Source: a gamma proteobacterium endosymbiont of Lamellibrachia anaximandri (GTDB lineage Bacteria; Pseudomonadota; Gammaproteobacteria; Chromatiales; Chromatiaceae). From it: a stretch of 64,000 bases of DNA. The position numbers and the translations under genes were made by a program. The notes below the pieces were generated by a model. The model saw only the letters and a program-made list of their open reading frames with translations. It was not told the origin of the DNA and made no database searches. Within the stretch, counting starts at the first letter, position 1. Every line of letters begins with the position of its first letter. Location: positions 1-64,000 of the forward strand of contig JAESPD010000012.1 in assembly GCA_016756855.1 (NCBI GenBank), given 5' to 3'. This document shows, in pieces, positions 1 to 64,000 of this stretch.

Positions 1-95
1 TGCGTTTGCTTGATGGGAGCGGTATGAGCGGAGACGTTCACGTACCGTTCTGCGAGAGGCTGAGGGTGAGAGTCCCTTGGTCTACTCTCCTCCCA
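1..95 (+). mobile_element. 3' end of a group II intron (domains V and VI)
   Basis: Positions 17-50 form a textbook 34-nt group II intron domain V. The lower stem pairs 17-24 with 43-50 (8 bp, one G-U). A two-base CG bulge lies at 41-42. The upper stem pairs 25-30 with 35-40 and is closed by the GNRA tetraloop GAGA at 31-34. The catalytic AGC triad is at 18-20. Positions 51 to about 90 give a domain VI-like hairpin ending in GGTCTACTCTCC, the kind of tail seen on bacterial group II introns. The exact 3' splice boundary cannot be fixed without the exon junction. The reverse transcriptase ORF, if present, lies upstream of the window. Confidence 0.85.
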
Positions 96-435
96 AAATC
101 TTTCACGAGGTCGAAGACTCACTTAATGATATCAGGCAGAAAATCGCATAAGAATGCGCTGATATATTCTTTCTGCAATGACTGTCACCTTTCTTCACAG
201 GCGCATTGGTAACTGGGTCGATGCATCTGTATTATATAGCGGCTTGATGGGCAGGGCTGTGCCGGTAGCTGGCGAAAGAAACCAGCTGTTGCAGAATGCT
301 AATAATGGCTGGTCATCCATCCCTGTGATTACCCATGGAACCGGGTTGCGTTCTATTTGTGCAAGGATATATTTTCTCGCACCGATGAACGGAATCTGGA
401 AATTAGGATATTAGAGACCCCTAGATACTCATGTC
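96..435. other. Gene-free stretch between the group II intron and the chain-length determinant gene
   Basis: Only short unconvincing frames occur here, without family similarity or a good ribosome-binding site. The stretch is AT-richer than its neighbours and probably holds the 5' flank of the polysaccharide gene and whatever sequence the intron inserted into. No clear promoter or terminator was recognised. Confidence 0.5.
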
Positions 436-2007
436 ATGAAAGATTTAATCAATATCATCAAGAATCAGATTCGCTCCGCATGGCGGTATCGCTGGTATGC
501 GATGATCGCAGCCTGGCTGATTGCTATTGTCGGCTGGGCCGCAGTTTTTGTCATGCCCGACAAGTACGAGTCGAATGCCAGGGTTTTTGTGGATACAGAA
601 ACGGTCCTGCGTCCCCTATTGAAAGGGCTGGCAGTGGAGACCAATCTTGCGCAACGGCTTCAGTTGATGACCCGTACGCTATTGAGTCGGAAAAACCTTG
701 AAAAGGTGATGCGCGAAACGGACATGGATCATGATGCTACGACCGTGGAAGAGAAAGAGCGCCTGCTTGAAGAGCTTAAAAGTGAGATATCGATTGATAC
801 TCAAAGGCGGCAGAATTTCTACACCATAGCCTATAGTGCGAAGGACCCCTATGTTACGAAAAAAGTGGTGGAGACACTGCTGAATATCTTTGTGGAGTCG
901 GCACTGGGCGATACCCGGGTTGAGTCGGATACGGCACAAAGGTTTCTGGAACAACAGATCAGGGAGTACGAATCCCGGCTTATTGAGGCTGAGAATCGGC
1001 TGACCGATTTCAAAAGAAAGTATATCGACACCTTGCCAGGCCAGGATGGTGGTGTTTTTACGAGACTGCAAGATGTGCGGGTTACGTTACAGGATCTCAA
1101 TCTGGAGCTGAAAGAGGCAAGAATTCGACGCGACGAGCTGAGGCGTCAATACGAAGCCGCCGAAAGGGATGAGAGACAACGCCGGGAGGCAGAGGGACGT
1201 TTGGCAGTGGCTACGACCCCTGGCGAACAGCGTATTCTGGCCCTGGAAAAAAGGCTCGACGACCTTCTTCTAAGATACACTGAAGCCCATCCGGATGTTA
1301 AGGAGGCAAGGCAGACGATTGATGAACTGATGAAACAAGAGAGGGAAATCCAGGAGAGTCAGGCTGCCGGCGATTCCGACGTTAATGTAACCTCGATTGC
1401 GGTGGAGGAGTTGAAACTGGCTTATCGCCAATCAGAAGTTACCTTAACAGGGATTCGCGTCAGAACGAACGAATATGAAAAGAGAATTAAAGCACTAAGG
1501 GAAAAGCTGGATACCTTGCCGCAGGTAGAGGCTGAACTGAAGAAGCTCAATCGAGATTACAGCATCAACAAAGAGACCTATGAGCAGTTGGTGCAGCGCC
1601 TGGAATCTGCCCGCATGTCGGAACAGGCAGACGAGGCGGGTGACAATGTAAAGTTTCGGGTAATTGATCCACCAAAGGTTCCGTTGGTTCCTGCTGGCCC
1701 CAAGCGGGTGATTTTCAGCGTAGTCATTCTGGTGTTGAGTCTCGCTGCTGGTGGGGGTTTGGCATTTCTTATCGCGCAGTTCAAACCAGTCTATTACGAT
1801 ACGACCTTGCTCAGGAAGGGGACGGAAATACCTGTGCTTGGCCAAGTGTCCAGAGTCTGGACCAGTAGTCTGGCGATGAAGCGCAGGCTCGAAGTCAGTG
1901 CCTTTGTGACAGTTGGGGCGATGCTCGTGACTGTGTTCGTCGCTATTATGATCGTATACAGCATTGGTCTGCGTGGCGAGATTATTGCCCTCATTAAAAT
2001 AGATTGA
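436..2007 (+). CDS. Polysaccharide chain-length determinant (Wzz/GNVR family, XrtA/EpsF-like)
   Basis: This 523-residue inner-membrane protein is of the polysaccharide co-polymerase type that sets chain length or assists export of an exopolysaccharide. A transmembrane segment at about residues 20-42 is followed by the N-terminal Wzz signature (YESNARVFVDTETVLRPLLK). A long charged coiled-coil region fills the periplasmic part. A second membrane segment is at about 425-449 and a third near 489-511. The length and the third C-terminal helix fit the form found in exosortase A (XrtA) loci better than classical Wzz. In such loci a tyrosine autokinase gene usually follows; here an inverted-repeat element and a glycosyltransferase follow instead. 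The ATG start is the first plausible one, but its ribosome-binding site is weak. Confidence 0.85.
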   Translation: MKDLINIIKNQIRSAWRYRWYAMIAAWLIAIVGWAAVFVMPDKYESNARVFVDTETVLRPLLKGLAVETNLAQRLQLMTRTLLSRKNLEKVMRETDMDHDATTVEEKERLLEELKSEISIDTQRRQNFYTIAYSAKDPYVTKKVVETLLNIFVESALGDTRVESDTAQRFLEQQIREYESRLIEAENRLTDFKRKYIDTLPGQDGGVFTRLQDVRVTLQDLNLELKEARIRRDELRRQYEAAERDERQRREAEGRLAVATTPGEQRILALEKRLDDLLLRYTEAHPDVKEARQTIDELMKQEREIQESQAAGDSDVNVTSIAVEELKLAYRQSEVTLTGIRVRTNEYEKRIKALREKLDTLPQVEAELKKLNRDYSINKETYEQLVQRLESARMSEQADEAGDNVKFRVIDPPKVPLVPAGPKRVIFSVVILVLSLAAGGGLAFLIAQFKPVYYDTTLLRKGTEIPVLGQVSRVWTSSLAMKRRLEVSAFVTVGAMLVTVFVAIMIVYSIGLRGEIIALIKID

Positions 2008-2090
2008 CGGCTATTAAGGAAAGTTTTCCCCAGGGAATTCCCCTCAAATACTTCGCCTGCCAGTCTGAATTCTAAGGTTCGTGTGAGTAC

Positions 2091-2359
2091 CTTGTGCTCC
2101 TTCAGCGTGATAATTACGGATTCAGCGCTCCCGTGGTGTTTCGCAGCAAGGCGCAGCGTGCAGGGAATGGCTATTCCTTTCCAAGCGCTGCAACACGGCT
2201 GCGGTACACCACGGGAACGCCCTCCGGGTGAGATTGTCTGCGTCCATGGATTGCGTTGTGCCTCTTGACAAGGGAGTGGCCATTGCCTGCGAGGCGCGCC
2301 TTGCCATGAACGCAGACAAGCTCACTGAGCCCGCAATTATCACATTGAAGGAACACTAG
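2091..2359. repeat. 269-bp inverted-repeat element able to form a three-way junction (MITE-like)
   Basis: The arms 2091-2125 and 2325-2359 are inverted copies, identical at 28 of 35 positions. Between them sit two further long hairpins. Hairpin 1 spans 2130-2215, with stems CCCGTGGTG/CACCACGGG, CGCAGC/GCTGCG, GCAGCG/CGCTGC and an apical GGAAT/ATTCC. Hairpin 2 spans 2234-2319, with a perfect 10-bp stem TTGTCTGCGT/ACGCAGACAA, then CATGG/CCATG and GCCTC/GAGGC. As single strand the whole folds into a Y or cloverleaf shape. There is no coding capacity. The right arm contains the AAGGA ribosome-binding site (2348-2352) of the glycosyltransferase gene. It may be a non-autonomous mobile element, a structured leader, or both. 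Confidence 0.7.
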
Positions 2360-2360
2360 A

Positions 2361-3479
2361 ATGACAATAAAAATTTCTCTCGTGGCGCACAATGCCTATG
2401 GCGCTATATCAGGCGGGAGCGCCGGGCATGTGGGTGGCGTTGAGCGTCAGACCAGCATGATGGCTTTCTGGTTGCAGAAGAAGGGCTTCGACGTCTCGAT
2501 CATTACTTGGGATGAGGGTCAGGAGCAGGACTTTGTCATTGATGGTGTAAGGCTCATCAAGCTGTGCCGGAAGGACGAGGGTCTTCCCGGGCTGCGTTTT
2601 TTTCATCCGCGTTGGAGCAGTCTCAATGCTGCACTCAAGCGTGCTGATGCCGATGTCTACTATCAAAATGGCGCCGAGTATGTAACCGGTCAGGTTGCCT
2701 TGTGGTGTAAGCGCAACCATAAGAAATTCATCTTCTCCTCCGCCAGCGACGCTGATTGTCAGCGAAATCTGCCCTGTCTGGACTCCTTCAGAGAGAAGTA
2801 CCTCTACAGAAAAGGGTTGGAGTTGGCGGATCATTTGATTGTACAGACTGAAAAACAAGGTGTGGCCTTGCTGGATGCTTTTGGCATGACGTCAACCGTA
2901 TTGCCTATGCCCTGTCCCGACTTGTTGCCGGAGGAGCAGTCGGCGCCCAAGGATTTTCATGAACGCAAAGGTGTGATCTGGGTTGGCCGGATAAGTGAGG
3001 AGAAACGCCTGGAGTTCTTGCTTGAGATGGCGGCTAAAACTCCAGAAATCACCTACGATGTTCTGGGAAAACCCAACAGAGACTCCGAGTATGCGCGTAG
3101 CGTACTTGATGCAGCGGAGCAGGCGGAGAACGTCAATATTCGCGGTATGGTCGAACGGGACAGGATTCGGGATTTCTACGCGAATGCCAGAATTTTATGT
3201 TGTACCTCCTCATTTGAAGGTTTTCCCAATACCTTTATTGAAGCCTGGAGCGAGGGGCTGCCTATCGTCACAACCTTCGACCCTGACGACCTCGTGCAAC
3301 GGAAACAGTTGGGTTTTTCCGGTTCGGAGATCTCATATCTCGCCGAGAAAGTAGGTCATCTGCATAGCACTGAGGATGAGTGGACGCGGATGTCCCGGAA
3401 CGCCCGGCAGTATTTCGTGGAAAATCACGAACTGGATGCTGCGATGGAAAAATTTTCCAGTCTCTTCAGGGGCGTTTGA
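2361..3479 (+). CDS. Family 4 glycosyltransferase (GT-B fold)
   Basis: A 372-residue cytoplasmic or peripheral glycosyltransferase probably transfers a sugar from a nucleotide donor during exopolysaccharide assembly. The N-terminal half opens with a GT-B acceptor-domain pattern including GGxxxHVGGVERQ near residues 18-31. The C-terminal half contains VIWVGRISEEKRLE, typical of GT4 donor domains, and the EGFPNTFIEAWSEGLPIV donor-site motif at about 286-303, which carries the conserved E-x7-E pair. The start is supported by AAGGA eight bases upstream, which lies inside the preceding inverted-repeat arm. Sugar specificity cannot be read from the sequence. The nearest functional neighbour is the chain-length protein. 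Confidence 0.88.
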   Translation: MTIKISLVAHNAYGAISGGSAGHVGGVERQTSMMAFWLQKKGFDVSIITWDEGQEQDFVIDGVRLIKLCRKDEGLPGLRFFHPRWSSLNAALKRADADVYYQNGAEYVTGQVALWCKRNHKKFIFSSASDADCQRNLPCLDSFREKYLYRKGLELADHLIVQTEKQGVALLDAFGMTSTVLPMPCPDLLPEEQSAPKDFHERKGVIWVGRISEEKRLEFLLEMAAKTPEITYDVLGKPNRDSEYARSVLDAAEQAENVNIRGMVERDRIRDFYANARILCCTSSFEGFPNTFIEAWSEGLPIVTTFDPDDLVQRKQLGFSGSEISYLAEKVGHLHSTEDEWTRMSRNARQYFVENHELDAAMEKFSSLFRGV

Positions 3480-3533
3480 TTTTCTGTAGAGCAAAGTACC
3501 GGCCCGCCGAGGCAGATCAATCTGGTTTTATCC

Positions 3534-4313
3534 CTACATCAAAGCCGCATACATGCCGGTAATCTTATTCATCGCGACGAGAATCTTGTCCAGTGAACGG
3601 ATGACCAGAGAGGGGACAAAATTGCCGTCCTCCAGATTGTTGCCAAGGCTGAACAAATCCCATTGCTCCTTTACCCCCGTCAGTGCCTGATCTATCTCGG
3701 GTGTATTCTCGGGTGCCGTCCTTAACTGCAGCAGTGCGCTGTCGAAATCTGCTACCGCTTTTTTGTAATCGGATTCGTAGATTGGATGTTGGAATTTCCA
3801 GCTACGCAGCATATATAGATTGGCCATGCGTTGAGATAGCATGCGCTGGCGTCCGGCCATATTGACCAATTTGCCGGTGGACGTACCGGAGGCGGTCTCG
3901 AGCAATACAACAACCCGGTGTGATGCATTCAGCAGCTCCTCCCCGGCTTGACGTACTGCTTCGGCAGAGGCGCGATTGGGTTTGCCTGCCGCGAGCTGGT
4001 GAAAAGGGGTCCAAAGAGTGGAGACCTTCGCTAATGCTTGGGTGACACTGCTGTTCACCTTGAATTTTTTCAACTCGGCAAGTTGCGCTGCAAAGAGCTC
4101 AAGTGAAGATTTGCGCTGTTTTTTGGCGATGCGATAGCGGATTTCCTGCCCCATCTGGCAATAGGTCTTAATGATCCGCTGGGTCAGCATGCGCTGTCGG
4201 CCAGCCTTATTGATCGCCTCGCCCATGCTCAATTCGACGGCGGGTGCCTGAGCCGGAATGAAGAGCAGTGCCAAGAGGAAGAGCAGAATGGTCTTTGCCG
4301 ATACACGACGCAT
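3534..4313 (-). CDS. Secreted protein with two PilJ-type (type IV pili MCP N-terminal) repeats
   Basis: This 259-residue protein has a clear Sec signal peptide (residues 1-25, ending AQAPA). Two copies of the PilJ/NarX-type sensor signature A-G-R-Q-R-M-L-(T/S)-Q-R lie at residues 37-46 and 153-162, each inside a predicted helical bundle. Such domains normally form the periplasmic input part of chemoreceptors or nitrate sensors. Here there is no transmembrane helix after the domain and no HAMP or signalling domain, so the protein appears to be a free periplasmic sensor or binding module. It is convergent with the glycosyltransferase gene and divergent from glyA. Ligand and partner are unknown. 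Confidence 0.8.
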   Translation of the reverse strand: MRRVSAKTILLFLLALLFIPAQAPAVELSMGEAINKAGRQRMLTQRIIKTYCQMGQEIRYRIAKKQRKSSLELFAAQLAELKKFKVNSSVTQALAKVSTLWTPFHQLAAGKPNRASAEAVRQAGEELLNASHRVVVLLETASGTSTGKLVNMAGRQRMLSQRMANLYMLRSWKFQHPIYESDYKKAVADFDSALLQLRTAPENTPEIDQALTGVKEQWDLFSLGNNLEDGNFVPSLVIRSLDKILVAMNKITGMYAALM

Positions 4314-4497
4314 GAAGAATACCCCTTAAAGTTTTACTTCAAAAGTGCCAAGCCGATGAATGTAATTATTATCCTCGCTAAAATAACGGCTAAGGCAACA
4401 GCCGTAAAGGGAAAAACTGCGATTTTCCGCAGAGAGTAAAAATCTTTTTCTGTCTTTCGAGCTGGTGAACTGGTTTAGAGACCGATTTGCTTTTTTT

Positions 4498-4506
4498 TGC
4501 TATATT
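4498..4506 (+). promoter_or_regulatory. Extended -10 promoter candidate for glyA
   Basis: TGC followed by TATATT gives an extended -10 element about 33 bases before the glyA start. No good -35 hexamer is present at the usual distance, as expected for extended -10 promoters. This is a pattern match only. Confidence 0.45.
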
Positions 4507-4538
4507 AGTTCGTTTTTTATTGGCGGGGAAATGGCCTG

Positions 4539-5795
4539 ATGTTTAACAAGAACATGCAAATCCAAGGGTATGACGATGAGTTGTGGTCGGCAATGCAGGC
4601 CGAAGAGACGCGCCAGGAAGAGCATATCGAGCTGATCGCCTCTGAAAACTATACCAGTCCCCGCGTAATGCAGGCTCAGGGTAGTGTGCTGACGAACAAA
4701 TATGCCGAGGGCTATCCCTACAAACGCTACTATGGCGGCTGTGAGAATGTCGATGTTGCCGAGCAGTTGGCCATTGATCGCGCCAAGGCGCTGTTTGATG
4801 CGGACTTCGCGAATGTCCAGCCTCACTCAGGTTCTCAAGCCAATGCAGCGGTCTATATGGCGCTCTGCCAGCCAGGCGACACCATACTTGGCATGAGCCT
4901 GGCTCATGGCGGCCATCTGACTCACGGCGCCAAGCCCAATTTCTCCGGCAAGCTTTACCATGCCGTTCAGTATGGTCTCAATCCCGAGACCGGTGAGATC
5001 GACTATGAAGAGGTCGAGCGTCTTGCCCGTGAGCACAAGCCAAAGATGATCGTCGCTGGCTTTTCCGCTTACTCCCGCGTTGTCGATTGGCAGCGTTTCC
5101 GTGATATTGCAGACGAGGTGGGCGCCTATCTGTTCGTTGATATGGCGCATGTGGCGGGTTTGATTGCAGCCGGCCACTATCCGAGTCCGGTAAATATTGC
5201 CGATGTGACCACCACGACCACGCACAAAACCCTGCGCGGCCCACGTGGCGGCCTGATTTTGGCAAAGGCCAACGCAGAGATTGAAAAGAAGCTGAATTCA
5301 GTGGTCTTTCCCGGCATTCAGGGTGGCCCCCTGATGCATGTGATTGCCGCCAAGGCAGTGGCCTTCAAGGAGGCGATGGAGCCTGAATTCAAGACCTATC
5401 AGGGTCTGGTGATCAAAAATGCCCAGGCGATGGCTCGGGTTTTTATGGATCGCGGCTACGACGTGGTCTCCAAGGGTACCGATGACCATCTGTTTCTGGT
5501 CAGCTTCATTGAGGCAGGTCTGACCGGCAAGGATGTGGATGCCTGGCTGGGTGCTGCCAATATCACCGTCAACAAGAATGCAGTGCCGAATGATCCTCAA
5601 TCCCCCTTCGTGACTTCGGGTATTCGGGTTGGTACACCGGCCATCACCACCCGGGGTTTCGATGAGGCCGATGCCGCTGAACTTGCGGGCTGGATGTGCG
5701 ACGTAATCGATAGCCGTGGAGATCAGGCGGTGATTGATGGGGTTAAGGAGAAGGCTCTGGCCATCTGCGCCAAATACCCGGTCTACACAGAATAA
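4539..5795 (+). CDS. glyA: Serine hydroxymethyltransferase
   Basis: The 418-residue PLP enzyme interconverts serine and glycine with transfer of a one-carbon unit to tetrahydrofolate. Length and sequence match the bacterial family throughout: the N-terminal [14 protein letters not shown], the SGSQAN motif, the PLP-lysine segment [14 protein letters not shown], and the C-terminal [14 protein letters not shown]. The ATG is preceded by a GGGGAAA ribosome-binding site. The gene stands alone ahead of a repeat-filled gap before nrdR, a gene order common in gammaproteobacteria. Confidence 0.98.
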
Positions 5796-5975
5796 AAAAG
5801 GGCCAAGGAGATAGGGCCGAGGGCCAAGGCTTTATGTCTGGGGGAATAGGGCAGAGTATAAGTAAAAGGTTAGATGATGGCGCTGTATAACGATTACACC
5901 AGGCACCAGGCACCAGATCCTGGGTCCTCCCCCCTCGGCCCTCGGCCCTCGGCCCTAACCCCTCGGCCCTAACCG
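5796..5975. repeat. Intergenic heptamer tandem repeats between glyA and nrdR
   Basis: Two short-period arrays occur here. CACCAGG is repeated about 2.9 times near 5897-5917. CGGCCCT/CGGCCCTAACC units, also with a 7-base period, run from about 5935 to 5972. A complementary run (GGGCCGAGGGCCAAGGC, 5814-5830) lies just after glyA, so the gap can also fold as a long hairpin. The gap lacks a credible gene. The heptamer period matches arrays near 40377 and 53397. Confidence 0.7.
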
Positions 5976-6488
5976 ATGCGCTGTCCTTTCTGCGGAGCAC
6001 AGGATACCAAGGTCATCGACTCCCGCCTGGCGGGAGATGGCGATCAGATTCGACGTCGTCGTCAGTGTGCCGTCTGCCAGGAACGGTTCACCACTTATGA
6101 AGCCGCGGAGCTGAACCTGCCCAGAGTCGTCAAGCACGACGGCAGCCGAACGCCCTTCGACGGCCGTAAACTGCGTTCCGGCATGATGCGGGCGCTGGAG
6201 AAGCGCCCAGTCAGCACTGAACAGGTGGAGGCGGCAATCAACCATATCACCCGCAAGTTAACCGCCAGTGGAGAACGAGAAGTCGCGTCGCTGCAAATCG
6301 GGGAGATGGTCATGGATGAACTGAAGACGCTGGACCAGGTTGCCTATGTGCGCTTCGCATCCGTCTACCGCAAATTTGAGGATGTTAACGCTTTCCGGGA
6401 GGAGATTGACCGCCTGGAGAGTCAACCCGGTCCCGAGGCGCGCAGACAGCAGATGGATCTTCTAAGCCGCGATAAAAAGGGCAAATGA
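5976..6488 (+). CDS. nrdR: Transcriptional repressor of ribonucleotide reductase genes
   Basis: NrdR is a zinc-ribbon plus ATP-cone repressor that binds NrdR boxes upstream of nrd operons according to the ATP/dATP state. The N-terminus shows MRCPFC and CAVC, the four zinc cysteines, followed by an ERFTTYE segment. The ATP-cone occupies about residues 49-139. The length (170 residues) is that of the family. The stop overlaps the ribD start by four bases (ATGA), indicating co-translation, and the nrdR-ribD order is conserved in many proteobacteria. No nrd gene or obvious NrdR box was seen in the window. Confidence 0.97.
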
Positions 6489-7609
6489 GTAGCGGCAGCG
6501 ACCACGTCTATATGGCCAGAGCGATTCGTCTGGCAGAGCGGGGACGTTATACCACCCATCCCAATCCCAGGGTTGGCTGCGTGCTGGTAAAGGGTGGTGA
6601 GATCGTCGGCGAAGGCTACCATCGCCGTGCCGGAGAACCCCATGCCGAACGCAATGCCCTCGCCGTGGCGGGTGCGCGGGCCGCGGGATCGACGGCTTAT
6701 GTCACACTGGAGCCCTGCTGCCACCATGGGCGTACCCCACCCTGTACAGAAGGACTGATCGAGGCCGGTGTCACTCGTGTTGTGGCAGCCATGAAAGATC
6801 CCAACCCCCAAGTATCCGGGAAGGGACTGGCGCAGTTGCAGCAGGCCGGGATAACGGTTGAGGCGGGGCTGATGCAGGGCCAGGCCGAGGCGCTGAATCC
6901 GGGCTTTATCAAGCGCATGCGTTACGGCAAACCCTATGTGCGCTGTAAGCTGGCCATGAGTCTGGATGGGCGTACGGCGATGGCCAGTGGTGAGAGCAAG
7001 TGGATCACCTCGTCTGCGGCGCGCCATGATGTGCATCTGTTGCGCGCCCGCAGCAGCGCGATTCTGACCGGCATTTCCACGGTGCTTGCCGACGATGCGT
7101 CGATGAATGTTCGGCTGACTTCACAAGAGCTGGGGCTGGATGAGGGGTTGCAGCCGCCACACCCTGTGAGGGTCGTTTTGGATCCACAGTTGGAGATGTC
7201 ACCCGCCGCGAAGATGCTGGCCCTGCCGGGAAAAACACTGATACTGGGTAGTGATGACCATCCCCGGCAGACAGCTGCCCTGGAAGCTGCGGGAGCCGAG
7301 GTGGTGCTGGTGACGCCCCGGGACGATGTGCTGGACCTGACTGCAGTGATGGCGCAGCTCACAGCGCGGGAACTGCATGAGGTGATGCTTGAGTCAGGCG
7401 CTGTGCTGGCTGGTGCAATGCTGGAGCAGCAGCTGATCGACGAACTGGTGATCTATGTGGCGCCCCATATCATGGGAGATGGGGCGAGGGGACTCTTCCA
7501 TCTGCCGGGTCTGGAGAAGATGGAGGATCGTATAGGACTCGATATCACCGATCTGCGCCAGGTGGGCGAAGAGATCCGTATCACTGCCCGGCCGTTATAT
7601 CGGGAATAG
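6485..7609 (+). CDS. ribD: Bifunctional riboflavin deaminase/reductase
   Basis: RibD performs the second and third steps of riboflavin synthesis: deamination of the pyrimidine and NADPH-dependent reduction of the ribosyl chain. The N-terminal deaminase domain (about residues 1-145) has the zinc motif PHAE and the downstream [10 protein letters not shown] segment. The C-terminal RibD reductase domain begins around residue 150 with the conserved [15 protein letters not shown]. The 374-residue length is normal. It overlaps nrdR by four bases and is followed ten bases later by a REP-like palindrome before ribE. Confidence 0.97.
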
Positions 7610-7618
7610 ACTCTGAAA

Positions 7619-7650
7619 TGCCCGATCCGCTGAGCTTGATCGGGCCTACA
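7619..7650 (-). repeat. REP-like palindrome, single unit
   Basis: A perfect 8-bp stem GCCCGATC/GATCGGGC (7620-7627 and 7638-7645) encloses the 10-base loop CGCTGAGCTT and ends in CTAC. It belongs to the palindrome family also found at 13144, 18727, 27100, 32163, 40402, 49107 and 53475. It lies ten bases after the ribD stop. Confidence 0.85.
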
Positions 7651-7675
7651 GTTTGAGCAAGATAGCGAAATCAAT

Positions 7676-8335
7676 ATGTTTACAGGCATCATTCAATCGG
7701 TCGGTACGCTTGCAGGTCAGGAGTCAAAGGGCGGAGACGTGCGCCTTTACATCCACACTGGGCAGTTGGATTTGGCTGACGTTGCGCTTGGCGACAGTAT
7801 CGCCACCAACGGTGTCTGCCTGACAGCGGTCGAGTTGCCTGGGGATGGTTTTCGGGCTGATGTCTCCCGTGAGACACTTTCCATGACTACGCTGCATAAC
7901 CTCAAGCCGGGTAGCCCGGTGAATCTGGAGAAGGCCTTGACCCTGAACTCCCGTCTCGGCGGTCACCTGGTGAGCGGACATGTGGATGGTGTTGGGAAGG
8001 TGCTGGGTCGCCGGGAGGATGCCCGGTCCATCCGTTTTGACATTGAGGCACCCAAAGCGCTGGCGAAATATATCGCCCACAAGGGCTCCATCTGTGTTGA
8101 TGGCGCCAGCTTGACGGTAAACGGTGTCAACGGTAATCGCTTCGATCTCAATATCGTCCCTCATACCCTGCAGGAGACGACCCTCGAGGGGGTCCAGGTG
8201 GGGCATGAAGTGAACCTGGAAGTCGACCTGATTGCCCGCTACCTCGAACGGCTGGTGCTCGGGGAGAAGGCGTCTGAATCAGCGGCATCGGGTGTCACCG
8301 AAGCGTTGTTGATGGAGCGGGGTTTTATCCGCTAA
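7676..8335 (+). CDS. ribE: Riboflavin synthase alpha chain
   Basis: This enzyme dismutates two molecules of 6,7-dimethyl-8-ribityllumazine to riboflavin plus the pyrimidine. The 219-residue protein begins with the hallmark MFTGIIQSVG and contains two tandem lumazine-binding barrels, roughly residues 1-97 and 98-200, with GGHLVSGHVDG at the junction. The family is also called RibC in E. coli. It sits between ribD and ribBX in a riboflavin cluster. The interposed REP palindrome may separate or stabilise the message. Confidence 0.97.
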   Translation: MFTGIIQSVGTLAGQESKGGDVRLYIHTGQLDLADVALGDSIATNGVCLTAVELPGDGFRADVSRETLSMTTLHNLKPGSPVNLEKALTLNSRLGGHLVSGHVDGVGKVLGRREDARSIRFDIEAPKALAKYIAHKGSICVDGASLTVNGVNGNRFDLNIVPHTLQETTLEGVQVGHEVNLEVDLIARYLERLVLGEKASESAASGVTEALLMERGFIR

Positions 8336-8361
8336 AGGCTTAAACCTCGGTTTGACAACGT

Positions 8362-8389
8362 TTGTTGTTAATCCCGCCTCTGTTACAAT
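8362..8389 (+). promoter_or_regulatory. Sigma-70-like promoter candidate upstream of ribBX
   Basis: TTGTTG (8362-8367) and TACAAT (8384-8389) are separated by 16 bases, 36 bases before the ribBX start. The 90-base gap is too short for an FMN riboswitch and none of its conserved elements is visible. Confidence 0.45.
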
Positions 8390-8425
8390 TATCTGTTCGC
8401 TTCGCCAATAATCAAGACTGGATAT

Positions 8426-9541
8426 ATGTCCCTTAACACTACAGAAGAAATCATTGCCGACCTGAAGCAGGGGAAGATGGTTGTCATCATGGATGATGAG
8501 GATCGTGAGAACGAGGGCGATCTCATTATGGCTGCCGAGATTGTGACCCCGGAAGCGGTCAATTTTATGGCCCGTTACGGCCGTGGCCTGATCTGCCTTA
8601 CGCTCACCAAAGAGCGCTGCAGCCAGTTACGCTTGCCCCTGATGGTGCCCACTGATGATGAGCTGGCGGCGACCAATTTCACGGTCTCTATCGAGGCCGC
8701 CGAAGGGGTGACCACCGGCATCTCAGCCGCTGATCGGGCCACCACCATTTTGGCTGCAGTGGCAGAGGACGCACAACCTCAGGATATCGAGCAGCCGGGA
8801 CACATCTTTCCGCTGATGGCGCAGCCTGGTGGTGTGCTGGTGCGCGCCGGTCATACCGAAGCGGGGTGTGATCTGGCCCGTATGGCGGGCTTCCGCGCCG
8901 CTTCCGTCATCGTGGAGATTCTCAACGATGACGGAACCATGGCGCGCCGGTCGGACCTTGAGAAGTTTGCACATGAGCACGATCTGAAAATTGGCACCAT
9001 CGCCGATCTGATCCAGTATCGGGTGAAAAATGAGCATACGGTGGAGCGGGTCAGTGAATGTGCATTTCCCACCAAACATGGGAATTTCCGCTTGGTTGCC
9101 TATCAGGACATGGTGGATAACGAGTTGCATCTGGCGCTGGTGATGGGGCATCCGAAGCCAGATAAGCCGACACTGGTTCGTGTTCACATGCAGAACAGTT
9201 TGTGTGATTTGTTCAGTTCAACCGGTGGTGATTGTGGTTGGCCACTTGAAAATGCCATGAAACAGGTGGGTAAAGCGGGGCAAGGCGTAATCGTGGTGCT
9301 ACGCAATCACGATACCGCCCGAGAGATCGTGCAGCGCATGATGGAACTGCAGTTGCAGAGGCCGGAAGGCGAGTCGTTCGTTAAACAGGACAACAGTAAG
9401 GAGCTGCGCACCTACGGTGTCGGCGCGCAGATCCTCTCTGATCTGGGTGTGCGCAAGATGCGCGTGCTCAGTGCGCCGAAGAGTATCCACGGCCTCTCCG
9501 GCTTCGGCATGGAAGTGGTTGAATACGTCGATTGTGAATAA
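8426..9541 (+). CDS. ribB: 3,4-dihydroxy-2-butanone 4-phosphate synthase with degenerate GTP cyclohydrolase II-like domain (RibBX type)
   Basis: The N-terminal half (about residues 1-200) is a complete RibB domain, with [16 protein letters not shown] and [14 protein letters not shown], and makes the four-carbon unit for lumazine from ribulose 5-phosphate. The C-terminal half resembles GTP cyclohydrolase II, but two of the three zinc cysteines are absent. In the [14 protein letters not shown] segment and what follows, the expected positions read Asn257 and Gly268, and only Cys270 remains. The C-terminal domain is therefore unlikely to hydrolyse GTP; this arrangement is known as RibBX in gammaproteobacteria. 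An active ribA must lie elsewhere. The gene is in the rib cluster, followed after 62 bases by ribH. Confidence 0.93.
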
Positions 9542-9603
9542 CCAATAGCTGGAACGCGAGCGCGCGTTTTTGATAATAGATCTATTTTTTCAGGGTAAAG
9601 AAC

Positions 9604-10077
9604 ATGACCATCAAAACCATTGAAGGCGCACTGACAATTGAGAATGCGCGGTTCTGTGTAGTGGCTGCGCGTTTCAACAGCTTTGTTGTGGAGAGTCTGG
9701 TGGACGGGGCGATTGACACCCTGAAACGCCACGGCGCGTCTGAGGACGATATTACGCTGGTCAGACTGCCCGGCGCCTTTGAGATGCCGGTATTACTGGA
9801 GAAGATCGCCGCAAAGGGCGAATATGATGCCATCATTGCGCTGGGTGCAGTGATTCGTGGTGGCACCCCCCATTTTGAATATGTGGCCGGCGAGTGTGTG
9901 AAAGGGATGTCCCAGGTCAGCCTGAAACATGGCGTCCCCATCTCCTTCGGCGTATTGACGGTCGATACTATCGAACAGGCCATCGAGCGAGCCGGGACCA
10001 AGGCCGGCAACAAGGGTGCCGAAGCGACGCTCTCCGCTATCGAGATGGTGAATCTGCTGCGTCAGATCGGGGCATGA
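9604..10077 (+). CDS. ribH: 6,7-dimethyl-8-ribityllumazine synthase
   Basis: Lumazine synthase condenses the RibD product (after dephosphorylation) with the RibB product. The 157-residue protein carries [10 protein letters not shown] and the signature [18 protein letters not shown] with the catalytic histidine. Its stop overlaps the nusB start by ATGA, the usual ribH-nusB coupling of proteobacteria. The start has an AGGGTAAAGAAC leader. Confidence 0.97.
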
Positions 10078-10505
10078 GCCGTAAACGCAGTCAGGCGCGC
10101 CAGCATGCGGTTCAGGCCATCTACCAGTGGCAGATGGCCGGTCAGGATATTGGTTCCATCGTCGATCAGTTTCTGGCGGAGCAGGATGTCAAAAGCTTTG
10201 AAGTGCCCTATTTTCAGGATCTGCTGCACGGTGTCCCCAGGCACCTGACTGAGCTGGATGAACTGCTGAAGCCTGCCCTAGATCGCGCTATCGAAAGCGT
10301 CGACCCGGTGGAGCGGGCGGTGCTGCGCCTCGGTGTCTATGAATTGAATTTTCACCCGGAGGTACCCTATCGGGTGGTGATCAATGAATCGGTGGAGTTG
10401 GCCAAGGTGTTTGGGGCGGAGCAGGGCCACAGGTTCGTCAATGGTGTATTGGATAAAGTGGCCAAAGAGATCCGCAAGGTGGAGATGAAAGCTAAGAAGG
10501 CCTAG
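10074..10505 (+). CDS. nusB: Transcription antitermination protein NusB
   Basis: NusB binds boxA RNA with ribosomal protein S10 in rRNA antitermination. The ATG at 10074 overlaps the ribH stop and gives a 143-residue protein starting [19 protein letters not shown], the standard NusB opening. The C-terminal [15 protein letters not shown] and [11 protein letters not shown] segments are diagnostic. A longer upstream reading frame exists but runs through ribH and is rejected. Confidence 0.97.
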
Positions 10506-10530
10506 GGTCTGTTAACAAGCCCTGGGTTCC

Positions 10531-10944
10531 TTAGAACTCATCCTGCTGGTTGCTGAGTTTCGAAGTGCCATACCTCAGTACCAGGATGGCAAATGTCAGC
10601 ATCAATATTGCGCCGGTCAGGGTGAGAATGGTCTCGTTTGACATGGTCTTGATGTCGATGGTGAGCAGGCGCGTAAGCGCTGTGACGGCGATATAGATCA
10701 GGAACTGCACCGGCATGCGGCGGGTCTTGAAATAGATGCCGACCATCGCGCCCAGTTCCAGATAGATGAAGAGCAGCAGGATGTCCTTCAGTGTGGCGTG
10801 ACCGTGAGAGATCATCTCCAGATAGACGGTTACACTCGACCAGATTACAGTGGCGCCGATCACGAACAGACCGACGGTGTGAAATACCTCGACCATGAGG
10901 TCTCCCGCCTTCTCTATCTTGTTAAAATGTTTGTGTTCGCTCAT
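10531..10944 (-). CDS. PsiE-family membrane protein
   Basis: A 137-residue integral membrane protein with four predicted helices (about 20-42, 54-72, 76-95 and 105-125). The pattern and the segment LELGAMVGIYFKTRRMPVQF match the PsiE (phosphate-starvation-inducible E) family, whose molecular role is not known. It lies convergent to nusB with 25 bases between the stops and divergent from thiL. No Pho box was recognised in the 89-base promoter region. Confidence 0.88.
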   Translation of the reverse strand: MSEHKHFNKIEKAGDLMVEVFHTVGLFVIGATVIWSSVTVYLEMISHGHATLKDILLLFIYLELGAMVGIYFKTRRMPVQFLIYIAVTALTRLLTIDIKTMSNETILTLTGAILMLTFAILVLRYGTSKLSNQQDEF

Positions 10945-11033
10945 CTTTGATACCTATCACCGTAATCTACACAAGCTACACTGATGTTGTCTCAATAGGC
11001 AAGCCTTCTTTTGTAATAAACCATTGATTAATC

Positions 11034-12008
11034 ATGGCCTTATCCGAGTTTGATCTGATACGACGCTATTTTCCCGAACCTGCGGCCATGCGTGATGACG
11101 TGGTGCTCGGCATCGGTGATGACTGTGCCCTGTTGCGGTTGCCTCCGGGTCATGAGCTGGCAGTCACTGTAGATACCCTGGTGTCCGGAGTGCATTTTTT
11201 TCCCGATGTGGATCCGGAAGCGTTAGGTCATAAGGCGCTGGCGGTCAATCTCAGTGATTTGGCGGCGATGGGGGCGCAACCCGCCTGGGTGACATTGGCC
11301 CTGACTCTGCCCGCAGCAGACAGCAACTGGCTGGCGGCATTCAGCAGGGGTTTTTCAGTGTTTGCGAAACGCTATGGTGTGCAACTCATCGGCGGTGACA
11401 CGACCCGTGGGCCACTCTCCATCACGGTTCAGGCCCAGGGTTTTTTGCCCTCTGGCAGTGCATTGACCCGATCCGGTGCTCATCCGGATGACCTGATCTG
11501 CGTCACCGGCAGTCTGGGGGATGCCGGGCTCGCACTCTCCGCAAAGCAGGGACACAGGTTGCTGAATACCTTTGACTTGCGTGATGTCGTACAACGGCTG
11601 GAACGTCCGGAACCTCGCGTTGGGATGGGGCTTGAGCTGCGTGGGCTTGCGACTGCCGCCATCGATATTTCTGACGGACTCCTGGCCGACCTCGGACACA
11701 TCCTGCAGGCTAGTGGAGTGGGTGGCAGATTGAATCTGTCACAGCTCCCCCTGTCGCCACCGGTGGCAGCGATTGTTGCTGAAACGGATGGATGGTCGCT
11801 GCCGTTGGCCGCAGGGGATGATTATGAACTCTGCTTCACCCTGCCTGCCGAAAGGCTGCATGAGGTGGAGGCGATCAGTGGCCGCCTGGCTTTGCCGGTA
11901 TTGGTGGTCGGCCGTATTGAAGCGGACTCCGGACTGCGCTGCGAGCGGGAGGATGGTACCCTTTGGCAACCACCTGCCGCAGGATATGATCATTTTGCCG
12001 ATGCCTGA
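11034..12008 (+). CDS. thiL: Thiamine-monophosphate kinase
   Basis: ThiL phosphorylates thiamine monophosphate to the pyrophosphate cofactor. The 324-residue protein has the AIR-synthase-like fold signature GIGDDCALL near residue 27, the metal/ATP segment VDTLVSGVHF, NLSDLAAMGA, and GGDTTRGP. The length is typical. Its stop overlaps the pgpA start by eight bases, the conserved thiL-pgpA arrangement. Confidence 0.96.
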   Translation: MALSEFDLIRRYFPEPAAMRDDVVLGIGDDCALLRLPPGHELAVTVDTLVSGVHFFPDVDPEALGHKALAVNLSDLAAMGAQPAWVTLALTLPAADSNWLAAFSRGFSVFAKRYGVQLIGGDTTRGPLSITVQAQGFLPSGSALTRSGAHPDDLICVTGSLGDAGLALSAKQGHRLLNTFDLRDVVQRLERPEPRVGMGLELRGLATAAIDISDGLLADLGHILQASGVGGRLNLSQLPLSPPVAAIVAETDGWSLPLAAGDDYELCFTLPAERLHEVEAISGRLALPVLVVGRIEADSGLRCEREDGTLWQPPAAGYDHFADA

Positions 12009-12489
12009 CTCAACCACCAATCCCGCCCCTAATCTGCGTAACCCGGTACATCTGCTGGCTTTCGGTTTTGGTAGCGGCGCCATGCCCTTTGCGCCGGGTA
12101 CTTTCGGCACCCTGGTCGCAGTCCCGATCTATCTGTTGATGGCTCCTCTGGCTCTGACCGCCTATTTGGTCACTCTATCGCTGATGTTCGTGGTGGGGAT
12201 CTGGCTCTGTGAGCGAACCTCCCGTGATCTCGGTGTACACGATCATGGTGGTATTGTTTGGGATGAGATTGTCGGATATCTGATTACCATGATTATGGCG
12301 CCCGCAGGCTGGCAGTGGCTGCTGCTCGGGTTTGTACTGTTTCGCCTCTTTGATATTTTCAAGCCCTGGCCCATCAACTCCATCGATCGCAAGGTGGGCG
12401 GGGGACTGGGCATCATGCTGGATGATGTGGTGGCAGGTCTCTTCGCGCTGTTGGTGATGCAGTCGATCCGAATTTCAGGGCTTCTCTGA
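12001..12489 (+). CDS. pgpA: Phosphatidylglycerophosphatase A
   Basis: PgpA removes phosphate from phosphatidylglycerol phosphate in phospholipid synthesis. The start ATG at 12001, inside the thiL tail, gives 162 residues beginning MPDSTTNPAP and matching the family from GFGSGAMPFAPGTFGT onward. The catalytic-region segment HDHGGIVWDEIVGY and the membrane helices are present. A longer in-frame extension into thiL has no family similarity. The stop codon overlaps the next start by one base. Confidence 0.94.
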   Translation: MPDSTTNPAPNLRNPVHLLAFGFGSGAMPFAPGTFGTLVAVPIYLLMAPLALTAYLVTLSLMFVVGIWLCERTSRDLGVHDHGGIVWDEIVGYLITMIMAPAGWQWLLLGFVLFRLFDIFKPWPINSIDRKVGGGLGIMLDDVVAGLFALLVMQSIRISGLL

Positions 12490-13133
12490 TGCTGAGACGG
12501 CTGGTCTTCCTGCTGATTGTCATACTGTTTCCTGCGGCAGTCATCGCGGTTGACAGGATTACTGTCGAAGCGCTCTTTTCCAACAAGGCAATGGTCACCA
12601 TCGATGGTACCCGTCGTCTGCTGAAACTCGATCAGCCCTCGCCGGAGGGCGTGGTCTTGATCGATGCGGACAGCCGTGAGGCGGTGATAGAGGTGGATGG
12701 AGAGCGGCAGACATACCGGCTCGGCAGTCATGTCTCCAGCCAATTCAGCAAACCGGAAACGACCACTGCCAGGATCCAGCGGGATCTGAGCAACAGTTAC
12801 TCGACGGTGGGCAGCATCAATGGCCGCAACGTGCGGTTTTTGGTCGATACGGGGGCTTCGGCGGTGGCGATGAACTCAAGGGTTGCGAAGCGCTTGGGGA
12901 TTTCATACAAGCTGAATGGCAAGCGTATCACGGTCAGTACTGCGTCCGGTATGACTCCGGCCTATGAAGTGGAGCTGGATCGGGTGCAGGTGGGGGATAT
13001 CAGGCTGGACCGGGTGCGCGGGTTTGTAATCGAAGGGGAGAGTCCACGCCGGGTATTGTTGGGGATGAGTTTTCTCAGCCGGGTGAAAATGGAGGATCAG
13101 GGGGCGGTACTGTTGCTGCACAGCAAGTACTAA
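12489..13133 (+). CDS. Retropepsin-like aspartic protease (TIGR02281 type), secreted or membrane-anchored
   Basis: The 214-residue protein has an N-terminal signal or anchor (residues 1-19) and, from about residue 95, a single retropepsin-like domain. The active-site motif FLVDTGASAVAMN contains one catalytic Asp, and a second hydrophobic-Gly motif RRVLLGMSFLSRVKM follows. Single-domain clan AA proteases act as dimers. Physiological substrates are unknown. It overlaps pgpA by one base (TGATG), suggesting coupling to that membrane-lipid gene. Confidence 0.9.
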   Translation: MLRRLVFLLIVILFPAAVIAVDRITVEALFSNKAMVTIDGTRRLLKLDQPSPEGVVLIDADSREAVIEVDGERQTYRLGSHVSSQFSKPETTTARIQRDLSNSYSTVGSINGRNVRFLVDTGASAVAMNSRVAKRLGISYKLNGKRITVSTASGMTPAYEVELDRVQVGDIRLDRVRGFVIEGESPRRVLLGMSFLSRVKMEDQGAVLLLHSKY

Positions 13134-13143
13134 CAGATGAGCT

Positions 13144-13200
13144 GTAGGCCCGAGCTTGCGGATCGGGCATGTACTGCCGGCTCCGCAAGCTTGAACCGGT
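13144..13200. repeat. Degenerate pair of REP-like palindromes
   Basis: A shortened GATC-type unit (GCCCGA/TCGGGC, 13148-13168) is followed 28 bases later by a degraded GGTTC-type unit (13176-13199). It is eleven bases after the protease stop. It is more compact than the intact 55-bp-period pairs, so probably a deletion derivative. Confidence 0.65.
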
Positions 13201-13214
13201 CGATTTGCTGGTTG

Positions 13215-14030
13215 CTAACTACCCGCTGTCTTGTCCCGCTCGATCAGTGCATAGGCCGAGTGGTTGTGGATCGATTCGAAGTTCTCCGATTCAACGACAT
13301 AGGCACTGATGCGATCCTCATTGTTGAGGCGCACCGCCACGTCCCTGACCATGTCCTCGACGAACTTTGGATTGTCGTAAGCGCGCTCAGTGACATGCTT
13401 CTCGTCCGGCCGCTTGAGCAGTCCGAAGAGTTCGCAGGAGGCTTCCTGTTCAACCATGCCGATGATCTCCTCAATCCAGATAAATCCGCTGGTGCGGGCC
13501 TGAATCGTGACGTGAGAGCGCTGGTTGTGGGCACCACGATCAGAGATCTTTTTCGAGCAGGGACAGAGACTGGTGACCGGCACTACCACCTTGATGTCGA
13601 TATGGGGAATACCGCTGTGGATCTCACCTATCAGGGTGACATCGTAGTCGAGCAGGCTCTGCACATTGGAGACCGGGGCGGTCTTATTGACGAAGTAAGG
13701 AAAGCTCATCTCGATGTGGCCCGACTCGGCTTCCAGGCGCTCCGCCATCTCCTTCAGCATGACCTTGAAGGATTCAACGGTGATCTCGTAGTCGTGGCTG
13801 TTGAGAATCTCCACGAAACGGGACATGTGCGTGCCCTTGAAGTTGTGGGGCAGGTTGACGTACATATTGAAGTTGGCAATGGTGTGCTGTTCGCCCTCAC
13901 TGCGGTCTTTGATGCGCACTGGGTGGCGGATATCCTTGATACCGACCTTGTTGATGGCAATCTGACGGGTATCTTCACTATTCTGGACGTCCGCAATCTG
14001 GGCGCCGGTGAGGGGGGTGTTTTGTGCCAT
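13215..14030 (-). CDS. folE2: GTP cyclohydrolase FolE2 (type IB)
   Basis: FolE2 makes dihydroneopterin triphosphate from GTP for folate, and replaces zinc-dependent FolE in many bacteria. The family motif [23 protein letters not shown] with the active-site cysteine is present near residues 150-172 of the 271-residue product. I place the start at 14030 (MAQNTPLTG) because AGGA precedes it by nine bases and the length then fits the family; an upstream ATG at 14069 lacks a ribosome-binding site. In related genomes FolE2 genes are often zinc-regulated, but no convincing Zur site was seen here. Confidence 0.94.
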
Positions 14031-14214
14031 ATCTGGAAGTCCTGCTTCGCCAACAAGGTGCGAAGTCATGCTGATTACTGTGCTGGGTCTGAAGGATAGT
14101 CTGCCGCCCGTTCAGGGACAACTGACAGAACCTCAGGTTTTTCCGTATCCTCCCATTGGGAGGACGGTCAGCGTAAAACAATCAATTATCCCAAGCAGAG
14201 AGGAGGGGTGCAAG

Positions 14215-15117
14215 TTAATGATTTCGGCCGATGATGTAATCAGCGATCCAGCGTAACGGTGCTGCCTCTTCGCCAAAGCTCTGCAGGCTCTGTAAGGCAT
14301 GCTGTCGGAACTCCTCCGCTTTCTCGCGTGCGCCTGCGAGGCCGAGTAGAGAAGGGTAGGTGGATTTGTTCTGCGCCTGATCCTTGCCCTGGGTTTTTCC
14401 CAGGGTCTTGGTGTCGCCCTCCACATCCAGGATATCGTCCCGGATCTGAAATGCCAGCCCGATACATTTTGCAAAATGGCTGAGTTTGTGGACTGTTTCA
14501 GAACCGAGATCGGGATTCAGTAGTGTGCCCAAACGGACGCTGGCGCAGATCAGCGCCCCCGTTTTGTGGATATGCAGATTTTCCAGTTCGGTAAGATTCA
14601 GCTCGCGTCCGGTCGCACCTAGATCCAGCGCCTGGCCACCGGCCATGCCTCGGGAGCCGCTCGCGCGGGCAAGTGTCTCCACCATCTTCAGTCGGGTGTC
14701 GGCATCTGCTTCCAGCGCGTTATCGGTGCAAAGGGTCTGAAATGCCAGCGTCTGCAGCGCGTCGCCGACCAGGATAGCGGTGGCCTCATCGAATGCTTTG
14801 TGGCAAGTGGGGCGTCCACGGCGCAGGTCATCGTCGTCCATTGCCGGCAAATCGTCATGCACCAGGGAGTAGGCGTGGATCATCTCGATCGCACAGGCGG
14901 CGGCATCCAACCGTTCCATCTTGACGCCGGTGGCCTGTCCCGCAGCATAGACGAGCACCGGTCGGACACGTTTGCCTCCACCCAGGGCAGCGTAGCGCAT
15001 TGCTTCATGGAGTAGTGTGGGCGTGGTGCCGGTCGTCGGCAAAGTGCGATCGAGAGCGTGCTCCACCCGGGCCTGGCAGAACTGCATGAAGTCTTTAAGA
15101 TGGGTTTCACTCGTCAC
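14215..15117 (-). CDS. ispA: Farnesyl diphosphate synthase
   Basis: This polyprenyl synthase condenses IPP with DMAPP and GPP to farnesyl diphosphate, feeding undecaprenol and quinone side chains. Both aspartate-rich motifs are present: DDLPAMDDDDLRRG (first) and QIRDDILDVEGD (second). The GTG at 15117, preceded by GGAG at a ten-base distance, gives 300 residues, as in E. coli IspA. An ATG at 15144 would add nine residues and has no ribosome-binding site. It overlaps xseB by eleven bases. The dxs gene that often follows is not between ispA and folE2. Confidence 0.95.
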   Translation of the reverse strand: MTSETHLKDFMQFCQARVEHALDRTLPTTGTTPTLLHEAMRYAALGGGKRVRPVLVYAAGQATGVKMERLDAAACAIEMIHAYSLVHDDLPAMDDDDLRRGRPTCHKAFDEATAILVGDALQTLAFQTLCTDNALEADADTRLKMVETLARASGSRGMAGGQALDLGATGRELNLTELENLHIHKTGALICASVRLGTLLNPDLGSETVHKLSHFAKCIGLAFQIRDDILDVEGDTKTLGKTQGKDQAQNKSTYPSLLGLAGAREKAEEFRQHALQSLQSFGEEAAPLRWIADYIIGRNH

Positions 15118-15343
15118 GCTGGAAAGGCTCCAATTCAGCATCATTGGAATCGCCGCTCAATAGACGAACTTTCTGTTCCGCCGTGTCCAGCGCCTTCTGG
15201 CAGGTGCGGGTCAGTTCCACTCCCCGTTCGAAGGATTTCAGAGACTCATCCAGGGATAGATCGCCCTGTTCCAGGGTTTCGACCAGGGATTCCAGCTCGC
15301 TCAGCGCCTCTTCCAGGGGCGGGCTCTTCTTTTTTCTCGGCAC
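15107..15343 (-). CDS. xseB: Exodeoxyribonuclease VII small subunit
   Basis: XseB associates with XseA in the exonuclease that degrades single-stranded DNA. The 78-residue, mostly helical acidic protein contains FEEALSELESLVETLEQGDLSLDESL-type sequence (EEALSELESLVETLEQG), diagnostic for the family. It is the first gene of the minus-strand xseB-ispA pair; xseA is not in the window. Its start lies 175 bases from the divergent parE gene. Confidence 0.95.
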   Translation of the reverse strand: MPRKKKSPPLEEALSELESLVETLEQGDLSLDESLKSFERGVELTRTCQKALDTAEQKVRLLSGDSNDAELEPFQRDE

Positions 15344-15500
15344 GGTTTGGCTCTATTACGGATGTCTGTGTGGATTGAATATCAACTATTAGACCACACG
15401 CTAAAGAGACAAAGCCAACCCATGCGGGATTGAAACCTCGCCACAGGCTGCCGGGGTGTGTAAACTTCCGTGCTTCGTTTCTTTCCATTTTCAAGCTTGA

Positions 15501-17430
<1,930 letters not shown>

Positions 17431-17463
17431 GAACTGTTTGAGGGTACTCCCCGGATATTGAAT

Positions 17464-18018
17464 ATGTATAAACAGGGTCTTTCACTGATTGTCTTGGCAG
17501 TTGCTCTGATGTCGCCGGTCGTTGTTGCCGTGCCGGCAGACAATGAGCGTTTTTCCAGTAATGGTGGAACGAAAACAAAGTTGCTTGATACGGCCGATTT
17601 GCGCCAGCTGCAGAGTCAGCTGGATCAAGTGAGGAAACTGGCCCCGTCATTACGGGTTCAGCTACGAAATCTGCGTCATCAGGCAGGTTTCAGGCAGTTC
17701 GATTCTTTTGAGTTCGAACGTTATATGAGCCGTGCCCAGAGCGGCATCGAACGTCTGCTTCGTCTCCATCAGCGTCCGACAGTGCCCTCCATGCAACTCC
17801 ATTTTATTGCGGTGGATCTGCAGCGGCAATCTGTTGGTCTGACACGTCAGCTGGAAAAAGTGGAAATAGTGCTTGAAAGGATTGATGAGCTGCTGGACGA
17901 AGATATCAAGCAGGAGAGTGTGGTCATTGAAAGGAATGAGAAGTTTCTGGATATGCTCACTTTGTTTACCGAAACTGTCCAGGATGCCTCAATGCTGATC
18001 GGACAAAGAAGCAAATAG
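17464..18018 (+). CDS. Secreted coiled-coil protein of unknown function
   Basis: I do not recognise a family. The ATG at 17464 gives 184 residues with a Sec signal peptide (about 1-23, ending VVVAVPA). The mature part is highly helical and rich in Leu, Gln, Arg and Glu, with two likely coiled-coil stretches (about residues 40-75 and 110-165). There are no cysteines in the mature part. A TTG two codons upstream is possible but less likely. It lies between parE and a SCO1 gene on the same strand, 49 bases before the latter. Confidence 0.7.
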   Translation: MYKQGLSLIVLAVALMSPVVVAVPADNERFSSNGGTKTKLLDTADLRQLQSQLDQVRKLAPSLRVQLRNLRHQAGFRQFDSFEFERYMSRAQSGIERLLRLHQRPTVPSMQLHFIAVDLQRQSVGLTRQLEKVEIVLERIDELLDEDIKQESVVIERNEKFLDMLTLFTETVQDASMLIGQRSK

Positions 18019-18067
18019 TGGTCGATTCGTTCTAGCCACTTAATCTATACCGAAATCGGAAGTCATC

Positions 18068-18691
18068 ATGCAGCGCATCTTCCTGCTGGGCGTCATTGTG
18101 TTGTTGAGCAGCTTGCTGATATGGGTGGCGCTGTTCTGGGCCCCTCAGTCTGACAGTGTACCCAGTCACGAACAGCTCTCCATCTCCGCAGCACCTGTCG
18201 GCGGCAATTTTGCGCTTGAATCGCATCTGGGGCCTGTAACGCTGAACGATTATCAGGGTAAGGTCGTCATCCTCTATTTTGGCTATACCTGGTGCCCGGA
18301 TATCTGCCCAACGAGTCTGGGCTTTCTCAGTATGGCCCTGAACGAACTGACTGAGGAGGAGCTTGCCGGGGTACAGCCGTTGTTCATCAGCGTCGATCCC
18401 AAGCGCGATTCACTGGAGCGGCTCAGGGTGTATGGGGAGTACTTCCATCCAAGCATTTTAGGTGTCACAGGTTTGCCGGAAGCCGTGGAGGAGGTCGCAG
18501 GGAAATATGGCGCAGCCTACAGCATCGTAGAACAGCCCTCCGAATCCAATTATGTGGTGGACCACTCTGCAGATACCTATTTTATCGACCGGGAGGGAAA
18601 GCTGGCGAAAGTGCTGCCTCATGGTACACCACCCGAAGAGATGTTGGCCCTGATGAGACGAATGTTGTCAGAAGGGGCGGCGAAACAATAG
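18068..18691 (+). CDS. SCO1/SenC family copper chaperone
   Basis: SCO proteins are membrane-anchored thioredoxin-fold copper chaperones that help build the CuA site of cytochrome oxidase or related enzymes. One N-terminal helix (about residues 5-24) is followed by the SCO domain with the copper motif C-P-D-I-C in YTWCPDICPTS and the partner histidine in VDHSADTYFID. The 207-residue length is typical. It is a separate gene from the SCO domain of the fusion protein at 40959, with which it shares the FGYTxCPDxCPT pattern. No oxidase gene is adjacent. Confidence 0.93.
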   Translation: MQRIFLLGVIVLLSSLLIWVALFWAPQSDSVPSHEQLSISAAPVGGNFALESHLGPVTLNDYQGKVVILYFGYTWCPDICPTSLGFLSMALNELTEEELAGVQPLFISVDPKRDSLERLRVYGEYFHPSILGVTGLPEAVEEVAGKYGAAYSIVEQPSESNYVVDHSADTYFIDREGKLAKVLPHGTPPEEMLALMRRMLSEGAAKQ

Positions 18692-18726
18692 GTCGGTTCA
18701 CATAGAGTGGAACCTGCAACCTCCTG

Positions 18727-18758
18727 GTGCCTGATCCGCTGTGCTTGATCAGGCCTAC
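18727..18758 (-). repeat. REP-like palindrome, single unit
   Basis: A perfect 8-bp stem GCCTGATC/GATCAGGC (18729-18736, 18747-18754) with loop CGCTGTGCTT. Compared with the copy at 7619, both arms changed together (C to T with G to A), which keeps the stem paired. It lies between the convergent SCO and ppx genes. Confidence 0.85.
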
Positions 18759-18773
18759 TGATCCTGTTCCGGA

Positions 18774-20288
18774 TTATTCGAAAGAGAGTCCGAAGCCAGT
18801 GGCTTCAAGATAGTCCGCTTCCTGTTTTAACTCGGCGTGGGTCAGTGGATGAGACTCCAGCCAGCCTTGCGGAAACTCCAACAGCAGATGATTTCCCTCG
18901 ACCTCCAGCAGGGCGTGTGGCTTGGTTACCGCTGAGCGGCTGCGATGCAGCAAAACTGCAAGACGCAGCAGAATGCAAAGCTGTTTTGTACAATGCACCA
19001 CATCCTTGGGTAGAGCCTCGAAGGTGGAGGAGGGGAATTTGCGCCTGTGTCCCCGCACCAGCGCGGCAATCACGCACTGTTCCTGCCGGGTAAATCCCGA
19101 CATGTCGGAGTTTTCCAGCAGATAGGCGCCGTGCTTGTTGAACTGGCTGTGGGAGACGGTGAGACCGATCTCATGCACAAGTGCGGCCCAACTCAGCATG
19201 TTGGAGTAGCGGGGGTCGCCCATCTTCCAGGCTTTGATGACTTGGTTGAAGAAGGCCAGGGCAGTGGCTTCGACACGCACTGCCTGGCCGGTGTCGATAT
19301 TGTAACGTTTGGATAGAGATTTGATGGTGCGTTCGCGGGTGTCTTCGTGGCGGCTGCGGCCGATCATGTCGTAGATCAGTCCTTCTCGCAGCGCCTCGTC
19401 GGAGACCTGCATCTGTTCGATGCCTATATGGCGAAAGACTGCCAGGAGGACCGCGACGCCACCAGAGAAGACAGGTTTCCGTTCCGCTGTCAGTCCTTTC
19501 AGGTTGAGTGCCTCTACGCTGCCCGCAGCAATCATCGCCCTTTGCAGTTTTTCCAGAGATCTTAGGGTGATGCCCTGTTCACTCCAACCCTCTTCCTGAA
19601 CCACTTTTTGGATCGCCTTGATGGTGCCGGAACTACCGATGGCGAGGCTCCAGTTGTCGTCGCGAAACCTGGCGCGTACAGGACGGATTTCGATGGCACA
19701 GGCAAGCTCCGCCTTTTTCATCGCCTTGGCGGTGATATTGCCGTCTTTGAAAAACTCCCTGCTTATGCTCACGCAGCCCATATGCAGGCTCTCGCGCTGG
19801 CGGGTGGTGAAGCCTTCGCCGATGATGAGTTCAGTACTGCCGCCGCCGATATCCACCACCAGGCGGCGCTCATCTCCTGCGGCAAGGCCATAAGCCACGC
19901 CGAGATAGACCAGGCGGGCCTCTTCGCGACCGGCAATGACCTCGATGGGATGCCCCAGCGCCTGCTGAGCGGCCACCAGGAAATTGTCTGCTGAACTTAC
20001 CTGGCGCAGGGTGTTGGTGCCGACGGCACGGACCTTTTCAGAAGGGATTGAACCCAACCGTTGGCCGAATCGCTCAAGGCAGGCGATGGCCCTTTCTGCC
20101 ACCTCGGGTTTAAGCTGTTTGGTTTTGGTCAAACCTTCGCCAAGTCGCACCATCTCCCGCAATTTGTCGATGACCTGCAGGTTGCCATCGGTAACGCGGG
20201 CGACAATCATGTGGAAGCTGTTGGAGCCCAAATCGATGGCTGCAACGGTTTCCTGAGTCTCTGCGGTTTGTGGGGTGTTGTCCTGCAT
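18774..20288 (-). CDS. ppx: Exopolyphosphatase / guanosine pentaphosphatase family (Ppx/GppA)
   Basis: Ppx/GppA enzymes release phosphate from polyphosphate chains or from pppGpp. The 504-residue protein starts with the ASKHA-fold phosphate loop AIDLGSNSFHMIVARV and has the second motif VVDIGGGSTELIIG. The C-terminal half is the HD-like helical domain (WAALVHEIGLTVSHSQFNKH). Length fits full-length E. coli-type Ppx. Sequence alone does not separate Ppx from GppA with certainty. No ppk gene is in the window. Confidence 0.93.
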   Translation of the reverse strand: MQDNTPQTAETQETVAAIDLGSNSFHMIVARVTDGNLQVIDKLREMVRLGEGLTKTKQLKPEVAERAIACLERFGQRLGSIPSEKVRAVGTNTLRQVSSADNFLVAAQQALGHPIEVIAGREEARLVYLGVAYGLAAGDERRLVVDIGGGSTELIIGEGFTTRQRESLHMGCVSISREFFKDGNITAKAMKKAELACAIEIRPVRARFRDDNWSLAIGSSGTIKAIQKVVQEEGWSEQGITLRSLEKLQRAMIAAGSVEALNLKGLTAERKPVFSGGVAVLLAVFRHIGIEQMQVSDEALREGLIYDMIGRSRHEDTRERTIKSLSKRYNIDTGQAVRVEATALAFFNQVIKAWKMGDPRYSNMLSWAALVHEIGLTVSHSQFNKHGAYLLENSDMSGFTRQEQCVIAALVRGHRRKFPSSTFEALPKDVVHCTKQLCILLRLAVLLHRSRSAVTKPHALLEVEGNHLLLEFPQGWLESHPLTHAELKQEADYLEATGFGLSFE

Positions 20289-20575
20289 GATCTGACCATC
20301 TCCGGTGTGAAGTCCGGATGATTTTACCGGGAGCTATGGCGATTATCTAACCTGCGCTATCTTTTTCGGTCAGTGGCGCTGATTGTCGCTTATGCCAGCG
20401 TGTGCAAAACTGATGCAATCGTAGAGGATTGCATATTTTACTATTACTATTTGTATGGAAAATCGCTGTGTTTGGGGGTTATCAGGTGATAATGGTGGGC
20501 GGCTTTGGGTAAATGCAATGGTTTGAAAAAATTGGCCGGGGGTCTGTGGAGCAGGAGAAATATGAGACTTTATCG
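20289..20575. other. Divergent intergenic region between ppx and the NUDIX gene, with one dyad
   Basis: No gene is supported in these 287 bases. An 8-bp inverted repeat ATGCAATC/GATTGCAT (20413-20420 and 20427-20434, loop GTAGAG) is followed by ATTTTA. It could be an operator or a weak terminator-like hairpin. The AT-rich stretch after it (20435-20460) may contain the promoter of the NUDIX gene. Confidence 0.4.
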
Positions 20576-21145
20576 ATGAAGTATTGCAGTCAGTGTGGCG
20601 CTGAAGTGGAAATCAAAGTGCCGGATGGAGACAATCGGCCCAGGCACATCTGCGCTGAGTGTCTGACGATCCACTATCAGAATCCCAAGATGGTGGTGGG
20701 TTGTATTCCGATGTGGGAGGATAAAGTGCTGCTCTGCCGTCGAGCGATCGAACCCCGTTACGGACTATGGACACTGCCTGCGGGTTTTATGGAAAACGGC
20801 GAGACCAGTCAGGAGGGCGCAGCAAGGGAGACCCTGGAGGAGACGAATGCCAGGGTGGAGGTGGAGACGCTGTATGCCCTCTTCAATCTTCCTCACATCA
20901 GCCAGGTTTATCTGTTGTTCAAAAGCCGCCTGATAGCTCTCGACTTTGGGCCGGGCAGTGAGAGTCTGGAGGTCGCTCTGTTCGCTGAGCAGGAGATTCC
21001 CTGGGATGAGATTGCCTTCCCTGTGGTCCATGAGACCCTGCGGCTTTTTTTCGAGGATGCCAGGCGTAACCACTATGAGTTGCGCAGCGGGACGATAGTC
21101 CGTCTGTCAGACAATCCCCGCCGCTACCACACCCAGCTGCTGTAG
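20576..21145 (+). CDS. NUDIX hydrolase with N-terminal zinc ribbon
   Basis: A 189-residue phosphohydrolase cleaves nucleoside diphosphate derivatives, substrate unassigned. The start at 20576 (MKYCSQCGAEV) puts a four-cysteine zinc ribbon (CSQC and CAEC) at the very N-terminus, as in NudC-like and ADP-ribose-type NUDIX proteins. The NUDIX box begins GFMENGETSQ near residue 72 and runs through RETLEET, matching G-x5-E-x7-R-E-U-x-E-E. An upstream ATG at 20513 adds 21 residues of non-family sequence. The gene is convergent with the NYN gene, 16 bases apart. Confidence 0.9.
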   Translation: MKYCSQCGAEVEIKVPDGDNRPRHICAECLTIHYQNPKMVVGCIPMWEDKVLLCRRAIEPRYGLWTLPAGFMENGETSQEGAARETLEETNARVEVETLYALFNLPHISQVYLLFKSRLIALDFGPGSESLEVALFAEQEIPWDEIAFPVVHETLRLFFEDARRNHYELRSGTIVRLSDNPRRYHTQLL

Positions 21146-21161
21146 AGTCAGCATGCGTAAG

Positions 21162-22001
21162 TCATAGACCATGATTTCCGTAGGAGGGTACAAGACGAAC
21201 ATTGTTGGCAACCATGCCGTCGCCTTTATCACTCTTCTCGATATAGAATTCTAGCACGGTCTCCCGGTTTGACAGGAGCTCGTCGGTGACGCCGTCGGCC
21301 AGTTCATTGGCATGGCAGAATACGCTCTCATAGGGGGATTCCGGATCACGTGGATCCGTAATCCACAGGTTCGGATCGATACGCCTGATGAAGCGCAGAA
21401 AGCCATATCCTTTGTCGGGAAACCATTTCGAGCAGATGCCACGGACGCAGGAGCCTGGGGAGCCCCACTCATTACGTGGTTCATAGGAGACCGGTAACAG
21501 GTCGGGAATCAGAAAACCGGAAAAGAAGTCGTCGACCTGCCGTTGCAGCTCCTTGGAGACGTTGCGGAAAGCGAGCAGTTCCACACGGCAGCCCCGGTCT
21601 TGTAGCGCAGTCACCACCTGCAGGAAATCTCCATCGCCGGTGACCAGCAGCACCAGATCGAGTTTTTCCGACTGCAGCATGGCATCGACCGCCAGATCGA
21701 GGTCAGCATTGGCCTTGGTTGTGACATTGCCCTCTTCATCGGTGTAGCGGCGTACTATTTTAACGATGATCTTCCAGCCGTAATCCCGTACCATTTGCTG
21801 ATACGAACGTGCCCGTTTGGCGTATTCATAATCATCCTTCGCCCGCTCCTGGTCAAAGGCGATATAGGTGTTCATGCGTAATAAATTACCGCCAAAGCGT
21901 GCGGCAAAGCGGCGTAGAATATCGTATCGAAGTTGGTAACCGCCGTTGTAGCGGATGTTTTCTGCGTCCACGAAAACGCCTATCTTGAGGTTATTATTCA
22001 A
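21162..22001 (-). CDS. NYN (LabA/PIN-like RNase) protein with C-terminal cold-shock-like domain
   Basis: The 279-residue protein begins with a NYN/DUF88 domain (about residues 1-170). Conserved acidic residues appear in VFVDAENIRYN, in KANADLDLAVDAM and in LLVTGDGDFLQVV, the arrangement of the PIN-fold metal site. After a linker, residues about 185-275 resemble a cold-shock/S1-like RNA-binding fold, with GICSKWFPDKGYGFLRF and VFCHANEL. RNA binding and cleavage is inferred from domains only. It stands alone, divergent from the TauE gene across 241 bases. Confidence 0.85.
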   Translation of the reverse strand: MNNNLKIGVFVDAENIRYNGGYQLRYDILRRFAARFGGNLLRMNTYIAFDQERAKDDYEYAKRARSYQQMVRDYGWKIIVKIVRRYTDEEGNVTTKANADLDLAVDAMLQSEKLDLVLLVTGDGDFLQVVTALQDRGCRVELLAFRNVSKELQRQVDDFFSGFLIPDLLPVSYEPRNEWGSPGSCVRGICSKWFPDKGYGFLRFIRRIDPNLWITDPRDPESPYESVFCHANELADGVTDELLSNRETVLEFYIEKSDKGDGMVANNVRLVPSYGNHGL

Positions 22002-22242
22002 TGTAGCTCTCGAAAAAAAATGAATGGTATAGACTCGGTAATATAGATACCTGACTCATTAACAGTGGATTAAGGTTCCTATTTGCAGTCTTTTCATAAT
22101 GAAAGTTAAAGGTTGTTATACAGGCCTTGCTTTGAAGTGAGATTTTAGAGTTGCAGGGTAACTGATATTCGAAAGAGATTCGAATGGCAAAACTCATTTC
22201 CAGATTTTATTACCCCTGTTATTCATAGGATAATTCAGGCTA

Positions 22243-23226
22243 TTGATCTCCAGAAGAACTCTTTTGTTTCATAGTGTAATGGCTATTGCCATCTGGTCTG
22301 CATGGTATCTGCTGGGCGGGAGAGAGTCTGCGGTTGCTGCTACGCTGGAACACTGGCGAGTGGCGCTGACCATGGTATTTGGTTCATTTATCGCAGGCGC
22401 CACCAGCGAAGGTGGCGGTGCAATCGCCTTTCCGGTCTTTACCAAGGTGTTGCAGATCGATCCTGCCGATGCAAAGGTTTTCTCATTGGCCATCCAGAGC
22501 GTGGGTATGAGTGCCGCGTCGCTGGTGATAATCGCAATGAGCGTTCGGGTCGAATGGCGGGTGATACGTTGGGCGGGTATCGCCGGTATTCCCGGCATGA
22601 TTCTGGGTGCGGCAGTGGTGGCGCCGTTGCTCTCATCTGCAATGATCAAGATGAGTTTTACCTTTCTGGTGACCAGTTTTGCAGTTACGCTGTTCATGTT
22701 GAATCGCCGCATGCGGCTCTGCCACGACAGACTGCCGGATGAGAGTGGGTACGAGCATTGGATTATTGCCATTGCGGGTCTCACGGGTGGAGTGATGTCA
22801 GGGCTGGTGGGCAATGGTATCGACATCATCACTTTTTCCGTCATGGTTCTGCTGTTCAGAGTGAGTGAGAAGATCTCCACCCCGACCTCTGTGATCCTGA
22901 TGGCCCTCAATTCGATTGTCGGTTTCCTGCTGCACCTTTTCGTCATTGGGGGTTTTACTCCGGAGATCAGGGAGTGGTGGCTTGCAGCGATACCCGTCGT
23001 GGTGATTGGCGCCCCAATGGGGGCGATGTTCTGCAGCCAGTTGGATCGTCAAGTCATCGCCAGGGGGCTGATTTTTCTGATACTGATTGAATTTATCAGC
23101 TCTCTTTGGCTGATTCCCATGACATCTTCTGTTGTTGTGGGTAGCCTGGTTATGCTGGTGGTATTTTCACTGTTCTACTATGGCATGTACCGGGTGAGAC
23201 GTTATGAACCCCAAGGAATGGGTTGA
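22243..23226 (+). CDS. TauE/SafE family anion permease
   Basis: A 327-residue membrane protein with about eight or nine predicted helices of the TauE/SafE family, whose members export sulfite, sulfoacetate or other organic anions. The conserved half-repeat signatures are seen in GATSEGGGAIAFPVF near residues 47-61 and GLVGNGIDIITF near 187-198. The predicted start is TTG at 22243; an ATG at 22279 is the alternative and would shorten the first helix. The halogenase-like gene follows after 33 bases and may be co-transcribed. The substrate is not evident. Confidence 0.88.
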   Translation: MISRRTLLFHSVMAIAIWSAWYLLGGRESAVAATLEHWRVALTMVFGSFIAGATSEGGGAIAFPVFTKVLQIDPADAKVFSLAIQSVGMSAASLVIIAMSVRVEWRVIRWAGIAGIPGMILGAAVVAPLLSSAMIKMSFTFLVTSFAVTLFMLNRRMRLCHDRLPDESGYEHWIIAIAGLTGGVMSGLVGNGIDIITFSVMVLLFRVSEKISTPTSVILMALNSIVGFLLHLFVIGGFTPEIREWWLAAIPVVVIGAPMGAMFCSQLDRQVIARGLIFLILIEFISSLWLIPMTSSVVVGSLVMLVVFSLFYYGMYRVRRYEPQGMG

Positions 23227-23259
23227 TCGATTTGAACATTTTTTACAGGGGACGGGGAG

Positions 23260-24792
23260 ATGAACGAGAGGATCGATGATATCACCATCGTGGGCGGTGG
23301 TTCGGCAGGCTGGTTGATGGGGCTGTTCCTGACCACGATGCTGAACAAAGGGGAGTCCAAGGTCAAGGTGACCCTGATTGAGTCGCCAAATATCCCTACC
23401 ATCGGTGTTGGGGAAGGGACGGTGACGGGTTTTCCCCGCATGCTCCAGCAACTGGGTATCAAGGAGAGCGAATTCCTGCGTAAATCCGATGCCACCTTCA
23501 AATGCGCAGGAAAATTCGTTGGCTGGAATCTGGATGCCCAGGGCAAGCCGACCACCTTCTATAATCCCTTTAATGTGGGTGGATACGTCGGTGGTTTTGA
23601 AACAGGTTATTACTACCAAAAATATGGCAACGCACCAGGTGCGAGCAGTTTCGTTGATAGCATCATGCCGACTCAGATGGTGGTGGAAAACCAGCTTGGT
23701 CCAAAATTGATAGGCGCAAAGGATTACGAGAGCCCCGTACCCTATACCTACCATCTGCACGCCCACGACTTTTCCAGGCAGGTCGCAAATATAGCGAAAA
23801 AGAGGGGGGTCGTGCATATCCTGGACGAGATGCTGGACGCAGAACAGGATGAGAACGGCTATATCACGGCGCTCAACCTGAAAGAGAAGGGGCGTGTGCC
23901 GGTAAAGCTGGTGATCGATTGTACCGGCTTCAGTGGGCGTATATTGCAGCAGGTGTTGAAAGAGCCCTTTAACGAATTTGGTAACCACTTGCTGTGTGAC
24001 CGTGCCATCCCCATCCCTCATCCCCATGAAGATCCTAAGCGACTGACTCCTTGCACCACCGCAACGGCGATGAAAGCGGGTTGGACTTTCGATGTGCCAC
24101 TCTACAGCAGAATGGGCACGGGTTACGTTTACTCAAGTCGTTTCATCTCCGATGATGAAGCATTGGATGAACTGATCAGACACATCGGCGATGAATCCCT
24201 GCGGGAAAGAACGCCACCAGTGATCAAGATGCGCGTAGGCCGGGTACGCAACACCTGGGTTAAGAACGTTATCGCTACCGGGCTCTCAGCAGGCTTTGTG
24301 GAGCCACTGGAGGCTTCTGCGATCTATACTATCGAGATGACGGCACGCATGCTGCTGACCTATTTTCCCGAGCAGGGCATCGAGCAGAAGACAGTAGACC
24401 GCTTCAATGAAGTCATGAACCGGATGTATAATGAGATCCTCTCTTTCATCGTCATGACCTACTACACTTCCAACCGTACCGAGCCTTTCTGGGTTGCCGC
24501 ACGTAAGGATATAGATCTGCCAGACACACTGCGGGAAAATCTTGAGATGTGGCAATCATTCATGCCGTCACCTCATGATGTCGAGGGCAAATTTCTTTTC
24601 AGCCACTGGAACTATATCTATGTCCTGCTTGGTAAAGGTTATTTCGAAGGACGCCATTTTCCGGCTGAACGCTTCCTTGTAAAAAGTGACTGGATGCATT
24701 TTTCCAATCATATAGCAGAGGTCAAACGCCAACTGAAACAGAAACTGCCTTCGCATTATGATCTGCTTAATGCGATTCGGGGTGGGAGATAA
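23260..24792 (+). CDS. Flavin-dependent halogenase-like protein (tryptophan halogenase family)
   Basis: The family uses FADH2, oxygen and halide to make hypohalous acid that reacts with an active-site lysine before transfer to an aromatic substrate. The 510-residue protein has the FAD-binding VGGGSAGWL (11-19) and the GVGEGTV loop near residue 49. Lys81 sits in ATFKCAGKF, at the position of the catalytic lysine of PrnA/RebH. GFVEPLEASAIY follows near residue 346. The usual W-x-W-x-I-P motif reads GWTFDVP (274-280), so the enzyme is divergent and halogenation is not certain. A GGGGAG ribosome-binding site lies just upstream. There are no other obvious natural-product genes nearby, so the substrate may be a free small molecule. 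Confidence 0.85.
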   Translation: MNERIDDITIVGGGSAGWLMGLFLTTMLNKGESKVKVTLIESPNIPTIGVGEGTVTGFPRMLQQLGIKESEFLRKSDATFKCAGKFVGWNLDAQGKPTTFYNPFNVGGYVGGFETGYYYQKYGNAPGASSFVDSIMPTQMVVENQLGPKLIGAKDYESPVPYTYHLHAHDFSRQVANIAKKRGVVHILDEMLDAEQDENGYITALNLKEKGRVPVKLVIDCTGFSGRILQQVLKEPFNEFGNHLLCDRAIPIPHPHEDPKRLTPCTTATAMKAGWTFDVPLYSRMGTGYVYSSRFISDDEALDELIRHIGDESLRERTPPVIKMRVGRVRNTWVKNVIATGLSAGFVEPLEASAIYTIEMTARMLLTYFPEQGIEQKTVDRFNEVMNRMYNEILSFIVMTYYTSNRTEPFWVAARKDIDLPDTLRENLEMWQSFMPSPHDVEGKFLFSHWNYIYVLLGKGYFEGRHFPAERFLVKSDWMHFSNHIAEVKRQLKQKLPSHYDLLNAIRGGR

Positions 24793-24852
24793 GGGTCCTG
24801 CATACTTGAACAGCCTGCTTTTGCAGAGTAATCAGATAGAGGAAATATATCG

Positions 24853-26382
24853 GTGTTACCCGTTGACTATGCAATACGGCCGGAGGCCGGAGAACCTTTT
24901 TTACAGGCGGACAGATCGACTCCCTGTCTTCTGGTCATCTTCGGTGCGGCGGGAGATCTGACTCGCCGCAAGTTGATACCGGCGCTCTACAATCTCCTAT
25001 GTGAACGTGCGATTGATGAGCGGTTTGCGGTCATCGGCTACAGCCGAACCGAGCAGGAGAGTGGAGCGTTTCGGACAATATTGGAGAGCGCGGTCAGGGA
25101 ATACTCCCGCACGCAGCCCGTCGACCCGCTGGTCTGGCAGAGCTTTGCGAAACGCATAGAGTATGTGCGCGGGTCGTTTGAGGATCCTGAAGGCTACAAT
25201 GCATTGCGGGAACGAATCGATGTTTTGGAGCAGGGCTTTGGTACGGGTGGCAACCGGCTCTTCTATTTGGCTACGCCGCCCGCGGCTGCACCGCAGATAC
25301 TGCATCGTCTGCAGGAGACGGGACTGCTTTACGATAGTAGTGATGAAACCCCTTGGTCGCGGGTGATCATGGAGAAGCCCTACGGTCGGGATTTGACCTC
25401 GGCTCAGGAACTCAACGGTATTGTAGGCGAAGTGCTGGATGAGAGTCAGGTCTACCGTATCGATCATTATCTCGGTAAGGAGACGGTGCAGAATATCCTG
25501 GTGACCCGTTTCGGCAACACTATCTTTGAACCTCTCTGGAACCGAAAATATATCGATCATATCCAGATTACTGCGGCAGAATCGATCGGTGTCGAGGGAA
25601 GGGGGCGCTTCTATGACCAGACCGGGGTGATTCGAGACATGGTGCAGAGCCATCTGTTGCAGGTATTGTCGCTCTGTGTCATGGAGACGCCGATCTCTTT
25701 TGCGGCGGACGATATTCGTGATAAACGGGTTGAAGTGCTGCGTTCCCTGCGCCCCATATCCGGTGATGGTATCGAAAAACGTGTCGTGTTTGGCCAATAC
25801 CGGGGTTACCGTGATGAGGAGAATGTCGACAAAGACTCCCGCACCCCCACCTATGTGGCGCTCAAGTGTTTTATCGACAACTGGCGCTGGCAGGGGGTAC
25901 CCTTCATGTTACGGGTCGGGAAGCATCTCAAAGCGCGGATGACTGAGATCTCTGTCGTTTTCCGTCCTGTGCCACACTGCCTCTTCGGACGTGACGATGT
26001 CTGCCAGACCCTCGACTCCAATGTGTTGACGATCCGTATCCAGCCGGATGAGGGAATCGATCTCAAGATCATAAGTAAGCAGCCGGGTGATTCACTGCAG
26101 GTGGGTACAGTGGAGATGGATTTCAGCTACTCAGATGCCTATAACCATCCGATCAAAGATGCCTATGAGCGCTTGCTGCTTGATGCCATGCGCGGCGATG
26201 CCACTCTGTTTGCCCGCCGTGACGAAGTGGAGCATGCCTGGCGATTCGTAACGCCAATTCTGCAGGCTTGGGAGCATGCGACGGATCGCTATCCGGCCTT
26301 CTATGCTGAAGGCAGTGCGGGTCCTGTGGAGGCCGAAAAGCTTATGCACCGATACGATCGAAAATGGCGGGAGATCGTTTAG
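24853..26382 (+). CDS. zwf: Glucose-6-phosphate 1-dehydrogenase
   Basis: Zwf oxidises glucose 6-phosphate to 6-phosphogluconolactone with NAD(P), opening the oxidative pentose phosphate pathway. The nucleotide-binding motif FGAAGDLTRRKL and the active-site RIDHYLGKETVQN are intact; the 509-residue length is typical. The start is a GTG at 24853 with GAGG about ten bases before. It directly abuts pgl (stop TAG followed by GTG), showing coupled expression. No Entner-Doudoroff edd/eda genes are adjacent. Confidence 0.97.
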   Translation: MLPVDYAIRPEAGEPFLQADRSTPCLLVIFGAAGDLTRRKLIPALYNLLCERAIDERFAVIGYSRTEQESGAFRTILESAVREYSRTQPVDPLVWQSFAKRIEYVRGSFEDPEGYNALRERIDVLEQGFGTGGNRLFYLATPPAAAPQILHRLQETGLLYDSSDETPWSRVIMEKPYGRDLTSAQELNGIVGEVLDESQVYRIDHYLGKETVQNILVTRFGNTIFEPLWNRKYIDHIQITAAESIGVEGRGRFYDQTGVIRDMVQSHLLQVLSLCVMETPISFAADDIRDKRVEVLRSLRPISGDGIEKRVVFGQYRGYRDEENVDKDSRTPTYVALKCFIDNWRWQGVPFMLRVGKHLKARMTEISVVFRPVPHCLFGRDDVCQTLDSNVLTIRIQPDEGIDLKIISKQPGDSLQVGTVEMDFSYSDAYNHPIKDAYERLLLDAMRGDATLFARRDEVEHAWRFVTPILQAWEHATDRYPAFYAEGSAGPVEAEKLMHRYDRKWREIV

Positions 26383-27054
26383 GTGGCGGGAGAGAGAATC
26401 ATTATAGACGGTGCGCGTTTTGTTCTTACTGCATCACAGTGGATTCTGGATACCATTGAAACCGTGCTACAGCATAACGAACGTTGTCATCTGATGCTGG
26501 CAGGGGGCGGAACACCGATGCCGGTTTATCGAAAACTCTCTCAGCAGGAGATTCCCTGGGAGAAGATAACGATCTTCTTCGGCGATGAACGCTGTGTGCC
26601 CCCAACCCATGAGGCCAGCAACTATCGTGCGGCGCTAGAGGCACTCTTTCCCCGTGGTCTGCCGGATGATTTGATACTACATCGCATGCATGGCGAGGAT
26701 GATCCTGAAACCGCTGCCGAGGCATATGAAGCGATTCTGCCGGAACAGATCGACATACTGCTGTTGGGCTTGGGGGAGGATGGACATACGGCATCCCTGT
26801 TCCCCGATTCGGATGCGCTGGAAGAGTGGCAGCGACGGATCATTCCGGTGGTCGGCAGTAAACCGCCACCGCAACGTCTGACCATTACCCCTGCCGTTGT
26901 CAGGTCGGCGAAACATACCCTGATGATGGTGGAGGGTGACGCTAAAGCTGACGCGGTGCGGCGGGCGCTTGAAGTTGGTGATGTACCGGCTACCCTGGCC
27001 AGCGAAGCTACCTGGCTGATTGACAGGGCAGCTGCATTGGCTCTCTCTGAATAA
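26383..27054 (+). CDS. pgl: 6-phosphogluconolactonase
   Basis: DevB/SOL-type 6-phosphogluconolactonase hydrolyses the Zwf product. The 223-residue protein has the sugar-phosphate isomerase-like signatures LAGGGTPMPVYRKL, FFGDERCVPP and LLLGLGEDGHTASLFP. The GTG start immediately follows the zwf stop codon. It is the last gene of the zwf-pgl unit and is followed by a REPIN-like palindrome pair. Confidence 0.96.
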   Translation: MAGERIIIDGARFVLTASQWILDTIETVLQHNERCHLMLAGGGTPMPVYRKLSQQEIPWEKITIFFGDERCVPPTHEASNYRAALEALFPRGLPDDLILHRMHGEDDPETAAEAYEAILPEQIDILLLGLGEDGHTASLFPDSDALEEWQRRIIPVVGSKPPPQRLTITPAVVRSAKHTLMMVEGDAKADAVRRALEVGDVPATLASEATWLIDRAAALALSE

Positions 27055-27099
27055 GGGGCTGACGACACGCCTCTATTCCATTGTAAAAAGGAAACGTGC

Positions 27100-27178
27100 G
27101 TAGGCCCGATCAAGCACAGCGGATCGGGCAACATCGAGTGCCGAAGCAGGAGTAGTTACCGGTTCCGCTGCGCCGAAG
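27100..27178 (+). repeat. REPIN-like palindrome pair (second unit degraded)
   Basis: Unit 1 is a perfect 8-bp stem GCCCGATC/GATCGGGC (27104-27111, 27122-27129) with loop AAGCACAGCG. About 54 bases later, unit 2 retains only its left arm and loop (ACCGGTTCCGCTGCGC, 27158 onward), the right arm being lost at the edge of the pseudopilin-like gene. Confidence 0.75.
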
Positions 27179-27180
27179 TA

Positions 27181-27666
27181 TCAATAAAGGACAATGCTTC
27201 CGTCGGCCTGGTATTGGATGTAAGCAAGGTTGCTCTGCATGCCGAGATGATCACCACTGTTACGGAACTTGCTCAACAGAATGTCGCTGCTGCCGAGATC
27301 GCCTTGTTTCCCATCCACCTCGATGAAGACGATAGCGCCCTCTCCCCAGTTTTCTGCATCGTTACAGGTTTTCCCGTCTCCCGATGCGCAGACAGTGACA
27401 GGAAGCCCAAGGCGAATCGCTTCCTGATGTGCGAACTGAAGGTGGTCTGTTATGGAGCCGGCATCTTTGGCCGTGGTTTCATTTTCGTTCAACTGACTAA
27501 AGGCCGGGACACCGGCAACGATCAAAAAAAGAAATACTGCCGCTGCCATCAGCAGCATTGTAGATCCTGTGCCATTACATCGACTGATTTTATCAATACC
27601 CATTACGTCACTGACTCCAAAACTGATCTTGTTTCTCATTATCGGAAAGTCGTGCGATTTCTTCAT
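27181..27666 (-). CDS. FimT/GspH-like pseudopilin with degenerate prepilin signal
   Basis: The C-terminal part matches the GspH/FimT pseudopilin domain: HLQFAHQEAIRLGLPVTVCA, then a Cys pair (CASGDGKTC) and WGEGAIVFIEVDG. The N-terminal segment keeps the pseudopilin layout GxTxxLxxxxxxxxLxxxGVPAF. However, the processing motif GFTLIEL is replaced by GSTMLLM, so the +5 glutamate is missing. It may be a non-processed or inactive pilin-like protein. The start is uncertain: ATGs at residues 1, 10 and 22 are possible and no ribosome-binding site decides. No other pilus genes are nearby. Confidence 0.7.
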   Translation of the reverse strand: MKKSHDFPIMRNKISFGVSDVMGIDKISRCNGTGSTMLLMAAAVFLFLIVAGVPAFSQLNENETTAKDAGSITDHLQFAHQEAIRLGLPVTVCASGDGKTCNDAENWGEGAIVFIEVDGKQGDLGSSDILLSKFRNSGDHLGMQSNLAYIQYQADGSIVLY

Positions 27667-27927
27667 GCAAAAATGGAATCTAGTTCACTGAATGAGAGGG
27701 ATTGACTCCGAAAACCCCAATCTGAGTAATAGAAATCCCAGCCTGGGGAATGGTTTTCCGATTTCACGCCAGTTACTGTTTTGTTGATGATAGATGGTTT
27801 TCTGCATCATTCTGAAAAGCAGGGGCTGGAGCAAAATTTTGAGAGGGCGGAGATTACCGCTGCGCCGGTATGAATTGTGGTATATGCTAAGATTTATTAT
27901 CCCACTGCCAGTTATATACCTTGATAC

Positions 27928-29085
27928 ATGGACATCAATAAGATGAAGAAAGAGATGCTGCGTTTGCCCACAATTTTTCTTACTGCAGTTGTGCTGATCT
28001 CTCTGTCAGGCTGTGCGCAGAAGGAAGCCCCTCCGGCAGAGGCAACCGCCCGGCCGGTCAAGTCAATGTTAGTGGCAGCACCGGCGCAGGGGGGGGTGCG
28101 AAACTTTCCCGGGCGGATCGATGCGGAACACAAGGCGGAACTCTCGTTCCGGGTACCCGGCAAAGTAATTAAGCTGGAAGTCGCAGAGGGTGAGCGGGTC
28201 AAGAAGGGGCAACTACTGGCGAAACTCGATGCCAAGGACTATCAAGTGGTCGTGAAGGATCGCCAGGCGACTTACGACAATACGAAAAAAGATTTTGATC
28301 GTGCCAAGGGATTGGTGGAGAAGGGACATATCTCCCGGCGTGACTACGACAAGATTGAAGCCTCATTCAAAAGCGCCTCCGCCGCGCTGGAAAAAGCCCG
28401 ACTTGATCTGCGCTACACGCAGTTGAAGGCACCCTTTGATGGCAGCGTCGCCAGACGTTATATACAGCAGTTTGAGGAGGTGCAGGCCAAACAGACAGTC
28501 TTTTCCCTGATGGATAATACTCAACTGGAGGTCAAGTTCGACGTGCCGGAAAACCTTATCTTGCGACTTACTCCTGCCAAAACAGATGCAGAGAAGGGTG
28601 GCAAGGTATCTGTCTGGGCCGCTTTCGATACGGTGCCGGATAGACGCTTCGATCTGGTATTTAAGGAAATTGCTACCAAGGCGGATGCAAAAACCCAGAC
28701 TTTTCAGGTGACCTATACCATGCCGGCACCGACCGAACTGGTCGTATTGCCGGGCATGACCGCCAACGTCACTGCAGATCTCACCAAGGCGCTGGAAGAG
28801 AAAGTGGTCTATTTTGTTCCCGTCAACGCGGTTTCCGCTAATGGCAAGCTCGACTCCCGAATCTGGGTTGTGGATGAGGCCTCGATGACGGTAGCAGCGC
28901 GGAAGGTATCGCTGGGACGTATGAAGGGTGCCTCGATCGAAGTGACGGAAGGCATAGAACCGGGGATGCGGATTGTCACAGCCGGTTCCGCCTATCTTGC
29001 CGAAAACATGAAAGTGACGCTGATGAAACAGACCGAGCAGGCTGAGCCCAGGGGGGAGGATATTCCCGTCATGGACAAACAGTAG
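27928..29085 (+). CDS. RND efflux periplasmic adaptor subunit (lipoprotein, HlyD/AcrA type)
   Basis: Membrane-fusion protein of a tripartite efflux pump, anchored by lipid through the lipobox LSGC (after a signal of about 28 residues). The barrel-sandwich lipoyl segment includes FPGRIDAEHKAELSFRVPGK and the following hairpin is rich in coiled coil. The beta-barrel and membrane-proximal domains follow to residue 385. The RND permease gene starts 32 bases downstream, and no outer-membrane channel gene is adjacent. An in-frame ATG at 27943 is an alternative start. Confidence 0.94.
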   Translation: MDINKMKKEMLRLPTIFLTAVVLISLSGCAQKEAPPAEATARPVKSMLVAAPAQGGVRNFPGRIDAEHKAELSFRVPGKVIKLEVAEGERVKKGQLLAKLDAKDYQVVVKDRQATYDNTKKDFDRAKGLVEKGHISRRDYDKIEASFKSASAALEKARLDLRYTQLKAPFDGSVARRYIQQFEEVQAKQTVFSLMDNTQLEVKFDVPENLILRLTPAKTDAEKGGKVSVWAAFDTVPDRRFDLVFKEIATKADAKTQTFQVTYTMPAPTELVVLPGMTANVTADLTKALEEKVVYFVPVNAVSANGKLDSRIWVVDEASMTVAARKVSLGRMKGASIEVTEGIEPGMRIVTAGSAYLAENMKVTLMKQTEQAEPRGEDIPVMDKQ

Positions 29086-29117
29086 CAGCGGCCCGACTGA
29101 CTGACAGGAATCAGCTA

Positions 29118-32100
29118 ATGAACATCGGTGAATATTCGATAGAGAAGAAAGTCGTCTCCTGGCTGCTGGTCATCATTATGGTGGCGGGTGGATTCTACGG
29201 CTTCGAGAAGATGGGCAAACTGGAAGATCCCAACTTCACCATCAAACAGGCCAAGATCATCACCTTCTATCCCGGCGCCACCGCCCAGGAGGTGCAGGAT
29301 GAGGTGACCTACCATATAGAAGAGGCACTTCAGCTGATGGGGCAGCTGAAGCGCATCAGGATGTCTATTGCGCGCCCTGGCATGTCTGATCTCAATGTCG
29401 AGTTCAAGGACGAGTATAAGGCGAAGGATTTTCCCGACATCTACGATGAGCTGCGGCGCAAGATCGCCGACATGAAACACAAACTTCCGCCGGGGGTCCA
29501 GGGTCCGATCATCATCGATGATTTCGGTGATGTCTATGGTATCTATCTTGCCCTGCAGGGAGAGGGTTATACCTATCGCGATCTCAAGGACGTGGCGGAT
29601 GATCTCAAGAAACAGCTGGTGCTGGTGGATGGGGTCAAGAAGATCGTCATCGGCGGTGAGCAGCCGGAAGTGGTCTATGTGGAGATCTCCCGCACCCGTA
29701 TGGGTGAGCTGGGTATCTCCCTGGAACAGATCGGCAATGTCCTGCAGTCCCAGAATGTGGTCGAGGATGCGGGCAAGGTGCGGGTAGGTCCCGACTATAT
29801 CCGCATTCATCCGACAGGCGAGTTTGACTCAGTGCAGGCGATCGGCGATCTGCTCATCAGCTCGGAAAACAGGAAACTGATCTATCTGAAGGATATCGCC
29901 TCTATACATCGTGCCTACGAGGAGGTCCCCGGTAAACTGATCTATTTCAATGGAAAGCCTGCACTCACAATGGGTATATCCATGCGTGGTGGCGAAAATG
30001 TCGTTGCGGTGGGTGAGACGTTGGTGCAACGGTTCCATGAGCTGCAATCGATTATTCCTGTCGGTATGGATCTGAATATTATTTATGATCAGCCCACCGA
30101 AGTTAACAATTCCGTTAACGGTTTTATCGTCAGTGTGGGCCAGGCAATCGGCATAGTGATTGCAGTCCTGCTGCTTTTCATGGGGTTGACCTCGGGGTTG
30201 ATAATTGGGGCAGTGCTTCTGATCACCGTAGCAGGCACGCTGCTTGTGATGGAGTTGTACGGTATCGAACTGCAGAGAATCTCGCTCGGTGCACTGGTTA
30301 TCGCGCTGGGTATGCTGGTGGATAACGCTATTGTGGTGGCGGAGGGCATGCTGGTCCGTATCCAGTCGGGTATGCCGGCAACCCAGGCGGCAAAAGAGGC
30401 GGTGGGAAAGACCATCTGGGCGCTGCTGGGCGGTACCATTATCGGTATCCTCGCGTTTTCTGCGATAGGTCTCTCCAGCGATAATACCGGTGAGTTTGCC
30501 AGCTCACTCTTCTATGTGATCCTGATCTCCCTGACGCTCTCCTGGGTGACGGCAATCAGTACGACGCCGCTCTTGTGTGCGCTCTTCATGCGTCCGAAAA
30601 AAGGTGGGGATGGCGCTGCAGACAATCCCTATGATAAAGGCTTCTTCAAACTCTTCAGAACCCTTCTGAAAGCAGTCATCAAGGCGCGCTGGCTGGCGGT
30701 TATTGTCGTGATTAGCCTATTTGTGAGCGCAGTGCTGGGATTCGGTTATATCAAAAACGCCTTTTTCCCCAGCGCCAATACACCGATGTTTTTCGTCGAT
30801 GTCTGGGAACCCGAGGGAACCGATATACGGGAGACTCGTGATGATGCTCTGAAGATTGCTGAATTTCTTCGCAGTCAGGCGGGTGTGGTCAAGACAACCA
30901 CGCTGGTGGGCGGGGGGGATGCCCGGTTTGCGTTGACATACGAACCCAAAGAGGCAAGTCCGGCCTACGCGCAGATCATCGTGCAGACAGAAGAACTGGA
31001 ACAGATCTCCCGCGTCTGGCCGGACGTCGAAGCCTATATGCGCGATAATTTTCCTCAGCTCGATCCCATTATAAAACCTTTCCGTATCGGTCCAGGCCGC
31101 GACGGCAAGATCGAGGCGCGTTTCCACGGACCGGATGCAGCAGTCCTGCGTGACCTGGCCGAACAGGCAAAGGCGATCATGCGGCAGGATGCAGAGGCCA
31201 AAGAGATCAACGACGATTGGCGCCAGCCGGTGGAACTCATCCGTCCGCTCTTCAATGAAAAGGTGGGGCGACAGTTGGGTATCACTCGCCATGATCTTGC
31301 TATCGCACTGAAGTCTGCGTTTGAAGGCAAAAACGTGGGTGTCTATCGGGATGGTATCCGGATGTTGCCGATCAAGCTTCGACCACCGGTCGATGAGCGT
31401 GCGGACGTGGCCAATATTCAGGATATCCAGGTTTGGAGTCCTGCGTTACAGAAGGCGGTGCCTGTGGCACAGGTTGTGAGTGGTTTCGAGACGGTTTTCG
31501 AGAACACAGTGATCCGAGGGCGCAACCGGATTCAGACCATCATTGCGGCCTGTAATCCCACCGGTGAACTGGCGACGCCGCTGTTCAACCGTCTGCGGAC
31601 AAAGATCGAAGCAGTTGAATTACCGCCGGGTTATGAGCTCTCCTGGGGCGGCGAATATGAAGACTCCAGCAATGCCCAGGCAGGACTCTCCAAAGTGCTG
31701 CCGACGGGTTTTATTATGATGATCCTGGTCAGTATCCTACTGTTTGCCAAGGTGCGTCAGCCGCTGATCATCTGGTTGACCGTGCCACTGGCCATTGTCG
31801 GCATCACAGCCGGATTGCTTGGCTTCGACGGTGCCTTTGACTTTATGTCTCTGCTCGGCGCATTGAGTCTCATCGGTCTGCTGATCAAAAATGCCATAGT
31901 TTTGATCGATGAGATCGACCAGCAGATCGATGATGGCAAAGAGCATTTGGCGGCAATTCTGGACGCCACGGTCAGTCGGTTGCGTCCGGTATTGATGGCA
32001 GCCGCCACCACCATTCTGGGGTTGATCCCTCTGCTCTCTGATGTCTTCTTCGTCAACATGTCGATCACCATCATGGCGGGACTGGGTTTTGCGACGCTGC

Positions 32101-32168
32101 TGACGCTGCTCTTTGTCCCGGTTCTGTACGCAGTTTTCTTCCGGGTGCCTTATTCCAAGGATGCCTGA
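29118..32168 (+). CDS. RND efflux permease (AcrB/MexF-like)
   Basis: The 1016-residue proton-driven inner-membrane pump has the RND plan: one helix, a large periplasmic loop, six helices, a second loop and six helices. The helix-4 relay motif reads GMLVDNAIVVAEG with Asp402 followed by Asn, where AcrB has two aspartates. The helix-10 segment LIKNAIVLIDEID retains a lysine. Substrate range is not deducible. It forms an operon with the upstream adaptor gene. The stop codon is unusual in lying inside a REP-like palindrome (32163-32188). Confidence 0.95.
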   Translation: MNIGEYSIEKKVVSWLLVIIMVAGGFYGFEKMGKLEDPNFTIKQAKIITFYPGATAQEVQDEVTYHIEEALQLMGQLKRIRMSIARPGMSDLNVEFKDEYKAKDFPDIYDELRRKIADMKHKLPPGVQGPIIIDDFGDVYGIYLALQGEGYTYRDLKDVADDLKKQLVLVDGVKKIVIGGEQPEVVYVEISRTRMGELGISLEQIGNVLQSQNVVEDAGKVRVGPDYIRIHPTGEFDSVQAIGDLLISSENRKLIYLKDIASIHRAYEEVPGKLIYFNGKPALTMGISMRGGENVVAVGETLVQRFHELQSIIPVGMDLNIIYDQPTEVNNSVNGFIVSVGQAIGIVIAVLLLFMGLTSGLIIGAVLLITVAGTLLVMELYGIELQRISLGALVIALGMLVDNAIVVAEGMLVRIQSGMPATQAAKEAVGKTIWALLGGTIIGILAFSAIGLSSDNTGEFASSLFYVILISLTLSWVTAISTTPLLCALFMRPKKGGDGAADNPYDKGFFKLFRTLLKAVIKARWLAVIVVISLFVSAVLGFGYIKNAFFPSANTPMFFVDVWEPEGTDIRETRDDALKIAEFLRSQAGVVKTTTLVGGGDARFALTYEPKEASPAYAQIIVQTEELEQISRVWPDVEAYMRDNFPQLDPIIKPFRIGPGRDGKIEARFHGPDAAVLRDLAEQAKAIMRQDAEAKEINDDWRQPVELIRPLFNEKVGRQLGITRHDLAIALKSAFEGKNVGVYRDGIRMLPIKLRPPVDERADVANIQDIQVWSPALQKAVPVAQVVSGFETVFENTVIRGRNRIQTIIAACNPTGELATPLFNRLRTKIEAVELPPGYELSWGGEYEDSSNAQAGLSKVLPTGFIMMILVSILLFAKVRQPLIIWLTVPLAIVGITAGLLGFDGAFDFMSLLGALSLIGLLIKNAIVLIDEIDQQIDDGKEHLAAILDATVSRLRPVLMAAATTILGLIPLLSDVFFVNMSITIMAGLGFATLLTLLFVPVLYAVFFRVPYSKDA

Positions 32169-32188
32169 TCCGCTGTGCTTGATCAGGC
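32163..32188 (-). repeat. REP-like palindrome overlapping the RND permease stop codon
   Basis: The perfect 8-bp stem GCCTGATC/GATCAGGC with loop CGCTGTGCTT is identical in stem and loop to the copy at 18727. The TGA at 32166-32168 inside its left arm is the stop of the RND permease, so the last codons of the gene come from the element. Confidence 0.85.
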
Positions 32189-32237
32189 CTGCGAATCCAA
32201 CATGCCATGGGTGTTGATCGGCAGTAACAATTGCCTT

Positions 32238-32261
32238 GCCAACAGCATGGTATCTGTTGGC
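32238..32261. promoter_or_regulatory. Perfect inverted repeat upstream of the DsrC-like gene
   Basis: GCCAACAG/CTGTTGGC (8 bp each, loop CATGGTAT) lies about 60-80 bases before the gene, ahead of a TATACT -10-like hexamer at 32283-32288. The repeat would overlap the -35 region, where a regulator could bind. It has no T-run, so it is not a terminator. Confidence 0.4.
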
Positions 32262-32319
32262 TGTCAGGGGCAGACACTGATCTATACTTCCTCTCATAAC
32301 ACCAAAGGAGGAGATGAGC

Positions 32320-32685
32320 ATGTCGGATATACTGCAGCATATACGTAGCCCTGCCTCGAATCAGAATGACCCGGATGGCAACCTGCTGGACTTGGCTCCC
32401 TGGTCAGAAGATGCGGCAGTTGCAAGAGCCCAGGAGCTGGGTATCGAGTTGAGTAATGATCATTGGGACGTTGTCCTCTTCGTACGTGATTACTATCGCG
32501 GACGAGGGGAGAAGGCCAAGGCGCGGGAGATCACAAAGGCGTTGGTGGAGGAGTTTGCCGAAGATGGTGGGAAAAAATGGCTCTATCAACTGTTTCCCGG
32601 TGGCCCGGTCAACCAGGCCAGCCACATAGCCGGTATACAGGTGCCTGGTGGTGTAAACGATCCATCCTTTGGCAGTACCCATTAG
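32320..32685 (+). CDS. DsrC/TusE-family protein lacking both C-terminal cysteines (RspA-like)
   Basis: DsrC and TusE carry persulfide sulfur on conserved cysteines of a mobile C-terminal arm. This 121-residue homologue keeps the fold signature (HWDVVLFVRDYYRG, KKWLYQLFPGGPVNQA) and the arm, but both cysteine positions are replaced. Ser101 replaces the first in QASHIAG, and Val112 replaces the last, at exactly the same 11-residue spacing. It therefore cannot relay sulfur in the DsrC manner and fits the cysteine-less RspA group proposed to be regulatory. The second ATG (32320) is chosen: AAGGAGG lies eight bases before it, only two bases before the first ATG. Confidence 0.88.
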   Translation: MSDILQHIRSPASNQNDPDGNLLDLAPWSEDAAVARAQELGIELSNDHWDVVLFVRDYYRGRGEKAKAREITKALVEEFAEDGGKKWLYQLFPGGPVNQASHIAGIQVPGGVNDPSFGSTH

Positions 32686-32689
32686 GCCA

Positions 32690-33064
32690 TCAGAAAACGC
32701 GGGTTCTCAGCATTACCAGGGTACAGCCCTCCAGCCACTCGATGCCTGCCTTGTCCAGGCGTGACATGAGTGCTTGGGATTCGGTGCCCGGATTGAAGAT
32801 CACCCTGCCGGGTGCTGCATTGACGATCTCATCGAACAAGGGTGCCAGGCGCTGTGGCCCGACATAGAGGGTCAGGGTGTCGATGGTTTTTGAGATCTTC
32901 CCTAATGATGGAAATACCTGCAGGCCTTCGACGCTCTCCAGTTTCGGGTGTACAGGCGTGACTTCATAGCCGAGTTCATTCAGCAGTTTAATTGCCTGAT
33001 TGGCGTAACGGTGCGGTTTGGCGCTGGCGCCAAGCACCGCGACATGGTGTTCTGACGGTTTCAT
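32690..33064 (-). CDS. CoA-binding domain protein (YccU-like)
   Basis: A 124-residue single-domain Rossmann-fold protein of the CoA-binding family. The N-terminus has the nucleotide-binding pattern [17 protein letters not shown], followed by GYEVTPVHP and VIFNPGTES. Such small proteins are related to the N-terminal domain of succinyl-CoA synthetase alpha, but their role is not established. Its ATG overlaps the valS stop by four bases, so it is probably co-translated with valS. It is convergent with the DsrC-like gene with only four bases between the stops. Confidence 0.9.
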
Positions 33065-35934
33065 AGCGCCTGAATCTTTTCTGCCTGCGCCTGCAAATCC
33101 TCAAGCGCCTTGCGGGCGACCTCCATCTTGTCCTTCTCTTTCTGCACTACGGCTGCCGGTGCCTTGTCTACAAAGTTGGGGTTGGAGAGTTTTTTTCCGG
33201 TGCGTTCCACTTCCCCCAGCAGTTTGCCGATCTCCTTCTCCAGACGTTTGATCTCCGCGTCTTTGTCGATCAGACCGGCAAGAGGGATCAGCACTTTCAT
33301 CTTGCCCACCAGTGCAGTGGCGCACTCCGGCCCCGCCTCTCCCGCAGGCAGGACTTCCACCGACTCTGTGCGGGCAAGGAAATCGAGGTAGCGGCGGTTG
33401 GTGACGAGCCAATCCTGGTCCTGTTTCGTGGCATTCGCCAACAACACGGGAACCGGCTTGCCGGGTGAGATGTTCATCTCGCCCTTGATCTTGCGTATGC
33501 CGAGAATGAACTGCATTGTCCACTCCATCTCGGCGACTGCACGCTCGTCGATCAGCGATCGATCCGCTACCGGATAGCCCTGCAACATGATGGTGTCACC
33601 CTCGGCGTCGGTCATTGGCGCGACCCTCTGCCAGATCTCTTCGGTGATGAAGGGCATGATCGGATGAGTGAGGCGAAGCAGGGTCTCCAGAACCTGAACC
33701 AGGGTGCGACGGGCGCCGCGTTTGGTCGCTTCCAACTTCCTGTCTTCCGCGACACTCGCGCTTCCCTGTGCATCGGCTGCGTCCGAGGAGGCATCGTTCG
33801 TCAATACCGGCTTACAGAGTTCCAGGTACCAGTCGCAGTAGTTGTTCCAGGTGAACTCGTAGATCGCCTGGGCGGCGTGGTCGAAACGGTAGTTGTCGAT
33901 CGATTGGGTTACCGCAGAAATGGTGGACTGGAGTTGGGTGGTGATCCAACGGTCGGCGACTGAAAGTTCGAACTCCGATGAACCTTTGCCGGTATCTTCG
34001 CCTTCGGTGTTCATCAACACGTAGCGAGTGGCGTTCCACAGCTTGTTGCAGAAGTTACGGTAGCCTTCGACCCGGCCCAGATCGAACTTGATGTCGCGGC
34101 CCCGGGAGGCCAGTGCAGCAAAGGTGAAGCGTATGGCGTCAGTGCCGAAACTGGGGATGCCGTCAGGGAAGTCCTTGCGGGTTGCCTGTTCGATCTTTTT
34201 CGCCAGTTGCGGCTGCATCATGCCGCTGGTGCGTTTCTTCACCAGTGGCTCCAGCTCGATGCCGTCGATCAGATCGATGGGGTCGAGCACGTTGCCCTTC
34301 GATTTCGACATCTTGTCGCCGTGGGAGTCGCGCACCAGACCGTGTATGTAGACCTCTTTGAAAGGCACATCGTCCATGAACTTTATGCCCATCATGATCA
34401 TGCGGGCGACCCAGAAGAAGATGATGTCGAACCCGGTGACCAGCACCGAGGTGGGGTAGAAAGCCTTTACCCGCTCGGTATCCTCGGGCCAGCCCAAGGT
34501 GGAGAAGGGCCAGAGGGCTGAGCTGAACCAGGTATCGAGCACATCCTCGTCCTGGCGCAGAGGGTAGTCCGCAGGCAGATCGTGTTTCTCTCTCACTTCA
34601 GCTTCGGAGCGGCCGACATAGACATTGCCGGCATCGTCGTACCAGGCCGGGATCCGGTGGCCCCACCAGATCTGGCGGCTGATGCACCAGTCCTGAATAT
34701 TGCGCATCCACTCAAAATAGGTGTTTTTCCAGTTGTCAGGGACGAATTTGATGTCGCCGTTCTCCACCGCCTCGATGGCAGGTTTCGCCAGTGGAGCCAC
34801 CTTGACGTACCACTGATCGGTGAGAAAGGGTTCGATAACTGCGCCGGAGCGGTCGCCACGGGGCACCATCAGCTTGTGGTCGTCGATCTTCTCCAGTAGT
34901 CCCTGGGCCTTCAGGTCGGTGACGATCTGCTTGCGCGCAGCGTAGCGGTCCATGCCGATGTAGGCTGTCGGGATCAGGTTGTCTTCATCCTCATCGTTGT
35001 CACGGATGGCAGCATCGACGGTGAAGATGTTGATCAGGCCGCCGTGGGGCTCTTCGGAGATGATCTTCTCATCCCGGTGGCGCTGCCAGACCGCATAGTC
35101 GTTGAAGTCGTGGGCCGGGGTAATCTTCACGCAGCCGGTGCCGAATTCGGGATCGACATGCTCTTCGTCAGCGATGATGGGGATCCTGCGGCCTGTCAGC
35201 GGCAGCTCCAGCAGTTCGCCGATCATGTGTTTGTAGCGCTCGTCGCTGGGATTGACCGCCACCGCGCAGTCGCCGAGCAGGGTCTCGGGGCGGGTGGTGG
35301 CGACGAACAGATGGCCCTGGCCGTTGGAGAGAGGATAGCGCATGTGCCACATGTGGCCGTTCTCTTCCTCGGAGAGCACCTCCAGGTCTGAGACGGCGGT
35401 GTGCAGCACCGGGTCCCAGTTGACCAGACGTTTGCCGCGGTAGATCAGACCCTCTTCGTGGAGGCGAACAAAGACCTCTTTTACCGCATCCGAGAGACCA
35501 TCATCCATGGTGAAGCGCTCGTGCTCCCAGTCGAGGGAACTTCCCATGCGCCGCAGTTGGCGGGTGATGGTGTTGCCTGAGTGTTCCTTCCAGTCCCAGA
35601 TTCGTTCGATGAATTTTTCCCGGCCATAGTCGTGACGGGTCTTACCTTCGGCATTGATCAGACGTTCCACCACCATCTGTGTGGCGATGCCCGCATGATC
35701 AGAACCCGCTTGCCAGAGGGTGCGTTCCCCCTTCATGCGGTGGAAACGGGTCAGGGCATCCATGATGGTGTCCTGAAAGGCGTGACCCATGTGTAGTCTG
35801 CCGGTGACATTGGGTGGCGGGATCATGATGCAGTAGACACCATCCCCTTCGTCTTTGGGCGCAAAGTAGCCGCGCTCCTCCCAAGTCTGGTACCAGCGTT
35901 GTTCAATGGCGTGGGGATCGTAAGTCTTGTCCAT
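33061..35934 (-). CDS. valS: Valyl-tRNA synthetase
   Basis: ValS charges tRNA-Val. The 957-residue class I synthetase has the HIGH-type motif in [12 protein letters not shown] near residue 40 and KMSKS in [13 protein letters not shown] near 549. The editing domain lies between them. A C-terminal coiled-coil arm (about 890-957) is intact. Length and start ([15 protein letters not shown]) agree with gammaproteobacterial ValS. The CoA-binding gene follows with a four-base overlap. Confidence 0.98.
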
Positions 35935-36157
35935 GGGTTTACGTGAGGGTTGGTCGCAAAAGTTGCCTATTATAACCGGATGGACCGGATAAGGTGGAGG
36001 GCGGTTTTCTTGCCGATTCGGCTCAACCGTGTGGAGAATCTTCCTTCAGTTATCGCTTTCGTGGCCGCCAAACAGGTATGGAACGGCTCGATTTCGGAGA
36101 TAGGTGTGTCGAAATGGGCGTTATCTAATGGAATTAACTGATGTGTATTTGTAAAAA

Positions 36158-37378
36158 ATGGACGCTTCTATAGACATACTTGCGATAGATGACGACAAGA
36201 TAAGCCGTAAAATTATTGGTCGCACTCTTGAAGCGGCAGGTATGGTGCCGAGGTTCGCCGAAAATGGCGAAGAGGGGCTTGCTGAAGCCCAGCGTCATAT
36301 TCCCGATATCGTCCTTCTCGATGTTGAGATGCCCGGCCTCAATGGTTATGAGGTCTGCGATCGTCTGCGCCATACTGAAGTGACCAAAAATGTTCCGGTT
36401 GTCTTCCTCTCCTCCCACAGTTCCCTGCGGGAAAGGATGCTGGGCTATGAAATGGGGGGGGATGACTATCTGGTCAAGCCTTTTGAGCCGGAAAATCTGA
36501 TCGCCCGTATCAGGGTGCTGATCAAATACAGGGATGAGCAACAGGAGTTGCAGGCGCAATACGAGCTGGCGCAGAAAACCGCCTTTATCGCGATGACCGG
36601 GACCAGCGAACTGGGCATGGCTGTGCAGTTTGTGGAGAAGAGTTACGCCTACAAAACCTACGAGGAGCTGGCAGATGGGATTTTTGGAGTCATGGGCCAT
36701 CTGCAACTGGAGTGTTGCCTGATGATCATGGATGAAAACACGCCTCTTTGGTTCTCATCGGAGGGCGGCATCAGTCCGTTGGAAAAGGAACTGATCGAGA
36801 TGGCGGATAAGGAGATGCGTTTTTTTGATTTTGGAGCCAATACCATCGTCAACTACCCCACGCTCAGTCTGTTGGTAAAAAACATGCCCCTCGATGATCC
36901 TGGACGTTATGGGCAAATCAAGGATCTCCTGCCGATAATGCTTTCTGCCGCGAATGCGAAAAACAGCACCATTAGTGTCGAATTGGCCCTGCTGGGGCAG
37001 AGCCGCGATCTGTTGAGAGCCTTTGGCCAGATCCGGGCAAAGCTCTACTACCTTGCCCGGGGTATGCTGGACAAGCAGGAAGAGAGTGGTGGACTGCTGC
37101 GGGAGATGGCGGAGCATATCAACTACGATCTGCTGCGCATGGGTCTGGAGGAAGATCAGGAGGAGTATCTACTCACGCGAATCGATACTGCGATCGATGA
37201 GGCGATGGAACGTATCGACTCAGGTGAGACCATCTACTATACGCTGTCAAATGTGCTGGCGAGCATTAAAGGGGTTATGCAGAACCAGGAGCATATCGTG
37301 GAGGCGTTTGCCACGAGCCAGGCAGTGGATAGTGATGCAGATAAGAAAAGTTATGAAGGGGATATTGAGCTCTTCTAA
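36158..37378 (+). CDS. Response regulator with uncharacterised helical C-terminal region
   Basis: Residues 5-125 are a receiver domain with the acidic pair Asp11-Asp12, the phosphorylation site Asp55 in IVLLDVEMPG, and the conserved lysine in DYLVKPFEP. The remaining 280 residues lack a recognisable DNA-binding, GGDEF, EAL or HD domain. About 165-270 looks like a GAF-type sensory fold and about 290-400 is helical. It may act through protein contacts. No histidine kinase gene is adjacent. It lies 223 bases from divergent valS. Confidence 0.82.
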   Translation: MDASIDILAIDDDKISRKIIGRTLEAAGMVPRFAENGEEGLAEAQRHIPDIVLLDVEMPGLNGYEVCDRLRHTEVTKNVPVVFLSSHSSLRERMLGYEMGGDDYLVKPFEPENLIARIRVLIKYRDEQQELQAQYELAQKTAFIAMTGTSELGMAVQFVEKSYAYKTYEELADGIFGVMGHLQLECCLMIMDENTPLWFSSEGGISPLEKELIEMADKEMRFFDFGANTIVNYPTLSLLVKNMPLDDPGRYGQIKDLLPIMLSAANAKNSTISVELALLGQSRDLLRAFGQIRAKLYYLARGMLDKQEESGGLLREMAEHINYDLLRMGLEEDQEEYLLTRIDTAIDEAMERIDSGETIYYTLSNVLASIKGVMQNQEHIVEAFATSQAVDSDADKKSYEGDIELF

Positions 37379-37607
37379 ACGCTGAAATTCCGCTACAAAA
37401 AACCGCATAAAAATCTACTCTTCATTGCTGAATCCGTCTTCAGTCCCTCTTAAGAATAAAGCGCCATGACCATGACCCTATTATCGGGTCATCCCGCTGT
37501 GTTCCGGGTAAATTCAGTAATGGTTCGGCAACAAAAAAAGGCTATCATATCCGGATGATTCAATTTGGGTGGAGCAGGTTCCGCCTCCCGACAAAGGAAG
37601 GAAGTAA

Positions 37608-40394
37608 ATGAGTGGAAAAAGACAGGTTTTCTCTTTTGAAGAGGGTGATGGCAAGAACAAACAGCTGTTGGGCGGCAAAGGTGCGAATCTGTGCGAGATG
37701 ACCCAGTTCGGTCTCAATGTGCCACCCGGCTTCGTCATCTCCACCGAGGCCTGTCTCGACTATCTCGCCAACGAAACCCGGCAGCTGCCGGATGGCTTGA
37801 TGGACGATGTAAGAGAGCACATGAAACGGGTCGAGGCGGCCACCGGAAAGGGTTTCGGTGATGCCAAGAATCCGCTGCTGGTCTCTGTACGTTCCGGCTC
37901 CGCCATGTCGATGCCGGGCATGATGGACACCATCCTCAACCTGGGACTCAACTCCGAAACCCTGTTGGGTGAAATCGAACAGACTGGTGACGCCCGTTTC
38001 GGCTATGACGCCTATCGCCGCTTCATCCAGCTCTTCGGTAAAGTCGCTCTCAATGTGCCCGACGAACTCTTCGATGCGGAGTTTGAACAGGTGAAACAGA
38101 AGGCGCATGTCACTGAGGATGTGGGACTCTCCGGGGATGACCTGAAAGAGATCAGCGAGCGTTTCCTGACGGTCTTTGAAAATCATACCGGACGACCCTT
38201 TCCGAAAGACCCTTTCGATCAGCTGGAGATTGCCATCAAAGCAGTATTCGGCTCCTGGGGCGGCAAGCGGGCGGTGGATTACCGCCGTGAATTCAATATC
38301 ACACCTGACATGGCGAATGGTACTGCGGTCAACGTCTGCACCATGGTCTTCGGCAATCGGGGTGACGACTCCGCCACCGGCGTTGGCTTCACCCGTAACC
38401 CTGCTACTGGTGAAAACAAGCTGTATGGAGAGTATCTGGTCAATGCTCAGGGCGAGGATGTGGTGGCGGGTATTCGTACGCCGAAACCCATCGACCATCT
38501 CACAGAAGAGATGCCGGAGATGGCGCGGCAGCTTGCGGAACTGCGCGAAAAACTGGAGACCCACTATAAAGAGATACAGGATTTTGAATTTACCATCGAG
38601 CGCGGCATTCTCTACTGCCTGCAGACCCGCAACGGCAAGATGAATGCAATTGCCATGGTGCGCACCTCCGTGGAGATGGTGGAGGAGGGACTGATCGACA
38701 AGGAGCACGCGCTGCTGCGTATCGATCCTGCGCATCTGGAACAGATGCTCTACCCTCGTCTCGATCCCGATGCAAAGGCGGATGCGGTGGCCCAAGGCTT
38801 GCCCGCATCCCCGGGCGCCGCCAGCGGCCGCGTCGTTTTTGATGCGGATCGGGCGGAGATCTTCGGCAAAGAGCAGGGGCAGAAGGTGATCCTGATGCGT
38901 GAAGAGACCAAGCCTGAAGATATCCACGGTTTTTTCGCTTCGGAAGGTATTCTCACCAGTCGTGGCGGTAAGACATCTCACGCCGCAGTGGTGGCCCGTG
39001 GTATGGGCAAGCCCTGCGTGGCGGGTGCGGAGGGTATCTCTGTGGATGTTCAGCGCCGTGAAGCGCACATCGGTGGCCTGGTGATCCGGGAAGGCGATGT
39101 GGTCACCATCGACGGCAGTAGCGGCAATGTCTATTTGGGTGAGATATCGATGGTGGAGCCCGACTTCACGGAGGAGTTGAACCGGCTGCTGCGCTGGGCC
39201 GACGATGAGGCTTACCTGCGGGTGGTGGCCAATGCCGATACCGGACCGGATGCCACGCGGGCGCTCAAGTATGGTGCCAAGGGTATAGGTCTCTGTCGTA
39301 CTGAACGCATGTTCAATGATGTCGACCGTCTGCCGGTCGTCATCGAAATGATCGTGTCGGAGACTGATGAACAGCGTGAGGCGGCGCTGGATAAGCTGCT
39401 GCCGATGCAGCGCGCCGATTTCAAGGCGATCTTTGAAGTCATGTCACCGTTTCCGGTCACCATCCGTCTGCTCGATCCGCCGATCCACGAGTTTCTGCCA
39501 TCCGAACAGCAGTTGCTGGCGGATCTGGAAAAGTTGCGCCATCTGCGCAATTCGGTGCGCGGCATGGAGGTGCTGGCCAGCAGTATGATCCTGCTGCACG
39601 ATCCCGACCAGGCAAAGCAGGAGGCGGCTTCGATGCGCCAGATCGTGGATATCGATATGGTTGAAAAGACGCTGAAAAAGAAGGAGACCATGCTGAAAAA
39701 GGTACGGGCTCTGACCGAAACCAACCCGATGCTGGGACATCGCGGCGTACGGCTGGGTATTACCTTTCCTGAGATCTATTCGATGCAGATTCGGGCAATC
39801 CTGGAGGCTGCCGCCGAGTGTGCCGCCAAGGATCTGGAGGTGCATCCGCAGATCATGGTGCCCCAGGTCTGTACCGCTGAAGAGCTGAAAAAGGTCAAAG
39901 AGACGGTTGACTGGATTCGCGGTGAAGTTGAGGCGGAGTTTGGACATAAGCTCAACTTCCGCTTTGGCACCATGATCGAGGTGGTGCGTGCCTGCATGCG
40001 GGCTGATACCTTGGCGGAAGAGGTGGATTTTTTCTCCTTTGGCACCAATGATCTGACTCAGGCCACCTTCTCCTTCTCCCGCGAGGATGCCGAAAACAAG
40101 TTTCTGCCCATGTACAACCAAATCGGTATTCTCCAGGACAATCCTTTCGAGGTGCTGGACGAAAAAGGTGTGGGCAAGCTGATGGATCTGGCGGTGAAGT
40201 GGGGCCGTGAAAAGAAGCCTGATCTGAGTGTCGGCATTTGCGGTGAGCACGGCGGGCATCCGGCCTCCATCGCCTTTTGTCATAAGGCGGGCCTGAACTA
40301 TGTCTCCTGTTCTGCGCCGCGGGTGCCGGTGGCGAGATTGGCTGCAGCCCATGCCAGTCTCCTGAATGGAAAAAGGTCAGAGGCTAAAGGCTAA
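37608..40394 (+). CDS. ppdK: Pyruvate, phosphate dikinase
   Basis: PPDK interconverts pyruvate, ATP and phosphate with phosphoenolpyruvate, AMP and pyrophosphate. The 928-residue protein has the N-terminal ATP-grasp domain (KGANLCEMTQFGLNVPPGF), the swivelling phosphohistidine domain (GGKTSHAAVVARGMGKPCV, catalytic His), and the C-terminal PEP/pyruvate barrel ending with VGICGEHGGHPAS and its catalytic Cys. AAGGAAGGAAG precedes the ATG. The stop codon lies within a short AAAGGCT heptamer run that leads into a REPIN-like pair. Confidence 0.97.
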   Translation: MSGKRQVFSFEEGDGKNKQLLGGKGANLCEMTQFGLNVPPGFVISTEACLDYLANETRQLPDGLMDDVREHMKRVEAATGKGFGDAKNPLLVSVRSGSAMSMPGMMDTILNLGLNSETLLGEIEQTGDARFGYDAYRRFIQLFGKVALNVPDELFDAEFEQVKQKAHVTEDVGLSGDDLKEISERFLTVFENHTGRPFPKDPFDQLEIAIKAVFGSWGGKRAVDYRREFNITPDMANGTAVNVCTMVFGNRGDDSATGVGFTRNPATGENKLYGEYLVNAQGEDVVAGIRTPKPIDHLTEEMPEMARQLAELREKLETHYKEIQDFEFTIERGILYCLQTRNGKMNAIAMVRTSVEMVEEGLIDKEHALLRIDPAHLEQMLYPRLDPDAKADAVAQGLPASPGAASGRVVFDADRAEIFGKEQGQKVILMREETKPEDIHGFFASEGILTSRGGKTSHAAVVARGMGKPCVAGAEGISVDVQRREAHIGGLVIREGDVVTIDGSSGNVYLGEISMVEPDFTEELNRLLRWADDEAYLRVVANADTGPDATRALKYGAKGIGLCRTERMFNDVDRLPVVIEMIVSETDEQREAALDKLLPMQRADFKAIFEVMSPFPVTIRLLDPPIHEFLPSEQQLLADLEKLRHLRNSVRGMEVLASSMILLHDPDQAKQEAASMRQIVDIDMVEKTLKKKETMLKKVRALTETNPMLGHRGVRLGITFPEIYSMQIRAILEAAAECAAKDLEVHPQIMVPQVCTAEELKKVKETVDWIRGEVEAEFGHKLNFRFGTMIEVVRACMRADTLAEEVDFFSFGTNDLTQATFSFSREDAENKFLPMYNQIGILQDNPFEVLDEKGVGKLMDLAVKWGREKKPDLSVGICGEHGGHPASIAFCHKAGLNYVSCSAPRVPVARLAAAHASLLNGKRSEAKG

Positions 40395-40490
40395 AATTGG
40401 TGTAGGCAGGTTCAAGCGCAGCGGAACCGGCAACCAGGATTGTACCGCAAAAGCCTGGATGCCCGATCCGCTACGCTTGATCGGGCCTAC
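40377..40490. repeat. Composite heptamer run plus REPIN-like palindrome pair
   Basis: Two heptamer units (AGAGGCT, AAAGGCT) around the ppdK stop lead into a palindrome pair. Unit 1 (40406-40431) has stem GCAGGTTC/GAACCGGC with one mismatch and loop AAGCGCAGCG. Unit 2 (40461-40486) has stem GCCCGATC/GATCGGGC and loop CGCTACGCTT. The units are offset by 55 bases. The organisation matches 53397-53563. Confidence 0.85.
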
Positions 40491-40606
40491 CTTTAATACA
40501 GTTACGCGCCTCGTGGAATCCTTCATCACCCCGCGAATTTGATCTAAAACAGTGACAGAAAGGTCAGTCGGCCCTAAAATGCCGCGCTTACTGTGAGAGT
40601 GTCTGT

Positions 40607-40948
40607 ATGAAATTCAACCGAATCCCGGTTCTTCTGTTATTGATCCTGTGTTTTCAGGGAGCAGCTATTGCTGCGACCGATCAGCAGTTTGCAGCGATCA
40701 AGCGTCTGGGAGAGCTCAACGGCGTGGCCTTGCATTGCCGTTATCTTGAACAGACCCAGCACATGAAAAGAGTGCTGGTGATGACGCTTCCCAAACGCAG
40801 GCAGTTGGGAGAGTTGTTCGATATTGAAACCAATACATCCTTCATGAGTTTTATGGCGGCACAGGCCACCTGTCCGAGTGCGTCGGCATTCAAAAAGCAG
40901 GTCGATGTGGCTGTGCAGGAACTTGAAACTGTCTTTAGCAAACCCTAA
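40607..40948 (+). CDS. Small secreted protein upstream of the ZnuA-SCO fusion, function unknown
   Basis: The 113-residue protein has a clear Sec signal peptide (residues 1-22, ending GAAIA). The mature part is helical with two cysteines (in ALHCRYLEQ and QATCPSAS), which could form a disulfide or bind metal. I do not recognise a family. It ends ten bases before the fusion gene and is probably co-transcribed with it, placing it in the N2O-reductase maturation context by location only. Confidence 0.7.
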   Translation: MKFNRIPVLLLLILCFQGAAIAATDQQFAAIKRLGELNGVALHCRYLEQTQHMKRVLVMTLPKRRQLGELFDIETNTSFMSFMAAQATCPSASAFKKQVDVAVQELETVFSKP

Positions 40949-40958
40949 GCCGATTATT

Positions 40959-42392
40959 ATGTGGTTCAAGCGTTATCTATTCCCTCTGTGTGCCGTTCTC
41001 TGTCTCCTTTTCTCTGGACGGATAGTCTTGGCGGATGACAGTTTTGATGTCGTTGTCAGCATCAAGCCGATCCACTCCATCTTGGCTGGCCTTTTGGAAG
41101 GCACAAAAGGCCCGCAGCTACTTGTGACTGGGGAGCAGAGTCCCCTTGTATTCAAGCCAACTGAGCAGCAGAAGCATGCTATGCAGTCTGCTGATCTGGT
41201 CATCTGGGTCGGCCCGGAGTTGGAGGAGCATCTGGCGGAGTCGATCGCCGCGCTTGAACCCCGGGTAAGGGTAATCGAGCTTTTATCGAGTAACAGCATG
41301 AAGGTTCTCCTCTCGCGGGGTGATGATGCAAAACGTGACCCGTTTTTCTGGCTCGATGACCGGAATATCATCATTTTGCTGGATGATCTTACCCGTTTGC
41401 TGGTGGAGGCAGACTCGCTCCGAACCCACATCTACCAGCAAAACAGACGCAAGATGATGCAGCGGCTTACCCGCATCGACCGTGAATATGAGTACGGTTA
41501 TCGGGGATTGAAGGCGGGATTGGGTGTGCAGTATTACGATACCCTTCACTATTTTGAACAGGCCTATGCGCTGACGGTACTCGAACATGTGGGTATCTCT
41601 CCCAGGCAACCGGGGGATGCGGCTTCACTGTTCAAGGTGCGGCAGCGCATCGTAGACGGTGAAGCAGTGTGCCTGCTGATAGAAGCGGGCATGCCTGCGG
41701 AGCATGCAGGGCTTTTGACTCAGGGGCAGGAAGTCAACATCGGCAGACTCGACAGCCTGGGCATCAATCTAAAGCCGGGTCCCGATCTCTATTTCCAACT
41801 GATGGATCATAATACGGATACCATCAAGCGGTGTTTGAATGCGGATATGGGGGCAGCGGAACAGGCACGTATTACAGCCGATAGTGATGGTATTCCCGAT
41901 CAGGATGGTATTGGTGGGCGTTTCATCCTGACCGACCATCTTGGTGGAACGCTTACCGAAGATGACATGCGGGGAGGTTATCACCTGCTCTATTTCGGTT
42001 ACACCTACTGTCCGGATGTCTGTCCCACGACCCTGCAGGTGCTGTCACTGGCCTTGGACGAACTGGGTGAAAAGGCCAAATTGATACAGCCCTACTTCAT
42101 TACCATCGATCCGGAGCGGGATAACGTTAAGGTGATGCGTAACTATGTAGAGTACTTTGATCCCCGGTTGATCGGGGTGACAGGTTCAAAGCCGATGATT
42201 GAGCGTGTTGCCACCCAGTTCAAGGTGAAATATGAAAAGGTGGAGGAGGAGTTGGCTGACCCCGACCTCTATGTGATGGACCACTCCGCGAGCCTCTATC
42301 TATTGGGGCCCGACGGCCGCTTTATAAAGAAATATGTCTATGGCATTACCGCTGAGCAGCTTGCTCAGGAGTTGCTTGAGGTTCTACCCTAA
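40959..42392 (+). CDS. Fusion of a degenerate ZnuA-like metal-binding domain with a SCO1 copper chaperone
   Basis: The 477-residue exported protein has a signal or anchor helix (1-25). Residues about 28-285 align with ZnuA-type periplasmic metal-binding proteins (VVVSIKPIHSILAGLLEG, ADLVIWVGPELEE, DPFFWLDDRN, YYDTLHYFEQAYAL). A linker with an Asp-rich DSDGIPDQDG motif (308-317) follows. Residues about 320-477 form a SCO domain with Cys351, Cys355 and His442. The ZnuA histidines are replaced: the EHDY-type site reads EQSPL, DPHFW reads DPFFW, and FHDAYxYFE reads YYDTLHYFE. The SCO site is intact. It sits directly before nosZ, suggesting copper delivery to NosZ. The start at 40959 is chosen because the upstream extension overlaps the previous gene. 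Confidence 0.88.
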   Translation: MWFKRYLFPLCAVLCLLFSGRIVLADDSFDVVVSIKPIHSILAGLLEGTKGPQLLVTGEQSPLVFKPTEQQKHAMQSADLVIWVGPELEEHLAESIAALEPRVRVIELLSSNSMKVLLSRGDDAKRDPFFWLDDRNIIILLDDLTRLLVEADSLRTHIYQQNRRKMMQRLTRIDREYEYGYRGLKAGLGVQYYDTLHYFEQAYALTVLEHVGISPRQPGDAASLFKVRQRIVDGEAVCLLIEAGMPAEHAGLLTQGQEVNIGRLDSLGINLKPGPDLYFQLMDHNTDTIKRCLNADMGAAEQARITADSDGIPDQDGIGGRFILTDHLGGTLTEDDMRGGYHLLYFGYTYCPDVCPTTLQVLSLALDELGEKAKLIQPYFITIDPERDNVKVMRNYVEYFDPRLIGVTGSKPMIERVATQFKVKYEKVEEELADPDLYVMDHSASLYLLGPDGRFIKKYVYGITAEQLAQELLEVLP

Positions 42393-42441
42393 AACCCCAC
42401 CTCTTCCTTGTGCTGACATAGAAAAATCTAATCTGTGTTAT

Positions 42442-42455
42442 TTGACCAAAATCAA
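42442..42455 (+). promoter_or_regulatory. FNR/DNR box upstream of nosZ
   Basis: TTGAC-CAAA-ATCAA matches the TTGAT-N4-ATCAA consensus in nine of ten positions. Its centre is about 42-44 bases before the start point expected from the -10-like TATTCT at 42481-42486, the class II activator position. This suggests anaerobic or nitric-oxide-responsive activation of nosZ. Confidence 0.75.
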
Positions 42456-42547
42456 TGTGTCATATGACGCATTTTTAGACTATTCTCGTGTGAGTGTTCG
42501 TGATTATGCACAGCACAATCTGTCTCTAAACTTGGGGAAGGGGAATA

Positions 42548-44854
42548 ATGAAGAAAAGCACCAAACAGTTATGTACGGCGCTTGTGGGCCTTGGGATCGG
42601 GCTTGGAGCGGCTTCAAGCAGTTTCGCCCAGCAGTCTCTCAAAGATGTGATGAAGGCGCGTGGCCTGACACAGAAAGATCTGATGGCTGCCGCAAAGACC
42701 TACACGCCTACCGGCGGACGCGATGAGTATCTGGCCTTTAGTTCAGGCGGCCAAAGCGGCCATGTGATCGTTTACGGCATCCCTTCGATGCGTATCCTGA
42801 AATACATCGGTGTTTTTTCTCCAGAGCCTTGGCAGGGCTACGGCTTCGATGATGAGTCCAAGGCTGTTCTGGCTCAGGGCAAGATCAACGGCAAGCTGAT
42901 CAACTATGGTGATACTCACCATCCTGCTTTCTCGGAAACCGAGGGTGAGTACAACGGTAAATACCTCTTCATCAACGACAAGGCCAATCCCCGTATTGCG
43001 GTTATCGATCTGCACGACTTCGAAACCAAGCAGATTGTGGTCAACCCCTTCATGAAGTCCGATCACGGTGGTGCTTTTGTTACCCCGAATACAGAATACG
43101 TGATGGAGGCCTCCCAGTACGCAGCGCCGGTCAGTGGTGACTATGTACCGCTGGAAGAGTTCAACGAGAAGTATCGTGGCGCTCTGACCTACTGGAAGTT
43201 CGATAACAAGAAGGGGCGGATTCAAGAAGATCAGTCCTTTACTTTCGAATTGCCGCCTTACAGTCAGGATCTCTCTGACGCGGGTAAGGGGCCTTCCATG
43301 GGTTGGGGTTTCACTAACTCCTTCTGTTCCGAGCGTTATGTCGGTGGTATCGAGCGTGGGCGTCCTCCTTTCGAGGCAGGTTGTTCGCAGAAAGACACCG
43401 ACTTCCTGCACGTAACCAACTGGACAAAAGCAGCTGAACTGGTTGCTGCCGGTAAGGTGCACAAGGTCAATGGCGCTTACCAGATCACCATGAAACAGGC
43501 CGTTAAAGAAGGCCTGCTCTATCTGATCCCTGAGCCCAAGAGCCCACATGGTGTTGATGTAAGTCCTGACGGCACCCACATCATCGTCTCCGGTAAGCTC
43601 GACAGCCATGCCTGGGTCTACAGCTGGGACAAGATCAAGAAGGCCATCGACAGCAAGAAGTTCGAAGGCAGAGATCCCTATGGCATTCCGATCATCTCCA
43701 TGAAGGATACTCTGCACACTCAGGTGCAGGTAGGTCTTGGTCCTTTGCATACCCAGTATGATTCCAAAGAGTGCGTGGTCTACACATCCATCTATGTGGA
43801 CTCCATGGTTACCAAGTGGGACTACTGTAAAGGTAAGGTACTGGATCAACTCCACATCCACTACAATATTGGTCACTTGATGTCGATGGAAGGCGACTCT
43901 GTCTCTCCTGACGGCAAGTATCTGGTCTCTCTTAACAAGCTGGCTATCGATCGATTCAATCCTGTCGGTCCTCTGCATCCGCAGAACCACCAGTTGATCG
44001 ATATCAGTGGCGACAAGATGCAGCTGCTCTACGATATGCCCCTGCCTCTGGGTGAACCCCACTACGTTGTGGCGATCAAGGCCGACAAGCTGAAGCCTGC
44101 AGTTCGTTACAAATCCGGTTGGGATAGCCGTACCGACAAGAAATCACCCTGGAAGACCCGTGCCGGTCGTGAAAAGGTGGTTCGCAAAGACGGTGTGGTT
44201 CATATCTATGGTACTGTGATTCGCTCTCACATCACACCTGAGATCATCGAGGTCGAAGAGGGTGAGACTGTCTCCATCCATCTGACCAATCTGGAACGTG
44301 CTGAGGACGAAACCCATGGTTTCGCCATGTACAGCCAGAACGTCAACCTCTCTATTGAACCTGGCAAGACCGTATCGGCTACCTTCGTGGCAGATAAAGC
44401 CGGTGTCTTCCCCTACTACTGCACCGAGTTCTGCTCCGCGCTCCACTTGGAGATGCAGGGTTACCTGCTGGTCAAGCCGAAAGGCTATGTGGCCAAAGCT
44501 GGCGCGAAGATGGAAGAAGGTCAGAAGTACACCAAGGCTGATTATGACAAGCAGGTGAAGACAAATGTCGATACTCAGGCTGTAATCAACTCCGTGGTGG
44601 GCTTCATCACCAGTCACAACTACAAGGACTTCCCGGAAGTTGTTGCACTGGTTGAGGATGCGACCGACCAGCTCGGTTTTGCTGATGAGGCCAAGAAGAA
44701 GGCCGAGGGCTATGCTGCCAAGGGTGACTTCCAGAATGCTACACTCTGGGCGGGTCAGCACTGGCAGTATCAAGTCAAGACCGCTGATCTGGGTCTGCGC
44801 GCCAAAACCTTCCTTGAGGAGCATGGTGCAGTAAAGGTCGAAGCGAAAAAGTAA
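42548..44854 (+). CDS. nosZ: Nitrous oxide reductase, clade II (Sec-exported)
   Basis: NosZ reduces N2O to N2 in the periplasm with the CuZ and CuA centres. The 768-residue precursor has a Sec signal (1-27, ending SSSFA) with no twin-arginine motif, a clade II trait. The propeller carries the CuZ histidines in GDTHHPAFSE (His124, His125) and further His residues downstream. The C-terminal cupredoxin has the CuA set Cys625, Cys629, His633 and Met636 in YYCTEFCSALHLEM. Clade II is also supported by the absence of nosR and the presence of nosB, nosG and nosH downstream. A strong intrinsic terminator follows. Confidence 0.97.
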   Translation: MKKSTKQLCTALVGLGIGLGAASSSFAQQSLKDVMKARGLTQKDLMAAAKTYTPTGGRDEYLAFSSGGQSGHVIVYGIPSMRILKYIGVFSPEPWQGYGFDDESKAVLAQGKINGKLINYGDTHHPAFSETEGEYNGKYLFINDKANPRIAVIDLHDFETKQIVVNPFMKSDHGGAFVTPNTEYVMEASQYAAPVSGDYVPLEEFNEKYRGALTYWKFDNKKGRIQEDQSFTFELPPYSQDLSDAGKGPSMGWGFTNSFCSERYVGGIERGRPPFEAGCSQKDTDFLHVTNWTKAAELVAAGKVHKVNGAYQITMKQAVKEGLLYLIPEPKSPHGVDVSPDGTHIIVSGKLDSHAWVYSWDKIKKAIDSKKFEGRDPYGIPIISMKDTLHTQVQVGLGPLHTQYDSKECVVYTSIYVDSMVTKWDYCKGKVLDQLHIHYNIGHLMSMEGDSVSPDGKYLVSLNKLAIDRFNPVGPLHPQNHQLIDISGDKMQLLYDMPLPLGEPHYVVAIKADKLKPAVRYKSGWDSRTDKKSPWKTRAGREKVVRKDGVVHIYGTVIRSHITPEIIEVEEGETVSIHLTNLERAEDETHGFAMYSQNVNLSIEPGKTVSATFVADKAGVFPYYCTEFCSALHLEMQGYLLVKPKGYVAKAGAKMEEGQKYTKADYDKQVKTNVDTQAVINSVVGFITSHNYKDFPEVVALVEDATDQLGFADEAKKKAEGYAAKGDFQNATLWAGQHWQYQVKTADLGLRAKTFLEEHGAVKVEAKK

Positions 44855-44882
44855 TTGCTGAGAAGCAATTGACCTGAAAGGG

Positions 44883-44915
44883 AAAGGGGACCTAAAGGTC
44901 CCCTTTCTTGTTTCT
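44883..44915 (+). terminator. Rho-independent terminator after nosZ
   Basis: A perfect 10-bp stem AAAGGGGACC/GGTCCCCTTT (44883-44892, 44897-44906) with loop TAAA is followed by CTTGTTTCT. It lies 29 bases after the nosZ stop and would make nosZ largely a separate transcript from the cytochrome genes, which have their own FNR-like boxes. Confidence 0.85.
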
Positions 44916-44991
44916 AAATAGATACTCTCCTGATAATTATTCAATGCCAGGTGGTATCCACTATAAGTCGCACTAAATCGAGGGGTTTTAT

Positions 44992-45005
44992 TTGATGTCG
45001 CTCAA
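44992..45005 (+). promoter_or_regulatory. FNR/DNR-like box upstream of the first nos-cluster cytochrome
   Basis: TTGAT-GTCG-CTCAA matches the consensus in nine of ten positions. It lies about 90 bases before the cytochrome start. The -10 region at the class II distance is poor, so regulation here is less certain than at nosZ. Confidence 0.6.
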
Positions 45006-45095
45006 TGCGGGAACCTTTACCCGGTGAGAGACTCCCACTTCATGGAATATGTTGCCCAAAACGGGGCGCATTGTCTGAAAAAAGAGGAAATACCA

Positions 45096-45413
45096 ATGTT
45101 GAAATTGATCACTTTTGCCGCAGTAGCCGCGACTCTCTCTCTTGGAGGAATTGGCAATGCAGTTGCTGCTGATGGTGCTGCGCTCTTCCAGGCAAAGACC
45201 TGTTGGTCCTGCCACGGTAAAGATGCCAAGACCCCAATTATGCCTATGTATCCCAAGCTGGCCGGCCAAAATGCCGACTACGCCTTTAACCAGATGAAAG
45301 ACATCAAATCCGGTGCCCGCAACAATGGCCAGACCGCTGCGATGAAGGGCGTGATGGGTCTGGTCTCCGATGATGAGATGCGCGCGATCGCAGATTGGCT
45401 CGCTACTCAGTAG
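45096..45413 (+). CDS. Monohaem cytochrome c (c553-like), nos cluster
   Basis: A 105-residue periplasmic class I cytochrome c with a Sec signal (1-22, ending NAVAA), haem motif CWSCH, and a distal Met candidate in AAMKGVMG. The ATG at 45096 is preceded by AGAGGAAA; a longer in-frame extension is not supported. Its position after nosZ matches the NosC cytochromes of clade II clusters, so it may shuttle electrons from NosG/NosH to NosZ. Confidence 0.92.
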   Translation: MLKLITFAAVAATLSLGGIGNAVAADGAALFQAKTCWSCHGKDAKTPIMPMYPKLAGQNADYAFNQMKDIKSGARNNGQTAAMKGVMGLVSDDEMRAIADWLATQ

Positions 45414-45471
45414 TCAAAACAACTCTGCACTGAGATTTAATCCCGTCGTTGGGTTAAGTCCTGTTGCAGGT

Positions 45472-45485
45472 TTGACGTATATCAA
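45472..45485 (+). promoter_or_regulatory. FNR/DNR box upstream of the dihaem cytochrome gene
   Basis: TTGAC-GTAT-ATCAA matches the consensus in nine of ten positions. A -10-like AAGAAT at 45508-45513 puts the centre about 41 bases upstream of a predicted start, as for class II activation. It is the third such box in 3 kb. Confidence 0.7.
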
Positions 45486-45623
45486 AGAGTGCTAATATTC
45501 CCCGTGAAAGAATCCGTCCCCTGAACGGAGGTTGAATTTCCGAATAGACGGGGGCGCAAGGGCGGCCTGGTGTATATTTAAAAGTGTTTGTACCCCGGCA
45601 CCGGGGAACAGGAGAAACTTGGA

Positions 45624-46406
45624 ATGAGTATTAAATCTGTATTGACGACCCTTTCACTGGCTTTGGGCTTGGCCGTTTCCGCCAGCAGCTTTGCTGGAGA
45701 GGCTGATGTCCAGGTAACGGATGTCAAAGACTGGAACAAAGCGGGTGGTGAGAAGACCGAGGCGATGCTACTGACCCCCGACAAGCCGCGTGGCATCGTG
45801 GTCTATGAGGTCTGCTCCGCCTGCCACCTGCTGGAAGGCTGGGGACTGAAGGACGGTACTTTTCCACAGCTGGCCGGACAGCATCGCAGTGTGCTGGTCA
45901 AACAGTTGACCGACATTCGCGCCAAGAACCGCGATAATCCCACCATGTACCCGTTTGCCCTGGACGAACAGATCCTGGCCGTGTCTGGGTACCATGAGGG
46001 AGAGATAAATCCCGCGCAGTTGGTTGCAGACGTGACCGACTACATCTCCAAGCTGCCAATGAATCCGGACAACGGTAAGGGCCCTTGGAACGCATTGTTT
46101 CCAGAGTTTGAGCAGGGCAAGAAGCTCTATGCCGACAACTGCATCCAGTGTCACGGTGACAATGGCGAAGGCATAGCAGACAAGTTCTACCCCAAGATTC
46201 AGGGTCAGCACTATAACTATATGCTGCGTCAGTTCGAGTGGATTCGTGACGGCAAACGCCGTAATGCAAATCCCGACATGGTGAAACAGATCAAAGGCTT
46301 CTCAGACAAGGATATGCAGATGGTTATCAACTACGTATCTCGTCAGAAGGTTCCCGCCAAGGATCTCGCACCTTCCAAAGATTGGCAGAATCCTGATTAC
46401 GATTGA
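45624..46406 (+). CDS. Dihaem cytochrome c (c4-like), nos cluster
   Basis: A 260-residue exported cytochrome with two class I domains, a Sec signal (1-22) and haem motifs CSACH (first domain) and CIQCH (second). Each domain is followed by a PQLAGQ/PKIQGQ segment as in the c4 family. The ATG at 45624 follows AGGAG by nine bases. It lies between nosZ and nosB, with an 11-bp hairpin after it. A role in electron transfer to NosZ is inferred from position. Confidence 0.92.
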   Translation: MSIKSVLTTLSLALGLAVSASSFAGEADVQVTDVKDWNKAGGEKTEAMLLTPDKPRGIVVYEVCSACHLLEGWGLKDGTFPQLAGQHRSVLVKQLTDIRAKNRDNPTMYPFALDEQILAVSGYHEGEINPAQLVADVTDYISKLPMNPDNGKGPWNALFPEFEQGKKLYADNCIQCHGDNGEGIADKFYPKIQGQHYNYMLRQFEWIRDGKRRNANPDMVKQIKGFSDKDMQMVINYVSRQKVPAKDLAPSKDWQNPDYD

Positions 46407-46416
46407 TCAATGACAA

Positions 46417-46447
46417 CTGTACCGGATGTTTGGAAAATCCGGTACAG
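46417..46447 (+). other. Intercistronic hairpin between the dihaem cytochrome and nosB
   Basis: CTGTACCGGAT and ATCCGGTACAG form a perfect 11-bp stem around a 9-base loop. Only a short pyrimidine tract follows (CTTTCCCTCT), so partial termination or mRNA stabilisation is as likely as full termination. Confidence 0.6.
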
Positions 46448-46531
46448 GCTTTCCCTCTAAATTCCCCGGGAGTCGCTTAAGGTGTTTCTTCCAGAAGTGC
46501 CTTGAGTCTCACCGGGGGACTCATCAACAAA

Positions 46532-47728
46532 ATGTCAGTGATTATGCAAAACAAGCAAACGCTCCTAGTCGCAATACTCTCTCTGGTCGCTGTAGGTCTG
46601 CTTGCAGTCATCTTCTATAGCCCGATCTGGTGGGTCTCTCTCACTGCGCCTAACTACCCTGAAGAGTCCTTTCCGGATGGTGTGCGAATTCATTTTCACA
46701 TGAATGGCGTCTTCAACGGTTGTCAAAAGCAAGACAAGGCTGAAATTACTGAAGATGAAGCACTCGATTGTGTGCATGAGATGGATACCATCAACCACTA
46801 TGTCGGCATGTATCCCATTGCCGCAGGTGGTCCGGTAGAGCGAGGCTTCGGTCAATTCCTGATGGCGTTCATGGTCGTTATGTTGCTGGGGTTTATCTGT
46901 ACCAAGCCAAAAATACGCATGGCGCTAATGAGTGCAGGTTTTTTAGGTATTGCCCTCTGGATGTATCTCACGCTGTATGGAGAAGAGGGTTTCAATCTGC
47001 AGAATGAAGGATTTGTCACTGCACTGGTGACCTCTCTTGATCAGGAGGCGTCCGGCGAATCCTCAGAGCCTGAAATCGTCATTGGTGGAATTACCGGCGT
47101 TCTGAAAACTTCGCTTGAAGATTCAGGCGTCGAGGTTATCCTTCCATCTGAGGTGGCGGCTGCAAAGGCAAAGGCTGATAAAACCGATGTCGGCAAGACA
47201 CACCTGATTGAGCAACTCAGGATTACCTATGACATTGACCAGGCTAAGTCGGAAACGCTGGAACCTTGGAACGGCAGTTCATTCCAGGTGATGTCCTGGC
47301 ACTATGGAAAAAGCCTGGGGCGCTATTTCAATAACCAGGAAGAGATTGTGCCGATGGTCGCCACTCTGGAAACTGCGGTCAAAGTTGTTTTCTTTGGTCT
47401 GTTGGCGTCGATGGTGGTGGTGGTGGTCGGTGCGCGCAAGAACAATGGCTTTTTCTATTGGTTGCTGGTAATGGTGCCAATGGCCCTGCCACTCTTCTTT
47501 ATTATCGACTACTCAGCCTGGCTCTGGTGGTATGGACACACCCTGAACGACATGGGCGCTTTTTCGGTCAAGCCCTTCATGCCAACCGTATTTGGTCAGG
47601 GAAAGGTAGCGCAGTTCACCACCCACTCCTATCCATACACAGGCTTCTTTTTGATGCTGTTGACGTCGGTGGTATTGGCTGTGGCGGCACTGATTCGTAA
47701 GAAACAGTTTAAGGAGTCGAGTGATTGA
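46532..47728 (+). CDS. nosB: NosB-like integral membrane protein of clade II nos clusters
   Basis: A 398-residue membrane protein in the position of nosB, a gene found only in clade II N2O-reductase clusters and without a settled function. It has one N-terminal helix (about 12-34) and a periplasmic segment with a Cys pair (FNGCQKQDKAEI, ALDCVHEMD). Two helices lie near 105-150, then comes a large acidic soluble part (about 155-270), and four C-terminal helices. The ATG at 46532 is chosen over ATG 46544; neither has a strong ribosome-binding site. The stop overlaps the nosD start (TTGA). Confidence 0.65.
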   Translation: MSVIMQNKQTLLVAILSLVAVGLLAVIFYSPIWWVSLTAPNYPEESFPDGVRIHFHMNGVFNGCQKQDKAEITEDEALDCVHEMDTINHYVGMYPIAAGGPVERGFGQFLMAFMVVMLLGFICTKPKIRMALMSAGFLGIALWMYLTLYGEEGFNLQNEGFVTALVTSLDQEASGESSEPEIVIGGITGVLKTSLEDSGVEVILPSEVAAAKAKADKTDVGKTHLIEQLRITYDIDQAKSETLEPWNGSSFQVMSWHYGKSLGRYFNNQEEIVPMVATLETAVKVVFFGLLASMVVVVVGARKNNGFFYWLLVMVPMALPLFFIIDYSAWLWWYGHTLNDMGAFSVKPFMPTVFGQGKVAQFTTHSYPYTGFFLMLLTSVVLAVAALIRKKQFKESSD

Positions 47729-49086
47729 AGCCATCGCTTTGGTCGCATGTCTTGGTCTGTCTTGCCTTTCTGCTGTTGCCTTTGGGCAGCAGTCAGGCAG
47801 CCTGTCCCTCGTTTCAGGAGTTGGTCGATGCGGCTGACCCCAAAGGTACGCTGACTCCACCGCCCGGCACCTATGCCGGGCCGGTTACCATCGAGAGCGC
47901 CATTACCATCGACGGCCAAGGGAAAGTCACCATCGATGCCGGCGGCAAAGGTTCCGTCATCTATCTGGATACAGATGGAGCAACCTTGAAAAATCTGCAT
48001 CTGACCAACTCAGGTGAATCCCACAACGATATCGATTCGGGGGTTCAGGTTCGCGGCAATTTCAATGTCATCAAGGATAATGTCATCGATAATTCCCTGT
48101 TTGGCATAGACCTCCAGCAGTCCGAAAACAATATCGTTTTGCGAAACCGCATCTCCTCCAAGCCTTTCGATCTAGGCATGCGGGGTGATTCAGTCCGGCT
48201 CTGGTACAGCTTCAACAACAAGATCACAGACAATATCATCCGGGATTCCCGGGACATGGTCGTCTGGTATTCGGCAGATAATCTGATTGCCCGAAATGAT
48301 TCCCGTGGTGGTCGTTATTCCCTCCATTTCATGTATTCGAAATACAATGAGGTGATAGAGAACCACTACGAAAACAATTCGGTGGGTATCTTCCTGATGT
48401 ACAGCGACGGCGTACAGGTGAAGAATAACTATATCGCCCATGCACTTGGGCCAACCGGGATGGGTATTGGCTTTAAAGAGACCTCCGATGTGGATGTCGT
48501 CGGCAATCAGATTCTCTATTGCGCCACCGGTATCTATCTGGATATCTCCCCCTATGACCCGGAGACAACCAATCGGCTGAAGAAGAATTTGGTCGCCTAC
48601 AGTGGAATCGGCATTCTGTTTTTGAATGATTGGACAGGTAACATTCTGGAGAGCAACAGCTTTAAGGGTAATATTACTCAGGTTGCGGTTTCCGGCGCGG
48701 GCAAGACCGCGAACCGGAACGACTGGATTGGAAACTACTGGGACGACTATGAAGGATTCGACCAGGATCGTGACGGCGTGGGTGATAAGCCCTATAAACT
48801 CTACAGTTATGCCGACAGAATCTGGATGGATGTGCCGCCTGCAAGGTTTTTCAAGGGGTCGCCTGTTTTGGAAGTGATGGACTTTCTGGAACGCCTCGCC
48901 CCGTTTTCAAATCCCAATATGCTGGTTAGAGATGAGCGGCCGATGATGGCTGTGCAATTGGCTGTTGCTGAGGTCGGCCAGGAGAGTGCGTCTACCGTAA
49001 CAGACGAAACAGCCGGTGGCGAAAAAGTGGAAGGTCAGGATGTGTATGATCCACTAAAGGCGCTTCGAGAATCGCTGGGCCGATAG
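47725..49086 (+). CDS. nosD: NosD, periplasmic copper-site maturation protein
   Basis: NosD is required, with the NosFY transporter, for assembly of the CuZ centre. The 453-residue protein has a Sec signal (about 1-22) and a right-handed parallel beta-helix of CASH/PbH1 repeats, visible as recurring N-x-I/V-x-x-N patterns between about residues 75 and 300. A conserved C-terminal GNYWDDYEGFDQDRDGVGD segment is typical. The start is TTG overlapping the nosB stop. A REPIN-like pair lies between nosD and nosG. Confidence 0.93.
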   Translation: MKPSLWSHVLVCLAFLLLPLGSSQAACPSFQELVDAADPKGTLTPPPGTYAGPVTIESAITIDGQGKVTIDAGGKGSVIYLDTDGATLKNLHLTNSGESHNDIDSGVQVRGNFNVIKDNVIDNSLFGIDLQQSENNIVLRNRISSKPFDLGMRGDSVRLWYSFNNKITDNIIRDSRDMVVWYSADNLIARNDSRGGRYSLHFMYSKYNEVIENHYENNSVGIFLMYSDGVQVKNNYIAHALGPTGMGIGFKETSDVDVVGNQILYCATGIYLDISPYDPETTNRLKKNLVAYSGIGILFLNDWTGNILESNSFKGNITQVAVSGAGKTANRNDWIGNYWDDYEGFDQDRDGVGDKPYKLYSYADRIWMDVPPARFFKGSPVLEVMDFLERLAPFSNPNMLVRDERPMMAVQLAVAEVGQESASTVTDETAGGEKVEGQDVYDPLKALRESLGR

Positions 49087-49106
49087 CTGTTGGATCCCTG
49101 TTTCCT

Positions 49107-49195
49107 GTAGGCCTGATCAAGCGTAGCGGATCGGGCATTCACGAAATATCGAAACAGATGGGGTAGCCGGTTCCACTGCGCTTGAACCGGCCTAC
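49107..49195 (+). repeat. REPIN-like palindrome pair inside the nos cluster
   Basis: Unit 1 (49111-49136) has arms GCCTGATC/GATCGGGC with one T-G wobble and loop AAGCGTAGCG. Unit 2 (49166-49191) has a perfect stem GCCGGTTC/GAACCGGC and loop CACTGCGCTT. The offset is 55 bases. It is the reverse complement arrangement of the pairs at 40402 and 53475. Confidence 0.88.
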
Positions 49196-49242
49196 TTATC
49201 GATAGGTAGCAACAACACATATTTCTGGAGGCAGGGTCTCTG

Positions 49243-50142
49243 ATGAGTGACAAAACGACAAAAAAACCCAAAGCCAAGAAGAAGCTTTCGCCAAAACGGA
49301 AAGAGCAGAGCCGACGGGAGTTCCTGCGTTCCACAGTTTTGACTGCAGGTGTTGTCGGTGTTTCCTTGCTCGGGGTTCTTCCCGTGGTGCAGGGAACATC
49401 CATCCGGCTGCGTCCCCCCGGAGCGATCAAGACGCCTTTTGATGAGCAGGAATTCTTTGCCTCCTGCATCAAGTGTGGCCAGTGTGTGCAGGTCTGCCCG
49501 GTGAATGCGATTAAACTGGCGGATCTTGAAGATGGTTTCGGCATCGGTGTTCCCTATATCGATGCCCGGGCGCAAGCCTGTGACTTCTCCTGCGATGGCC
49601 TGCAGTGCGTGTTGGCCTGTCCAACCGGCGCACTGACCCATCATCTCGACTATCCTGCTGACACGCGCATGGGCTTTGCTCGTCTCTCGCGTCCCAGAGC
49701 CTGCCTTGCAGTACAGGGTAAAGGTTTCAAAGGTCAGGCCAGAGGAGCGGATTATAAGGGGCTGTTACGATATGACGAGGTGGACCGCTGGAATCCAATT
49801 CAGGTGGCGGATTATCCGTACGACCTGGAGTTATGCGATCTATGCGTTCGTCAGTGTCCCATTGAGATCCGTATCACCCAATGTGCGGAAAAGGCGAAAC
49901 AGGCTGAAGCCTCTGGAGATTCCGGCAAGGTCGCCAGGGTGGCTGAGCAGCATGGCAATGAATGTCCGCCTAAGCATGCAATCGCACTGGAACCATTCGA
50001 ATTGCCAAATGGGGAGACGAGAATGAAGCCCGTGATCAAGGAGGGGTGTGTCGGTTGCGGCGTCTGCGAAATGATCTGTCCGGTTGAATCGGCTGCGATC
50101 GTGATCGATCTGGATAAAACTGCGGATACGCCGGGAGGTTGA
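49243..50142 (+). CDS. nosG: NosG, periplasmic ferredoxin-type 4Fe-4S protein (NapG homologue)
   Basis: NosG resembles NapG, which with NapH oxidises menaquinol and passes electrons to periplasmic reductases. The 299-residue precursor has a twin-arginine signal (SRREFLRS, about 26-33) and four cysteine clusters: CIKCGQCVQVCP, CDFSCDGLQCVLACP, CDLCVRQCP and CVGCGVCEMICP, binding up to four 4Fe-4S centres. nosH begins one base after its stop. The Tat signal contrasts with the Sec signal of NosZ. Confidence 0.93.
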   Translation: MSDKTTKKPKAKKKLSPKRKEQSRREFLRSTVLTAGVVGVSLLGVLPVVQGTSIRLRPPGAIKTPFDEQEFFASCIKCGQCVQVCPVNAIKLADLEDGFGIGVPYIDARAQACDFSCDGLQCVLACPTGALTHHLDYPADTRMGFARLSRPRACLAVQGKGFKGQARGADYKGLLRYDEVDRWNPIQVADYPYDLELCDLCVRQCPIEIRITQCAEKAKQAEASGDSGKVARVAEQHGNECPPKHAIALEPFELPNGETRMKPVIKEGCVGCGVCEMICPVESAAIVIDLDKTADTPGG

Positions 50143-50143
50143 T

Positions 50144-51115
50144 ATGCGATACATAAGAGACTCCCTGTCACAAATATTTGGCAATAAACCTCGTCGGCCT
50201 TCGAAAGAGCAACAGCCCCCCGAGCTGTTAGAGATCTATCAGGGCAAAAAAGGCAATCTCTCCAAGGCGGATGTCGAAGCAGTACGCCATGAGCACCATA
50301 CGGGTTGTTGTAACAAGTGGCAGCGACGGCGCTGGATTACCCTGATACTGGTGAATGTGCTGTTTGTCGTCTCCTACTATTTCGACGTACAGCTGCTGGA
50401 GGGCGCGCTCACCGCGTCACGCTTTGTGGGTTTTCACATGGCGGATCTCAACTCAGCGCTGCAGGTGGCTTTGGCCTATAAGCACATCGTGCTGAACCTG
50501 GTGATTGGTACGGTCACTGTTTTTATTATGTGGCTGTTGCTCGGTGGCCGCACCTTCTGCTCCTGGGTCTGCCCATACCATCTGTTGGCTGAGTGGGCGG
50601 AATATCTCCACCTCTGGCTGGTGAAGAAGAAGCTGATCAAGAATCACACATTCAACCGCAAGGTGCGTGGTGTTTTCTACGTAATTTTCGCCTTGCTCGC
50701 TTTGATCTCCGGATATACTGTTTTCGAGACCATCTCGCCCACGGGTATCCTGAGTCGCGCCCTGATCTATGGTCCTGGTGTCGCGTTGATCTGGGTGGGA
50801 GCGCTGCTGCTGTTCGAAGTCTTCTACTCCCGTCGCGCCTGGTGCCGTTATGTTTGTCCAATTGGAGTCACCTACGGCGTCGTGGGTGTGTTGTCTCCGC
50901 TGCGGGTAAAGTACAATGCCGAAGCTTGCCACCACGAAGGCGACTGTCGCAAGATCTGCATGGTGCCTCATGTGCTCGATCTGACTGTCCGTGGGGCAGC
51001 ATTCGATGTCAATCAGGATGTAGGTGCGGACTGTACCCGTTGTGGAATGTGTGTGGATGTCTGTCCCACAGGCTCCTTAGTCTATGAATTTAAAGGTTTG
51101 AGTAAACTGCTCTGA
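50144..51115 (+). CDS. nosH: NosH, membrane ferredoxin-type quinol dehydrogenase subunit (NapH homologue)
   Basis: The 323-residue protein has four to five membrane helices and the NapH-type paired motifs CSWVCPYHLL and CRYVCPIGV facing the cytoplasm. A C-terminal 4Fe-4S ferredoxin domain follows (CRKICMVP, CTRCGMCVDVCP). By homology it is the quinol-oxidising partner of NosG. The N-terminal 50 residues are hydrophilic. nosF follows after three bases. Confidence 0.93.
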   Translation: MRYIRDSLSQIFGNKPRRPSKEQQPPELLEIYQGKKGNLSKADVEAVRHEHHTGCCNKWQRRRWITLILVNVLFVVSYYFDVQLLEGALTASRFVGFHMADLNSALQVALAYKHIVLNLVIGTVTVFIMWLLLGGRTFCSWVCPYHLLAEWAEYLHLWLVKKKLIKNHTFNRKVRGVFYVIFALLALISGYTVFETISPTGILSRALIYGPGVALIWVGALLLFEVFYSRRAWCRYVCPIGVTYGVVGVLSPLRVKYNAEACHHEGDCRKICMVPHVLDLTVRGAAFDVNQDVGADCTRCGMCVDVCPTGSLVYEFKGLSKLL

Positions 51116-51118
51116 TCC

Positions 51119-52000
51119 ATGATCCAGTTTGAAAATATCGTAAAACGATTTCGACGCAACGAAGTACTGAAAGGCGTAAACCTGACGATTGAGCGGGGAC
51201 ACAGGGTCGCTTTGGTGGGTTCTAACGGTGCCGGAAAGACGACGCTGATACGTTGCCTGTTGGGTGAATATACCTGTGACGGTCGGGTGCTGGTGGACCG
51301 CATGGACCCGCGCAAGCAGCGGCGTGAAGTGCTCTCCAAGGTCGGTTTTGTGCCGCAACTGCCACCACCTCTGCGTATGCCGGTGGGACAGTTGATTCGC
51401 TTTGCCGCCAGCCTTTGTGAATCCGATCCTGCCAGGATGCGCGATGTGGCACAAAAGCTTGGATTCGATGCAGAACAATTTCGCCACCAACCCTTCGTGA
51501 AACTCTCCGGTGGACAGAAACAGAAGCTGTTGATTGCCATCGCCCTCGGACGGGAGAGTGAGTTGTTGGTTATGGACGAGCCCGCAGCCAATCTCGATCC
51601 GGATGCCCGGCATATCTTTTTTCAACTGCTTGCGGAGAAACAGGAACGTGCAGCGATGCTGATCTCTAGTCATCGTCTGGATGAGGTGGCTACCCTGGTA
51701 AATCGTGTTATCGAAATGGATCAGGGCAAGGTGGTTCTCGATGACCGGGTGGCTGACCTGGTGGAACTCTCCTCCCGTCTGCGCTGCCGATTGCGGTTGA
51801 CCCAGCCCGAAGAGGCATTTGCCAAAACAATCGGCGAGTGGGGTTTTCTGAGTGGTGCGGACGGCGTGACTTGGGAAGGCTATATCGCCGGACCGGACCG
51901 GCTGCGTTTTCTTGGTGTTCTCTCCCGCTATGCTGCCCTGCTTGCCGGTATGGAGATGGAAGAGGCCGAGGAGCAGGTGGCGGCTGCCGATGTCAGCTAA
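51119..52000 (+). CDS. nosF: NosF, ABC transporter ATPase
   Basis: ATP-binding subunit of the NosFY transporter needed for CuZ maturation. The 293-residue protein has Walker A GSNGAGKTTLIR, signature LSGGQKQKL, and Walker B LLVMDEPAANLDPD. A C-terminal extension of about 80 residues follows the ATPase domain. Its 3' end overlaps the nosL start by eleven bases. Confidence 0.95.
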   Translation: MIQFENIVKRFRRNEVLKGVNLTIERGHRVALVGSNGAGKTTLIRCLLGEYTCDGRVLVDRMDPRKQRREVLSKVGFVPQLPPPLRMPVGQLIRFAASLCESDPARMRDVAQKLGFDAEQFRHQPFVKLSGGQKQKLLIAIALGRESELLVMDEPAANLDPDARHIFFQLLAEKQERAAMLISSHRLDEVATLVNRVIEMDQGKVVLDDRVADLVELSSRLRCRLRLTQPEEAFAKTIGEWGFLSGADGVTWEGYIAGPDRLRFLGVLSRYAALLAGMEMEEAEEQVAAADVS

Positions 52001-52559
52001 GCGCAGTTACAGCCTGCTTGCGGGGCTGGCTATTCTTCTCCTGACTGCCTGCTCCGGTGATCCGGGTACGGGTCCCAAAGAGGTGAAATGGGATCGGGTT
52101 GCCTGTGAACGCTGTCGCATGGTACTCAGCGATCGGCACTATTCCGCCCAGATTCGCTATTTTCCCGAAGGTAAACGTTCCAAAGTGGTGGGGTTTGACG
52201 ATATCGGTTGTGCAACGCTCTGGTTGGACACTCAGCCATGGAAGGATGATCCGAAGACAGAGATCTGGGTTACCGATTTTCGCACCGGTGAGTGGATCGA
52301 TGCGCGCACCGCTACCTACGTAAAAGAGAAGATTACACCGATGGAGTACGGATTAGGTGCCCAATCAGATCCGACGCCGGAAGGACTCAATTTTGCCCAG
52401 GCGAAACTGCACGTCATCGAAGTGGAGAAGCGTTTCACCATTCATGGCGTTCACTTGCTTGACCGACTGAAAGAGCAGGCGGATCGGCGCGATGCCAGGC
52501 GCAGGGCCAAACAGGCGGAGCAGGCTCCACCTCCAATCATTCCAAAGAATCAACACTGA
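51990..52559 (+). CDS. nosL: NosL copper chaperone lipoprotein
   Basis: NosL is an outer-membrane or periplasmic lipoprotein that binds Cu(I) and supplies it for CuZ. The ATG at 51990 gives 189 residues with a lipoprotein signal (LLTAC, Cys21). The family signature C-x-x-C-x-M reads VACERCRMVLSDRHYSAQI. A charged C-terminal tail of about 25 residues is unusual. It overlaps nosF by eleven bases and nosY by one base (TGATG); nosL lies between nosF and nosY rather than after nosY. Confidence 0.93.
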   Translation: MSAKRSYSLLAGLAILLLTACSGDPGTGPKEVKWDRVACERCRMVLSDRHYSAQIRYFPEGKRSKVVGFDDIGCATLWLDTQPWKDDPKTEIWVTDFRTGEWIDARTATYVKEKITPMEYGLGAQSDPTPEGLNFAQAKLHVIEVEKRFTIHGVHLLDRLKEQADRRDARRRAKQAEQAPPPIIPKNQH

Positions 52560-53386
52560 TGAAATATCTCTGGCTTACTGCTTACACAGACATAATAGAA
52601 TCCCTGCGGGCCCGCTGGTTCATGGTCTATTCCATGGTGTTTGGCGGATTGGTGGTGATCCTCTTTGCCTTTGGCCTGGCCGAGTCCCGCATCATGGGTT
52701 TCACCGGTCTCTCACGTCTGCTGATCACCTATATCCAGTTGTCGATGGCGATACTGCCTGTATTTGTGTTGATCACTACAGTACGTTCGGTGGCCGGGGA
52801 TCGGGAGGCGGGCGTTTTTGAATATCTCCTCTCTCTGCCTATTACATTGAGCGCCTGGTTCTGGGGACGGGTGTTCGGGCGCTTTTTTGTGGTCTTCCTG
52901 CCGGTACTTCTCGCAATGGTAGGTGCTATCGTTTGGGGAGTGATAAAAGGTGCCGAGGTGCCGTGGGAGCTGCTGATTTACTATACAGGCCTGCTCATGT
53001 CTCTCGCCTGGTGTTTCCTCGGCATTGGTATGTTGATTTCAACCATTGCACGCTCTTCCGACGTGGCGCAGGGTGCCGCTTTTGTCGTCTGGTTGAGTCT
53101 GCTGCTCTTTCTCGACCTGATTTTGCTCGGTGTAATGATTCGTGAACATCTGCCGCCGGAGACCGCTGTAGCTATCGCACTGGCCAACCCGATGCAGGTA
53201 TTCCGTACCGCCACCATGATGTTATTCGATCCACAACTGGTGCTGCTCGGTCCAACGGCTTATGTAATCCTGGATAATTTTGGCCAGGCAGGCTATATCG
53301 CCTACGCAATTGTCTATCCTATTCTGCTGGGTACCGGCTGTGCCTGGCTCGGTTATCTGCTGTTTAAACGCAGCGATTTGCCTTAA
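52559..53386 (+). CDS. nosY: NosY, ABC transporter permease
   Basis: Permease partner of NosF. The 275-residue protein has six predicted membrane helices and the family segment TTVRSVAGDREAGVFEYLLSLP, which lies next to the coupling helix. It is the last gene of the nosBDGHFLY run and is followed by heptamer repeats and a REPIN-like pair. Confidence 0.94.
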   Translation: MKYLWLTAYTDIIESLRARWFMVYSMVFGGLVVILFAFGLAESRIMGFTGLSRLLITYIQLSMAILPVFVLITTVRSVAGDREAGVFEYLLSLPITLSAWFWGRVFGRFFVVFLPVLLAMVGAIVWGVIKGAEVPWELLIYYTGLLMSLAWCFLGIGMLISTIARSSDVAQGAAFVVWLSLLLFLDLILLGVMIREHLPPETAVAIALANPMQVFRTATMMLFDPQLVLLGPTAYVILDNFGQAGYIAYAIVYPILLGTGCAWLGYLLFKRSDLP

Positions 53387-53396
53387 AAAGAAGGTG

Positions 53397-53563
53397 AAAG
53401 GCTAAAGGTTAAAGGTTAAAGGTTAAAGGTGACTGTGCCACCGGATAGGCCTGAACCCTGTATCTTGGTGTGCCGTAGGCCGGTTCAAGCGCAGCGGAAC
53501 CGGCAACCTCAATCGTTCTGCCAAAGCCTGGATGCCCGATCCGCTACGCTTGATCTGGCCTAC
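53397..53563. repeat. Heptamer array plus REPIN-like palindrome pair after nosY
   Basis: Five tandem heptamers (AAAGGCT then AAAGGTT three times, then AAAGGTG) occupy 53397-53431. A palindrome pair follows. Unit 1 at 53479-53504 is a perfect GCCGGTTC/GAACCGGC with loop AAGCGCAGCG. Unit 2 at 53534-53559 is GCCCGATC/GATCTGGC with one mismatch and loop CGCTACGCTT, offset 55 bases. Beyond the pair, 53602-53621 (TTAGCCTTAAACCT) is an inverted match to the heptamer array. Confidence 0.88.
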
Positions 53564-53634
53564 CTACTTGACACAAAATTCAGGCAAATCTTCAATTTGC
53601 CAGCCCTTAGCCTTAAACCTATTTCTTTAAAATC

Positions 53635-54123
53635 ATGAAAAAACAAAACTCCCTTCTTTGGCTGGTTGCAGGGCTCCTCCTGACAGCTTTTTCGGCAGTT
53701 GCCATCTATAAAGTTTGGCCTTTGCTGCATCCGGAGGTGCTGCTTTCCGCGCCACTGGATTCCGACTGCGATCTGCGCGCAGGTCCCTGTAAGTCCCGGT
53801 TGCCGGACGGCAGCAGCATTTCGTTCTCTATTGAACCTCGTACTTTGCCGCTGGTGAAACCTATTCAAATAGTGGTCGAGATCGAGGGATTGGAGGCGGA
53901 GCAGGTCGTGGTGGATTTCAGCGGAGTCGATATGAATATGGGCTTCAATCGACCGGCATTGGCCAATCAGGGAGAAGGACGTTTTGCGGGAAAAGGGATG
54001 CTGCCTGTCTGTGTGCGTGATGCCATGGAGTGGGAAGCCAAGGTGCTGGTCAAAACGCAAGATGGCCTGGTTGCTGCGCCTTACCGATTTATTACGGTCA
54101 AGCCAGGTACGTCTCTGCCCTAA
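53635..54123 (+). CDS. Membrane-anchored periplasmic protein of unknown function next to nosY
   Basis: The 162-residue protein has one N-terminal helix (about 7-28) and a periplasmic beta-rich domain of about 110 residues resembling small copper-resistance or YtkA/FixH-like folds. Possible metal ligands cluster in DFSGVDMNMGFNRP and GMLPVCVRD, and a Cys pair (CDLRAGPC) lies near the N-terminus. The resemblance is weak, and copper binding is inferred mainly from the nos context. It ends 55 bases from the convergent dihaem cytochrome gene. Confidence 0.65.
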   Translation: MKKQNSLLWLVAGLLLTAFSAVAIYKVWPLLHPEVLLSAPLDSDCDLRAGPCKSRLPDGSSISFSIEPRTLPLVKPIQIVVEIEGLEAEQVVVDFSGVDMNMGFNRPALANQGEGRFAGKGMLPVCVRDAMEWEAKVLVKTQDGLVAAPYRFITVKPGTSLP

Positions 54124-54158
54124 AAACTCTTCTGGTCAAATGGAAGGAAAAGTATGCC

Positions 54159-54180
54159 TGGCTCCAAGCGGAGCCATCTC
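54159..54180. terminator. Bidirectional terminator-like hairpin
   Basis: A 7-bp stem TGGCTCC/GGAGCCA with loop AAGC lies between two convergent genes. T-tracts on either side are weak. Confidence 0.45.
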
Positions 54181-54862
54181 AGTCATCCAAAATGGATAGA
54201 TAGGCGAAGATGTCTGTGAGCTCTTTGTCACTGAAATCCAACAGTAACTCCTCATCGGGCTCGCTCTCGTCATGGATGCGGATTCTCTTGCGATACTTTT
54301 CCACCTGACGCCAGAGGTAGTTCGTATACTGACCGGCCAGCATTGGCACTGATTCTTTCAGGTCGCCCCAGGCGTCGCGGCCATGGCAGGAGCCGCACTC
54401 CTTACGGTAGCTCTTTTTACCACGCACGATATCCCCCTCGGCACGTGGGATCTGCATCAGCTTTTTTGATTCCAACAGGCGGGCATAGGCGTCGAAATCC
54501 GGGGCATTTTCGTCGGCGGGCGGGAGTCTTGTTTTTAGTTTGATCTGCTCAAGATAGAGGGAGATATCCTGAATATCACTGTCCGGCATCTGGCGTTCGT
54601 CGATATACTCGACCATTGCCAGGTTGGGGCGTTTTCGGTCACGAAACAGGTGGAGCTGTTTGGCGATAAATGCACTCGGCATGCCAGCCAAGCGTGGATA
54701 TTCACCATCTTTTCCGCCCTGACCAAATTCACCGTGACATCCGGCGCAAACTTCATTGATCTCTTCACCATTTTCCGGATCATAATCATGGCTCGCAGCC
54801 GACATTGAAAATATCATGAATAAGAGCAGGGTTATTTTGTGTGGTCTGTTAAGGTGGCTCAT
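54179..54862 (-). CDS. Dihaem cytochrome c, periplasmic
   Basis: A 227-residue exported protein with a Sec signal (about 1-22) and two class I haem motifs, CAGCH and CGSCH, each followed by a P-R-L-A-G-M / P-M-L-A-G-Q segment as in cytochrome c4-type proteins. The start at 54862 gives a clean signal; a longer frame upstream runs into the divergent menE promoter region. It lies at the boundary between the nos and men genes. The partner is unknown; electron delivery to or from the nos chain is possible. Confidence 0.88.
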   Translation of the reverse strand: MSHLNRPHKITLLLFMIFSMSAASHDYDPENGEEINEVCAGCHGEFGQGGKDGEYPRLAGMPSAFIAKQLHLFRDRKRPNLAMVEYIDERQMPDSDIQDISLYLEQIKLKTRLPPADENAPDFDAYARLLESKKLMQIPRAEGDIVRGKKSYRKECGSCHGRDAWGDLKESVPMLAGQYTNYLWRQVEKYRKRIRIHDESEPDEELLLDFSDKELTDIFAYLSILDD

Positions 54863-54976
54863 TGCGCTCTTTTCAATGGTTTGGTATCTGTCTTTTATAG
54901 CCAGAGTATATCCGAATCGCGGCAGGTATTTGATCAGGGTGTCGGCCCTCTCTGCTTTAACGTAGATCAACTTTCG

Positions 54977-56431
54977 ATGATGAAGTTCAAACCATCAAGT
55001 GCACCTGAGTTATCAGTATTGCCGGGGCAATGGCTGTCGGAAGCAGCTATCGGGTTTCCTGAATTCCCGGCAATTTTGCTGGATGGTGAAATAACCAGCT
55101 ATGTCAGTCTGGAACGGCAGGTGGATGTTGTCTGCACCCACCTGGCTCAAGCGGGCGTTTCCGGTGTGGTGGCTATCTGTATCGAAAGTCGTTGGATGTC
55201 ACTGTTGCTGTTTCATGCGGCACTGAAGATGGGGTTTGCGCTGTTGCCCATTGATCCATCTATCCCGGCAGAAAGGTATTCGCCGCTGATCAGGCAGAGT
55301 GGTTGCCGATTTGCCGTTGTGGATAGCGGTATGGCGGATTTTATTACAGAGGTTGATTACATCCCTGCGTCCAGTCTGTTGGAACAGACAGTGCTCTCTC
55401 ACCAATCCGGAGTGGAGCCAAATTCAGTTCAAGATGGTTCAACCGTGTTATTGGTCATCACTACCAGTGGCACCACGGGGGAGCCAAAAGGGGTGATGTT
55501 GACAGGTGCCAATCTGGCCGCCAGTGCAACTGTGGCCACGAGATACCTTGATCTCAAATCGGGTGATCGTTGGCTTAATTGCCTGCCGATGATCCATATT
55601 GCAGGCCAGATTATCGCGCTGCGCTGCCTGCGTGTCGGTGCTGCGATGCTGCTGCATCAGGGGTTTAAAGCCGCACGGGTATGGGAAGCTATTTGTTATC
55701 AGTCAGTCAGTCATATATCGCTGGTGCCGGCCATGCTGGCGAGTCTGCTCGATGTGAGCCAGGGGCCGCCGCCCGCAAGCCTGAGTGTTGTGCTGATTGG
55801 TGGAGGTCCGCTCTCGACTGTTTTGGCTGAACGCGCCCACCGTCTTGGCTGGCCGATTGTCATTAGCTATGGAATGAGTGAGAGCGGATCACTCTGCGTG
55901 GCAGATAACACTGTTCGCGCAGGATTGGATGCGGGTGTGGTAGGCGTGCCGATGGAGGGATTTGAGGTTGCGCTGAGCCAGACTCCGGCAGGTAGAATTC
56001 GTCTGCGGGGAGCTGCAGTGATGGCAGGTTACGTCAATCCACAACTGAATCCTGGAGATGGTTTGCAGCAAGATTGGTTCGAAACGGGCGATATTGGAGA
56101 GTTTGATGAAACAGGACAGCTGCGGGTAGTCGGTCGTGCGGATGACGTTCTTGTTTCCGGCGGTAGCAACATCCATCCTGCGCAGGTGGAGTCGATGCTG
56201 CTGAAGTGTCAGGGGCTGGAGCAGGTGGGTGTCACCGGGAAAGACGATCCGCTATGGGGCTATCGGGTAGTCGCATATTATGTCGGCACGATATCTGCCG
56301 AGACGCTTGAAACCTGGGCGCGTACCAATCTACCGGGCAAACTGCGTCCCAGGGAGTTTCACCAGGTGAAGACACTGCCGTTGACCCGCTTGGGCAAGCT
56401 GGATCGCAAGGCGCTTAAATCAGGTAGTTAG
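54977..56431 (+). CDS. menE: o-succinylbenzoate-CoA ligase
   Basis: MenE activates o-succinylbenzoate with ATP and CoA in menaquinone synthesis. The 484-residue protein belongs to the AMP-forming ligase family, with the P-loop TTSGTTGEPKG near residue 162, ISYGMSES, the ETGDIGEFDETG hinge region and the C-terminal lysine in RLGKLDRKAL. The assignment to MenE rests mainly on the surrounding menC, menA, menB, menD and menF genes. Start ATG 54977 or the next codon. Its 3' end overlaps the opposing thioesterase gene by 17 bases. Confidence 0.85.
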   Translation: MMKFKPSSAPELSVLPGQWLSEAAIGFPEFPAILLDGEITSYVSLERQVDVVCTHLAQAGVSGVVAICIESRWMSLLLFHAALKMGFALLPIDPSIPAERYSPLIRQSGCRFAVVDSGMADFITEVDYIPASSLLEQTVLSHQSGVEPNSVQDGSTVLLVITTSGTTGEPKGVMLTGANLAASATVATRYLDLKSGDRWLNCLPMIHIAGQIIALRCLRVGAAMLLHQGFKAARVWEAICYQSVSHISLVPAMLASLLDVSQGPPPASLSVVLIGGGPLSTVLAERAHRLGWPIVISYGMSESGSLCVADNTVRAGLDAGVVGVPMEGFEVALSQTPAGRIRLRGAAVMAGYVNPQLNPGDGLQQDWFETGDIGEFDETGQLRVVGRADDVLVSGGSNIHPAQVESMLLKCQGLEQVGVTGKDDPLWGYRVVAYYVGTISAETLETWARTNLPGKLRPREFHQVKTLPLTRLGKLDRKALKSGS

Positions 56432-56822
56432 ACAGCGCCTCCCTCAAGTCGTCCGGTAGTGGTCTGCGTTCTCCTTTGTAGGGAGAGATCAGAACGTGGC
56501 TGGTCTCCACCTTCGCCAGTTTGTTTTCATTTTGGTCATAGAAGCTGTAGCTGACAGTGAAGGAGGTATTGCCAACCGTCGCCACTTGCAGCCGAACGGT
56601 AACACTGTCGCCGTGTCTGATAGGCCGAAGAAATGTGGCCTCGGTATGGATCAAAGGCAGGTGCTGGTTCTCTTCGATCAGGCATTTCAGTTCAAAACCG
56701 ATCTCCGCCATGAATGCCTCGTAGGCATTGTGTGCATGGCTCAGGATGTGGGTAAAAAACATGACTCCGGCCGCGTCGATGTCATGTAGCGGAGCAGTAA
56801 ATTGATATTCGTAGGTAGGCAT
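56415..56822 (-). CDS. Hotdog-fold acyl-CoA thioesterase, likely DHNA-CoA hydrolase
   Basis: The 135-residue 4-hydroxybenzoyl-CoA thioesterase-type protein has the catalytic segment LHDIDAAGVMFFTHILSHAH with the conserved Asp. It starts four bases after the menC stop, at the 3' end of the menaquinone run. The DHNA-CoA hydrolysis step between MenB and MenA needs such an enzyme, so this is its most likely role, by context. A longer upstream frame overlaps menC and is rejected. The 3' end overlaps menE on the other strand. Confidence 0.82.
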   Translation of the reverse strand: MPTYEYQFTAPLHDIDAAGVMFFTHILSHAHNAYEAFMAEIGFELKCLIEENQHLPLIHTEATFLRPIRHGDSVTVRLQVATVGNTSFTVSYSFYDQNENKLAKVETSHVLISPYKGERRPLPDDLREALSNYLI

Positions 56823-56826
56823 AATG

Positions 56827-57891
56827 TTAGGCTGTGGCAACTGAGCCGATTCCAAGTCCGTGCGTATCAGGTAATACCATCTCACCGTTGATGATGGCAA
56901 GGGGGTCTGAGATGTCCTCTGCCAGCCATTCACTGGTGGTCAGGCCGTGAGAGAGAGGCTGGGAAGTAGGAATGGCTGCCGCTAATTGAGCAGTCGCCAG
57001 CACGCCCACAGCGCTGTCTACGGTTGTGGTGACAACGCACTCCACACTGGCATTTGCAGCCGATTCTGCAAGTTTTTTCGTAGATAGCAGGCTACCGATT
57101 ACCATGGGCTTGAGGATGAATCGTTTTACTGGTGGATGTGCCAGGAGCTTGTCGATATGAAGTTGCGCAAGCGATTCATCAAGGGCCAGTGAGCAGTCGG
57201 CCCGATTCTGTAGTTTTGCCAGAAGTTTCAGATCAGGTTCACGCAATGGCTCTTCAAGGGAGTCGATGGGCAGTCCTCGAACGCCATCAATAAAGTACTC
57301 CGCATCCCGAGAATTCCACGCCCGGTTGGCATCCAGTCTGAGCCTGGTCTTTTTCGGTAGTTGTTGTGCCAGTTCATGCAGTTGGGTTATTTCATCCTGC
57401 GGACTATTCATGCCTACTTTGATTTTCAGGGTCGTGAAACCCTGCTGTATTTTGTTGGCCGCCCGTTGTTGTACTGAGTCGTCCAGCGAGCCGATAACGG
57501 CATTCACCAAAATGTGATCAGCGGCTTTTTTATTGAGCCAATGGCGTAGTGTTATCTGTTCAGACTGACATGCGAGATCGAGCAGAGCAGTCTCCAGCGC
57601 AAAATGGGCGGCTGGGGGATATGGGGTTTCTGTAGCATATCTTCGCAGCAGCTCAGAGGGCGATTTACCCTTCATGAGCGATAGCTGTTCATCCAACCAC
57701 TGCCTTGCAACCTTTGCTGCTTCAGTTCCGGCAAGCGGAAGCGGGGCACAGTCACCATAGCCTTTAACGCCACTCATACAGCTCAGTTCCACGAGCCAGC
57801 CCTCCCGTCTGCCAAATCCCCCCATACTGCTCTGCCACTGCTGCCTGAGTGGCAGTGAATAGGGGATCAAGCGGGCTGATTGAACAGGCAT
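56827..57891 (-). CDS. menC: o-succinylbenzoate synthase
   Basis: MenC dehydrates SHCHC to o-succinylbenzoate and belongs to the enolase superfamily. The 354-residue protein has the K-x-K base motif in FTTLKIKVGM near residue 158, the metal ligands in RLRLDANRAW and DSLEEPLRE, and a second lysine in VKRFILKPMVIG. It starts one base after the menA stop and is followed by the thioesterase. Confidence 0.92.
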   Translation of the reverse strand: MPVQSARLIPYSLPLRQQWQSSMGGFGRREGWLVELSCMSGVKGYGDCAPLPLAGTEAAKVARQWLDEQLSLMKGKSPSELLRRYATETPYPPAAHFALETALLDLACQSEQITLRHWLNKKAADHILVNAVIGSLDDSVQQRAANKIQQGFTTLKIKVGMNSPQDEITQLHELAQQLPKKTRLRLDANRAWNSRDAEYFIDGVRGLPIDSLEEPLREPDLKLLAKLQNRADCSLALDESLAQLHIDKLLAHPPVKRFILKPMVIGSLLSTKKLAESAANASVECVVTTTVDSAVGVLATAQLAAAIPTSQPLSHGLTTSEWLAEDISDPLAIINGEMVLPDTHGLGIGSVATA

Positions 57892-57892
57892 C

Positions 57893-58756
57893 TCAGATTA
57901 GCAGACCCAAGCTCAACAACAGGCCAAACAGTAGTTGCAGTTGCGCGGTGTGTGCCAGCAACTGATTGAATGCAGGGCCGATGGGGGTCGAGACGAAGCG
58001 TCGCAAGAGTATAACGGCCCAGGGCAGGACAATAAGCGGTAGCCAGATGCCGGGGTTCTCTTTGCCCAGTGTCAGAGGTAGTAGGAATGGCGTCAGCATC
58101 AGGGCGCCGTAGAGAATCCGGGCGCGACCACGTCCCAAATGGGAGACCAGTGTCAGTTTGTGGGCGATTCGGTCGGTGTCGAGATCGCGGTAGTTGTTGA
58201 CCAGCAGGACGGCTGCGGCCAGAAAACCCACCGCGCAGGCTGTGGTAAAAGCATCGAGAGATAGTGTCAGGGTCTGGATATAGTAGCTGCCCAGTACTGC
58301 GGCGAGTCCGAAGAAGAGGAAGACGAACACTTCCCCGGAGGCGCTGTAGGCGATGGGCTTGGGGCCGCCGGTATAGGCGTAGCCTGCAGCGAGTGAAAAG
58401 AGCCCCAGAATGATGATCGGCCAGCCCCCTATCCAGGCCAGATAGATGCCGATGAGAAAAGCGGCGCCGAAACCGAGATAGGCCGCCCGCTTGACCTCTG
58501 CGGCTGTGAACCAGCCCTCTGCCGTGGCGCGGGCGGGGCCCAGGCGGGCTTTCGTGTCGGCCCCCCGCTCATAATCCGCTGCATCGTTGTGCAGGTTGGT
58601 GCCGATCTGAATCAGCAGGGCGCCGAGTAGGGCGGCAACGGCGGTCAGCAAGCTGAATTGCGAAGTTTCTGTCCAGGCGAGACTGCTGCCCACCAACACC
58701 GGCACCAGTGAGATGCCCAGGGTTTTTGGGCGTATGGCGAGCAGCCACTGCTTCAT
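57893..58756 (-). CDS. menA: 1,4-dihydroxy-2-naphthoate polyprenyltransferase
   Basis: MenA prenylates DHNA to demethylmenaquinone in the inner membrane. The 287-residue protein has about eight helices and the UbiA-family aspartate motifs [14 protein letters not shown] and [14 protein letters not shown]. It overlaps menB by four bases. The presence of menA shows that the pathway ends in a respiratory naphthoquinone. Confidence 0.95.
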
Positions 58757-59583
58757 GGGCGGCGGGGAAATTTGTCGAAGTCTGCCGGGCGTTTTTCCAC
58801 GAAGGCGTCGCGCCCCTCCTGAGCCTCATCCGTGAGATAGAAGAGGGCAGTGGCGTTGCCCGCCAACTCCTGGATGCCTGAGAGGCCGTCGGTTTCGGCG
58901 TTGAATGAGGCCTTGAGTACGCGTAGAGCGGTGGGGGAGAGGGTGAGCATCTCACGGCACCACGACACCGTCTCCTGCTCCAGTTCCACCAGGGGTACGA
59001 CCTTGTTGACCAGCCCCATATCCAGTGCCTGCTGCGCATCGTATTGGCGGCAGAGAAACCAGATCTCCTTGGCTTTTTTCACTCCCACGGTGCGGGCCAG
59101 CAGTCCTGCCCCCAGTCCACCGTCGAAACTGCCCACCCGCGGCCCCGTCTGACCGAAGCGGGCGTTGTCTGCGGCGAGGGTGAGGTCACAGATCAGGTGC
59201 AGTACATGACCGCCGCCAATCGCATAACCCGCGACCATCGCAACCACGGGCTTTGGCAGCGTGCGGATCTGCCGTTGCAGTTCCAGTACATTGAGATGTT
59301 CCACACCCTTGCTGTCTTTATAACCGCCATCACCGCGAATCTTCTGATCCCCACCGGAGCAGAAAGCGAGATCACCTGCGCCGGTGAGAATGATGACGCC
59401 GATCTTCGGATCGAGATGGGCATGGCGGAACGCCTGGCTCAGTTCCTCCACGGTTTCTGGTCGAAAGGCGTTGCGCACATGAGGCCGGTTGATGGTGATC
59501 TTGGCGATTCCTTCCGACCGGTGGTAGAGGATATCTTCGAATGTCAGGTTCGGCGGTGTCTTCCAGCTGATGGGGGTCTGCAT
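58753..59583 (-). CDS. menB: 1,4-dihydroxy-2-naphthoyl-CoA synthase
   Basis: MenB closes the second ring of the naphthoquinone from o-succinylbenzoyl-CoA. The 276-residue crotonase-family protein carries [16 protein letters not shown], the oxyanion-hole [11 protein letters not shown] and the family-specific [14 protein letters not shown], which holds the catalytic Asp. It is followed with overlap by menA and preceded at 31 bases by the DNA alkylation repair gene. Confidence 0.97.
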
Positions 59584-59614
59584 GGGTTGCCCTGAGTATT
59601 TAAAAAAAACGATT

Positions 59615-60340
59615 CTAACAGGCTTGGGGTTTCAGTTTCAGATAGGCCTGTCTTTGGGGTTCCGGTAGTTTCTCTATGGCATAGCGCAGCATGGTGCGTG
59701 GCATGGTTGTGGCGTAATGATCGAGAAACTCTCTCTCCCTGGCGGGATCCCGTTTGCCGATCTCCCTGAGCATCCAGCCGACTGCCTTGTGGATCAGGTC
59801 GTGGGGGTCGTCGAGCAGTTTCCCGGCGATATTGAGCGCATCATCGAAGTTCCCATTTTTGATATATTTGAAGGTGGCCGGCATGGCGATACGTCTCTGC
59901 CAAAGGTCGTCTGAATCAGCCCATTGGTAGAGTTGTGATCTATCGCGCCGTTCCAGCCAGGACCCGACGATATGGGGCGCGGAGCTGTCAACCAGATCCC
60001 AGTTGTTGATGTACTTCATGTTACGGACATAGGTCTGATAGATCCTTTTCTTCGTCGCAGGGTCACCCTGCTCGAACTGCTGGATGAGGATGAAGAGGGC
60101 GGTAAGGCGCTCTTCATGAAACGCCGACTGCAGTAGTTGTTCCACTGCTGGAAGAGCAAGGGTCTTGAACTGCCTGGCAACCTTGCGTTGATCCGGTACC
60201 ACCACGCCATGAAACCGGTCCCCCTCGCCATACTCGCCGGGGCCGGTCTTGAAAAATCGTTGCAGTATTTCAGCCTTGCCTTGCGTGATGTGGGACTTCA
60301 AGGCGCTACGCAGGGCTGAAATCTCTTTTGTATGGGACAT
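59615..60340 (-). CDS. DNA alkylation repair protein (AlkD-like HEAT repeat)
   Basis: The 241-residue all-helical protein matches the AlkD family of DNA glycosylases that excise positively charged alkylated bases. The family segment [15 protein letters not shown] and the HEAT-like repeats with [17 protein letters not shown] are present. It lies inside the menaquinone run between menD and menB, 19 bases after menD, with no metabolic link to it. It may have been inserted or simply share the transcript. Confidence 0.9.
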
Positions 60341-60359
60341 TTTGATTAAGGAATGGGGG

Positions 60360-62087
60360 TTAAGCTTGGCTCCGTTCTCCAGTGATCGATTGCCAATAGT
60401 CAGTCTGGCGTTGCCGGCTCAATTTGCGATCGATCATGACCTCGATGATCGTACCCTGTTTTGCGGCAATGGCCTCGCGCAAAGCGGGTCTGAACTCGGC
60501 CTGTTTTGTAATACGGCGATAGTCGATCCCAAACAGCTTCGCCGCGTGAGAGAAATCCAGGCCCGTGGGCATCAGCCAGTGTTTTTCAAAGCTTTTCAGT
60601 TCGGCCTGTGGCAGCTGGCCGAAGATGGCGCCGCCGCCGTTGTTGAGCAGGATGATAGTCGCGTCCAAACTCCGCATGGCCAGCAGACCATTCATGTCGT
60701 GGAAGAAGGTCAGGTCTCCCAGCAACCCGACTACCGGCTCATTGCTGGCAGCCGCGATACCGAGCAGGGTGGAGATGTTTCCGTCGATGCCGCTGGCGCC
60801 CCGGTTGGCGAGGATGCGGATCGCCTTGCCGGAGGTGCCGCTCCAGCGGTCGAGTTGGCGGATGGGCAGGGAATTTCCGCTGAATAGCGTAGCACCGGAT
60901 GGGATGTTATCGAAAATCTCGCCGATAATTGTGTCTTCAAAGGGCAGGGAATCAAGTCTTGGCTGTCGACTATTTAACGCTGTTTCCTGAGCTGCAAAGT
61001 CTTTGAGCCAGTTATCACCAACCGTGACAGGATGGGTCTCCAGCAGTTGCTCGCATAACTGCTCCGGCGTGGCGCGTATCATCTCCGTTACCTGATGCAG
61101 CGGGTCGGGCCAGTTGCCGAAAGGGTCACAGAGCAGGGTGGGGACATCACTCCCCTCAAGATAGTTGAGCAGGGTTTTGGAAACGGGCGCTGCGCCGAAT
61201 CTCAACACCCATGCGGGTTGATGTTGTTGACGGAAATCCGGATTGCGTAGAAAACTGTCATAGCGACTGATGATGTGCGACAGGTCATGGTTGCCGAAAC
61301 GCAGCTGGCTGAGTGGGTCGGCGAGAATCGGTGCTTCCAGCACCTCTGCCAGTCTCGTGACGGCATTCGGGAATCCAGGATGAAATGTTTTGGGTCCACA
61401 GACGATCAGACCGGGCCGCTTCGATAAGCAGGCGTGGATTCTCGTTAACTGATCCTGATCCGCTATGATCGATGGCTCGGGCGGCGTTCGTTTGGTTGTG
61501 CTTTTGGGCGATTTTGGAAACAGCTTCGGCACCAGAGGTTCCCTGAAGGGAAGGTTGAGATGCACCGGCCCGGGATTGGGCCAGCAGGCCTGATGGCCGG
61601 CGCGAACCCCCAGGGCTTGGATATAGTCGATCGCTTCGGGCGATGCCGGTCCTGGATCATGAAATCCTCGCACATGGGTGCCGAACAGCCGGTTTTGATC
61701 GACAGACTGGTTGGCGCCGCAGTTCTGTAGTTCCGGTGGCCGGTCGGCGCTAAGCAGGAGCAGGGGGATGTTCCCGCGGTTAGCCTCGATAACGGCGGGA
61801 TACCAGTGTGCAGGGGCACTGCCCGAGGTGGCGATTACCATCACCGGTTTGCGGTCGTGGCTGGCGAGGCCAAGCGCAAAGAAAGCCGCGCTGCGTTCAT
61901 CAGGATGGTGCCAACTGGTAATGTCGCGTCGCCGCTCAATCGCAAGTACCAGGGGCGTGGAGCGGGAACCGGGAGAGATTACGGCATGATGGACGCTGGT
62001 CGCCACTATCCCATCGATCAGCGCGTCTGCCCAGCGCAGATTGAGGGTGGCGGTAGCTTCATTTACGCCTTTCGTTTGTTCAGGCAT
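60360..62087 (-). CDS. menD: 2-succinyl-5-enolpyruvyl-6-hydroxy-3-cyclohexene-1-carboxylate synthase
   Basis: MenD is a thiamine-diphosphate enzyme adding a succinyl unit from 2-oxoglutarate to isochorismate. The start at 62087 (MPEQTKGVNE) gives 575 residues; it overlaps menF by eight bases, whereas the upstream ATG would extend further into it. Typical segments are VISPGSRSTPLVLA, ATSGSAPAHWYPAVIEA, and the C-terminal ThDP region VGLLGDLTFFHDMNGLL with LLNNGGGAIFGQLP. The thiamine kinase gene thiL is elsewhere in this window. Confidence 0.95.
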   Translation of the reverse strand: MPEQTKGVNEATATLNLRWADALIDGIVATSVHHAVISPGSRSTPLVLAIERRRDITSWHHPDERSAAFFALGLASHDRKPVMVIATSGSAPAHWYPAVIEANRGNIPLLLLSADRPPELQNCGANQSVDQNRLFGTHVRGFHDPGPASPEAIDYIQALGVRAGHQACWPNPGPVHLNLPFREPLVPKLFPKSPKSTTKRTPPEPSIIADQDQLTRIHACLSKRPGLIVCGPKTFHPGFPNAVTRLAEVLEAPILADPLSQLRFGNHDLSHIISRYDSFLRNPDFRQQHQPAWVLRFGAAPVSKTLLNYLEGSDVPTLLCDPFGNWPDPLHQVTEMIRATPEQLCEQLLETHPVTVGDNWLKDFAAQETALNSRQPRLDSLPFEDTIIGEIFDNIPSGATLFSGNSLPIRQLDRWSGTSGKAIRILANRGASGIDGNISTLLGIAAASNEPVVGLLGDLTFFHDMNGLLAMRSLDATIILLNNGGGAIFGQLPQAELKSFEKHWLMPTGLDFSHAAKLFGIDYRRITKQAEFRPALREAIAAKQGTIIEVMIDRKLSRQRQTDYWQSITGERSQA

Positions 62088-63534
62088 TTTCCAATGCTTC
62101 CAGCATCGCAAAGAATTTCAACTCTGTCTCCTTAAACTCGGCAGCAGGGTCTGAACCGGCGGTAATTCCTGCGCCTGCATAGAGTTCTGCGCAGTCACCA
62201 TCGAGCAAGGCGCAACGCAGGAGTACAGCCAACTCTCCGTCTCCAGATGCGCTCAGCCATCCTGCCGCGCCGGTATACCAACCCCGGTTGAGTGGTTCAT
62301 TCTGCTGCAGCCAGGCAAAGGCCTTTTTGGATGGAGCGCCATTCACCGCGCCGGTGGGGTGCAGTTTGGCAGCGATATCCAACAGGCCGATACCAGGATT
62401 TATCTCACCTCGAATTTCAGTCCAGAGGTGTTGCAGGTTTCGAAGCGGCATCAATTGCGGTTTTTGAGAATGCCGAAGATGAGTGCAGAGGGGTTCCAGA
62501 GCCTGTTTGATGGTATCAACCACGACGCGGTGTTCATGTGCGGTCTTGGGATCAGACAGCAGTGCCTGGCCGAATGCCAAATCTCTGCTCTCTTCAGCGC
62601 TGCGCTGTGTTGTGCCGCCGACCGCATCACAGATGATCTCTGAGCCCCGGCAGGAGAGCAGTCGTTCCGGGGTGGCGGCTGTCAGTGTTACCCCATTGAA
62701 ACGGGTGGCGAAATGGAGACTGCGGGGATAGAGGCAGTTTAGGGTTGCAGAGAGCCGTACAGGACTCAGTGTGTGTTGGGCCTGCACCCGGATATGTCGA
62801 GCCAGCACGGTTTTTTCCAGTTCGCCGCGTGTTATCCCGGATTGGAGTTGCTCAACCAACTTCAGCCATTTGTCCGGTGTTGGGTTCGATTCAATCCGGG
62901 TCAAGGTTGTGCGTTGTCCCGAGGGCCCCGGTTTATGTGACAGTGTGGCAATCAGTTCTTCAAGACGTCCGATCAGCTGCTCACAGATGATGTCTGTGTC
63001 GTTTTCGACGCTGCTGTCCCAACTGCAGGAGAGTACACAGCTGTTGTCACTCTGTTGCAGCAGCAGTTGCGGGAGAAAGAGACCGGTGTTGGGCATACCT
63101 TTCCATGCCGTATCCATAGGGTCATCGGGTGCAAAGGCAAAGCCGATGAAAGTGATGGGGTGACAGGTGGTCTGTTCAGGATCGAGCCGTGTCCAACGGC
63201 TTTGCAACTGCTTGAATGCGGCTGCCAGACGTTTCAACCGGTCCTCTCCGGATGTGGTGACAGTCAGCGTATCTCCGATGCCGATGACATATTCATCCTG
63301 TTCTGGCTTGGCCCAGAAAAACCAGTTGTCGTCAGCCATGGCCGACAGGTTGTGCAGGTGAACCTCCGGCAGGGGCAGCGTCAGGGTGACGACCTGATCT
63401 GAGGTGGCTGCATGGTCTTGCAGCACCTCCTTGAGTTTTTTCTGGACGCGCTCGATAAGCGCCTGACGGTCAAACATGGACTTAATGGTACCTGATTCAG
63501 AAATAGGAATGGAGACTTCATGCTGGCCAGGCAT
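62080..63534 (-). CDS. menF: Isochorismate synthase
   Basis: MenF converts chorismate to isochorismate, the first step to menaquinone. The C-terminal chorismate-binding domain has the family signatures CDAVGGTTQRSAEE near residue 300 and HPTGAVNGAPSKKAFAWL near residue 390, plus ELYAGAGITAGSDPAAE at the end. The product is 484 residues from the 63534 ATG; ATG 63477 (MFDRQALIE) is an equally plausible start and neither has a strong ribosome-binding site. It is the first gene of the minus-strand men run. Confidence 0.93.
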   Translation of the reverse strand: MPGQHEVSIPISESGTIKSMFDRQALIERVQKKLKEVLQDHAATSDQVVTLTLPLPEVHLHNLSAMADDNWFFWAKPEQDEYVIGIGDTLTVTTSGEDRLKRLAAAFKQLQSRWTRLDPEQTTCHPITFIGFAFAPDDPMDTAWKGMPNTGLFLPQLLLQQSDNSCVLSCSWDSSVENDTDIICEQLIGRLEELIATLSHKPGPSGQRTTLTRIESNPTPDKWLKLVEQLQSGITRGELEKTVLARHIRVQAQHTLSPVRLSATLNCLYPRSLHFATRFNGVTLTAATPERLLSCRGSEIICDAVGGTTQRSAEESRDLAFGQALLSDPKTAHEHRVVVDTIKQALEPLCTHLRHSQKPQLMPLRNLQHLWTEIRGEINPGIGLLDIAAKLHPTGAVNGAPSKKAFAWLQQNEPLNRGWYTGAAGWLSASGDGELAVLLRCALLDGDCAELYAGAGITAGSDPAAEFKETELKFFAMLEALENA

Positions 63535-63645
63535 TACGTTTTTTCTATGTATGGCCTATTGTGGGACTGTGGTGAATGAATCCGTGAGGAACTTTCTCAC
63601 GTAGTACAGCCTGACATTTACAACCATTGAGAGATAGTAGGACTG

Positions 63646-64000
63646 ATGAACAGACAAAAAGGGCTTTTGCTGCTGGTGCTTCTCGGGCTGGTCGGCGCGT
63701 TTTTTTACTTCGACCTGACCCAATACCTTACCCTGGAGTACCTGCAGGCACAGAGGGATGCATTGATCGAGTGGCGACGGTCTGAGCCTTTGTTTGCTGC
63801 GGCGCTGTTTTTTGTTGTCTATGTGTTGGTCACTGCATTGTCACTGCCGGGGGCAACGGTGATGACTCTGGCGGTGGGGGCTGTTTTTGGCTTGTTTTGG
63901 GGGCTGCTGCTGGTCTCCTTTGCCTCAACCATTGGGGCTACGCTTGCCTTTGTTATCGCCCGGTTTCTGCTGCGCGACACGGTCCAGTCTCGTTTTGGCG
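63646..64000 (+). CDS. TVP38/TMEM64 (DedA-like) membrane protein, 5' part
   Basis: The reading frame is open from ATG 63646 to the window end (118 codons). It encodes one N-terminal helix, an amphipathic stretch, then LSLPGATVMTLAVGAVFG and helices matching the SNARE-associated/VTT domain of the TVP38/DedA superfamily. The rest of the gene lies outside the window. The function of bacterial members is uncertain; several affect lipid or proton homeostasis. Confidence 0.85.
   Translation, partial: MNRQKGLLLLVLLGLVGAFFYFDLTQYLTLEYLQAQRDALIEWRRSEPLFAAALFFVVYVLVTALSLPGATVMTLAVGAVFGLFWGLLLVSFASTIGATLAFVIARFLLRDTVQSRFG

Follow-up and report, generated by a model that had tools for sequence, protein, structure and literature searches.

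A strongly structured element, probably an IS630-type MITE, and its apparent contribution of a ribosome-binding site to a glycosyltransferase gene in a tubeworm symbiont

MITEs are generally portrayed as reduced derivatives of a single IS. Several such families, as well as other palindromic repeats, can be compared with the element described here. RUP of Streptococcus pneumoniae, a MITE derived from IS630/Tc1-mariner, is likewise short, carries no transposase, ends in IS630-like terminal inverted repeats (TIRs) and uses a TA target (PMC2229807, PMC3049150); the present family differs in its size (~265 bp), its GC-richness, its pair of homologous hairpins, inverted relative to each other and conserved in their loops, the many TIR types found on one core, and its presence in many families of Proteobacteria. 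MITEPsy1 and MITEPsy2 of Pseudomonas syringae are also MITEs, and MITEPsy1 inserts at CTAG (PMC3189936), but they measure 100 and 228 nt, and their ends (GGAAGGTCTG... and GGGGGTGTAAG...) are unlike the TIRs of the present family. The P. fluorescens R-family (R0, R2, R178, and R200) consists of intergenic stem-loop repeats, of which R0 and R2 have ends in common with resident ISs (PMC2718517); the comparison covers the main-text description of these repeats, and some of them, especially R200 (320 bp), may be identical with the present family. Correia/NEMIS, ERIC, and QMITE are folded MITEs able to alter flanking expression, but they have other hosts and other ends, and neither a four-way junction nor a CAAGGC/AACGC loop is reported in their open-access descriptions. 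REP/BIME sequences with RAYT are strand-specific palindromes, but differ in that linkage to Y1_Tnp was not found here (2 of 20 loci); integron attC sites are strand-specific palindromes too, and the resemblance is one of logic only.

The window, i.e., the whole stretch of 64,000 nucleotides analysed, comes from an endosymbiont of Lamellibrachia anaximandri. The element lies between two genes of the same direction, one for a 523-aa protein resembling a chain-length determinant (436–2007, + strand; named by sequence reading) and one for a 372-aa glycosyltransferase (2361–3479, +). A match to the group II intron family of Rfam (RF00029, 57 bits) is located at 15–90 (+), 5' of the chain-length-determinant gene. 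A scan of 1950–2450 found neither a promoter nor a terminator. The element runs from G2094 to C2356 (~263 bp), with TA at 2357–2358 on its right; the left TA is TT in the window copy. The initial annotation proposed arms of 35 bases, 28 of them identical, which enclose two long hairpins in a three-way junction. Alignment of 2091–2125 with 2325–2359 confirmed the arms (28 of 35 positions complementary), and the left TIR (5' strand of stem P1, 2094–2125, +), which terminates in ATTCAG at the junction, pairs with the right TIR (3' strand of P1, 2325–2356, +). Predicted folding of the RNA from 2085 to 2370 gave −142.3 kcal/mol, far below the shuffle mean of −97.1 (z = −8.7; reached by 0 of 200 shuffles), and each long hairpin also folds in isolation (−51.9 and −40.0 kcal/mol). 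The first, hairpin H in motif orientation (2133–2212, +), combines a CAAGGC/AACAC internal loop with a GGGAATGGC apical part and contains the exact motif at 2147–2171; the second is an inverted copy (2237–2316, −), with the exact motif at 2279–2303. They match the covariance model described below at 83.2 and 76.5 bits, respectively, both being members from which it was built. The arms and the two hairpins are therefore real, but the junction requires correction: at the symmetry centre of the element, a third, 9-nt hairpin, CCC-TCC-GGG (P3, 2220–2228), whose CCC and GGG are identical in 40 of 40 aligned elements, makes the junction four-way. The proposed pairing of TCCTT (2098–2102) with AAGGA (2348–2352, +) agrees with the fold, in which the two stretches are opposed, and the distance of this apparently element-derived Shine-Dalgarno sequence from the ATG at 2361 is normal, as expected if it serves that start.

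A consensus was derived from 40 full elements, mostly of 262–272 nt, using a MAFFT alignment blind to structure. It consists of a TIR stem, a hairpin, the invariant CCC-nnn-GGG, and an inverted copy of the hairpin, the two hairpins being homologous; full copies measure ~265 nt. Compensatory change was found in 85 of 94 consensus pairs, a count that does not represent independent events because the 40 copies are related. None of 500 shuffles reached the covariation score of the hairpin, and a slide control was also clear. Both the CAAGGC/AACGC internal loops and the apical motif are unpaired and conserved across matches. In one genome (G037; L090, L094, L096, and L099), one hairpin has a divergent apical part (CCATAG..CTATGG) and keeps the CAAGGC/AACGC loop, which makes this loop the most constant feature. 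Conserved pairing in other copies, on which the structural proposal depended, is strong, and a covariance search revealed relatives in many genomes.

The ends of the element are far more varied. At 62% identity, the TIRs of the 40 elements form 15 groups, whereas 2000 random pairs were all at or below 0.58; as the ends are uncertain in some groups of one member and other such groups lie near their neighbours, the claim is limited to at least 12 types. The type of the window copy is that of 15 of the 40 aligned elements. Three elements (L158, L161, and L164) have cores that are 76–80% identical and unrelated TIRs, the core identity of another pair (L129/L153) is 0.775, and BLAST alignments of L161 with four plasmids cover the core only, not the ends. 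One folded core with many unrelated ends suggests that the core, rather than the ends, is the lasting unit.

Altogether, 48 distinct full copies of 254–279 nt were found, a length too small for a transposase gene. A covariance model of the inner hairpin, built from 28 hairpins that are matches of the window element and with this training set counted among the matches, was found in 107 of 369 Gammaproteobacteria genomes (~29%) and in 69 of 398 genomes of the phylum (E ≤ 1e-4 for both). Copy numbers per genome from this search are lower bounds. In the home genome of the window, a single full copy is accompanied by several truncated ones. Besides tubeworm symbionts, carriers include an Azotobacter chroococcum plasmid, Halomonas sp. 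PA16-9, and a P. aeruginosa plasmid; Pseudomonas-type elements used as queries found matches in Azotobacter, Halomonas, and P. aeruginosa plasmids, and a plasmid search with the window element and L045 found no match. The same is true of a phage search with two representative elements and of a viral-contig search with the exact motif. The statement that this is not a known family holds for the sources searched: Rfam (release 15) gave no relevant match to the element at either the gathering score or a relaxed E-value, and no description of the family was found in the open-access literature, searched by sequence string and by topic, where the four-way-junction core, the strand-biased hairpins, and the exchanged ends are apparently without description. 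An excess of convergent genes has been reported around stem-loop and terminator-like repeats (PMC2718517, PMC3049150); among the 34 copies flanked on either side by a called gene (simple ORF calls), the neighbours are co-directional in 20, divergent in 9, and convergent in 5, and these raw counts give no sign of such an excess.

Some related observations may be added. A variant at L236 (1171–1428), close to a Y1_Tnp gene, has 95 nt between its hairpins, compared with the usual ~24. Shortened copies in two sister symbionts (G003 and G002; L065 1504–1625 and L113–L119) carry a palindrome, GTAGGGTGCGC...GCGCACCCTAC, between their arms, as if it were nested in the MITE or substituting for its core. 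The window also contains dispersed palindromic repeats of a second type, GTAGGCCCGATCAAGC-CAGCGGATCGGGCA, occurring singly or as inverted pairs of ~90 nt (7619–7655, 18728–18764, 27100–27130, 32162–32198, 40402–40492, 49107–49197, and 53475–53565), and at 8523–8626 (−) a match to Rfam V_AS9 (Vibrio RNA AS9; 50.2 bits, threshold 50), the host being outside Vibrio.

The suggestion that the structure could be a mobile element has been borne out. Copies are present at other loci within the genus, and when the joined flanks of eleven insertions were compared with six genomes, two empty sites were joined exactly: GAAGAG-TA-GACC (G005b) and ACTC-TA-CCTCC (G000C151). The sister genomes show two exact TA duplications, independent insertions, and, at the site of the window copy, internal deletions. 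Of the 8 sites compared, 2 have a clean duplication and one carries TGA; divergence is seen in several flanks. TA is found at both ends of most full copies. At the L052 site, two relatives (L212 and L213) carry CTAGTGCACTATGG and CTAGTACACTATGG, which correspond to TA, 3 nt of each end, and TA. In ISY100 of the IS630 family, cleavage falls exactly at the 3' ends but two bases within the 5' ends, and in Tc1/mariner elements it falls 2–3 bases within the ends (PMC2170065); because their layout is that expected from such cleavage, the two sequences look like excision scars. As far as related genomes can record it, mobility is demonstrated by genome comparison, TA duplication, and these scars. One IS630 copy of a same-genus genome (L071) ends in CTAGTACTCCATCAAC, a partial match to TAGTGCTCYWTCAAC. 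IS630 copies of the genus start with CTAGTACTCCATCAAC, CTAGTGGGTCATGCG, CTAGTGTAGTGTCC, or TATTAACCCGGCAT; the first of these is similar to the TIR of the window copy, and others show an apparent likeness to TIRs of elements from other genomes. IS630 L184 shows a partial likeness to TIR types of other genomes. All these apparent resemblances span 10–16 bases. An origin of the core as a simple IS630 remnant was ruled out, since no hairpins were found inside 14 IS630 loci.

The identity of the mobiliser and the meaning of the hairpins leave room for several alternatives. A DDE_3 transposase is absent from 12 of 18 element-carrying genomes, most of which have many copies, so the mobiliser there was lost or belongs to another family. 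Together with TIRs such as TAGGGCCTGTTGACG, this lends some weight to the idea, possible but on balance unlikely, that TIR types lacking an IS630 match were moved by another DDE family targeting CTAG/YTAR (e.g., IS5-type); an IS630 transposase gene that follows one Azotobacter copy argues in the other direction. It is improbable that a dedicated enzyme acting on single-stranded DNA (RAYT/HUH- or integrase-like) recognises the hairpins as its ligands and that the ends merely look IS630-like. Strand-specific hairpins with conserved bulges do resemble the logic of attC or REP, and Y1_Tnp (RAYT/IS200) domains occur in 25 of 25 element-bearing and 15 of 23 element-free genomes, a difference uncontrolled for transposon load; however, Y1_Tnp genes lie near hairpins in the aforementioned 2 of 20 loci only, and TA duplications with scars of 2–3 nt fit a DDE transposase. 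A RAYT link was rejected, as Y1_Tnp is enriched in carriers yet not adjacent to the hairpins. The compensatory changes might instead have arisen at the DNA level, without selection on the fold. Long, near-perfect stems are a known substrate of quasi-palindrome correction by template switching; the stems of the element are of this kind, and the terminal stem P1 shows no strand bias among its non-Watson-Crick pairs (G.U 56 vs. A.C 48). In the hairpins, by contrast, read in motif orientation, G.U outnumbers A.C by 299 to 37 (~8:1), a ratio inflated by positions at which G.U is preferred as such, although 129 vs. 35 remain when the four strongest are left out. In the MAFFT alignment, the counts are 94 vs. 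19 for H(+) (P2) and 64 vs. 43 for H(−) (P4), where a single invariant position (columns 187/232) contributes 40 of the 64, and without it the ratio reverses (24 vs. 43). The conservation of the unpaired CAAGGC/AACGC loops and apical motif is likewise at odds with template switching, which may add to stem perfection and is rather unlikely to account for the changes by itself. The strand-biased wobble pairs favour the view that selection acts on just one strand of each hairpin in its folded state, either RNA or single-stranded DNA.

The same site in sister symbionts bears on the proposal that the structure is an RNA switch on exopolysaccharide synthesis, which would work by masking or freeing the Shine-Dalgarno sequence. 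Orthologues of the glycosyltransferase are 95–97% identical in the symbionts of Escarpia spicata, E. laminata, L. barhami, and L. anaximandri, which by itself makes a vestimentiferan symbiont the most likely source of the window. A full element is present at this site in G005 (L039); the L. barhami symbiont (L068) retains ~141 nt, a single deletion having fused the two hairpin loops; only a 55-nt terminal hairpin remains in the E. laminata symbiont (L069); and the element is absent from E. spicata (L066) and L. anaximandri (L067) symbionts. The empty sites of the last two are not fully identical to the joined flanks, a few bases being different, and excision, rather than a lack of insertion, may have occurred there. 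In favour of a switch, the arms are retained in every carrier, and the AAGGA, identical in L039, L068, and L069, is predicted to be paired (unpaired probability ~0) in the full transcript of all carriers, including the hairpin-deleted ones. However, two of the six symbionts lack the element, the two hairpins are gone from a third and partly lost in a fourth, and the gene is intact where the element is absent or decayed; a dedicated exopolysaccharide switch is therefore unsupported. In addition, the carriers are close kin, and the retained arms may reflect common history; copies elsewhere adjoin varied, unrelated genes, the structure not being tied to one gene or pathway, and no ligand-type conservation is linked to the glycosyltransferase. 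Such a switch thus appears highly improbable. The further suggestion of a mobile element that has turned into such a switch fares better with regard to the Shine-Dalgarno sequence, which the element provides and, by the predicted fold, buries, but not with regard to dedicated control. In the element-free L066 and L067, an in-frame GTG precedes the ATG by 9 bases and is itself preceded, at a distance of 8 bases, by AAGG; in the carriers, the old GTG frame is closed by a stop, and the right end of the element contributes AAGGAACACTAGAATG in place of the old ribosome site. Shortened copies at L025 and L052 also finish in AAGGAGCACTGATG at a start codon. From these alignments, the ribosome-binding site of the glycosyltransferase appears clearly to have been donated by the right end of the element.

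The element is real, mobile, strongly structured, and of a known general kind, the IS630-type MITE. Very probably, the window copy is a non-autonomous MITE of IS630/Tc1-mariner type that landed before the glycosyltransferase gene and supplies its ribosome-binding site. It would be moved in trans by IS630/Tc1-mariner-type transposases, the presumed mobilisers, at TA, often CTAG, targets. Insertion probably occurred in a symbiont ancestor, between the start region and the body of the gene, displacing the former start and Shine-Dalgarno sequence, for which the right end of the element became the replacement. The family could be regarded as a parasite chassis whose conserved hairpins are strand-specific, in which selection presumably acts on each hairpin as a folded single strand and ends are swapped to suit different transposases, an exchange that we infer to be an adaptation to the transposases at hand. 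More speculatively, and with considerable doubt, the paired inverted hairpins might form an orientation-independent RNA device that binds a host factor, lowers the cost of insertion in operons, and is kept across end exchanges. If this were true, either orientation of insertion would put a motif-oriented hairpin first in read-through transcripts, and the host factor would act in antitermination, stability, or ribosome contact. The strand bias of the wobble pairs makes the choice between RNA and single-stranded DNA, as well as the ligand, directly testable. A structured family found in ~29% of the sampled Gammaproteobacteria and missing from Rfam merits a name and annotation, and the window copy is, by its sequence, a clear example of a mobile element replacing the start region and ribosome-binding site of a gene.

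Follow-up and report, generated by a model that had tools for sequence, protein, structure and literature searches.

What might a zinc-binding fold that has lost its zinc ligands be doing when it is joined to a copper chaperone directly in front of a nitrous oxide reductase gene? The question is raised by one gene in the window, our term for the whole stretch of 64,000 nucleotides analysed here, from a gammaproteobacterial endosymbiont of the tubeworm Lamellibrachia anaximandri. SCO domains bind copper through a CxxxC motif and a histidine and help to form CuA sites; among known biological sinks for the greenhouse gas N2O, NosZ is the chief one. The gene (40959..42392, + strand) is a single frame of 477 amino acids with a Sec signal peptide. 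Its ZnuA-fold domain (41043..41840, +) is matched by Pfam over residues 31-292 (PF01297; E 1.5e-33, 117 bits against a cut-off of 29), and its SCO thioredoxin-fold copper chaperone domain (41913..42323, +) over residues 319-455 (PF02630, SCO1-SenC; E 1.9e-46, 158 bits against a cut-off of 22.8). In an AF2 model built on 16 fusion-family sequences (pLDDT 82), the structural matches are solved ZnuA for the ZnuA-like half (Z 29.1, r.m.s.d. 2.1 Å over 262 residues; Foldseek E 7e-18) and ScoI/Sco1 for the SCO half (Foldseek E 1e-14). The copper ligands of the SCO half, CPDVC (CxxxC) and the His of MDH, are intact in sequence and alignment. An earlier note on this DNA had described a ZnuA-like domain fused to a SCO domain with intact CxxxC and His, and the single frame, the Pfam matches and the modelled folds bear it out.

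The N terminus, read by eye rather than with a predictor, carries a cleavable-type Sec signal and no later hydrophobic stretch, and in the AF2 model the SCO domain comes after a soluble ZnuA fold. Many independent assemblies carry the same fusion, which rules out a sequencing or ORF artefact as its source; the nearest genomes are those of gammaproteobacterial endosymbionts of siboglinid tubeworms and of Sedimenticola. At one L. anaximandri symbiont locus (L007, 8001-9433) a frameshift, which may be an assembly error, splits the fusion into pieces of 292 and 181 amino acids.

Alignment to E. coli ZnuA and to the canonical ZnuA of the same genome places L, F and Y in the three histidine columns of the fusion (SPLVF, DPFFW and QYYDT) and Asp at the fourth, acidic position; the earlier note had rightly read these sites as changed (EQSPL, DPFFW, YYDTLHYFE), the ligand column in EQSPL being the L and not the E. 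The triad is complete in none of 43 non-redundant fusion-family N-domains, 33 of which have no His, nine one and one two (column 1, Y21 F9 L7 H3 W3; column 2, F31 Y10 H1 L1; column 3, Y21 F12 H7 L1 D1 Q1), while the fourth position is D or N in all 43. Since all three histidines are kept in 16 of 16 comparison ZnuAs (HHHD), as in E. coli ZnuA, we conclude that the site has been lost family-wide and not moved. That the ligands might be shifted but present, the outcome the earlier note had held would speak against its reading, is ruled out: they are absent throughout the 43 aligned relatives, and the alignment of the columns is unambiguous, the neighbouring P34, P100 and Y164 (model numbering) being invariant. 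The histidines that survive here and there are consistent with drift at a site freed from zinc binding. No zinc ABC transporter (ZnuBC) was seen beside the fusion in the neighbourhoods read, a suspected transporter gene adjoining the G084 copy being ccmA.

Phylogenetic trees place the HHH-less ZnuA-like domains in one clade (100/100) on a long stem and separate from every canonical ZnuA. Members of this family occur in two classes and share 44 invariant columns at 41-94% identity, and a set of family-specific residues is invariant or nearly so (K115, R126, R135, R163, E178, Y181, R182, Y192 and Q201). For the ZnuA-like half, comparisons among symbionts and of two Sedimenticola MAGs give dN/dS values of 0.09-0.17; the corresponding values for the SCO half are 0.04-0.12. 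Purifying selection together with new invariant residues indicates that the ZnuA-like half is a working domain whose job has changed. Two sets of apparent relatives were rejected. ZnuA-SCO 'fusions' suggested by long frames in three f112 genomes (G111, G327 and G228) are two adjacent genes with an intact HHHD, outside the clade; an intact-ZnuA fusion suspected in G404/G508 is a canonical ZnuA whose reading frame extends upstream, with Fur-like and ABC genes nearby. At the f112 loci (L090, L091 and L092) the canonical ZnuA, which has HHHD and extra His, adjoins a separate SCO gene, the genomes lack clade II nosZ and the ZnuA-SCO pairing is independent.

Overlooked in the earlier note was an invariant partner of the fusion, a secreted protein of 113 amino acids that we call small113 (40607..40948, +), whose gene immediately precedes the fusion wherever the flanking sequence is long enough to show it. 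Its AF2 model is a four-helix fold (pLDDT 96), and its invariant residues are N, C, K, P, F, C and P, the two cysteines being C22 and C67 (model numbering). It has no Pfam or NCBIfam match, and across 41 members there was no Pfam hit above noise and neither a PF04314 match nor the His/Met copper motif of PCuAC. The closest PDB matches to this fold are at noise level (Z below 5, Foldseek E 2.8 or worse), and we therefore base no functional assignment on it. Among the 369 genomes of the class sample described below, small113 occurs in 11 (E 1e-38 to 1e-30), no other genome reaching 1e-5; these are exactly the genomes with the ZnuA-like family, plus G125. Several genera have a gene for a secreted pentapeptide-repeat protein upstream of small113 (L078, 13513-14253; also the G154, G420, G469 and G511 loci); the window locus lacks it.

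The usual order in most genomes is small113 followed by ZnuA-SCO, and the parts are also found in other combinations. One genome (G319) has small113 fused to SCO (L087), with the ZnuA-like domain as a separate gene (L086); because its SCO groups with fused congeners in the tree (100/99), the split there is secondary. In another (G014), small113 adjoins SCO (L089) and the ZnuA-like gene is found at a different locus, next to a gene of the DsbD/CcdA type (L088), and a third (G125) has small113-SCO (L027) with no ZnuA-like domain detected. The SCO halves of the fusions and the SCOs beside small113 in these three genomes form one clade (98/92). Protein parts found joined in varying pairs usually act together, and from the differing pairs seen here we infer that small113, the SCO domain and the ZnuA-like domain do so too.

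In the window the fusion ends 155 nt before nosZ (42548..44854, +), a clade II, Sec-dependent nitrous oxide reductase gene (TIGR04246; E 9.5e-265, 879 bits against a cut-off of 625) that carries the CuA motif CTEFCSALHLEM and encodes the putative client of the fusion. Behind it come two c-type cytochromes, a NosB-like protein, NosD, NosG, NosH, NosF, NosL and NosY (45096..53386, +). The NosL-like protein scores 23.9 bits against PF05573, just under the cut-off of 24, and the NosB-like membrane protein (46535-47728) has no match in Pfam or NCBIfam. By consensus match alone, an FNR/Crp-like box TTGACCAAAATCAA with one mismatch lies upstream of nosZ (42442..42455, +) and a weaker one before small113 (40539-40552). 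Allowing up to two mismatches, FNR/Crp-like TTGATNNNNATCAA sites number 55 in the window against 29 expected, a count that none of 100 shuffles reaches; they include positions 42442, 43994, 44992 and 45472, and the best of them precede nosZ and the genes for the cytochromes. Just past nosY is a gene (54179-54970, −) for a two-domain c-type cytochrome; in G154, G250, G219, G084, G469 and G511 this cytochrome turns up again, next to a nos cluster or the fusion. In a Lamellibrachia barhami symbiont (L002, 11689-12410), a run of N interrupts nosZ, with overlapping pieces on both sides.

How closely the fusion follows clade II nosZ was surveyed in Pseudomonadota, in an order sample (n = 195) and a class sample (n = 369). 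Within the order, 61 of 68 carriers of the fusion also have clade II nosZ, 31 genomes have nosZ only and 96 have neither (Fisher 1.9e-19, with genomes counted singly and shared ancestry uncorrected). Tallied by genus, with labels assigned by hand from listings, both occur in 15 genera, the fusion alone in 2, nosZ alone in 11 and neither in 28 (3.7e-5, ancestry beyond the genus being uncorrected). Nine of the ten carriers in the class sample have clade II nosZ and 345 genomes have neither (2.5e-11, ancestry again uncorrected); clade II nosZ is also present in all eight carrier genomes of a collection scan and in both of those from another class. The earlier suggestion that the architecture tracks with clade II nosZ thus holds in one direction, since carriers mostly have nosZ, but not in the other: 31 of the 92 genomes with clade II nosZ in the order sample, roughly one in three, do without the fusion, which is accordingly not essential for the CuA of clade II NosZ. 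Nor is the architecture widespread without nosZ in either sample, which the earlier note had said would count against it.

Five of the seven exceptions in the order are drafts 70-82% complete, and in G420 the contig stops 199 nt beyond the fusion. In G387 (99% complete) the fusion is present and nosZ was not found; nosY and a transposase adjoin, and the locus is likely a relic of a lost nos cluster. The stretch in question (L119, 8528-14099) holds the fusion, small113 and nosY beside transposase/IS remnants. A draft in the class sample (G208) has only clade I nosZ, its fusion copy, at the end of a contig, having come to light by way of small113.

The position directly before nosZ, as the earlier note had it, is that of the window and of 29 of the 61 nosZ-bearing carriers in the order, but not of the others. 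In G154, G250, G441 and G438 the fusion lies at the end of the nos cluster or close to it, in G387 it lies beside nosY, and some copies occupy general copper loci away from nos (L005/L124 and L122). Two genomes, G500 and G427, have paralogues, the second copy in G500 coming after SCO and PCuAC genes. In S. selenatireducens and in a genome of another class (G647) the gene order is DsbB, DsbA-like, small113, fusion, with a multicopper oxidase near this locus in S. selenatireducens. Across fusion-family loci the neighbours include PCuAC, a second SCO, DsbA/DsbB, a multicopper oxidase and DsbD/CcdA; the copper and thiol chemistry of PCuAC, SCO, DsbA/B and multicopper oxidase suits a role in CuA assembly.

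Our preferred reading, in which we place somewhat better than even confidence, is that the fusion is a soluble thiol/copper chaperone module for the CuA site of NosZ, in which a ZnuA fold has been reused for docking. NosZ CuA would be the client, and copper transfer and docking the presumed activities. Such a soluble periplasmic SCO-type chaperone would act together with the small four-helix protein whose gene immediately precedes its own. Its SCO half, with CxxxC and His, would reduce the CuA site of Sec-exported clade II NosZ, load it with copper, or both. The N-terminal ZnuA fold, its zinc site filled by bulky residues, would not bind zinc by the known site; it would most likely provide a docking scaffold for small113 and NosZ and may replace the membrane anchor of ordinary SCO proteins. 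More tentatively, and with confidence falling somewhat short of even, we suggest a three-part CuA-maturation module (a SCO chaperone, a zinc-binding fold turned to docking and a four-helix family) that evolved with clade II NosZ and whose parts have been re-fused in various ways.

Several alternatives, which address different parts of this proposal and overlap, have to be set against it. The fusion could be a general copper/redox chaperone for several periplasmic cuproenzymes, such as cytochrome oxidase CuA and multicopper oxidases, its link to nos reflecting genome layout and lifestyle. Copies outside nos loci adjoin PCuAC, SCO, DsbA/B or multicopper oxidase genes, paralogues exist in G500 and G427, and G387 keeps the fusion without nosZ, all of which such a role would accommodate; we nevertheless think it unlikely, if worth serious attention, because the fusion is nearly absent where nosZ is absent (the 96 order and 345 class genomes with neither), even though weak C-terminal cupredoxin (cytochrome oxidase II-like) hits abound in the class sample, and because the window's own genome has other SCO genes available. 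Rather unlikely, too, is that the ZnuA-like half still handles metal, using residues such as H157, H39, Met or Asp to take up Cu, free or in a complex, and feed it to the SCO half. H157 is family-specific and conserved in 37 of 43 relatives, the fourth position stays acidic or N throughout, and one or two ligand histidines persist in 10 of the 43; against this, the 43 relatives contain no new conserved Cys/Met/His cluster, the Cys pair (238, 292) and Met 46 and 282 are common to canonical ZnuA, and Tyr, Phe, Leu or Trp occupy the ligand columns.

The ZnuA-like half might instead sense a non-metal ligand, an anion or small organic molecule, and so control the SCO half. The fold is built for ligand closure and the family has an invariant Arg/Lys/Tyr/Glu set, but with no candidate ligand at hand we regard sensing as improbable. 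That it is a decayed, functionless ZnuA hitchhiking on a SCO gene seems very improbable indeed, variable as the ligand columns are and split as the L007 symbiont copy is by its frameshift: with dN/dS well below 1, invariant columns retained at that depth of divergence, and the domain kept across two classes, with stand-alone copies in G319 and G014, the selection data largely refute decay.

Several known systems resemble parts of the proposed CuA chaperone. SCO1/SenC chaperones such as ScoI and SenC2 have the same domain, fold and Cys/Cys/His ligands, to which the fusion adds a ligand-less ZnuA fold and an obligate small partner; unlike typical SCO proteins it has no membrane anchor as far as can be seen by eye. 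With ZnuA and other cluster A-I proteins the fusion shares the whole fold, the Cys pair and the acidic fourth position, but it lacks the His triad, is joined to SCO and has no zinc ABC transporter beside it in the neighbourhoods read. AdcA of Streptococcus (PDB 7jj9) likewise couples a ZnuA fold to a second periplasmic metal-handling domain, yet keeps its zinc site and ABC transporter, and its second domain is ZinT where that of the fusion is SCO. The PCuAC and SCO pathway for CuA sites also pairs SCO with a small periplasmic partner, and PCuAC itself is present in the operon of one fusion paralogue (L122), but small113 belongs to an unrelated four-helix family. NosL, the CuZ chaperone, is a periplasmic copper helper of nos clusters like the fusion, and a NosL-like gene accompanies the fusion in the window's cluster; its fold and its site, CuZ, differ.

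At low Cu, N2O reduction is impaired in Paracoccus mutants of SenC2, a SCO homologue, and of PCuAC (review PMC7558416). We found little in the literature on how the CuA site of NosZ is filled, and the accounts concern clade I (PMC6530538, PMC7558416). SCO chaperones, ZnuA folds and the fusion of a ZnuA fold to another metal domain, as in AdcA, are already known; in a literature search of limited coverage we found no description of the ZnuA-SCO fusion, the ligand-less N-domain family or small113, and relative to the literature found these are new.

Small113 and the fusion thus offer a concrete two-gene candidate for filling the CuA site of NosZ, one whose phylogenetic pattern is clear and whose hosts include culturable bacteria (Sedimenticola); small113 is also a new protein family to test. 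The N-domain of the fusion provides a clean example of a metal-binding fold whose metal site has been lost family-wide while selection on it has been maintained.
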